Shown piece after piece: positions 1 through 32,178 of a stretch of DNA of 32,178 nucleotides. Source of the stretch: a virus; IMG/VR virus record IMGVR_UViG_3300048625_000442, positions 1 through 32,178 of that record; one strand, written 5' to 3'. The notes under the pieces are model-generated. The model ran no database searches. It worked only from the letters and a program-made list of their open reading frames with translations, and was not told the DNA's origin. How positions within the stretch are numbered: position 1 is the stretch's first letter; the number at the start of each line of letters is the position of its first letter. The position numbers and the translations under genes are program-made.

Positions 1-169
1 CATATACTGCCCCCGTCGTTCCCCCCGTTGCACCAGAGGTCGGCGTCCCATTGACCACGGAGACATCGGTGATGTCCCCGGTGCCAATCACAGGCGGATT
101 GCTGATCCGCGACCAATCCACGAAGCCCGTGTCGTCGATCACGATGGTCGTTCCGACCTTATAGGCCAT
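1..169 (-). CDS. Partial phage tail-region protein (N-terminus only)
   Basis: Only the first 56 codons are present; the gene runs off the left edge. The ATG at 169 has a strong ribosome site (AAGGAGG about 6 bases upstream). The visible protein begins MAYKVGTTIVIDDTGFVDW and becomes rich in Gly and Thr. That opening, followed by low-complexity Gly/Thr sequence, is typical of phage tail-fibre or tail-associated proteins, but no domain can be assigned. It overlaps the end of the oxygenase-like gene by 11 bases, so it belongs to the same operon and is the most distal gene seen. Confidence 0.7.
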   Translation of the reverse strand, partial: MAYKVGTTIVIDDTGFVDWSRISNPPVIGTGDITDVSVVNGTPTSGATGGTTGAVY

Positions 170-899
170 GGCTGCCTCCTTGTGTCTGATGGGCCAGGAT
201 CTCGCCTAGCCCGACCTTGCAGTGCGAATTCGGAAGATCGAGCGAACAAAGGACCGGGATGCACATCCGCTCCTCGCCCTCAAAGAAAGTGCTGTCATGC
301 GGCACATGCCCCTCGAAGACGAGCATCGAGCCCGCCTTTGGCTCCACCGCATACCAGCCGCCCACATAGGTGTCGGGGTTCCTACAGGGCCAAAGCCGCT
401 TGCCGACATTGGCCGGATCGTAGAACCGCACAGCCCCGCGATGGAGCGAGGTCTCCGGACAATCTGCGTCCAGCGCCACCCGCGGGTAATAGGTGCAAAC
501 GATGTCGGTCTGGATATGGGTGTGGGTGTTGATGCCGACGTTTTCGCGTAGGGCCCGACGCTGCCAGAAGGTGTCCGACATCATGCGGATATCGCCGCTG
601 TGGTCATAGCCATAGGCCAGCTGAAGATATTCCCGCACGCCCGCGGCCACCATCTGCGCCAGCACGGCCAGCGCCGGGTCTCGCCGAGCCATCAGGAAGT
701 TGTGCCGCAGATGGCCGAGGTGATTGGTCAGGTCCCCGACATTGCGCCCGTCGTCAGCCTCTCGGATCCGATTGGCCTCGGCATCCTGGACCGCAAGCGC
801 ATGAAGCCGGTCGTTGAAGCCCTCCGGCATGTCCCAATGCTTGTGCAGCACAAAGCTCGGGTAGATCAGCTGGAACTCGCTGGTGGTGTGGATTTCCAT
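159..899 (-). CDS. Putative 2-oxoglutarate/Fe(II)-dependent oxygenase-like protein in tail operon
   Basis: This 246-residue protein resembles the phage-associated family of putative 2OG-Fe(II) oxygenases (TIGR02466-like). Candidate metal ligands are in the HTHIQTD segment (His126, His128, Asp132) and in the GHVPH segment (His198 or His201). Arg211 lies about ten residues later and could hold the 2-oxoglutarate carboxylate. The spacing fits a double-stranded beta-helix fold. Known members hydroxylate protein or small-molecule substrates, but the substrate of phage copies is unknown. Its ATG overlaps the stop of the upstream gene (ATGA at 899), so the two are translationally coupled. Its position among fibre genes suggests modification of a virion or host surface component. 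The family call is from motif pattern only. Confidence 0.72.
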   Translation of the reverse strand: MEIHTTSEFQLIYPSFVLHKHWDMPEGFNDRLHALAVQDAEANRIREADDGRNVGDLTNHLGHLRHNFLMARRDPALAVLAQMVAAGVREYLQLAYGYDHSGDIRMMSDTFWQRRALRENVGINTHTHIQTDIVCTYYPRVALDADCPETSLHRGAVRFYDPANVGKRLWPCRNPDTYVGGWYAVEPKAGSMLVFEGHVPHDSTFFEGEERMCIPVLCSLDLPNSHCKVGLGEILAHQTQGGSHGL

Positions 900-1801
900 C
901 AGACCACCTCCACCACGATCTTCCCGATCGCGGTGTAATGCTCGGTGTTGAGTTTGACGGTGATGCGGTCGCCAGGGGCGAGCCCCGCAGCCTCGACGGC
1001 GAAGCTGCCAGTTCCATCTGACGCGGTCAGAAGACGTCGCTTCGGCAAGTAGCCCGCATCAGCCTCGAGTTTCAGCGCCACAGCATGGGCAAAGGCCGAG
1101 CCATCCGCATTCCACCGAAGTGCCACAGGCACATCCACGCGACCGCCAGCTGGCACCGTGGCAGCCTCTGGGCCCAAGCCATGGAAGTAGAACTGCTTGT
1201 ACCAAAGCCCGTCCTTCGGGATCGTGGCATCATCGATGGCCCCCGCCAGCACCGTGTCGTTCAGCAGGATCGGCGGGATCTGACACAGAACCTCCACGCG
1301 TGCCTGATCGAAGGGCACCACCACCGGCAGAAACACCACAAGAGCATTGGATATCCCTTCCCGCGCCCGATGCCGGAAGGACGTGTCGACCTTCTCGCGC
1401 GCAGATTGGGCAAAGCGGTTCCGCCACGACAGCGGTCGGCCGTCAGCGCCAACGGCGAGATCGATCAACGCGTGATCGATGAGCTCGTCATGACCCCGCA
1501 TACCATCGGCAAAGAGGCAGGATCGGCCCTTGTAGATTGCCCCCATCGGCGCGGCGGGCAGATCCGGGACAAAGCATTCGTTATGGGCCAGATCGACGAA
1601 GCCCGCCTGATTGCCAAAGGCCGGCCGCGCCTCGAGATGGGCGAGGAGCTCTGCCCACAGCATGACCCCGCCCATAGCGCTTGACGTTCCCGGGGCTGCA
1701 AACTCGAAGACCGCGACGGCGATATAGTCCGGCTTGATGTCTATGGCGTAATGGCGCGGGACGCCGCAGTTGGTGATGGCATAAAGCCCTGTCTCGATCA
1801 C
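899..1801 (-). CDS. Hypothetical tail-fibre-module protein
   Basis: A 300-residue protein with no family I recognise. It starts with GTG at 1801, overlapping the TGA of the S74 fibre gene as GTGA, which argues for this start and for coupled translation. The N-terminal two thirds are globular with several Trp and aromatic residues. The last 90 residues look like a beta-sandwich (alternating hydrophobic strands, Gly/Asp turns), as in carbohydrate-binding or fibre-tip modules. Position between a chaperone-tipped fibre and an oxygenase-like gene suggests a receptor-binding accessory or virion protein. The function is not established. Confidence 0.72.
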   Translation of the reverse strand: MIETGLYAITNCGVPRHYAIDIKPDYIAVAVFEFAAPGTSSAMGGVMLWAELLAHLEARPAFGNQAGFVDLAHNECFVPDLPAAPMGAIYKGRSCLFADGMRGHDELIDHALIDLAVGADGRPLSWRNRFAQSAREKVDTSFRHRAREGISNALVVFLPVVVPFDQARVEVLCQIPPILLNDTVLAGAIDDATIPKDGLWYKQFYFHGLGPEAATVPAGGRVDVPVALRWNADGSAFAHAVALKLEADAGYLPKRRLLTASDGTGSFAVEAAGLAPGDRITVKLNTEHYTAIGKIVVEVV

Positions 1802-2391
1802 GGCGTCGTCCTTTTCAGCTGATCGACCTCTTGGGCGAGGTCCTTGATGGCCTCGACGAGGAGGCCCACGAGATTGCCATAGGCGAGGCGCAACACGCCC
1901 TCGGCCTCGACGACGGCCTCCGGCGCGACGGCTTGAACATCCTGCGCGATAAGGCCCATCTGCCGCGTGTCACTACCCGTCATGGTGAAGGTGACACCCC
2001 TGAGGGCTTGGACCTTGGCAAGAGCGTCCGGGATGGACGCAATGTCGGACTTGAGCCGTGCGTCCGAGGAGGAGACGAAGTTGGGCGCGGTCACCGTGCC
2101 GGTGAATGTCGCCCCGGCAAGCTGCGCGAAGGCGCTGGCATGCGCCCCATCAAGCAGATCGGCATCGAGACCCGATCCCGACCCATCCTGCGCGGTGACT
2201 TTGGCAAAGAGCTCGGCATCCGTCATACCGCCGGCCGTGACATCGACGATGCTTTCGACGCCGCTGGTGCTTTTCTTGAGGTAGAGCTTGCCGTCGGTCA
2301 CGTTGACCGCGAGTTCCCCCAACACGAGGTCAGCCGGGATCGGCGCACGCCCCGCAACGGTGCTGCGCTTCAACAGAAGGATATTCGGCAT
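1798..2391 (-). CDS. Tail fibre/spike protein with C-terminal S74 intramolecular chaperone domain
   Basis: This 197-residue protein has an N-terminal domain (about 1-55: KRSTVAGRAP, GELAVNVTDGKLYLKK) of the type that attaches fibres to the tail tip and resembles the start of the neighbouring 546-residue fibre. A short linker leads to a C-terminal S74 (endosialidase-type) chaperone domain from about residue 107. The S-D-x-R-x-K signature places the probable Ser/Lys dyad at Ser109 and Lys114. A C-terminal coiled-coil heptad follows (about 170-195). In characterised proteins this domain drives trimer folding and then cleaves itself off before the serine. The fibre body here is very short, so it may be a tip cap. 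Confidence 0.88.
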   Translation of the reverse strand: MPNILLLKRSTVAGRAPIPADLVLGELAVNVTDGKLYLKKSTSGVESIVDVTAGGMTDAELFAKVTAQDGSGSGLDADLLDGAHASAFAQLAGATFTGTVTAPNFVSSSDARLKSDIASIPDALAKVQALRGVTFTMTGSDTRQMGLIAQDVQAVAPEAVVEAEGVLRLAYGNLVGLLVEAIKDLAQEVDQLKRTTP

Positions 2392-2393
2392 GG

Positions 2394-4034
2394 TCAGAAG
2401 GTCCCACCGTCGAGTGCAATGCCGTCGATTGATCCGCCAGTGATGGCAACAGCTGTCGCGGACTGCGTGGCGAGCGTTCCCAGCCCCAGCGTCGCACGGG
2501 CGGTCGCAGCATCGGCATCATCAAGAAGCGTGCGCGCGAACGCCGTTAGGGGCGCAAGGGCTGCGGCTGCGGCGCCAGTGTAATAGGCGAGACGATCCGC
2601 TGCGGGTGTCAAATTCCCGACACTCGCGAGGGCAGCTGTGAGGCTGACCGTCGGGTTTCCGGCAATGGCATCGCCATTGGCGACCGCGAGCCCCGTGCCG
2701 CTGACGGCAATCGCGCGGGCCGCCACCGTGGCAGCTGCCGTGCGGGCCACAAGCCCGTTGGTTGCAAGGTTATGAAGCGCCAGCGCTTGGCCGGTGAGCC
2801 CAACCGTATCCGCCGCAACAGCAATACCGGTGCCCGCCCCCACATCCAGCGTGTTGCCGGATTTGGTCAGACCCGCTCCGGCAAGGATCTGGCCCGCGCC
2901 GGTGAACTGCACGAAGGTCACGGCCGTGGTGCCGAGCGTCCCACCCGGGTCAACCGTCGCGAGATAGCCCATATCGGCATTGACCGTGCCGCTTTCCACA
3001 AAGACATATGCAGAGACGAGTTCAGCCCAGACATCGGCATCGACCGCTCGCGTCCAAGCCACTGCCGCCACGACATAGATGCCGTTTTGGCTCGCCGTCG
3101 CCTGGTCTTTCACCAGCACGCGGTCGCCTGCGACCAGCGCAACCCCGTCGAGTGTCATCGGGCCGGAGAGCGTGGCGATATTTGCCGTGCTTGCGGCCCG
3201 CACCGATTGCTTGGGCTCGAGCCCCTGCACGGTGAGATCGACATAGGCCTTGGTCACGGCATCCTGCGCACCCTGCGGATCGCCGAGCCCCGTGAGGCGA
3301 TAGCCACCAAGCGCAAAATCTGCTGCAGGTGCCGCGAGTTGGTCAAGCCGGGTTGCCCGCACGAAGGCCGTCGTTGCGATCTGCGTCGTGTTCGTGCCGT
3401 TCGCCGGCGTGGGCGCCGTTGGTGTGCCCGTCAAAGCAGGCGAAGCGAGCGGCGCGCGTGAAGTATCGGTCGGGTGGATGTGATCGGCACGGGCAAAGCG
3501 CGTCGACGTTCCGGCGGCAGCTGTGCCGTCCATCGCAGGTGAGGTCGCAGCCGCCTGCGCGAGGACGAAGGCGGTAGTTGCCAGCTGTGTCGTGTTCGTG
3601 TCAGCAGCGGCCGTCGGTGCCGTGGGCGTACCCGTCAGGCCGGGCGATGCCAGCGGCGCTTTTGCATCAAGCGCTAATTGCAGTCCCGTCACATCGCTGA
3701 CGACATGGGCATGCGCCAGCGCGGCCTTGGTGGCCAGTCCCGCATCGACTTGAGATTTGCGCACGAGATCCGTGGCAGCACTTGCGTCCTCGGAGGATTT
3801 CGGGACGCTGGCGAAGGTCTTGGCCCCAGCGATGATTTGCACCGCGGTCAGATCGACGAAGGCCCCCCTGCCAGCCAGCGGAATGACCGAGGTCGCATTG
3901 CCCCCGCCATCATCGCCCTTGCCGACATAGAGCGTGTCATCAACCTCGTTATGGGCGATTTCACCGGATTTGAGGGCCGCAGGTGCGCCGGCTACGCCTG
4001 AGACGCGGCGTTTAAGTTGGATCGTATTGGCCAT
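2394..4034 (-). CDS. Phage tail fibre protein, repetitive
   Basis: A 546-residue fibre. Residues 1-60 form an attachment domain (MANTIQLKRR, GEIAHNEVDDTLYVGKGDD) like that of the 197-residue S74 protein, resembling the N-terminal domain of the phage tropism determinant Mtd. Residues about 125-235 carry two imperfect copies of a fibre repeat (SPxLTGTPTAP followed by NTTQxATTAFV). This repeat recurs in many siphovirus and myovirus side fibres. A Gly/Ala/Thr-rich shaft continues to the C-terminus, which ends in IDGIALDGGTF. No S74 domain is present, so trimerisation may depend on a neighbour. ATG overlaps the previous stop (ATGA). Confidence 0.88.
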   Translation of the reverse strand: MANTIQLKRRVSGVAGAPAALKSGEIAHNEVDDTLYVGKGDDGGGNATSVIPLAGRGAFVDLTAVQIIAGAKTFASVPKSSEDASAATDLVRKSQVDAGLATKAALAHAHVVSDVTGLQLALDAKAPLASPGLTGTPTAPTAAADTNTTQLATTAFVLAQAAATSPAMDGTAAAGTSTRFARADHIHPTDTSRAPLASPALTGTPTAPTPANGTNTTQIATTAFVRATRLDQLAAPAADFALGGYRLTGLGDPQGAQDAVTKAYVDLTVQGLEPKQSVRAASTANIATLSGPMTLDGVALVAGDRVLVKDQATASQNGIYVVAAVAWTRAVDADVWAELVSAYVFVESGTVNADMGYLATVDPGGTLGTTAVTFVQFTGAGQILAGAGLTKSGNTLDVGAGTGIAVAADTVGLTGQALALHNLATNGLVARTAAATVAARAIAVSGTGLAVANGDAIAGNPTVSLTAALASVGNLTPAADRLAYYTGAAAAALAPLTAFARTLLDDADAATARATLGLGTLATQSATAVAITGGSIDGIALDGGTF

Positions 4035-4261
4035 CAGAAGAAGCCTCCGTTGATGGGAGCGTCAGTTGGAAGAATGGTGATGCCGGGCGCGCCTTGATTG
4101 CCCTTGTCGCCCTGCACGCCTTGCTTGCCGACAGGTCCAGGGGCGCCATAAATGCGGACCGTGGTCGGCCCGCTCAGTATTTTGGTGACCACGCGATGAG
4201 ATGCCGTGACCCGAATTCTGATCGGGCCGGTTTGCATCTTGGCCACGAGCACAACCGGCAT
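4034..4261 (-). CDS. Small collagen-like tail protein
   Basis: A 75-residue protein with an N-terminal beta-rich stretch (about 1-38) followed by seven Gly-X-Y triplets (GAPGPVGKQGVQGDKGNQ and on). It closes with DAPINGGFF, which resembles the GGTF end of the next fibre gene. Phage collagen-like segments form short triple helices that link or extend fibre trimers. The ATG at 4261 was chosen over an out-of-frame alternative because the stop overlaps the next start as ATGA. No enzymatic motif is present. Confidence 0.78.
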   Translation of the reverse strand: MPVVLVAKMQTGPIRIRVTASHRVVTKILSGPTTVRIYGAPGPVGKQGVQGDKGNQGAPGITILPTDAPINGGFF

Positions 4262-4264
4262 AGC

Positions 4265-4624
4265 TCAAAGCCCCCCAGAGACGGGAAGTCTCGTCACAGG
4301 CTGCTGAACGGGGATTTCCAGCATGAAGCCAAGGTGGCGGTCGGGTTCAAGATCGGTGCGAACGACATCAATCACCACACTGCCCGCGACAAGCGTGCTT
4401 GTGATCGTAGGCCCCAAGACAATCTCAAGTGTCCGATCATCTTCTCGGATCAGGGTGCCCGCCTCGGTCGAAAGCGTTGCAAGCAGGACCGCTGATCCGA
4501 TCGACGCGCGCACTTGCGCGATAAGTGTGCACCCAATTGGGAACAGGGCAGAATCCGTGCCTAAGCGCAGTCGGTATTCATAGCCAATCAAGATGATCGG
4601 GCCCTCAGAAACCGTCGTTGTCAT
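4265..4624 (-). CDS. Hypothetical tail/baseplate-associated protein
   Basis: A 119-residue, mainly beta-strand protein of unknown family. The pattern (RLRLGTDSALFPIGCTLIAQVR, then alternating hydrophobic segments up to VIDVVRTDL) resembles small immunoglobulin-like N-terminal modules found in baseplate upper proteins. This is a fold impression only. It overlaps the S74 gene upstream by ATGA and ends 3 bases before the collagen-like gene, so the three genes are a tight translational unit. Confidence 0.72.
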   Translation of the reverse strand: MTTTVSEGPIILIGYEYRLRLGTDSALFPIGCTLIAQVRASIGSAVLLATLSTEAGTLIREDDRTLEIVLGPTITSTLVAGSVVIDVVRTDLEPDRHLGFMLEIPVQQPVTRLPVSGGL

Positions 4625-5277
4625 GCGCGCGCCTCTTCAAGTTGCGCAATCCGGGTATTCAGTTCCTTCACCGCTTCGATCAGAACGCCGGCGATGTTGC
4701 CGTAGGCGATCGACAGCATGCCGTTGTCATCGGCGCGCACAATTTCAGGCAAAACGTCCAATACTTCTTGCGCGACCAGGCCAATATGCTGGCGGCCATT
4801 CATGGTGAACCGGACCCCGCGCAGCGCGCATACAAGGTCAACGGCACCGGCGATGGTCGCAATGTCCGACTTGAGCCGCCGGTCCGAACTCGACGTGAAG
4901 TCTGGTGCCGAAACCAAGCCGGTGAAGGCCGCCCCGCTGAGGTTGGCCTTTGCCGCAATCGTGCCGTCATAGGCGGCCGCAGACTGCGTCGCCATTGTGC
5001 CAAGCCCGAGATTGGACCTGGCCACAGCGTTATTCGCCAGGCCCGACAGGTTCCCGGCGCTGTCGAGCAAAGCATCCCAGCCGGTATTGTTCACGTTACG
5101 GCGGCGCAAAGCAGGCGGCGAGACAGATGTATCCATCCACAACATGCCGGCAACCGTCGGGTTTGGTGCGCTGGCCCCGGCATTTGCCGATTGCAGCGCG
5201 GCAATCACCTCGTTGATCCGCGCGCGCACTGCCGCCCCGGCAGCGTTTGCTATGACAAAATTTGACGTCTGAGCCAT
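4621..5277 (-). CDS. Tail fibre protein with S74 chaperone domain (second copy)
   Basis: A 218-residue protein. An N-terminal helical region (about 1-35, MAQTSNFVIANAAGAAVRAR) precedes a short module with GMLWMDTSVSPPALRRRN, common in phage fibres. A shaft repeat follows (LGLGTMATQSA), then a C-terminal S74 domain from about residue 129. The S-D-R-R-L-K signature gives a probable Ser131/Lys136 dyad. The end (about 190-216) is a coiled coil. It is paralogous to the S74 domain of the gene at 1798-2391 but has a different N-terminus. Its start follows J by a TAATG stop/start overlap, indicating coupling to the tail-tip gene. Confidence 0.88.
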   Translation of the reverse strand: MAQTSNFVIANAAGAAVRARINEVIAALQSANAGASAPNPTVAGMLWMDTSVSPPALRRRNVNNTGWDALLDSAGNLSGLANNAVARSNLGLGTMATQSAAAYDGTIAAKANLSGAAFTGLVSAPDFTSSSDRRLKSDIATIAGAVDLVCALRGVRFTMNGRQHIGLVAQEVLDVLPEIVRADDNGMLSIAYGNIAGVLIEAVKELNTRIAQLEEARA

Positions 5278-7826
5278 TAGGCAACCTCATCGGCATAGAT
5301 GCGAAGCTGAGTGACGATCGGCGTGTAGGAGGCATCTTTCGTGGTCAGATACGCCCTTGCTTGAACGGCGCGCGCTTCGATTTCATGGTTGTCCAGCCGC
5401 CCCCATGGCCCCCAAATCGGCGCCCCGCTTGGATCGTCATCGGTCTCGCGCATCTCAAACAACACGTCGATTTCCGCACCGACCGAGCCGTCAAAATCCT
5501 CCCAGGCGTCGATAGACGCCGTGCGGGCATCAATGCTGTCGTTGAGCGCCAATGCCGCGACACCGATATCTGAGCGCAGGCGCACGCGTTTGACCGCGCC
5601 AAGATCAAGTCCCGCGTCAAACTCATAGAGCCCTGACATCGCGGTGACTTGTGTGACGCCCGCCCCATTCGTAGCCGTTGGCAGCTGAAGGTTGGCGCTG
5701 GAAACCACCACGTCAGTCTTGGCGCCGGGAAAGGCCGGATCCGCCTGCAAAAAACCCAGCATCGAAAATGCGATGACCTGCGCACCCTTGGTCGTCACCC
5801 GGGTTTCCGGGCCCGCGCGGCCGCCGCTGTCCTCGGCACGCAGCAAATAGGTGCCGGGTTTCAGGGGCACAACGGCGATCGCCTCCCCTCCAGAGACACG
5901 GTCCATCGAATAGCTGTCAGCCCAGGTTGCTGTGGCCTCTTTGGAATGGCGGATAACGATGTTGCCGCCAACGCGCACATCCGGATCAGCCGCGCGCGCC
6001 CATTTCAAAATTGCGAGACCGCCCGCCGTTTGCAGGGTCACGCCTTTTAATTGTTCTGGTGGATCCGTCAGACCCACCACCTCGACGGATGATTGACGCC
6101 ATTCAGATGAGACGCCAAGCACCGAAACCGCCTTAACCCGAAACTCCCAGTTGCCCGGCGCAATATCGCGGATCTCGAGAAGGGTGCCGTCGGTGCGCCC
6201 GTAATCTTGCCATGTGGCCTCGGTTGCGAGCCGCGCCTCCAATCGATAGTCGGCGATAAAACCAGAGGGGGCAGGGGCCCAACTCACCTGCGCCAGAACT
6301 TTCAGGCCACCTCCGTCGCGGGTCACATAAAGGTCCTCGGTGACTTCGGGCTCGCCCGGGGGCGGCACATCGAACGCCGAGGGCAGACTGGTGCGCGGGG
6401 CTGCCGCGTAGATTTGCTCTTCAGAGGCCGACCAGTCGTAGATCAGCGGTGAGGTCTCGCGCAGCAACATTTCGGGAAGCAACAACGCGCCATCCCCGGA
6501 GGCCGCAAGATCCAAACTTACGCCATGAACCTCAAAGGGCTTTTCGTCAAAACCCCAGCGGTCATAGGACAACATGACGGTATCACCAACCGTAGCGCGC
6601 CAAGCTGCCAGCTTGCCGGAAAGGCGCACCGACATTTGCCGACGTGCGCGCTCCAGTTCAATCTTGGCGAGCCTTTGCGCCATAGATGCAGAAATCGTAA
6701 AGGGCAGCGAAATGTCGCTCCATTTTCGCTCGCCCCCATCCTCAGCAAGATAGATGTCACTCGCCACGGCCGGAAAATCATCCGGCTGCCAATCATTTTC
6801 CGGGCTGACGAATTGGCCACGAACGCCGTTGAAATTCGATGACATCGTTACCCGCGTCGCGAGCGTCATGCCGCCCACGCGCACGTCGTCCGAGGTGAGG
6901 GAGACCGTGGCCGCGCGCCATGCTCCGGCATGAATGCGCCAGGTTCCAGCGGAATAGGCGCAGCGCCCGGCAAAAGCCGATAGCATCCCCTCGATAATGA
7001 TTTTCGGCGCTTCAGAGAGCGAGATCACGCCATTGCAGCTATACCGTGGCTCAGATCCTCCCGGGCTGAGGCTGACCGTTTCGTCGCAAATATTGGCCGC
7101 CTCCACCAAGCTGAGGCTGTCGATCCCGTCGATATTGCCAATGCCGGCGCCAACGCCCCAAAGCGGGCTCGCCATGAAATCAGCCAGGCACAGGGCCGCA
7201 TTCTCTGTATAGCCATAGGAGGCGGTGCGCGGATCAAAGACGTCGTTTTTGCCCTCAAGATCGACAGTGATATTCGGGATCCCGCCCGGAAACGCGTCCT
7301 GATCATAGGTCAGGCGCAGCCGTATTGCCGCACACCCCCGCAGCCGGTGCGCTTCGGTCCATTTGTCAGGCAGGGCCGAGCGCAGCCCGGGAAAGGGCGC
7401 CTGGTTTGGCTCACCCAAGGCCTTCTCAATGGTTACTTTACCCGCCCAACGCCCCTGCGACTCGCCCGACGCCGTCACGGCCATCTCGGATTCAAAATAT
7501 ATCACGCCGATCGATTTCACAGGGTGCGCGGCCAAGACCACAACCAAATCCAGGAATTTGTTGTCGGGGCCTGAAGAGTGCATAAAGACGATCACGCCGC
7601 CTTTGCGGACCCGACCATAGACCAGATCACGCGGCATGACGGGCTCGCGCACCGTGACGTTTCTGGCCTGCATCTGAACTTTGGGCTTTGGCATCAAGGC
7701 TGATGCCGCTGCCGAAATCAAAAGCGTTCCGCCAATCCGCAACAGGGCTGCCCCAATGCCACCGGCGGCCAAGGTGGCGCTGACCCATCCCGCGACCGCG
7801 GTGACGGCTGTGACAATGAACGGCAT
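5277..7826 (-). CDS. Phage tail tip/host specificity protein J-like
   Basis: An 849-residue central tail-tip protein. Residues about 1-45 are strongly hydrophobic (two Gly/Ala-rich helices). A conserved segment follows, with RDLVYGRVRKGGVIVF at about 65-80, typical of J-like and gp37-like proteins. Domains for the tail hub fill about 80-480. Fibronectin type III-like modules occupy about 500-690 (VSWAPAPSGFIADYRLEAR; FRVKAVSVLGVSSEW), and a beta-rich C-terminal part follows. In lambda, J closes the tube, contacts the receptor and helps DNA entry. Its size is smaller than lambda J (1132). The following fibre genes replace the C-terminal receptor-binding part. Confidence 0.92.
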   Translation of the reverse strand: MPFIVTAVTAVAGWVSATLAAGGIGAALLRIGGTLLISAAASALMPKPKVQMQARNVTVREPVMPRDLVYGRVRKGGVIVFMHSSGPDNKFLDLVVVLAAHPVKSIGVIYFESEMAVTASGESQGRWAGKVTIEKALGEPNQAPFPGLRSALPDKWTEAHRLRGCAAIRLRLTYDQDAFPGGIPNITVDLEGKNDVFDPRTASYGYTENAALCLADFMASPLWGVGAGIGNIDGIDSLSLVEAANICDETVSLSPGGSEPRYSCNGVISLSEAPKIIIEGMLSAFAGRCAYSAGTWRIHAGAWRAATVSLTSDDVRVGGMTLATRVTMSSNFNGVRGQFVSPENDWQPDDFPAVASDIYLAEDGGERKWSDISLPFTISASMAQRLAKIELERARRQMSVRLSGKLAAWRATVGDTVMLSYDRWGFDEKPFEVHGVSLDLAASGDGALLLPEMLLRETSPLIYDWSASEEQIYAAAPRTSLPSAFDVPPPGEPEVTEDLYVTRDGGGLKVLAQVSWAPAPSGFIADYRLEARLATEATWQDYGRTDGTLLEIRDIAPGNWEFRVKAVSVLGVSSEWRQSSVEVVGLTDPPEQLKGVTLQTAGGLAILKWARAADPDVRVGGNIVIRHSKEATATWADSYSMDRVSGGEAIAVVPLKPGTYLLRAEDSGGRAGPETRVTTKGAQVIAFSMLGFLQADPAFPGAKTDVVVSSANLQLPTATNGAGVTQVTAMSGLYEFDAGLDLGAVKRVRLRSDIGVAALALNDSIDARTASIDAWEDFDGSVGAEIDVLFEMRETDDDPSGAPIWGPWGRLDNHEIEARAVQARAYLTTKDASYTPIVTQLRIYADEVA

Positions 7827-7843
7827 GTGATGTCAGCTCCGGC

Positions 7844-8251
7844 TCAAAGTGACCAGGCAAGGCGGCAAGAGGTGAGAGGGGCCGACACAAGGCCGCTCGG
7901 CGCCATGCCAACCGCATGCGCCCCACAGCAGATGCCAAAGCCGAGCCCCGTATCAGCCAGAACAATATCGCCTCGTTTCGCGAGCAAGATGTTCTCAAGG
8001 GGATCGCCAAGCAGGGCGTGCCCCATGGTTTCTAGCGATGACCACCCCAGCTTGCGCATGATCCGCTTGCCGCCCAGCGCGCTCGTGTATCGACCCCGCC
8101 AGAGTGCCGCGACGTCTTCGCCCGCAGTCAAAAGCGCGCGGGTCTCAAAAGCAAAGGTGGGGCAATCGTGCAGCCCCCATGCGAAGGAACAATGACATGC
8201 GCCCTCGATCGCCTCCGCAAGGAGACGTTCCCAACCTTCGATTTTTGGCAT
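7844..8251 (-). CDS. DUF6950-like / NlpC-P60-like tail assembly protein
   Basis: A 135-residue protein that I place with the small DUF6950-type phage proteins that sit just before J. Visible marks are FAWGLHDC with Cys30, RGRYTSALGG, and GDIVLADTG leading to a Gly/Cys/His-rich end that resembles the C-terminal half of NlpC/P60 peptidases. The Cys in the DC motif and His in GAHAVG could form a catalytic pair, so a peptidoglycan hydrolase role at the tail tip is possible; lambda K also has an NlpC/P60 domain at this position. The ATG at 8251 lies 2 bases after the previous stop. An in-frame upstream ATG would overlap the preceding gene by 92 bases, so it was rejected. Confidence 0.78.
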   Translation of the reverse strand: MPKIEGWERLLAEAIEGACHCSFAWGLHDCPTFAFETRALLTAGEDVAALWRGRYTSALGGKRIMRKLGWSSLETMGHALLGDPLENILLAKRGDIVLADTGLGFGICCGAHAVGMAPSGLVSAPLTSCRLAWSL

Positions 8252-8252
8252 T

Positions 8253-8810
8253 TTAGCCCCGTCCCCAGGTGATTTCGCGATCCTGGATCGCGGTGACATA
8301 TTCAAAACCAAGATCGCCCGGATAGAGCACCTGTTGGCTTTCATGTGTGTAGCGCCAGCTGCGCGGCACGGTCAGATCGATCAGCCGGCTTTCATAGCTG
8401 ATGGTGATCGTGCAGGTGTTTTCGTCTTCGGTGATTTCGGGCACGTCGAGACGACCAGAAAACGCTTGCACCGGATCTGCGATCAGAGTGCCTGCCTCAG
8501 ACATGAGCCCTATCCAGATCCGCCCCGGCATACCCTGGCGCGCTTCATCAATGGCAACTTGCACCAGATCGAGGGGCACGCCCGAAAGCGAAAGTGTCGT
8601 GCCCCCGGCTACGACCTCACGGGTCTCGTCAATTGCGCCCATGCCGAGAAGAGCGCCGGCGCCTGCCCAAACTTTTCCATTCCAAGCCAGATCGCCGAGG
8701 CCCGACCAGATGCGCACCATGCCGGTGGCAAACTGCCCCTCAAACAAGATGGCCGGCTGCAGGTTTTGCTCTGCTAATGCCGTTGCAAAGGCCGCGGAAA
8801 ACTCTCGCAT
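8253..8810 (-). CDS. Tail-tip protein (lambda L / GTA gp13-like position)
   Basis: A 185-residue protein. It starts with MREFSAAFATALAEQN and has ILFEGQFATGMVRIWSGLGD, a pattern common to small siphovirus tail-tip proteins in alphaproteobacterial prophages. The mid part has a LxGVPLDLVQVAIDEARQG segment and ends with WGRG. It lies between the distal tail-like gene and the NlpC-like gene, which is the L/K region of lambda. I infer it is a tip-complex component. I see no catalytic motif and no Fe-S cysteine cluster like that of lambda L. ATG overlaps the upstream stop (8810). Confidence 0.75.
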   Translation of the reverse strand: MREFSAAFATALAEQNLQPAILFEGQFATGMVRIWSGLGDLAWNGKVWAGAGALLGMGAIDETREVVAGGTTLSLSGVPLDLVQVAIDEARQGMPGRIWIGLMSEAGTLIADPVQAFSGRLDVPEITEDENTCTITISYESRLIDLTVPRSWRYTHESQQVLYPGDLGFEYVTAIQDREITWGRG

Positions 8811-9391
8811 CAGAGCGCCTCGCGGGCAGAAATCGTGAAGCGGTGCATATCGGCCCCGCTGATCACCGCAGGCACCGGCGCATTGAGGCGCAAGAGGGCT
8901 GCAGGGCGATCGAGACCGATCAGCGTGCCGATTTGCACAGCACCCCGCAAGGCGGGCACGAAATGCAGCACCGCTTCGCTGCCGACGGGGGCAACGTCCT
9001 CGGTAATTTGGTAAAGCCGGGTGGCGGCATCGCTGCCCAGTTGAAAAAATTCACCCGCGCGCAGCCCGAGCCCCCAACCGGCGGTGGCCATGCTGTTGCC
9101 CGAAGTGCTGGTGAGGGTGACGTAAGGGGTGCCCACACCAGGCGGGATCTCGATTGAAGGGTCGCGAAACAGAAAACGCCCGCGCGCCCCACCAAGTGCG
9201 GCAAAGAATGCCGAAAGCTTGCGTGCATTTGCCCCTTGGGTGATGGCCATTTCAAACTGAAACTCCCACCATTCGGCCCCCCAATACTGGACTTGCTGCG
9301 TTCCGGTGAACGGCGATGTCGAAACGGCGGTCGAGGTCATCAAGCGGCGCTCAACGGAGCGCACCAGAGTGACCGGGAGTTCGGCGATCAT
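8810..9391 (-). CDS. Distal tail-like/minor tail protein
   Basis: A 193-residue protein directly after the tape measure. The segment SPFTGTQQVQYWGAEWWEFQFEM plus FRDP recurs in phage distal tail-type and M-like proteins, where an N-terminal beta-sandwich caps the tube. It is mainly beta-strand with no enzyme motif. The ATG overlaps the tape measure stop as ATGA at 9388-9391, so expression is coupled. The role as lambda M/Dit equivalent is inferred from position and strand pattern. Confidence 0.78.
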   Translation of the reverse strand: MIAELPVTLVRSVERRLMTSTAVSTSPFTGTQQVQYWGAEWWEFQFEMAITQGANARKLSAFFAALGGARGRFLFRDPSIEIPPGVGTPYVTLTSTSGNSMATAGWGLGLRAGEFFQLGSDAATRLYQITEDVAPVGSEAVLHFVPALRGAVQIGTLIGLDRPAALLRLNAPVPAVISGADMHRFTISAREAL

Positions 9392-11868
9392 AGGGCATGG
9401 CCTCTGCGCCGCCCGTCGGCGACCGCCTGCTTTGCGATACGCTCGATTTGGGGGATGGCTGCGCGCAACTTCGTATCGATCTGCTCTGCAACGCCCATCT
9501 GTGCGCCGCGCGCATCAATCGAAATGTTGACGCCCGATGCCGCATTATTGCTGCCGCCTTGTGCGACCTCGCGGCGCGACAGCACCCGCTCGCCGCGCTG
9601 CAATATGGCTGGTACCTCGTCAGGCCTAAGCCCTGCCCAGCCGCCGGAATGCATCTTTGGTGCGCCGGCAAAGGCTAGGGCGGAGACCGCGCGGCTCGGG
9701 CCGCCACCGATCCCAACCATTCCGCCCGCGTGTAAGATACTGGCTGTGCTGCCTGGGGCGGGGCCCATGAATAGCGAGAGTGCGCTGGCGATGGGGCCCA
9801 GAACCGCGCGTTTGAACGACAACACCGCAAGATCGGCCAGCATTGATGAGACCAGGGATTTAAAATCAAATTTGCCGGTGGTCACGAATTGCCGGAAGGC
9901 ACTCTCGGCAGAGCTGAAGGCGTCAACCAAGGTGCTGCCCAAGCCCTTGCCCCAGTTCATGGCCTCCTTGCTATACTCCGCCAAGGTTTGCGCAACCGCG
10001 GCCCACCCGGTCTTTGCCTCCTCTGCGGCGGCCTTGGTCTTTGCGCCTGCGCCCTTGGCCGCCGTTCCGGCCGTATTCAAGCCATTTGCCAAATTGGCTG
10101 CCGCATCGCTGGCCTGGGTCAGCGCATCTTCACCCGACGCGCCGGCTCCCGTTATTGCGGCCTTCAGGGCCTCCCAGGCCGTCATCGGGCGCGATGCGGC
10201 ATCCGAGAGCATCCCCGCGGCTTCATCATAGGCACCCGACCGCGATCGCGCATCTGCGGCCATGCCCCCAAAGAGGTTTGGCGCATCCACATAGGTTTTG
10301 CCCATGGCGTCGCTGAAGGCCTTGCCCGCGGCAGCGCCAGCCTCGGTCGCCGCCCCCTGGAACGGATTGGTGATGCCGCCCAGATTGACCTCTTGCAACG
10401 ATCCAATACGAATGCCGCCTTCGCCGGTTGCCCATTCAGGCAAAAGCGCCAGAGCGGCATTCAGGCCCTCAATGAAGCTGTTGATCCGGGTGACGACGGC
10501 ATTCAGCATCGATTCCACCCCATCAATCAGCCCGTTTGCCGCTTGATAGGCAAAATCGCCGATCGCTTGCGGCAAGGCCTTCCAGATAGCCTTCACCGCG
10601 TCATAGGTTCCTTGGAATGTCCCAACCGCGCTGTTGCCCCAATCGACAACAGCAACCGTAGCCCCCTGAAGACCGTCGTAGATCACAGCCTGTGCGGCTG
10701 CCCAGCCCGCCTCCACCCGCGACCAGGCGGCTGAGGCCGCCAAAGAGATACGATTCCAGGCCTCAAAGCCTGCGTCTTTCAAAAGTGCCAAGGCTGCGCC
10801 AAACCCGCCGGCCCCCTCAGCCAGCTTCGAGAACTGATAGGCCAACTCGCCCGCACCCACGATCAGGGCCCCGATGCCTGTCCGGATCAAAGCCGCACGC
10901 AACACCACAAAGGCCGTGGCCAATCCTTTCACAGAAAGTGCCGCCGCGGCCAAACCTGCCACCCAGCGCCCCGCCATGAAGACGGCAAAAGACCCCGCAT
11001 AGGCGGCAAGCCGTTCCAAATTGCCAAGCACCAGTGACAAAGCGCGGTTGATCACGCCGCCAGTAGAGGCAGCCGCCACAAATGCATTCGCCAGCGCCTC
11101 AATCGAAGGCGCCAGGGCGGTGGCAATCTGGTTACGCATACCCTCAAACACCTGCTCAACACCAACCAATGCTGCTTGCGTGCGCCGCATCGCTGCGATG
11201 GCTTTCTGGTCCAAAACCGCCCCCAGCCCTGCAGCGCGATCGCCAAGCGCCTGCATCGCAGCCCCGTTGTTGCGCAATAGCGGCAGCAAAAGCGTGGAAT
11301 CCGAGGCCATCGCCTCCATGTAAAACGTCATGTCCTGCTGGCTGGCGCCCGCTTTTTCCAAGGACCTGACATAGAGCTGCAGCGCCTCAGGGCCAGAAAG
11401 ACGGGCAAACTGATCGGCGGTGACACCCACGCGGGGCGCAATGTTTGCAAAAAAGTCCTTCATCGGCCCGCCGCCGGTCTGGATGAATTCACCCACCCGG
11501 TCATTCACGTCCTTAAGGATATCGGCCAGCTTTTCTTGCTCGATGCCAACGGTTTTGGCCCCCGCCGCCCAGCGCTGCAAGGCTTGCGGCGTGGTGTTTG
11601 CGACTTGCGCAAGAGCGGCGATTTCATTGGCAGATCGCATCGTTGCAGTGGTAATCGCAGCCCCCGCCGCAACCATGGCCGAAGCGATCGCACCCGCGGC
11701 AGGCCCCGCTTTGCGCGTAAAGCCCGATAGCTTCGCATTGGCAAGATCAACCTCGCGCGAAAGCCGACCCAAACCGCGGTTGCCAGCCTCGCCGATCCCC
11801 TCGAGATCGGCCTTGACCTGTTTACCCCCCACGGCCGCGAGGCGCACAAAAACCCGCTTAGTCGTCAT
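9388..11868 (-). CDS. Phage tail tape measure protein
   Basis: An 826-residue tape measure. The N-terminal part is a coiled coil (residues about 10-60). Hydrophobic segments lie near residue 60-80 and in about 290-345 (Ala/Gly/Val-rich with VFMAGRW and IGALIVGAGELAY). Long helical regions follow. The C-terminus has the lambda-family pattern GWAGLRPDEVPAILQRGERV. The gene is the longest after J, and it lies after the chaperones G and GT, as expected. Tape length sets tail length at about 0.15 nm per residue, which would give a tail of roughly 120 nm (inference). The ATG at 11868 was chosen over 11880, because it has a purine-rich site and overlaps the GT stop region by 11 bases. Confidence 0.93.
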   Translation of the reverse strand: MTTKRVFVRLAAVGGKQVKADLEGIGEAGNRGLGRLSREVDLANAKLSGFTRKAGPAAGAIASAMVAAGAAITTATMRSANEIAALAQVANTTPQALQRWAAGAKTVGIEQEKLADILKDVNDRVGEFIQTGGGPMKDFFANIAPRVGVTADQFARLSGPEALQLYVRSLEKAGASQQDMTFYMEAMASDSTLLLPLLRNNGAAMQALGDRAAGLGAVLDQKAIAAMRRTQAALVGVEQVFEGMRNQIATALAPSIEALANAFVAAASTGGVINRALSLVLGNLERLAAYAGSFAVFMAGRWVAGLAAAALSVKGLATAFVVLRAALIRTGIGALIVGAGELAYQFSKLAEGAGGFGAALALLKDAGFEAWNRISLAASAAWSRVEAGWAAAQAVIYDGLQGATVAVVDWGNSAVGTFQGTYDAVKAIWKALPQAIGDFAYQAANGLIDGVESMLNAVVTRINSFIEGLNAALALLPEWATGEGGIRIGSLQEVNLGGITNPFQGAATEAGAAAGKAFSDAMGKTYVDAPNLFGGMAADARSRSGAYDEAAGMLSDAASRPMTAWEALKAAITGAGASGEDALTQASDAAANLANGLNTAGTAAKGAGAKTKAAAEEAKTGWAAVAQTLAEYSKEAMNWGKGLGSTLVDAFSSAESAFRQFVTTGKFDFKSLVSSMLADLAVLSFKRAVLGPIASALSLFMGPAPGSTASILHAGGMVGIGGGPSRAVSALAFAGAPKMHSGGWAGLRPDEVPAILQRGERVLSRREVAQGGSNNAASGVNISIDARGAQMGVAEQIDTKLRAAIPQIERIAKQAVADGRRRGHAL

Positions 11869-12525
11869 ACTGCCCCCCAATCCGTTCGTTGATTTTCCTG
11901 ACCATCACGGCCTCGATTTCTGGCAAGAGCTCTGCGGTAATTAAGGCGTCGATGCCCAAGGCGCGCGCCAACACGAGTGCGGCACCCAGGTCCCAACCAA
12001 TGATGGCCTTACCAGAGACCCGCATCTGCCCGCCCAAGCGGCCGACCAGATCCCAGACCTGCACGCCTTCAAACGTGGCAGGCCAATGGATCCGGGAAGG
12101 ACAGTCCAGACAGCGCCCAACGCAGGCCGCACAGTACGTCTCGCCCCCGCCGAAATGCCATTCGGCGAGAGCGCTTAGACGTTTTTTTCCTGATCCAAAA
12201 CCAAGGCCTTTGCCACGTAAGCCGTCTGGAAGGCCTCAAAAATGGGCCAGACATCGAGCAGCGCGTGCACCCCCTCGGGGCTCACTCCGATCGCTTCGCC
12301 CTGTGCATTCCCCACACCTTCCCAAGCAAGGATTGCGTGCGCCCCCAGTGCTTTTGCAAAGACAAGGGCGCGATCCTCATCGGATGCGTCCTGCGACAGC
12401 GCCACCACATCTGGGTCATTGCGCGTGGCCACCATCAGCGCGGTTGTCAGCGGGCGCAGGTGAAGCCGCACCCCCGGCGCTACATCGAGCCAGCGCGCGC
12501 TCTGGGTAAGATCAAGTTTTAGCAT
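11858..12525 (-). CDS. GT-like tail chaperone by -1 frameshift (join 12525-12181 and 12181-11858)
   Basis: Slippage at the heptamer A AAA AAC (12187-12181) would add 107 residues to the G protein, for 222 residues in total. I read the -1 frame directly: it has no stop from the slip site to the TAA at 11858. The added part starts RLSALAEWHFGGGETYCAAC and contains CxxCxxxCxxC (ETYCAACVGRCLDCP), a possible zinc knuckle. It then runs through WPATFEGVQVWDLVGRLGG and a helical C-terminus ending IGGQYDD. The later part resembles DUF1799-type phage proteins. A 68-residue open frame (12064-11858, GTG start) would be the T part alone, but it is better explained as the end of the fusion. In lambda, GT recruits the tube protein to the tape measure. 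Confidence 0.82.
12148..12167 (-). promoter_or_regulatory. Frameshift-stimulating stem-loop
   Basis: A perfect 7-bp stem (CGCCGAA pairing TTCGGCG) with a 6-base loop lies 13 bases downstream of the slippery heptamer. An outer TCTCG/CGAGA pairing could extend it and shorten the spacer to 10 bases. Stem-loops at about this distance stimulate -1 slippage in known systems. Pairing was checked by eye, and folding energy was not computed. Confidence 0.72.
12175..12525 (-). CDS. Tail assembly chaperone G-like protein
   Basis: A 116-residue protein with the position and size of a tail assembly chaperone: just before the tape measure and just after the tube. It begins MLKLDLTQSARWLDVAPGVRL, a short beta-rich start, then a helical body (LRPLTTALMVATRNDPD, ALGAHAILAWEGVGN). 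Such proteins bind the tape measure before tube assembly. The zero-frame end is LDQEKNV followed by TAA, and its last codons contain the slippery site that gives GT (see separate entries). The ATG at 12525 lies 2 bases after the tube gene stop. A longer in-frame start would overlap the tube gene and lacks a good ribosome site. Confidence 0.83.
   Translation of the reverse strand: MLKLDLTQSARWLDVAPGVRLHLRPLTTALMVATRNDPDVVALSQDASDEDRALVFAKALGAHAILAWEGVGNAQGEAIGVSPEGVHALLDVWPIFEAFQTAYVAKALVLDQEKNV
12181..12187 (-). promoter_or_regulatory. Programmed -1 ribosomal frameshift site (A AAA AAC)
   Basis: In the reading frame of G the codons are GAA AAA AAC GTC TAA, so the last A of GAA begins an exact X XXY YYZ heptamer (A AAA AAC) two codons before the stop. 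Seven A's in a row are present on the minus strand. Both tRNAs can re-pair after a one-base slip, and the -1 frame is open for 107 codons. This matches the G-GT architecture of lambda-like phages. Confidence 0.85.
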
Positions 12526-12527
12526 GC

Positions 12528-13466
12528 TCAATACCCTTCGACATCGTTGATCAGCTCGACCGTGCACATCCGGCCAAGCGTTGCGTCCTTGGCCGCCTGC
12601 CAATCGAAAGTTGCCTGCACGCCCTGCGGCCCTGCGATTTCAATCCGCGGGCGCGGCAGATAGACCGAATGCGCCGTGATCGTCAGGCTTTGCCCCGAGC
12701 CCAAGACATAAGAGAACTCCAGCGCGCAAGCCGCCCCGTTGATCGCCTGGCTCATCAGCGTAGTGTCGGCAAAGCGTACCTCGATATTGCCGGTCAATGC
12801 CGCCATGCCAGGATCAACACCGTCGATCTTGCCATCGCTGCGGATCGTCTCGACCCGATCAAGCGTGTTGGAATAGCTGATCTGGCTTGAGACGATATTT
12901 GCCAGCGCCGTGCCATCGCGCCTGATCGCACCGTTGAAATGACCAAAGCGCAGCAACTCCATCACGCTTGGCGTGCCTGCGGCGGTGGACCTGGCCGGTG
13001 CCTCGCCTTGGGCAATCATGCTGATCGTGGCGGTCAAGAGCCCCGAGCGCTGCATGGTAAAGGCAAACTTATCAACCACGCAGCCCGTATACATCGCAAA
13101 GCGCGGCAATTCCGGCAGGCCCACCTCAATGGCAAGGCTGGGCAAGGACCAACCGCCCGAGCGATACTCATGGGTATATGGGCCGGCGCCCGTCGTGACA
13201 GGCGCGCCAAAAGCCCCCTTCAGCCAATAGCCAATCGCCTGGGCATCAATCGGAACCACAACATCGCCGTCTGCCGTCAGCGCGTCCTTGATCGGCGCCA
13301 GTGGATCGCGGCCGTAGCCCAGCAGTTCCGAGTTTAAAAGCGGCTGCTCTGCCCCCAGGGATGAGGTCGCAAAGGGCATCTTTTTATATCCCGTCGCAGG
13401 CGCGATCCCATAGTCTGTCTCAAACGCAAGCGCCATCTGCGCCCGCGCGCCTTGTGCGCGTGCCAT
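12528..13466 (-). CDS. Phage major tail (tube) protein
   Basis: A 312-residue tail tube protein. The start MARAQGARAQMALAFETDYG and the Gly/Ser-rich, beta-strand body with TISMIAQGEAP are typical of the phage tail tube protein family. The early part carries a flexible loop (about 25-60), as tube proteins do. It precedes the chaperone frameshift pair and follows the tail terminator, the standard siphovirus order. It is longer than lambda V (246), so an extra surface domain is possible. It polymerises as hexameric rings around the tape measure. Confidence 0.88.
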   Translation of the reverse strand: MARAQGARAQMALAFETDYGIAPATGYKKMPFATSSLGAEQPLLNSELLGYGRDPLAPIKDALTADGDVVVPIDAQAIGYWLKGAFGAPVTTGAGPYTHEYRSGGWSLPSLAIEVGLPELPRFAMYTGCVVDKFAFTMQRSGLLTATISMIAQGEAPARSTAAGTPSVMELLRFGHFNGAIRRDGTALANIVSSQISYSNTLDRVETIRSDGKIDGVDPGMAALTGNIEVRFADTTLMSQAINGAACALEFSYVLGSGQSLTITAHSVYLPRPRIEIAGPQGVQATFDWQAAKDATLGRMCTVELINDVEGY

Positions 13467-13484
13467 GATCGTGGATCCTTTTCT

Positions 13485-13919
13485 TCAAAGCAGCGGGTCG
13501 GATGACCCATAAATGAGCACCACCGGCACGGTGGCGGCTTTCAGGCTGTCGGCGCCATCAATGGGCACCAGGAGCGGGGCAGGGGCCTCGCCCAAAACGT
13601 AATCGCAAAGACCGCCCAGAGTTCTGTCAGCGGCAATCGCAGCTCCCACGGCCGTCTTTAGAAGATCGAAGGCTGCATCGCGCGCATCCGGCGGGCGATC
13701 GACGATAATGTCGATTTCCGCGCGGTGCTCGTAATAGTAGCTCGGCGGCGAAAGCAGCACCTCAGGCTCGCCCGGGGCCCCATCGCGCAAAATGATCAGG
13801 CCACCCTGCGGAATTCGTTCCGGCAGCGTTTCATTGCGTGAGGCGCGGGCGTTTTCGGGCGTTGCGGCTTCAATCGCTGCAAAGAGCGCCAGCAACACGG
13901 TTTCGCTTTTGCTTGTCAT
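13485..13919 (-). CDS. Tail terminator (lambda U-like) protein
   Basis: A 144-residue protein with the size and location of lambda gpU, the ring that stops tube growth and seats the head. Sequence marks include AEIDIIVDRPPDARDAAFDLLKTAVG and the C-terminal IYGSSDPLL. The fold appears to be alternating strands with a central helix, as in gpU and related neck proteins. It starts 8 bases after the DUF6441-like gene ends. The function is inferred from synteny. Confidence 0.74.
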   Translation of the reverse strand: MTSKSETVLLALFAAIEAATPENARASRNETLPERIPQGGLIILRDGAPGEPEVLLSPPSYYYEHRAEIDIIVDRPPDARDAAFDLLKTAVGAAIAADRTLGGLCDYVLGEAPAPLLVPIDGADSLKAATVPVVLIYGSSDPLL

Positions 13920-13927
13920 CTTTGCCC

Positions 13928-14548
13928 TCAGCGCCAGTTTGACACGATCAGGCCTTGCACACGACTGGCCCAGGCTTCGGCATCGCGCGCCAGATCTAGG
14001 CGTTTTTTGAGCGAGACCTGCGCCACCAGCAGGAAAATCGGCACGGTTGCCAGCCCCCGTCCGGTTTTAGAGCGTGAGGCAACCGCGCGGCCCTTGGTGT
14101 TCACGCGCGCCATGGCCACCAAAAAACTCGGGCCTCGCCTGCGATAGACAAACTGCAGCCGTAATCCGGTGCGCTGCTCCCACCCGCGCGGGGTAATGCG
14201 TTTGCGCCCCACACCCTGCGTTCCCGCAGCCTCCGTAGGGATTGCCAAATAAAAGCCATTTGGCGATTTGATCAGCGCTCCGCTGTCAAAGGCGCTGATC
14301 GGCTCGGGGGCATTGGCCCAGACCAGGGCCGCTGCATTGAGCGAGTCCTTTGTGACCGGATATTTGCGCCCCTGGATGGTGCGCGCCAACTTTGGCCCCA
14401 GCCCCGCGCCGATGATTTGCAACCGCCAGTCGTTTTTGAGGCCAGCCGCCGCCGCCGACATCGCCTGCGACACAGCCATTTCCCCTGCGGTGATTTCTTC
14501 GCGCATCTGCGCGAGCACATCACCCACCACAGCCACATCGATCCTCAT
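13928..14548 (-). CDS. DUF6441-like minor tail/neck protein
   Basis: A 206-residue protein that I recognise as DUF6441-like, common in Rhodobacterales prophages between the head-tail joiner and the tail terminator. It is basic and helical at the N-terminus (QMREEITAGEMAVSQAMS), with PNGFYLAIPTEAAGTQG and GRKRITPRGWEQRTG in the middle. Its place corresponds to lambda gpZ, which is needed to attach head to tail. ATG overlap with the preceding gene (14545-14548) indicates coupling. The exact biochemical role is not established. Confidence 0.77.
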   Translation of the reverse strand: MRIDVAVVGDVLAQMREEITAGEMAVSQAMSAAAAGLKNDWRLQIIGAGLGPKLARTIQGRKYPVTKDSLNAAALVWANAPEPISAFDSGALIKSPNGFYLAIPTEAAGTQGVGRKRITPRGWEQRTGLRLQFVYRRRGPSFLVAMARVNTKGRAVASRSKTGRGLATVPIFLLVAQVSLKKRLDLARDAEAWASRVQGLIVSNWR

Positions 14549-14856
14549 AGCTGCCGCGCCTCACAGCGCAAAATCATCCGCTGAGCGTCGCGCCGCGGCT
14601 CAGAGCGGATTTCATAGATGTCAGCCTCGATTTGAACGGTATCGCCCGGGGCCATGCTTGCAATTTCACAAAGCCGCACCTCCAAGACGGTCGTGTCCGT
14701 CACAAATCGACCATCATTGAAGATGCCGACCTCGTCGGGGTTGCGCAGGATGACCCGAACCCGCGTAAAATTGCCCTCGCCGTCGCGGTGCCAACCGTCC
14801 AAGGCCATATTGGGGTCATCAAAGATTGCATCCAGGGCCGCGGCAAAGGCATTCAT
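14545..14856 (-). CDS. Head-tail joining protein (lambda FII-like)
   Basis: A 103-residue protein matching the small FII-type head-tail joiners in size, position and predicted beta-rich fold. The N-terminal MNAFAAALDAIFDDPNMALDG helix is followed by strands with FNDGRFVTDTTVLEVRLCEI and GDTVQIEADIYEIRSEPRRD. FII binds the connector after DNA packaging and forms the tail attachment site. It begins 2 bases after the decoration gene ends. Call based on pattern plus synteny. Confidence 0.8.
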   Translation of the reverse strand: MNAFAAALDAIFDDPNMALDGWHRDGEGNFTRVRVILRNPDEVGIFNDGRFVTDTTVLEVRLCEIASMAPGDTVQIEADIYEIRSEPRRDAQRMILRCEARQL

Positions 14857-14858
14857 GA

Positions 14859-15221
14859 TCAGGGAGCCGCAGTGATGACAGGCACGCCGAAGCAGTCATT
14901 GAGCCGCACGCGACCCGTGGTCTCGCCAGCACCACTGCCAACCGCCAGGACCGCAATACCCAAGAGCGCATTGCCCTGTCCTTGGGTCGTTGCCTGCGCG
15001 TTCGCCCCGTCCCAGTAAACCGCGGCCCCGACCGTCCAGGCCTGGCTCGCCGCTTTTGGAATGTCGAACACGCCTTCCAAAATAAGCGTGCCCTCAGCGC
15101 CGCTCGCAATGTCGGTGGCGGCGATGCCGATGGCAGCCCCCATGACAACAACGGACCCAGAGGTGATGTCCGCGCCGGCAAGGATGGTCAGCGTGTTGCC
15201 ATTCGAGATGAAGTTCTTCAT
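14859..15221 (-). CDS. Capsid decoration protein (DUF2190-like)
   Basis: A 120-residue protein of the DUF2190 type, often misannotated as a recombinase. It starts MKNFISNGNTLTILAGADITSG. It is rich in Gly, Ala and Thr with short strands (VGAAVYWDGANAQATTQGQGN), like head decoration proteins that sit on capsid trimers or hexamers and stabilise the shell after expansion. Position between the capsid gene and the joiner supports this. A good ribosome site (AGGAGAG) precedes the ATG at 15221. Confidence 0.85.
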   Translation of the reverse strand: MKNFISNGNTLTILAGADITSGSVVVMGAAIGIAATDIASGAEGTLILEGVFDIPKAASQAWTVGAAVYWDGANAQATTQGQGNALLGIAVLAVGSGAGETTGRVRLNDCFGVPVITAAP

Positions 15222-15280
15222 CGGGTCTCTCCTGCTAAAGGTGAAGGAAAGCCAGGCCCAGGGTCGGGCCGGGCGTCAGG

Positions 15281-17338
15281 TCAGGCCGAAGCGGCGCCTG
15301 CATTTTTGTACAAGCCGCGCCAATCGATCGCCTTGGCTGCAAAGTCGTGCCGGGCTTTGATTTCCATACCGTCGACCTCAAAGCCCATGCGGGTTTCGGT
15401 GAAGACGCCCTCCTGGCCATCGAGATAGGCGTATTCCAGCGTGTCGATCCGCGAGGGATCCGCCGCAAGAAACCAGGGGTCCTGTCCGGTGGCGGGGATG
15501 AGGCGGGGCTCCTCAATCACCTGCATGCGGCCCGCATAGGGGTTCACATCGGCCGTGCTGACTGGCGTGGTGGCCGTGACTTGCTTGCGCGCTTCAACCG
15601 AGCGCTGACCCGGCGGCACGATGATATATTGCGGCAAGATGCTGATCTTGCGCCCCTCGATGCCGGTTTGCAGCGCAAATTTGCGATAGGCCTCGGACAG
15701 GGACGCTTCGCCAATCACAGCCGCGGTGCCGAGGTTGCCGTGGTCGGCGTGAAACAGCGCCTTGCCGTCCCCCATCGTGGGGTTTTGCATCAAGATGGCA
15801 TAGCAGATGTCGCTCTCCAAATCGGCCGCCGATGCGCCAAAGGCGGCTGGAATGCGCGTGAACGCATCAAGATCGTCATTGATCAGAGTTTGTCGGGTGA
15901 TGCCGATGATCCGCCCATAGGTGGCCAGCGCATAGACCTCCTTGGCCTCACCGATCGTGCCATATTGGAATTCACCGGACTCGAGCACTTTTTCAAGGTC
16001 AGGTGCGCCGCCAAGCTGGGTGCGCTGCACAGGCTTGAAATCCGTGATCGTCGCGCGCCGCGCCCAGGCACCAAAAGTGCGCGGCGTGCTGTCATAGCTG
16101 GCGCGCAGGGTCTTTCCCGCAACATTGGCCAAAATTGCTGTGAAATCAGAGGTGGAATGGTAGCCCGCCCGCACCTGAAACGCCGCACCGGCCAGCTCCA
16201 TTTTCGACATGCCCCGCGTCGAGACCCCGCTGCGCTCCAGCGCTTGCCGTGCCATTTCCAGCAAGCTCAGGCCCCGGAAGTCGCGCGCCTCAGAACTCAG
16301 AGGATGGGCCGCGGGATTGTGGCGGTGCATCAGCGCGCCCGTCATCGCGTCGCGATATTGTGCATCGCGGCCGTCACCGCCGCGGGCTTGAGCCGGCGCA
16401 GGTTCCGCTGTGCGTCCCGCCGGATCGGTGGCTACCAACTTGTCGAGGATCTGCGTGCGCGCCTGATCAAGAGAAACACCGTCCCGGATCAGCTGATCGC
16501 GAAACACCTCCTCAAGCCCGTGGCGCGCGCAAAGTGTGCCGATCTCAGCCGCCCGTGCCCGCTCGTCGGCACGAATGGCCTCAACATCGACGCTTGGCGA
16601 TTGCGCGGCGGCGGGCGCCGGGGTGGGATCGGATGCGCGGGCTTGTGGCGGCGCATCGTGGCGTGCGGTCGTTTTGTCACCACCGGCCGCATTTTGGTCT
16701 TTATCAGGCATGTTTGCCTCCTCATCAAAAGCCGCGGTTGCGGCAGGGGTGTCGCGCCGCACAAGGACGCAAGGGGTGCGCTGCATTTGGTCAGAGGGCT
16801 CTGCGCGGATGCTGGCACCGGGATCCGCGGGCATTGCGACCGCAGAAATCTCGAAAGGCTCCCAATCAACGGCCCGCCATTGCTCGCGCTGGCCGATCTT
16901 CTCGGGTTTGGTGATCTCGTAGCGATGGACCTGGTAGCCGACTGAAACCTTGTTGATCGTGCGCTCAAGGATGCGGTGAATGGCAGGTGCTGCGTCTGGC
17001 GCGCTCGTTAGCCTGATTTTGGCGGTGCCCTGGCCGTTTTCGACGCGCACAGAACCGGGCACGACCGATCCCAACACCGTGCGCACGCCGCCCCAGGTGG
17101 CATGGCTGTCCAAAAACGGTGCGCCATCATTCAAGCGACCCAATCGGATGGCTTGGGCAGTCACCGCGAGCTCTTCATCGTATTCAACCCGGGTGTCCCA
17201 GCCTTCCCAGCGCGCACGCTGCACGGTCGCACCGGTGGTCCAGATGATGTCGATCGTGCGCGCGGCCTCGTCGATGGTATCGGCGCGCACGACCGCGTCC
17301 CGCCCGATCAGGGGCAGGTTCAAAATATCCTCTGGCAT
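15281..17338 (-). CDS. Fused prohead protease and major capsid protein
   Basis: A 685-residue fusion. Residues about 1-180 form an HK97-type prohead protease: FLDSHATW gives a candidate His79, INKVSVGYQVHRYE gives a candidate Ser132, and an acidic partner lies in FEISAVAMP. Residues about 180-250 are a low-complexity Ala/Pro/Asp-rich linker, and 250-310 is a helical scaffold-like region. The capsid part (about 390-685) resembles Mu gpT/HK97-like major heads (FGAWARRATITDFKPVQ, YGRIIGITRQTLINDDLDAF, GKALFHADHGN). One polypeptide would assemble, then cut itself to release the mature shell protein. The ATG at 17338 has GAGGAGACC upstream. An earlier in-frame codon (17398) lacks that site and runs into the portal gene. 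Confidence 0.9.
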   Translation of the reverse strand: MPEDILNLPLIGRDAVVRADTIDEAARTIDIIWTTGATVQRARWEGWDTRVEYDEELAVTAQAIRLGRLNDGAPFLDSHATWGGVRTVLGSVVPGSVRVENGQGTAKIRLTSAPDAAPAIHRILERTINKVSVGYQVHRYEITKPEKIGQREQWRAVDWEPFEISAVAMPADPGASIRAEPSDQMQRTPCVLVRRDTPAATAAFDEEANMPDKDQNAAGGDKTTARHDAPPQARASDPTPAPAAAQSPSVDVEAIRADERARAAEIGTLCARHGLEEVFRDQLIRDGVSLDQARTQILDKLVATDPAGRTAEPAPAQARGGDGRDAQYRDAMTGALMHRHNPAAHPLSSEARDFRGLSLLEMARQALERSGVSTRGMSKMELAGAAFQVRAGYHSTSDFTAILANVAGKTLRASYDSTPRTFGAWARRATITDFKPVQRTQLGGAPDLEKVLESGEFQYGTIGEAKEVYALATYGRIIGITRQTLINDDLDAFTRIPAAFGASAADLESDICYAILMQNPTMGDGKALFHADHGNLGTAAVIGEASLSEAYRKFALQTGIEGRKISILPQYIIVPPGQRSVEARKQVTATTPVSTADVNPYAGRMQVIEEPRLIPATGQDPWFLAADPSRIDTLEYAYLDGQEGVFTETRMGFEVDGMEIKARHDFAAKAIDWRGLYKNAGAASA

Positions 17339-17348
17339 GATGGTCTCC

Positions 17349-18872
17349 TCAGCCTTGCTCGGTGGGCTGCGCGCTATTGGGGTCCGCCGATTGCGCAAGG
17401 CCAGCCTTGGTCACTTTGCGCGGGTCGGCATCGAAGACGAGTCCAAGCGCATCAAGCTTTTCGTTAAACGCGGCCGCCTCTTGCAGAACCTCGTCCGGGT
17501 CATAGCCGCGGCGGGCGATTTGCTGGGCCAGCGTGCTAAAGCCCGCGCGCACCTCCAACAAATCAGCCTGAACATCTTGCAGCGGATTGACGCTCTCAAA
17601 CTTGGGCGGCGCCCATTCCACGGCAATTGTCCCACCGCGCGGCAAGAGACCTGCATCCTGCGCATAGGCGATAAACCACGCCCAAATTGGCTCACAAAGC
17701 ATCGGGATCACCGTCTGCCATTGCAGCTGTTCGACCATGCGGCGAAACTCGTTCAGGCCAACCCGCGAGGATGAAAAATTCGCCTGGCTCAGATCGCCGG
17801 TCATCAGCGCATAAGGCACCCGAAACCCCGCTGCGATCATATGTTGTTGCGCGCGCAGCCACTCGCTGATGCCACCGGCATGCGAGGGATTGTTGAACTC
17901 GATGGTTTTGCCGTTGCGGGCATAGGCGATCAGGCCGGGCTCGAATTGCTCAATGCGATTGCCATCTGCATCCTCGACCGCAGGGGCAATGCCCTGGTCG
18001 ACCTCCTCAGCCCCAAAGACAATACCGACCAGGCACGCCTCGGTTTTCTTGCGTACCAACTCGGCATGCTGCCAATCATCAAGGTCGCGGATGTGGCGCA
18101 TGGCGGGCACCCCCCAGGGCACCCCGCGCGATTGTAAGCGCTGGCGTTCAAAAAGATGTGCCACCCGCTCCGCCGGCAACCGGTTCGAGACGAACCTGCG
18201 GCCGAAAACCGTACTCGTGCCGCCAGGGTGATCTTCAAACATCCAATAGGCCAACCTGCGACCGTTGCGGTCATATTCGATGCCCTGATCAATGCGCACA
18301 CCGTTTTCGCGGTGATCCATCCGGCTTGCGTCCAAGTGATCTGCCTCGCGCAATTCGATCTGGAGCGGCACGGCGCCAGGCTGGCGCATCGAGATCGGGC
18401 GCGCCAAGGCAAAAACCTCGCCCCCCTCGATCATTTCGCGCACGGCCAGCGCCAAAAGCCCGTGGAAATCGGTGTGTCCGTGGCGATCACACACCCGCGA
18501 CCAGGTGGTCCAAAGCGCATCTACGCGGGCGTTTAACGCCAGATCAGGCGTCGCGGCCCGCGGGCGAATGCCAGGGCCCACAATATTGTTGACCAAGACC
18601 TGCACAGACTGGCCGGCCATCGGATTGTTGCGCACCAAATCCCGCATCCGGTCGCGCAAGATCGGCCCCGCCGCAGCGATTTCCTTGTCCGCGGAATTGC
18701 CCGAGCTGCGCCAGCCTTCGGTGCCGCGCCCCTTTGAGGCGGCAGCATAGCCGCGCTTGCGCAAAATCGCTTCCTTTGCGTTGAGCCGCCGCAGGGCTGC
18801 TTCGGGCGAGAGCACTGCGACGGCCCGGTCGATAAGACCAAACCGGATGGGCGAAGGGACCCGGTTTGCCAT
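17349..18872 (-). CDS. Phage portal protein, lambda family
   Basis: A 507-residue portal protein. The N-terminus has an Arg-rich stretch, then RDLVRNNPMAGQSVQVLVNNIVGPG, a hallmark of the lambda B family. A middle with HLFERQRLQSRGVPWGVPAMRHIRDLDDWQHAELVRKK follows, then NFSSSRVGLNEFRRMVEQLQW and a C-terminal helix near AQQIARRGYDPDEVLQEAA. Portals form the dodecameric vertex ring through which DNA is packaged. The start at 18872 overlaps the gpW stop as TGATG. A GTG 3 bases earlier is also possible. The order gpW, portal and protease/capsid matches lambda. Confidence 0.95.
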   Translation of the reverse strand: MANRVPSPIRFGLIDRAVAVLSPEAALRRLNAKEAILRKRGYAAASKGRGTEGWRSSGNSADKEIAAAGPILRDRMRDLVRNNPMAGQSVQVLVNNIVGPGIRPRAATPDLALNARVDALWTTWSRVCDRHGHTDFHGLLALAVREMIEGGEVFALARPISMRQPGAVPLQIELREADHLDASRMDHRENGVRIDQGIEYDRNGRRLAYWMFEDHPGGTSTVFGRRFVSNRLPAERVAHLFERQRLQSRGVPWGVPAMRHIRDLDDWQHAELVRKKTEACLVGIVFGAEEVDQGIAPAVEDADGNRIEQFEPGLIAYARNGKTIEFNNPSHAGGISEWLRAQQHMIAAGFRVPYALMTGDLSQANFSSSRVGLNEFRRMVEQLQWQTVIPMLCEPIWAWFIAYAQDAGLLPRGGTIAVEWAPPKFESVNPLQDVQADLLEVRAGFSTLAQQIARRGYDPDEVLQEAAAFNEKLDALGLVFDADPRKVTKAGLAQSADPNSAQPTEQG

Positions 18873-19078
18873 CACGACCTCCGAAAACCGGCATAACCGG
18901 CTATGGGGCGTTTGCGCCCGGTCTGGATCGCCAGATCAGCCTCGATGGTGGCGATGATCTGGCGCATTTCTGCAAGCGAGCGGTATTCAGTGCTGGCACC
19001 GTTATAGCTGACGCGGGTCATGCCAGAAGCATAGGCGCGCTTGATTGCGTCGAGCTGTCCTTGCGTAAATCCGGCCAT
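18872..19078 (-). CDS. gpW-like head-tail connector protein
   Basis: A 68-residue protein matching lambda W in length (68) and in its C-terminus (RSLAEMRQIIATIEADLAIQTGRK, then a short Gly/Arg tail GYAGFRRS). The fold is two helices around a beta-hairpin (MTRVSYNGASTEYRS). W plugs the portal for tail attachment after packaging. ATG at 19078 overlaps the terminase stop (ATGA). A longer in-frame start (19117) was rejected, because it would overlap the terminase gene by 40 bases. Confidence 0.9.
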   Translation of the reverse strand: MAGFTQGQLDAIKRAYASGMTRVSYNGASTEYRSLAEMRQIIATIEADLAIQTGRKRPIAGYAGFRRS

Positions 19079-21081
19079 CAGAACCAATTTCCCCGTTTGC
19101 CGCCTGCACCCATCCAATCGGTGCTGCGCTTGCGGCTGTGTTGCTTTATTCGCCTGCTGGGATCCCCCGCAGGTTCCGGCGCCTCCAACGTTGGACTGAC
19201 CTGCGCCTCCAATTCATCCCAACGCGTCTCGTCCCAGCGATCCACGCCCATAAGCCAGGCCACCGCGCGGGCGTAGACGCGACAATCCAGCGCCTCGTTG
19301 CGATCGCGTGATTTCACCCACTCGGCCTTGGAAAAACCGGTGCGCTTGTTCTTGCGTGTGACCAGCTGTTCAGAGGTGAACTGCTTGAACCATTCGGCCG
19401 TCGCGCCCTGACCAATGTGAATAAAGCCCGAAGGCCAGCCGCGCCCGATGGCCCGCTCCTCATCGGTGGGCACGGGCAGGCGCAAAAACCGGTAGGTTTC
19501 GAGTTTGAAGACCGACACAGAGACGTTCCAGAGCGCCACGCCGCGTCGGATTTTCCGCCCGCCTTCCGAAACATCAACAAAACTCGGGCCGTCCACTGGC
19601 GAAACCGTCGACAACCCGCCGCGGCCTTTCAGCGCCACGACCTGACCGCGCCCCATCCGCCGGCACCAGGCATAGACCGAATCCGTGGTCATCCCGTCGC
19701 CTGTATCAATGCCAACCCGCGCCAGCGTCATCGCGATGCCCGCGTCCGTTGACCAGGTCGCGTCGCAAAGTTTGGTCAATTGATCCCAGATTTCTGGCTG
19801 GGCGACATCGCCGGGGATATGCTGGTGATCGACGAGCCAGCTTTCGCCGTTTCGCCCCCAGGCCCAGACATGGCAGTCAAGCCAGCCATTGCCGGCAGGC
19901 CCGCGTTGCACATCAACGCCCATGGTTAATATCAATCCGCCGCGGGGCACCCCGCCAAGCGGCCATTGTTCGCGCCGCTCGTAAAGTTTTTCCCAATCAG
20001 GCGCCTCGCCTTTTTCCTCCCAGCTTTCGCCAAGCGTGGTGTTCTTGAAGGCCTTCAGCAGGGCCTCTTTGCCCTGCGCATCCTCCCAGTCGCGCGCGAT
20101 CTGCTCCCAGGAGAGCCAGCCAATCGGCGAGTAAAGCCCCGATATGTGGAACCCGATGACATGGGCCTCATGGGCGCGCGCAATAACATCAGGCTCCGCC
20201 GTTGGTCGCCATTCTGCGCCGTTTTCGGGATCAAGCATCCAGGTCTTGTGGCGTTCCTCGATGGCTGTGTCGCAGGCCTCGCAGCGATATCGCACGCTGC
20301 GTGGCTTGCCCCAATCCCATTTGAGCCGCTCGAACTTCAGCCATTGTGGCTCAAGGCAATGCGGGCAGGGGACAAAGTAGCGGTTTTGATCCGTCAACTC
20401 GAACTCGGCCTCTACGCGGGACGCGCCTTTGATGGTTGGCGTCGACGAGATGAAGATCTTCTTGCGCCGCCCAAAGGTGTTGGTGCGCACCTCCGCCAAC
20501 GTGACCGGATCGCCCTCCTCGTCCAGATCGTCTTTGTAGGCGTCCACCTCATCGAGATGGACATAACGGATCGGCATCGAGCGCAGGCCCGCCGCACTGT
20601 TGCCACCGGCGATAATCAGATGCCCGCCCTTGAAGCTCTTCTCGAGCATAGTGTTGCCGCTGTCGCGCGATTTGGCCGGCGCAATAATCTCTTGCAGGGT
20701 GGGCGTCACCTCAACCATCGGGTCGATACGCTGCTTGGAAAAGCGCTTGGCGGTGGTTTCATTCGCCTGCACCGCCAAGAACGGCCCAGGGGCTACCTCC
20801 ATCACATAGCCGATCCAATTGATCCCCGCCTCCGTCGCGCCAACCTGCGCAGACTTTGGAAAAACGATCTTCTGTGCCGGATGGCTGGGTGACAGCGCAT
20901 CCATGATCGCCCGCAAAAATGGCGTGCGATCGGAACGGTATTTCCCAGGCTCCGCCGCCCCTTTTGACGACAGATACCTATACTTGTCGGCCCATTCGGT
21001 GACCGTCATGGCAGGGTCCGGCGCCATTCCAGACCGCCAGGCCTGCACGATATCGGCCGCACCGTCGTAATCAGGAAGCAT
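19078..21081 (-). CDS. Terminase large subunit (GpA-like)
   Basis: A 667-residue large terminase of the lambda gpA type. The ATPase part has a deviant Walker A (PKSAQVGATE, about 75-84) and Walker B (YVHLDEVD, about 173-180). A four-cysteine zinc site (CPHCLEPQ and CEACDTA, residues about 230-265) follows, then a nuclease part with MGVDVQRGPAGNGWLDC. It cuts the concatemer and drives packaging through the portal. A TTG 9 bases upstream is the other possible start; the ATG is preferred here. The stop overlaps gpW (ATGA). Confidence 0.95.
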   Translation of the reverse strand: MLPDYDGAADIVQAWRSGMAPDPAMTVTEWADKYRYLSSKGAAEPGKYRSDRTPFLRAIMDALSPSHPAQKIVFPKSAQVGATEAGINWIGYVMEVAPGPFLAVQANETTAKRFSKQRIDPMVEVTPTLQEIIAPAKSRDSGNTMLEKSFKGGHLIIAGGNSAAGLRSMPIRYVHLDEVDAYKDDLDEEGDPVTLAEVRTNTFGRRKKIFISSTPTIKGASRVEAEFELTDQNRYFVPCPHCLEPQWLKFERLKWDWGKPRSVRYRCEACDTAIEERHKTWMLDPENGAEWRPTAEPDVIARAHEAHVIGFHISGLYSPIGWLSWEQIARDWEDAQGKEALLKAFKNTTLGESWEEKGEAPDWEKLYERREQWPLGGVPRGGLILTMGVDVQRGPAGNGWLDCHVWAWGRNGESWLVDHQHIPGDVAQPEIWDQLTKLCDATWSTDAGIAMTLARVGIDTGDGMTTDSVYAWCRRMGRGQVVALKGRGGLSTVSPVDGPSFVDVSEGGRKIRRGVALWNVSVSVFKLETYRFLRLPVPTDEERAIGRGWPSGFIHIGQGATAEWFKQFTSEQLVTRKNKRTGFSKAEWVKSRDRNEALDCRVYARAVAWLMGVDRWDETRWDELEAQVSPTLEAPEPAGDPSRRIKQHSRKRSTDWMGAGGKRGNWF

Positions 21082-21694
21082 GGAGATCAATCTTGATTTC
21101 GGCCAATTCTGCGAGGTGATCGCGCAGATATCGATCCAATGTCTGCTCCATCACATGGGCATCAACCCCAAGTTCGGCCGCCATATTCGCGGCCTTTCGG
21201 GCCGGAAGCTGCAGCCAGGAATCGCGTTCTTTGCGCGCAAGATCGAAGACATGCGCCACAACCTGCTTGCGATTGACCAGCTCGCCCTTCAACTGCAAGA
21301 GCCGCAACCGTTTGATCTGGGCCGAATAGGCCTTATCGGCCGCGGCCGCCTTGGCCATGGTCATGCCGCCCGCGTCAGACGGCTCCATCCGTTCGGCCGC
21401 CGCCGCACCCTCGTTCACCGCCTGGATATGGGCCTGGGTGACAGGTTTGCGCTCATCCGCGGCCAGCGTGTCGCGGGCCTTGGCCAGGCCTTGCCCGATG
21501 GCATCGTCTGATCGGATCTTGTTTTTATCGGTCGCAGCGGCCCATTGCGCATCCGCGCGGGTGGGATCAATGGTGTCGTCACTCAGCACATCGATGCGAC
21601 CCGATGCAATCGCCTTGCGAACGGCCGCTTCAGTGCCGCCGCTCAGGCCCCGGTCTTTGCGATGGGCCGCATAGCCCCGCCGCGACAGGCCCAT
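21071..21694 (-). CDS. Terminase small subunit (Nu1-like)
   Basis: A 207-residue DNA-binding protein. Residues 1-35 (SRRGYAAHRKDRGLSGGTEAAVRKAIASGRI) form a winged-helix-like HTH, as in Nu1-type subunits. A helical, charged middle (ERMEPSDAGGMTMAKAAAADKAY) follows, then a C-terminal oligomerisation region (VFDLARKERDSWLQLPARKAA). It binds cos sites and recruits the large subunit. It overlaps the large subunit gene by 11 bases and starts with ATG. The cos site itself was not identified. Confidence 0.82.
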   Translation of the reverse strand: MGLSRRGYAAHRKDRGLSGGTEAAVRKAIASGRIDVLSDDTIDPTRADAQWAAATDKNKIRSDDAIGQGLAKARDTLAADERKPVTQAHIQAVNEGAAAAERMEPSDAGGMTMAKAAAADKAYSAQIKRLRLLQLKGELVNRKQVVAHVFDLARKERDSWLQLPARKAANMAAELGVDAHVMEQTLDRYLRDHLAELAEIKIDLHAS

Positions 21695-21747
21695 TTAGCG
21701 CCTCGCCCAGCCTGCGCTCCACCGTTCGGGCAGGTTCCGCGTTTGCC

Positions 21748-22440
21748 TCAAAGCCCCCAATTCTCAATCTCCGATAGATCGAAGGTTTCGTCTTCAGCCA
21801 GGCGGCCACCCGGCGCGCGCTTGGTGTCGTCCTCGTGCGGGTCTGCCAGATAGCGGTCAAAGACCGCCTTGATGATTTCGCGGTTGTCCTGGCTGCGCCC
21901 CGATTGATCCCAGAGTGCGTCAAACCAGCCGCGGTAGAATGCCGCCATCTCGTCGCAAACATCGAGATCGAACTGCTCGGTTCGCAGGTTCTTGTTTAGG
22001 TTCATTGATGAGCGCCAGACAGCAGACCCGCGCGCGCCGATCACGATGGTGACCTTTGCGTGGACAGACAGGCAGCGAAACGCGTCCACCCCGAGTTTTT
22101 CGATCAGGGGCCCTGCGTATTTCGGCGATTTTTCAAAGGTGCCGCGATCCAGCAGAAACCGAATGTCCTTGATCCGACCCTCGAGCTGAATCTGGCGGGT
22201 CCGCTCAACATCATAAATACCCGTGGTCCAAGTCGAGACCATGACGTCGGCAGGCCCCAACTCCGCCACCATATGCTCCAACGCATCGATCGCCGAAAAC
22301 TGCCCCGCGGTGAGACCCGTCACCCGCACTCCTGGCGAGAGCGGTCCGATCACGGCGGCCGCCGTGCCGGTGCGGTGGGCGACAAATCGTGTGCGATGTG
22401 ACGAATACCGCAGAGCCCGCGGCCGGCCCCCTTTGCCCAT
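21748..22440 (-). CDS. Phospholipase D-like domain protein
   Basis: A 230-residue protein with one PLD-like active-site motif: SVHAKV (His127, Lys129), then the SSMNLNKNLRTEQF segment (about 144-157). The Asp usual in HKD motifs (four residues after the Lys) is absent; Ile is present instead. A single motif suggests dimerisation. Members cut DNA or phosphodiesters, or are only DNA-binding. The C-terminal 50 residues are acidic. The ATG at 22440 overlaps the methyltransferase stop (TGATG), so the two genes are co-translated, which fits a DNA processing or defence-related function. Its substrate is unknown. Confidence 0.82.
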   Translation of the reverse strand: MGKGGRPRALRYSSHRTRFVAHRTGTAAAVIGPLSPGVRVTGLTAGQFSAIDALEHMVAELGPADVMVSTWTTGIYDVERTRQIQLEGRIKDIRFLLDRGTFEKSPKYAGPLIEKLGVDAFRCLSVHAKVTIVIGARGSAVWRSSMNLNKNLRTEQFDLDVCDEMAAFYRGWFDALWDQSGRSQDNREIIKAVFDRYLADPHEDDTKRAPGGRLAEDETFDLSEIENWGL

Positions 22441-23810
22441 CACGCGGCCCTCCCTTTGGCGCCAACCGCCTCGAAGTCCCGCCCGTCGCCTTCAAGGATG
22501 GCGTGGCGGCCGGTGAACTCTTGCCAGCGGCGGATGATGACGTCGCAGAACTTCTCATCAAGCTCCATAAGGCGCGCCCGGCGCCCTAACTTTTCGCAGG
22601 CAATCAGCGTCGAGCCCGAGCCGCCAAAAAGATCGAGCACCACTGAGCCTGTCTGGGTGCTGTTTTCCAACATGCCGCAAATCAGCTCGACCGGCTTCAT
22701 TGTGGGGTGTTCGCCGTTTTTGGCCGGCTTGCTGTGCCGGATAATGCTGGAATCCACCGAACGCATCGACATTTTCTCGCCCTCGATGATCACGACCTGG
22801 CCGCCCAGATCAATCTGAATGCTGCCGTCGGGCATGATGCGCAGGCTTTCGCCCTTGTGCTCGATCACGGTGGTATTTGCGCGCCCGCCAAACCAGGCAT
22901 GCGACGCGCCGAGCTTCCAGCCGTAGAGGATGGGTTCGTGGCGCCATTGGTAATCAGACCGGCCGAGCACCAAGGAGGGTTTCACCCACACGAGGCAGCC
23001 CGAGAGTTTGAAACCAGCATCAGCAAAGGCCCGCCGAAAATTCAGCCCTTCCGTGTCGGCATGCGCGACATAGATCGGTGCACCTGCGCGCATATTGCTG
23101 GCTGCAGCCGAGAATGCGTCAATCAAGAAGCGCCGAAATGCGCCGGCTTCCATGTTGTCGTTTTGGATTTTACCCGCCGAGCCTTCATAGTTCACGTTAT
23201 AGGGCGGGTCGGTCCAACAGGCATCAACCAGAGCGCCCTGGCAGAGCAATGACACCGCGCCCATATCCGTGCTGTCGCCGCACATCAGCCGGTGATCGCC
23301 AAGGATCCAGATATCTCCAGTCTGGGTGACATAGCGCGCCACAATCTCAGGGACGTGATCCGGATCGCCCGGTGCGGGTGACGCCACATCATCGTCGGGC
23401 GCAAAGTCCATCAGATCGCCCAGCTCTTCGTCAGAAAACCCCAGCAGGTCGAGGTCGAAATGCTCGGCATGCAATTCGCCGACCAGCTCGCGCAGCAGGT
23501 CCACATCCCACTGCGCGTTCTCGGCGATCTTGTTGTCAGCCACCACCAGCGCCCGGCGCTGTTCGGAATTCAGATGTCCGAGCCGGATCACCGGTACGGT
23601 CTCAAGCCCGATCAGGCGCGCGGCTTCAAAGCGGCCGTGGCCCGCGATGATGATACCATCGGCCCCGAGCAGGATCGGGTTCACAAAACCAAACTCTTCG
23701 ATGGAGGCCGCGATCTGGGTGATTTGCCAGGCCGGGTGTGTGCGCGGATTGCGATCGAAAGGAACGATCTGATCCAGGGGCAGGAACTCGATCTGCAAGC
23801 GCAACTCCAA
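22440..23810 (-). CDS. ParB-like N-terminal domain fused to site-specific DNA methyltransferase
   Basis: A 456-residue fusion. Residues about 8-135 are a ParB/Srx-like domain (IPLDQ-type start, IIAGHGRFEAARLIG at about 54-68). From about 165 there is an amino-methyltransferase: DPPY at 201-204 (motif IV) and FGGSGS at 395-400 (motif I). This order is of the beta class, for N6-adenine or N4-cytosine. The specificity region lies between the motifs (about 220-390). Phage copies of this fusion usually modify phage DNA against host restriction. There is no ATG start: TTG at 23810 is one choice, but TTG at 23798 has GGAG six bases upstream and may be the real start. A terminator-like hairpin lies just upstream. 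Confidence 0.9.
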   Translation of the reverse strand: MELRLQIEFLPLDQIVPFDRNPRTHPAWQITQIAASIEEFGFVNPILLGADGIIIAGHGRFEAARLIGLETVPVIRLGHLNSEQRRALVVADNKIAENAQWDVDLLRELVGELHAEHFDLDLLGFSDEELGDLMDFAPDDDVASPAPGDPDHVPEIVARYVTQTGDIWILGDHRLMCGDSTDMGAVSLLCQGALVDACWTDPPYNVNYEGSAGKIQNDNMEAGAFRRFLIDAFSAAASNMRAGAPIYVAHADTEGLNFRRAFADAGFKLSGCLVWVKPSLVLGRSDYQWRHEPILYGWKLGASHAWFGGRANTTVIEHKGESLRIMPDGSIQIDLGGQVVIIEGEKMSMRSVDSSIIRHSKPAKNGEHPTMKPVELICGMLENSTQTGSVVLDLFGGSGSTLIACEKLGRRARLMELDEKFCDVIIRRWQEFTGRHAILEGDGRDFEAVGAKGRAA

Positions 23811-23823
23811 TCGGCGGCCAAAG

Positions 23824-23848
23824 AAAAAGGCCGGGAAATCCCGACCTT
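23824..23848 (-). terminator. Intrinsic terminator just upstream of the methyltransferase
   Basis: On the minus strand AAGGTCGGGA-TT-TCCCGGCCTT forms a 10-bp stem with one mismatch and a 2-base centre (loop slightly larger when folded), followed by TTTCTTT. It would stop minus-strand transcription arriving from 23,850-24,300 just before the methyltransferase start. It may end an unidentified minus-strand transcript or act as an attenuator of the late operon. Confidence 0.62.
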
Positions 23849-24433
23849 GCGTGTAGAGGGGTGCGCACCTGCGAACCCAAAGTGCGAACCCAAAAAAATC
23901 GTTTCAAACTAGCGATTTAGTGCGCAAAGCACCACCGCATACGTTTGTAGACGGGGAGGACCCAAGGCAGGGGGGGAGGGGGATCGGACCCCCGCGCTCG
24001 TCGCCAGCATATCCATAAACTGCCCCAAATCGCCTCGTCTTGTCGCGCCCAAAGTTCAACGTGTTTTGCCATGCAAACCACATCTCGGCCACAAGCCAGA
24101 GGGGGCGAACGCCATGCTATGCGGCGCGCTGATTTTGCTGGCCTGCAGCCAAACCAGACAAGGCATTGTTTCGATGTGGTAAATTCGCTTCTGCCGCTGC
24201 CACACAAGACCCGCGCAAATGCAGCCGCAACGGCGCAAGAAAAATACTAGATTGGGTCTTGGGAGCAGGCCGTAGATCGGAGCTGCAGCCCGAATATGAG
24301 GGCGTGATTTATGCTAAGGCTTTGTTATTAATTGAATAATAGCTTCATAAAATTGACTAAATTATCGCCTTGCGCCATTGTGAAGGGGCGGGAGGCGGCG
24401 CCCAAGGCGGCCCGCTCGCCAGGAGAAACGCCG
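23849..24433. other. Gene-poor interval between divergent operons
   Basis: About 585 bases between the divergently read minus-strand late operon and the plus-strand small genes. I see no convincing gene; the minus-strand open frames here lack ribosome sites and family marks. The part 24310-24360 is AT-rich with a TTATT-AATTG-AATAA dyad (24325-24339) and a TTGACT box (24353), a plausible plus-strand promoter zone. The segment 23970-24000 is a poly-G/C stretch (GGGGGTCCGATCCCCC on the minus strand) resembling a T-arm but without a matching acceptor. Confidence 0.5.
24321..24381 (+). promoter_or_regulatory. Possible AT-rich promoter and operator before the small plus-strand genes
   Basis: A run of AT-rich bases in an otherwise GC-rich region. 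It includes a TTATT/AATAA inverted repeat with a 5-base centre and a TTGACT hexamer at 24353-24358. The matching -10 would lie near 24376 (CATTGT) but is poor. Promoter role is a guess from composition and position. Confidence 0.35.
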
Positions 24434-24667
24434 ATGAAGTCCAAGCCCAGCCAATCCGCACCTGACATCGACGCCCTGAATGCGGGCATTGCACGCGATC
24501 ACTTCCCGCAGCTGCGCGAGCGCGGATTTGCGAGGCTGGAGGCAAAAAACAGTGATCACCTCGATTTCCTAGATACCCCGGTCTGGGCCATCCGCAACAC
24601 CCTCGAAGAGGCCTACACCTGCGGCTTTGCCGATGCAGAGCGCGCCCATGGGCATGCCAATTTTTAA
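24434..24667 (+). CDS. Small hypothetical phage protein
   Basis: A 77-residue protein, unknown family. The ATG at 24434 has AGGAGAA about 7 bases before it, and the earlier in-frame ATG (24332) was rejected for lacking one. The protein is charged and helical: MKSKPSQSAPDIDALNAGI, then FPQLRERGFARLEAKNSD and a C-terminal TLEEAYTCGFADAERAHGHA. No domain or catalytic motif is visible. It pairs with the next plus-strand gene and lies beside the lysogeny and replication region. Such small genes often act early on host or phage regulators. Confidence 0.68.
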   Translation: MKSKPSQSAPDIDALNAGIARDHFPQLRERGFARLEAKNSDHLDFLDTPVWAIRNTLEEAYTCGFADAERAHGHANF

Positions 24668-24790
24668 CTTTTCGCCTGATCGGAGCCCGCCCCGCCGATG
24701 TGCGGGGTTGCGCCAGTAGAAGGGCAGGCAGTGGGTCAGCCCAAGGGGCGCCGCGACACCGAAGCCCCCGCACACCAAGGGTTGACCGCC

Positions 24791-25102
24791 ATGAGCACCC
24801 GCAGCGCATTGTTCATCCAAACCGACGCTGGAGATTGGTTGCAGCATTATTGCCATTTTGATGGCTATCCCCGTCACATGATGGCCGCGCTAGCAAAGGC
24901 CGATCCGGATGCGATCCTGAAAGCCAAAGAGCTGCGTCAAATTCTTGAGACCGGCGAGGTTGAGGGGTTCCCGCATCCCCGGGCCCCCGAAGTCCACAAG
25001 GCACCAGAAATGCCAGCCTGGGCCGATCACGCCTATGTTCTCACCAGCACCGGTTGGGAACACGCGGCAACCAATACCGCGCTGCAAAACATTCTGCTCT
25101 AA
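24791..25102 (+). CDS. Small hypothetical phage protein
   Basis: A 103-residue protein, not recognised. It opens MSTRSALFIQTDAGDWLQHYCHFDGYP and continues RHMMAALAKADPDAILKAKELRQILETGEVE, a helical region, then a Pro/His-rich stretch. It ends TALQNILL. A weak AAGG-containing ribosome site precedes the ATG at 24791. Spacing from the previous gene (123 bases) suggests the same transcript. The N-terminal half looks like a compact alpha/beta unit, but I see no known motif. Confidence 0.68.
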   Translation: MSTRSALFIQTDAGDWLQHYCHFDGYPRHMMAALAKADPDAILKAKELRQILETGEVEGFPHPRAPEVHKAPEMPAWADHAYVLTSTGWEHAATNTALQNILL

Positions 25103-25547
25103 TATCCGCCCTTCCACCCATTCGAACTTGGCACAGTATCGCTGGCTTTGGTGCAAACGGCACGTGAGGTTACGATATTGCGCCCGCTGCAGGCGGCCAA
25201 AGTTGTCAGTCGCCGTGTTCGTTGTGTCTGGCAGCAGTTGGTAGAAAAGCGAACTTGCAAGGCTAGAAATTACTGCCGCCCGTTGGCATTGCTCACTTCC
25301 GCCGCGAGCGAGTGACTCTCGCAGGCCAACAAGAAAAGCACTAAAAAATCTCAAAAGTGATTTTCCTTGCGTCGATCTTTCTACAGGTCTGGAAAATAAT
25401 CCCGAAAAGCTCTCAGATGTAAGTGAGCTTAACTCAATGGCCGTCAAAAAAATTATCAAACATTGATATATATTATACTCGGCCTCCTTGAGAGATCTCA
25501 TGTGGTTGAGACATCCTTCGTCCAGGACATCAAAGGAGACTCACGCC
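25103..25547. other. Intergenic leader with promoter for the plus-strand cassette
   Basis: About 445 bases without a convincing gene. The opposing minus-strand open frame (25501 down to 24890) runs across and under the upstream coding gene and lacks a ribosome site. The last 100 bases are AT-rich and carry the promoter-like elements listed separately. Confidence 0.5.
25451..25479 (+). promoter_or_regulatory. Promoter-like region with dyad operator of the plus-strand cassette
   Basis: An AT-rich stretch holds TATACT (25474-25479) as a plausible -10, about 70 bases before the start codon at 25548. Overlapping its upstream part is a 15-base dyad TATCAA-ACA-TTGATA (25454-25468), a good size for an XRE-family dimer. 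The gene it would control encodes an XRE-type HTH protein, so autorepression is plausible. Confidence 0.5.
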
Positions 25548-26456
25548 ATGCGGACTGTGCATTCAGAAAGGCTTGTTGCCGAACTTGAGAAGAAGGGGTG
25601 GACACAGGAAAGGCTCGCCGAGGCTGTTGGGATAAGCCGCGAACAATGTGGCAAGCACCTTCGAAAGAAGGGCCGCTTCCTTATCAATGAGAATACTGCC
25701 TGCGGATATGAGAAGGCCTTTGGCCTCAGTCGCGAAGAATTGTCCAAACCTCCGAAAAAGGACAAGGATATGCCATCTGGCTGGAACCGCGTCGTAGTCA
25801 CGCTCTCAGACGAGGAACTGCTGATCCTCCGCATGACCGCGATGCGTTACGGAACGGACGCCAGCAACATCCTGCGGATGTCAACCACGCTCTTCATGAT
25901 CGTCGCTGAGCTTCAGTTGTCCGACAGGGCGAAACGTCTTGCCGAAGCCGAAGCCCAGATAAGCAGTTTCCCTGACGGGTTTGGCCACTTGGCAAATGTG
26001 ATTCACGGCAAGGGGCAAATTGACGATGCACTGTGTGCAGAAAAAAGCTCTATCACGGCCCGCGATCTCACTGGTGCCACTCTTAAGGACGACGAGTGGC
26101 ATGAAGGGTTCACAGGCAACACTGATCTGTTCGAGGCATTCCTCGAGCGGATGCTGAAAGAGCTTGCGCCAGATGTGTATGAGTATCAGCTTGGCTCCCC
26201 AGCTTGCGATCTGTTCCAAGATCAGATCGAGGAACTCACACAGGGCGATGACTTGGCGCGAATGGTCCTCCTCAAAAGTGACGTTCATCCACGGGAACTG
26301 GCAGCCATTCCACCCGAAGGACGCGTCGCTTTTCTGCATGGTCGGTGCTCTAAGTCCACCCGCACGGCGCATGAGGAACGCCAAGCTATTCTGGCAGGAT
26401 TTGACATCGATCTTGAGCTTAATAGCCAAACAAGGGAGGTGGAGGTCAATGCTTGA
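25548..26456 (+). CDS. XRE-type helix-turn-helix protein with C-terminal extension
   Basis: A 302-residue protein. Residues about 1-62 form a lambda-repressor-like HTH (ELEKKGWTQERLAEAVGISREQCGKHLRK). The rest has no recognised domain: a helical part at about 80-130 (LSDEELLILRMTAMRYG), a middle with FEAFLERMLKELAPDVYEYQLG, and a C-terminus rich in Glu/Asp ending TREVEVNA. ATG at 25548 has AAGGAGA eight bases upstream; an earlier ATG was rejected. It is the first of three overlapping genes and may repress the cassette. GC content is lower than the neighbouring structural genes by eye. Confidence 0.82.
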   Translation: MRTVHSERLVAELEKKGWTQERLAEAVGISREQCGKHLRKKGRFLINENTACGYEKAFGLSREELSKPPKKDKDMPSGWNRVVVTLSDEELLILRMTAMRYGTDASNILRMSTTLFMIVAELQLSDRAKRLAEAEAQISSFPDGFGHLANVIHGKGQIDDALCAEKSSITARDLTGATLKDDEWHEGFTGNTDLFEAFLERMLKELAPDVYEYQLGSPACDLFQDQIEELTQGDDLARMVLLKSDVHPRELAAIPPEGRVAFLHGRCSKSTRTAHEERQAILAGFDIDLELNSQTREVEVNA

Positions 26457-26745
26457 CATTCGTATGACGGATCACGCCGAGATGCGGAAACAGCAGCGAG
26501 GCTTTCGCAATGTCGACATGGACCTACTGTTAAGTCTGAGCGAACCTTGCGGTCGTGACGGTTACAGGGTTTCACGCCAATCTGCACAAAGTGAAATAGC
26601 GCGGCTAAAGGCGCAAATTCAGCAGATCGAACGACTGGCAGGAAGCATCGCAGTTGTCTGCGAAGGCTCGGTAGTCACCGTCCACCACGGAGAAAATGCC
26701 AAGTCAAATCGCAGCCGCAATGGAGGGAAGCGTCATGGACACTGA
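26449..26745 (+). CDS. DUF4258-like small protein (possible toxin component)
   Basis: A 98-residue protein resembling the DUF4258/BrnT-like group of RNase-type toxins: MTDHAEMRKQQRGF (residues about 6-19), then LLLSLSEP, and a core strand that ends VVCEGSVVTVHHGE. The pattern HAxxRxxQRG followed by a V-x-V-x-H end is the family signature. The end (KSNRSRNGGKRHG) is basic. It starts inside the end of the HTH gene (8-base overlap), with GGAGGTGGAGG upstream of the ATG. If it is a toxin, the HTH protein or the next gene would be its antitoxin. Confidence 0.68.
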   Translation: MLDIRMTDHAEMRKQQRGFRNVDMDLLLSLSEPCGRDGYRVSRQSAQSEIARLKAQIQQIERLAGSIAVVCEGSVVTVHHGENAKSNRSRNGGKRHGH

Positions 26746-27295
26746 AAAGAACACCGTTTTTGTATCCGTCGAACTGCCGCTTCCGTTCATACACGGTCTG
26801 CTCGCGCTTGCGCACCTCATGGACAACACCGTAGCAAGCGCACTGCATGCGGCCATCGAAGCGCACAAGAGGGTTGGCAGTATTCCAGAGCCCAAGCCGC
26901 CTTTGACTGCAGACTCAAAAGGATCCAGTCATGCTCCTCACGAAGCCAATCTACAGGCGGAGATCCTTGGTCAGCAAGTTCAGGGCGTTACGCTAGCGGA
27001 CTTATTCGCCCGGTGCGTTGATGCGATACATGACCTTGATCCTTCTGCCATCGTGAGACTTTCGGAGCGGAAGACCCATGCCCGGCGGTATGTGGCACGT
27101 CGACCTGGCGACATTCACCTGAAGAGTCCACATCTCGAAACCATTGAGACAAGGTCAGGTTGGTGGATCAGCGCCAACGTCAGCGAGCAGCAAGTCACGA
27201 CAGCCATGCGCCTTCTGGCAGAAGCCTCGCACCTGACGTTTGGAAAAGACTTTCTATTTCCGCTTCCTGCGTCACGTTGCGCTGCACTCAAATGA
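26735..27295 (+). CDS. Hypothetical protein with possible SeqA-like C-terminal region
   Basis: A 186-residue protein overlapping the previous gene by 11 bases. The N-terminal part has a helical, hydrophobic stretch (LPLPFIHGLLALAHLMDNTVASALHAA). The C-terminal half has LADLFARCVDAIHDLDPSAI, then KTHARRYVARRP and WWISANVS. The order of an R-x-R/Y-A patch then a W-aromatic-V/I-x-x-N patch is reminiscent of the SeqA DNA-binding domain. SeqA binds hemimethylated GATC, but the match is distant and eye-based. GGAGGG stands about 10 bases before the ATG at 26735. It closes the three-gene cassette. Confidence 0.62.
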   Translation: MDTEKNTVFVSVELPLPFIHGLLALAHLMDNTVASALHAAIEAHKRVGSIPEPKPPLTADSKGSSHAPHEANLQAEILGQQVQGVTLADLFARCVDAIHDLDPSAIVRLSERKTHARRYVARRPGDIHLKSPHLETIETRSGWWISANVSEQQVTTAMRLLAEASHLTFGKDFLFPLPASRCAALK

Positions 27296-27361
27296 CCGAT
27301 TCTGTTAACCCAACCCAACTGGCCGACCGGACGCATTGGGTTGTTTACGCCGCTGATGCAG

Positions 27362-27390
27362 ACGCAAGCCAGAATCTGCCTGGCTTGCGT
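27362..27390. terminator. Perfect 11-bp inverted repeat between convergent genes
   Basis: ACGCAAGCCAG and CTGGCTTGCGT are separated by 7 bases, giving an 11-bp perfect stem. It lies between the end of the plus-strand cassette (27295) and the end of the minus-strand operon (27403), so it could terminate both. There is no strong T-tract on either side. Confidence 0.55.
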
Positions 27391-27402
27391 TATGCGAAAA
27401 TT

Positions 27403-27870
27403 CTAACCGCCAGTGCCGGGGGGCGTTGCAACTTTGCGCTTGCGCCAATCGGCCGCCAATCGACGCTCAATGGTGATCAAGGCCGCCACCCAGCGCCGCC
27501 AGGCCTGCGAGCGCCCCAAGCCGACTGTGCGGCAGACATGGCGCCAGCGATGGTTCTCAGCCCGCATCCAGACTATGCGCCGATCGATGGCGGTGCGATC
27601 TGGGTCGTCGGCATAAACGATCAGCCGTAGCCAATCGATCGCATCCTCCATGCGCTGGATTTCCCTTGCGTTGGGAATGACCTTCATCTGGGCCTCGTGA
27701 TAGCCATAGGCGTGCTTCACGTCGCGGATGTATTCAGGCCAGCTTGCGCCATACCCACGGGCACCAGACCCGGCTGGATTGGGAAGACGGCGCAGCGTGA
27801 GGGCGGCCTCTTCTAACCGATCTTCGATTTCTGCCCGGGTGAGGGCGATGGGGCAGGCGTCTCGGGACAT
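27403..27870 (-). CDS. DUF6362-like phage protein
   Basis: A 155-residue protein of the DUF6362 type. A WPEYIRDVKHAYGY patch and MEDAIDWLRLIVY are followed by IVWMRAENHRWRHVCRTVGLGRSQAWRRW. The last part is an HTH of the sigma-factor type. Members are found near the end of early operons in Rhodobacterales prophages. A role as late-gene activator or antiterminator is possible by analogy with lambda Q, but unproven. ATG at 27870 begins 24 bases after the replication gene ends. Confidence 0.83.
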   Translation of the reverse strand: MSRDACPIALTRAEIEDRLEEAALTLRRLPNPAGSGARGYGASWPEYIRDVKHAYGYHEAQMKVIPNAREIQRMEDAIDWLRLIVYADDPDRTAIDRRIVWMRAENHRWRHVCRTVGLGRSQAWRRWVAALITIERRLAADWRKRKVATPPGTGG

Positions 27871-27894
27871 GGTCGGTGTCGCTTCTGTTTTGGG

Positions 27895-28617
27895 TCAAAT
27901 GGAAATGTCGGCTTTGCGGCAGTCCTCGATCGTCACCAGGCCTGCGCTTATGCATTGCCGGGCTCGATGGGACGAGATCATCTGGCAAAAATAAGGCTTG
28001 CCGGTTTTGATCTTCATCGCCGTGCCCGATAGCGCCTCAAGCTCCGTTGGTGCGGATTTTGGGACAGGCGGATCGTCTTGTGTTTTTGCTGCTTCCCGTT
28101 CGGATTTCGATCGCCGCCGTTTGGGGGTAAGGGGGTAAGGTTCTTTTGATGGTTCAAGTGAAGGTTCAAGGGGGGCACGTGGTGCCGGGTCCCCCGGCAC
28201 AGCATGCCGGGCCCCCCGGCACGTGGTGCCGGTAGTGACACCCGGCACCACGTGCCGGTTGATAGATTTTGCCGTCCCTTTGACCCCTACATCTTGTGGT
28301 CCAATGATGGGGTGATCGCCGACTTCCGTGGGCTGACGGCGGCCCTCAAAACCGGCCAGAAGGAAGGCATTTGACCGCCGTGAGCCGTTGACGCGCCGGC
28401 GTTCAATGCGCTGAATGAGGCCCATGGCCTCCAGCGCGCGGGTGCAGTCGCGCAGCTTGCGCTCGCTGCAGCGCAGATCCGCCACCAGGGTCTTTGAAGA
28501 GGGCCAGCAGACGCCATAATCGTCGGCATAATTCGCTAAGGTGACCAGAACGAACCGCATAATTGGGTCATCGACGTCCTCCAGGGAATAGGCCCATGTG
28601 ATCGCCTGCACGCTCAT
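27895..28617 (-). CDS. Helix-turn-helix replication initiator-like protein
   Basis: A 240-residue protein. Residues about 1-95 form a winged HTH of the replication-protein (HTH_36-like) type: MSVQAITWAYSLEDVDDP, ADDYGVCWPSSKTLVADLRCSERKLRDCTR, then a wing IERRRVNGSRRSNAFLL. The middle (about 115-165) is encoded over the repeat array described separately and is low complexity. The C-terminus is basic and Lys/Arg-rich (LTPKRRRSKSEREAAK), then helical. In lambda, protein O binds iterons within its own gene to start replication, and this gene has the same layout. The ATG overlaps the nuclease stop as ATGA. Confidence 0.82.
   Translation of the reverse strand: MSVQAITWAYSLEDVDDPIMRFVLVTLANYADDYGVCWPSSKTLVADLRCSERKLRDCTRALEAMGLIQRIERRRVNGSRRSNAFLLAGFEGRRQPTEVGDHPIIGPQDVGVKGTAKSINRHVVPGVTTGTTCRGARHAVPGDPAPRAPLEPSLEPSKEPYPLTPKRRRSKSEREAAKTQDDPPVPKSAPTELEALSGTAMKIKTGKPYFCQMISSHRARQCISAGLVTIEDCRKADISI
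28123..28170. repeat. Two short tandem repeat sets next to the iterons
   Basis: GGGGGTAA occurs twice with an 8-base period (28123, 28131). GGTTC occurs three times with a 12-base period (28139, 28151, 28163), the last two as GGTTCAAG. They flank the iteron array directly. The 12-base set is in phase with the codons (LEPSLEPSKEP), so it may instead be a protein repeat. Confidence 0.6.
28174..28256. repeat. Iteron-like array: four dyad units, 22-22-26 bp spacing
   Basis: The 13-base dyad GGCAC-n3-GTGCC occurs at 28174, 28196 (one arm degenerate: ATGCC), 28218 and 28244 (centre CAC in the last). Periods are 22, 22 and 26 bases. Flanking C and G runs extend each unit. Since 22 is not a multiple of three, the units fall in different reading frames of the surrounding gene, so selection must act on the DNA. 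This is the signature of initiator-binding iterons (origin). Confidence 0.72.
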
Positions 28618-29018
28618 GTCAGCTTCGCCGCTTTGAACCGGAATCCGAAGGCGCCCAGCGCGTCTAGGACCTCGTCAATGCTGCGCACCATCGCCCAAGC
28701 GAAGCCTTGGGCTTGCACAAGGTCGCGGAACCGCTCCTGCGCTTGGCTGAGCCGTCCCGCCTTGCTCTTCAGTTCCAAGAACAAAACCCGACCTTCAGAC
28801 AGAACGATCAAATCAGAAAACCCCGGGCAAACGCCCATGCCGGATAAGATCGCTTGTCGCGCCCGCCCGCTTTGACCGCCAAGGCCGATTTCATTCGCAC
28901 TGTGATGCACAATCGCACCGGCGGGCAAGACCAGTCGTAAGAACGCAACAATGAGCCGTTGCAGATCGGCCTCTGGTGTCTTGCGGCGCGGGCTTTGAAC
29001 TGCTGGGCGGCTATGCAT
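28614..29018 (-). CDS. VRR-NUC domain nuclease
   Basis: A 134-residue protein of the VRR-NUC (PD-(D/E)XK) superfamily. Motifs include PGFSDLIVLSEGRVLFLELKSKAGRLSQAQ at about residues 63-92. The Asp in FSD and the E-x-K (LELK) form the catalytic core, and the Gln in SQAQ is usual for this family. Eukaryotic FAN1 and phage members are structure-specific nucleases in recombination or replication. The gene is coupled to the replication gene (ATGA) and follows the unknown gene at 29011. Confidence 0.88.
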   Translation of the reverse strand: MHSRPAVQSPRRKTPEADLQRLIVAFLRLVLPAGAIVHHSANEIGLGGQSGRARQAILSGMGVCPGFSDLIVLSEGRVLFLELKSKAGRLSQAQERFRDLVQAQGFAWAMVRSIDEVLDALGAFGFRFKAAKLT

Positions 29019-29436
29019 GGACCGGCACCTTGATGGCGCGGCCGATGGCGTCGATCACCGTGCGCGGTGTGGCATCAGAAAGCGCTCCCGCATCCCACTC
29101 CCGCGTGACCCGTTGGCCGCCCGGAAAATCCAGCTGCACGCGCAGCGCGGGCACTTGGCGCCGTGGGATGTCGTCGCTGATCCAAGACATCGCAAACCAA
29201 GGCTGACCGCGATAGCGCGTGGCCTGGTCAGTGAAATCGCCGTCGGGGCCATCAATATCCAAAAACCGCAGCATCACGGTCTCGTCCGCGTCATCCGCGG
29301 CCCAGACCTGCGCAAGCCACCACTGGTCGCGCCCAGCGATCGTTGCGCGCAAGAGCCCGAAGGCCTCACCAGTGTCATTGGGATTGAAGGGCACAAGGTA
29401 GCTGCCTGTGAGCGTCTTCATGTGGCGGCCACTCAT
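29011..29436 (-). CDS. Hypothetical phage protein
   Basis: A 141-residue protein without recognised family. It reads MSGRHMKTLTGSYLVPFN, then WWLAQVWAADDADETVMLRFLD and IDGPDGDF, a beta-rich, acidic protein with several Trp. It ends TVIDAIGRAIKVPVHA. The start at 29436 overlaps the previous stop as ATGA; an internal ATG at 29421 is possible. It overlaps the nuclease gene by 8 bases. Position between an HTH gene and a nuclease suggests a DNA metabolism accessory, but nothing in the sequence proves it. Confidence 0.68.
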   Translation of the reverse strand: MSGRHMKTLTGSYLVPFNPNDTGEAFGLLRATIAGRDQWWLAQVWAADDADETVMLRFLDIDGPDGDFTDQATRYRGQPWFAMSWISDDIPRRQVPALRVQLDFPGGQRVTREWDAGALSDATPRTVIDAIGRAIKVPVHA

Positions 29437-29735
29437 GCCGGCGTGAACAGCAAAAACAGGAACAGCAGCCCAAACAGCGCCAAGACCCCGAATACATCGG
29501 CCAAAAGGGCAAGGCGGTGCTGGATGGGCTGCCGGTCGCCGTGGCACTGGATCGAGCCGTCCAAGAGCGCCGCCCGCAGTGCGCGGGCGCGAATCTGGTC
29601 TGCCCTGCTGCCGTAGAGTTCCAGGACATTGCAAGCGTCAAGCACTTGGGGCGCGTCATGGCCGCCGGTATCGGCGACCACGAGCCGTGCTTGGGACAGG
29701 CTGCGGCGGGGCAGGGGAGTGATGGCCCCGCTCAT
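29433..29735 (-). CDS. Small hypothetical protein with C-terminal membrane segment
   Basis: A 100-residue protein of unknown function. It begins MSGAITPLPRRSLSQARLVVADTGGHD, then a short helical soluble part (RADQIRARALRAALLDG). Residues about 75-97 are very hydrophobic (ALLADVFGVLALFGLLFLFL), one transmembrane helix at the end of the chain, so a tail-anchored inner-membrane protein is expected. The ATG overlaps the HTH gene stop. Members of early operons with such anchors can be superinfection-exclusion or lysis-related, but no known family is recognised. Confidence 0.65.
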   Translation of the reverse strand: MSGAITPLPRRSLSQARLVVADTGGHDAPQVLDACNVLELYGSRADQIRARALRAALLDGSIQCHGDRQPIQHRLALLADVFGVLALFGLLFLFLLFTPA

Positions 29736-29953
29736 TTGCGCCCCCGCACATTTGGGCGTTCCTGCGATACCAGCCAGGTCTGCACCGCCTCACGGCGATA
29801 ATAGACCCGTCGACCCAAGCGCACGCAGGGTGGCCCTAAGCGCCTGACCTCCCAGCGCGCCAATGTGTCGACAGACACCAGCAGCTCTGCCGCCAAGTCG
29901 TCGCGGCTCATCCAGTCATCCAGAACGCTCGATTTTACGGAACCATCCGCCAT
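29732..29953 (-). CDS. AlpA/excisionase-like helix-turn-helix protein
   Basis: A 73-residue HTH protein. It contains WMSRDDLAAELLVSVDTLARWEVRRLGPPCVRLGRRVYYRREAVQTWL, a MerR-like helix-turn-helix plus wing of the HTH_17/AlpA type. Excisionases and AlpA-like transcriptional regulators share it. It is the first gene of the minus-strand early operon, and the integrase lies about 840 bases away. It may direct excision and activate the operon. ATG at 29953 has GGGAGAG upstream; a TTG just before is also possible. Confidence 0.82.
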   Translation of the reverse strand: MADGSVKSSVLDDWMSRDDLAAELLVSVDTLARWEVRRLGPPCVRLGRRVYYRREAVQTWLVSQERPNVRGRK

Positions 29954-30030
29954 CAAGGTCTCTCCCTGCAGCCCCGGTACGGGGCAGTTTCAAACAGGAT
30001 GGAGAACAGCACGGCCCCCCTTGCGGCGCA

Positions 30031-30043
30031 GAGGCGCGGAGAG
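30031..30043. repeat. Direct repeat copy 1 (GAGGCGCGGAGAG)
   Basis: The 13-base sequence GAGGCGCGGAGAG occurs here and at 32130-32142. A second weaker copy of the GCGGAGAG motif follows each after about 10 bases (GCGTGGAAAG here; GCGGATAG there). The pair flanks the integrase and the 198-residue gene. This could be an arm-type site of Int or Xis. Confidence 0.45.
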
Positions 30044-30109
30044 GCGTGGAAAGTTTTGGATATATTTAGCAGGTTTAACGCCCGTCTCCCTTGCGCGCCA
30101 ACTCAGCCT

Positions 30110-30148
30110 TGGCGCCGTAAGAACGACATTTCGGCCTCGTGGCGCCGT
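30110..30148. repeat. Operator-like direct repeat TGGCGCCGT
   Basis: TGGCGCCGT is found at 30110-30118 and again at 30140-30148, exactly 30 bases apart (about three helical turns). Each contains the palindrome GGCGCC. The pair lies 30-65 bases upstream of the plus-strand gene at 30176 and beside the minus-strand early operon, so a DNA-binding protein on one face of the helix is plausible. Confidence 0.5.
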
Positions 30149-30175
30149 TTCACAAATCCAAAATAGGAGACGAAA

Positions 30176-30772
30176 ATGGCTACTCTCTCACGGGTATTCT
30201 TTACCATTTCTGAGGCGGCAGCGCGCTGGGGGTATTCGGTTGCCGATATCGCTGGCTGGGCGTACCTCGGCCAGATTGAGATCGTGACTGGTATCGCACC
30301 GGTTAAAAGCGGGGAAACAATCCTTGCGGGCATCGTGATTGTTTCTGCGGCCGATATCTGGCCGATGTTTCGCCGCACGGGGGTAGGCCCGCGCGAGCTC
30401 GCCGTGATCCGGCTACGCCTACCCCAGGAGACTGAATGGCAAATGATCACCCACCCCGCTGAAGGGGTGATGGTGTCCTTTGAAGATCTAATGATTACAG
30501 CCGCTGAAGTCACCCGGTTTGAGATCGAACATGACATCTTCGGCCGCAAGCACGCGGGCAAGGGGCCGGAGCCTAAATACGACTGGGATGCCTTTTGGCG
30601 TGCAGTGGCTGTGCGTGTCCACGAACGTGGCGTGCCCGAATTGCTGAAAGAGTTCGTCGATGAATTCGCAAATTGGTTTATGGATCAATCCCCCGCTGGG
30701 GATTGTCCGAGCGACTCAGTCATTCGCAAGAAACTGAGCCCGCTGTGGCGCCAGCTTCGCGAAGGAAAATAG
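30176..30772 (+). CDS. Hypothetical HTH-like plus-strand phage protein
   Basis: A 198-residue protein of unknown function, the only plus-strand gene in the integration module. The start MATLSRVFFTISEAAARWGYSVADIAGWAYLGQ looks like an AlpA/MerR-type HTH (residues about 9-35). The middle has VIVSAADIWPMFRR. The C-terminal third has YDWDAFWRAVAVRVHERGVPELL and SVIRKKLSPLWRQL, a helical module I have seen at the ends of alphaproteobacterial prophage proteins. The ribosome site AGGAGA lies 7 bases upstream of ATG. It could be an immunity or excision control protein. The next gene (integrase) is convergent, 18 bases away. Confidence 0.75.
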   Translation: MATLSRVFFTISEAAARWGYSVADIAGWAYLGQIEIVTGIAPVKSGETILAGIVIVSAADIWPMFRRTGVGPRELAVIRLRLPQETEWQMITHPAEGVMVSFEDLMITAAEVTRFEIEHDIFGRKHAGKGPEPKYDWDAFWRAVAVRVHERGVPELLKEFVDEFANWFMDQSPAGDCPSDSVIRKKLSPLWRQLREGK

Positions 30773-30790
30773 TGAAGAAGTGGGTGACGC

Positions 30791-32053
30791 TTATGCGCCA
30801 CCCACGACCAGGCGCGGCCGGTATTTCATGATATCGGCAACGGCATCAACGCCGGCGCGAAGTGGGGAATCCATCAAATGGGCATAGCGCTGGGTGGTGC
30901 GCATCTGCGAATGCCCCAAGAGCTTGCCGATCATTTCCAATGATGCGCCGCCGCTGACCAGCAAGGACGCAAATGTGTGGCGCAAATCATGGATGCGCAC
31001 GTCTGGCAGCTCGGCCTCCTTTTGAATATTGCTCCAGAATCGGCGGATTTCCTTCACCGGTTGGTCTTTCAGGACCCCGTCGTCGCCCAGCGCGTCGCCT
31101 GGAAACAGCCATTCGCAGCCCACCGGCACGATCATCCGCCTTTGGCGCACAAGGGCCGCCGTTTCGCCGGAAATCGGCACCCGGTGAATCCGGCGCTGCT
31201 TGGTATTGGCGGCCGGCTTGGCCCAAGTCCCCAGCTCTAAGTTAAACTGCTCAAAGCTGGCCGTTCGCACTTCCCCGAGCCGTGCGCCGGTCAGCATGCA
31301 CATGCGGATGATGGCAGAAGCCCGCTGGTCTTCCGCGTTTTGCAGGGCATCCCCCAGGCGGGAGATTTCGTCCATGGAGAGAAACCGCTCGCGTTCGGTT
31401 TCCATGCGCCGCCGAAACGCCGCCGCGGGGTTATCTTTTCGCATCTTCCAGGCCACGGCCAAGTTGAACATCTTGCGCAGGACCTCGCCGGCGCGATTGG
31501 CTCGGATTGGGGTCGGGCGGGCAGGTTGCAGCTTGCGCTTGCCGCGGGTCTTGGCCTTCGTCTTCGCCGGGCGCGCGCGCCCCTTAGCGATGATATCGAG
31601 CACCCGCTCAACATCGATGGGCTCAATCTCCTCCACCAGCCGGTGCTTCCAGTGCGGCTCGATCAGCTTTTTCAGCATCGACTGCTGGTCCGACGCATTC
31701 GTTGGCGCCAAATGCGCTGCATGCTCGCGCAGATACCGATCGATCAGCTCTGGGATCCGTGGCGCCTCGCGGGCGGCGTTTCTGTCAGACAGCGGGTCCA
31801 GCCCTGCATCAATGTCGCGCCGTAGCTCCTTGGCCCGGTCTCGCGCCGCCACAACGCTCCACTCAGGCCAGCGGCCAATTGCGATCCGCCGCTTGCGGCC
31901 GCCATGCCAGTAATCTAGCGCAAAGCCCTTCGTGCCGGTGCTTTGAATCCGCAGAGAAAACCCGCGCACCTCAGAGTCAAACACCTGAAACGCCCGGCCT
32001 TCAGGTGACGTGTCGCGCACAAATTTTTCGTTTATTCGTTGATGGTTAGACAA
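30791..32053 (-). CDS. Tyrosine-type phage integrase
   Basis: A 420-residue integrase. Residues about 1-90 form the arm-type DNA-binding domain (DUF4102-like: RGFSLRIQSTGTKGFALDY). About 100-210 is the core-binding domain. The catalytic domain has Arg258 (TGARLGEVR), probable Lys285, His355-x-x-Arg358 (HDLRHTF), His381 (LGHSQ) and the nucleophile Tyr390. All expected residues are present, so it should be active. A run of Lys/Arg (about 165-180) is an inserted basic loop. The start at 32053 is the first plausible ATG. The attP core was not located. Confidence 0.95.
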   Translation of the reverse strand: MSNHQRINEKFVRDTSPEGRAFQVFDSEVRGFSLRIQSTGTKGFALDYWHGGRKRRIAIGRWPEWSVVAARDRAKELRRDIDAGLDPLSDRNAAREAPRIPELIDRYLREHAAHLAPTNASDQQSMLKKLIEPHWKHRLVEEIEPIDVERVLDIIAKGRARPAKTKAKTRGKRKLQPARPTPIRANRAGEVLRKMFNLAVAWKMRKDNPAAAFRRRMETERERFLSMDEISRLGDALQNAEDQRASAIIRMCMLTGARLGEVRTASFEQFNLELGTWAKPAANTKQRRIHRVPISGETAALVRQRRMIVPVGCEWLFPGDALGDDGVLKDQPVKEIRRFWSNIQKEAELPDVRIHDLRHTFASLLVSGGASLEMIGKLLGHSQMRTTQRYAHLMDSPLRAGVDAVADIMKYRPRLVVGGA

Positions 32054-32129
32054 ATCGCTCTCTCCCTTTGCCCCAGTGATCCATACGGTTTTGCAGGTCG
32101 CAAGTAGATCGTTGCCCCCGAGTGGCGGC

Positions 32130-32142
32130 GAGGCGCGGAGAG
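32130..32142. repeat. Direct repeat copy 2 (GAGGCGCGGAGAG)
   Basis: This is the partner of the copy at 30031-30043, in the 125-base stretch upstream of the integrase. That stretch holds no gene and ends in a run of T bases. The weaker GCGGATAG copy follows at about 32145. Confidence 0.45.
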
Positions 32143-32178
32143 TTGCGGATAGGGTGCGGTGTTGGGGCTTTTTTTTGG

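Follow-up and report, generated by a model that had tools for sequence, protein, structure and literature searches.

A predicted frameshifted G/GT tail chaperone pair whose T domain carries a conserved four-cysteine knuckle

The DNA analyzed here (the window, 32,178 nucleotides of viral sequence) very probably encodes a G/GT tail chaperone pair, in which ribosomes slipping into the -1 frame near the end of G would append the T domain. G/GT -1 frameshifting is textbook knowledge, and the mechanism proposed here is ordinary. The new part is a conserved cysteine insert at the head of T, which is missing from the protein family models that cover this domain.

Gene order and the slip site

G (12525-12175, minus strand) begins with an ATG at 12525, ends with a TAA at 12177-12175 and encodes a tail assembly chaperone of 116 aa that matches phrog_313 ("Tail assembly chaperone," 1.2e-13). 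Upstream of G lies the gene for the major tail tube protein (12528-13466, minus strand; Phage_tube_2, 1.3e-60), and the tape measure gene (9388-11868, minus strand; phrog_8462, 1.7e-100; Tape_meas_lam_C, 1.9e-17) has its start within the 3' end of T. The order on the minus strand is thus tail tube, G, T, and tape measure, which is the position of a lambda-type G/GT pair, and the other marks of such a pair are present as well: G is a tail assembly chaperone, a conserved -1 slip site lies near its 3' end, and T is without a start of its own. In phage lambda the gene order is the same, ribosomes likewise slip by -1 where G ends, and T is made only as a fusion, although the lambda heptamer differs. 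A lambda-type GT is expected to be a low-level product, absent from virions, that binds both the tape measure and the tail tube proteins. In lambda, G binds the tape measure and T binds the tail tube protein (PMC5009743).

The 0-frame end of G reads CAG GAA AAA AAC GTC TAA and contains the slippery heptamer A_AAA_AAC (12187-12181, minus strand), with the G stop codon two codons past the slip. The T extension in the -1 frame (12181-11858, minus strand) runs from CGT (12181) to a TAA at 11860-11858, spans 107 codons plus the stop, and is conserved in relatives from end to end. The predicted GT protein would have 222 residues (115 + 107). The sequence-only reading had placed an exact A AAA AAC heptamer at the end of G, followed by 107 open codons in the -1 frame as far as 11858, and the sequence bears out these coordinates and counts.

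Elsewhere in the window, all on the minus strand, a Peptidase_S74 (endosialidase chaperone) domain is present in each of two separate tail genes (1798-2391 and 4621-5277), and a fusion gene (22440-23810) combines a ParB N-terminal domain with an N6/N4 DNA methylase. Near the tail fiber genes, 159-899 has a weak 2OG-Fe(II) oxygenase match slightly below the Pfam cut-off.

Conservation of the heptamer and its hairpin

A search with only the T frame found 239 viral stretches encoding a relative, and the addition of genome and further viral scans gave 212 distinct related regions. Exact A codons were not pre-selected in these searches, because the search patterns were peptides. The heptamer is A_AAA_AAC at 208 of the 212 loci, G_GGA_AAC in two (the Rhodobacter phages RcKemmy and RcKai), and A_AAA_AAA in one (a Synechococcus phage); the remaining locus has undetermined bases (Ns) beside the site. 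The sequence-only reading had held that its slip features were unlikely to co-occur by chance and had proposed conservation of the heptamer in relatives as a check; this expectation is upheld, since 208 loci keep the heptamer and three of the four exceptions carry a slippery substitute. The locus with Ns (L114) comes from a record titled as an Exiguobacterium profundum MAG, yet its prophage genes are of the Rhodobacterales type, as are those of two Burkholderiaceae MAGs (L098 and L161); these three records are probably mislabelled or contaminated bins.

Among alphaproteobacterial relatives at greater distance (E 1e-36 to 4e-4; the partial match L269 was left out of the heptamer tally), A_AAA_AAC is present in eight (L258-L261, L264, L265, L268, and L270), G_GGA_AAC in three (L262, L263, and L266), and A_AAA_AAG in two (L271 and L272), with one site not readable. 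On comparative grounds, the exchange of one slippery heptamer for another at the same codon is a signature of selection for slipping.

Folding reveals a 13-bp hairpin with a 6-nt loop (12142-12173, minus strand), in which the arms CGCTCTCGCCGAA and TTCGGCGGGGGCG pair 12173-12161 with 12154-12142. The hairpin starts 7 nt past the heptamer, which is within the range of 5-8 nt reported for stimulatory structures (PMC4066793). The 7-bp stem CGCCGAA/TTCGGCG described earlier at 13 nt downstream is indeed present and forms the top of this longer stem. Folding of 70 nt of the window gave a minimum free energy of -33.1 kcal/mol (z -3.59 against dinucleotide shuffles). Compared with synonymous recodings, which preserve the -1 protein and take their codon usage from the flanking genes, the hairpin has a mean z of -2.82 over 168 contexts (85% below -2), vs. 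+0.16 for a control stretch within T. A leucine encoded in the stem, at T codon 6, is CTC or CTT in 168 of the 168 contexts that encode Leu there, whereas the flanking genes use CTC/CTT for 34% and CTG for 54% of their leucines. In RcKemmy, the stem has AAG for GGG facing CTT, and pairing is preserved.

Pair-by-pair covariation in the close set found one double change, and 205 of 500 shuffles scored as high. Covariation is weak in this set because the bases hardly vary, and the synonymous-recoding and distant-relative tests were therefore used. Distant relatives have stems that differ in sequence but lie at the same distance from the heptamer, with z between -1.9 and -5.0 in 10 of 14. The hairpins of L266 and L268 are weak, and folding found none in L271 and L272, which are AT-rich and carry A_AAA_AAG, a heptamer reported to be more shift-prone in E. 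coli. There may thus be a trade-off between heptamer and stimulator. A covariance model of the slip site recovers distant relatives at the expected position (E 1e-8 to 0.02) and, weakly, two DUF1799 loci, and a search of the site against Rfam returned no match.

The T domain and its cysteines

The C-terminal half of T (11873-12010, minus strand) corresponds to Pfam DUF7697 (PF24752), with 83.4 bits against a cut-off of 27, and to phrog_11212 (6.4e-24); all 39 relatives match DUF7697 (39/39). Both models describe the same protein as this half of T and are without the T head, including the cysteines. Because only the C-terminal half is modeled, automated annotation has lost the T head. The sequence-only reading had expected annotation pipelines to list two unlinked genes or to miss the 5' part of T. 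This is borne out by the two family models and by two cyanophage records that begin T past the slip and most of the head, but not by the GenBank records of Rhodobacter capsulatus phages, which join both frames as "tail assembly chaperone." A paper on R. capsulatus phages regards such frameshifts as usual (PMC8601537). In the R. capsulatus RcC-cluster phages (RcKemmy, RcKai, and others), the T homologue is 54% identical and has the four-cysteine knuckle, while the slip site is G_GGA_AAC rather than A_AAA_AAC and the 0-frame tail of G is longer.

Membership of T in DUF1799 (PF08809), which had been suggested earlier, is not supported: T reaches 13 bits, below the cut-off of 26, and nine of the 39 relatives match, with a best E of 0.014. 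Alphaproteobacterial DUF1799 proteins do lie behind A_AAA_AAC at the matching place and begin with KKL..A, as does T here, and their core pattern Q-x-R ... G-x-D aligns with T (hhalign E 5e-4, probability 30%). Profile comparison thus hints weakly at a kinship between T and DUF1799. In two DUF1799 loci (L280 and L284), the linker before the core contains tandem repeats with cysteines (ENCLQ and QNTC).

The knuckle, CAACVGRCLDC (12133-12101, minus strand), was located at the head of T from sequence and alignment. Its cysteines (C19, C22, C26, and C29 of the extension) form two CxxC pairs, CxxCx3CxxC, and are invariant in the 39-member diverse alignment A2. The four cysteines are retained at longer spacing in most distant relatives, are shifted in a divergent homologue (L086), and are absent from the T of L271 and L272. 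The sequence-only reading had described the knuckle as foreign to lambda T, and it was right: no cysteine cluster occurs in lambda T or in the -1 part of HK97, both of which appear unrelated to this T in sequence. Unlike T here, the DUF1799-type T proteins of Alphaproteobacteria that were examined have no CxxCx3CxxC. Within a wider T family, the knuckle resembles an inserted element or a head peculiar to one lineage.

The 0 frame of most relatives extends to codon 32 of T, overlapping the cysteine region, and it reaches codon 38, 44, or 50 in those with repeat insertions. The long-tailed G ends at a TGA drawn from xTG-Axx, at which T reads Leu, Val, or Met followed by Asn or Ser. This Asn/Ser is kept in all readable long-tailed sequences (198 N, 4 S), and His stands at the same position in five of the eight sequences with an early stop, including the window. 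These data suggest that the Asn is retained largely to provide the G stop codon. At six loci (L013, L014, L016, L029, L032, and L059), 18-bp in-frame repeats in the T head encode EALEAC or EALEACK, widening the gap between the cysteine pairs and adding one Cys per unit while both overlapping frames stay open; the repeats of L280 and L284 are similarly placed.

A structure model of T has a mean pLDDT of 65.5, and of about 60 over the cysteines, and therefore says little on zinc. A Foldseek search of the PDB with this model was without a match, and a sequence search of the PDB gave chance matches only. Against a viral library, Foldseek returned weak matches, several of which bear the name "Tape measure chaperone" (highest probability 0.99, E 0.06). 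No mention of a zinc or cysteine motif was found in the literature searched, including the Rhodobacter phage and RcGTA papers.

Alternative explanations, proposed mechanism, and meaning

The run of seven A residues in the window and most relatives would also suit transcriptional slippage, which we consider very improbable: in the best 80 of the 239 viral relatives the run is always A7 with a C after it, and the hairpin is conserved at the distance expected of ribosomal stimulators (5-8 nt; PMC4066793). Moreover, five loci carry G_GGA_AAC, which contains no long homopolymer, so the common mechanism is ribosomal rather than transcriptional slippage. That T is instead an independent gene starting downstream of the slip (e.g., at the GTG at 12064), with the four-cysteine stretch untranslated, appears extremely unlikely, even though DUF7697 and phrog_11212 begin near this GTG and the two cyanophage records start T internally. 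In relatives as little as 33% identical, the T protein is still conserved as far as the slip site, with the cysteines invariant, and in 168 of 168 contexts the -1 frame contains no ATG, GTG, or TTG between the slip and the first Cys; the T head can therefore be made only by frameshifting. The G/GT frameshift, proposed at first from the letters of the window, is now backed by gene order, the phrog_313 match, slip-site conservation, the missing T start, and relatives annotated as a joined coding sequence.

As to the knuckle, zinc is its probable ligand. An iron-sulfur cluster or disulfides could also be held by the four cysteines, given that the cysteine pattern is all that is known of the site and that the pairs, three residues apart, lie close together by the standard of a classic zinc ribbon. 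This reading is rather unlikely, as the cysteine spacing varies widely in distant relatives, which is commoner for structural zinc sites, and as tail chaperones are transient proteins that work in the reducing cytoplasm. A more speculative and improbable idea is that the knuckle provides metal-dependent control, either by allowing GT to start tube assembly only when zinc-bound, or by binding the hairpin of its own mRNA and tuning the G:GT ratio.

Read from sequence, the G/GT mechanism, including the occurrence and level of slippage and the role of T, would run as follows. Most ribosomes would terminate at the end of G and release the 116-residue chaperone. A minority would be paused by the hairpin 7 nt downstream, the Lys and Asn tRNAs would re-pair from AAA AAC to AAA AAA, and the slipped ribosomes would proceed in the -1 frame to yield the 222-residue GT. 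Many copies of G would then coat the tape measure protein, as in lambda, and the rarer GT would recruit tail tube subunits via T. The most likely ligand of the four-cysteine head is a single structural zinc ion, and the knuckle may shape the contact of the G part with the T helices or with the tail tube protein.

The previously unexplained DUF7697/phrog_11212 family is now tied to a full protein, the T of a frameshifted tail chaperone that is common in Rhodobacterales prophages. The many natural loci whose heptamers and hairpins vary in concert form a large series that would be useful for training frameshift predictors. The finding also highlights a conserved and previously unremarked insert, resembling a metal site, in a domain whose presumed role is the recruitment of tail tube subunits.
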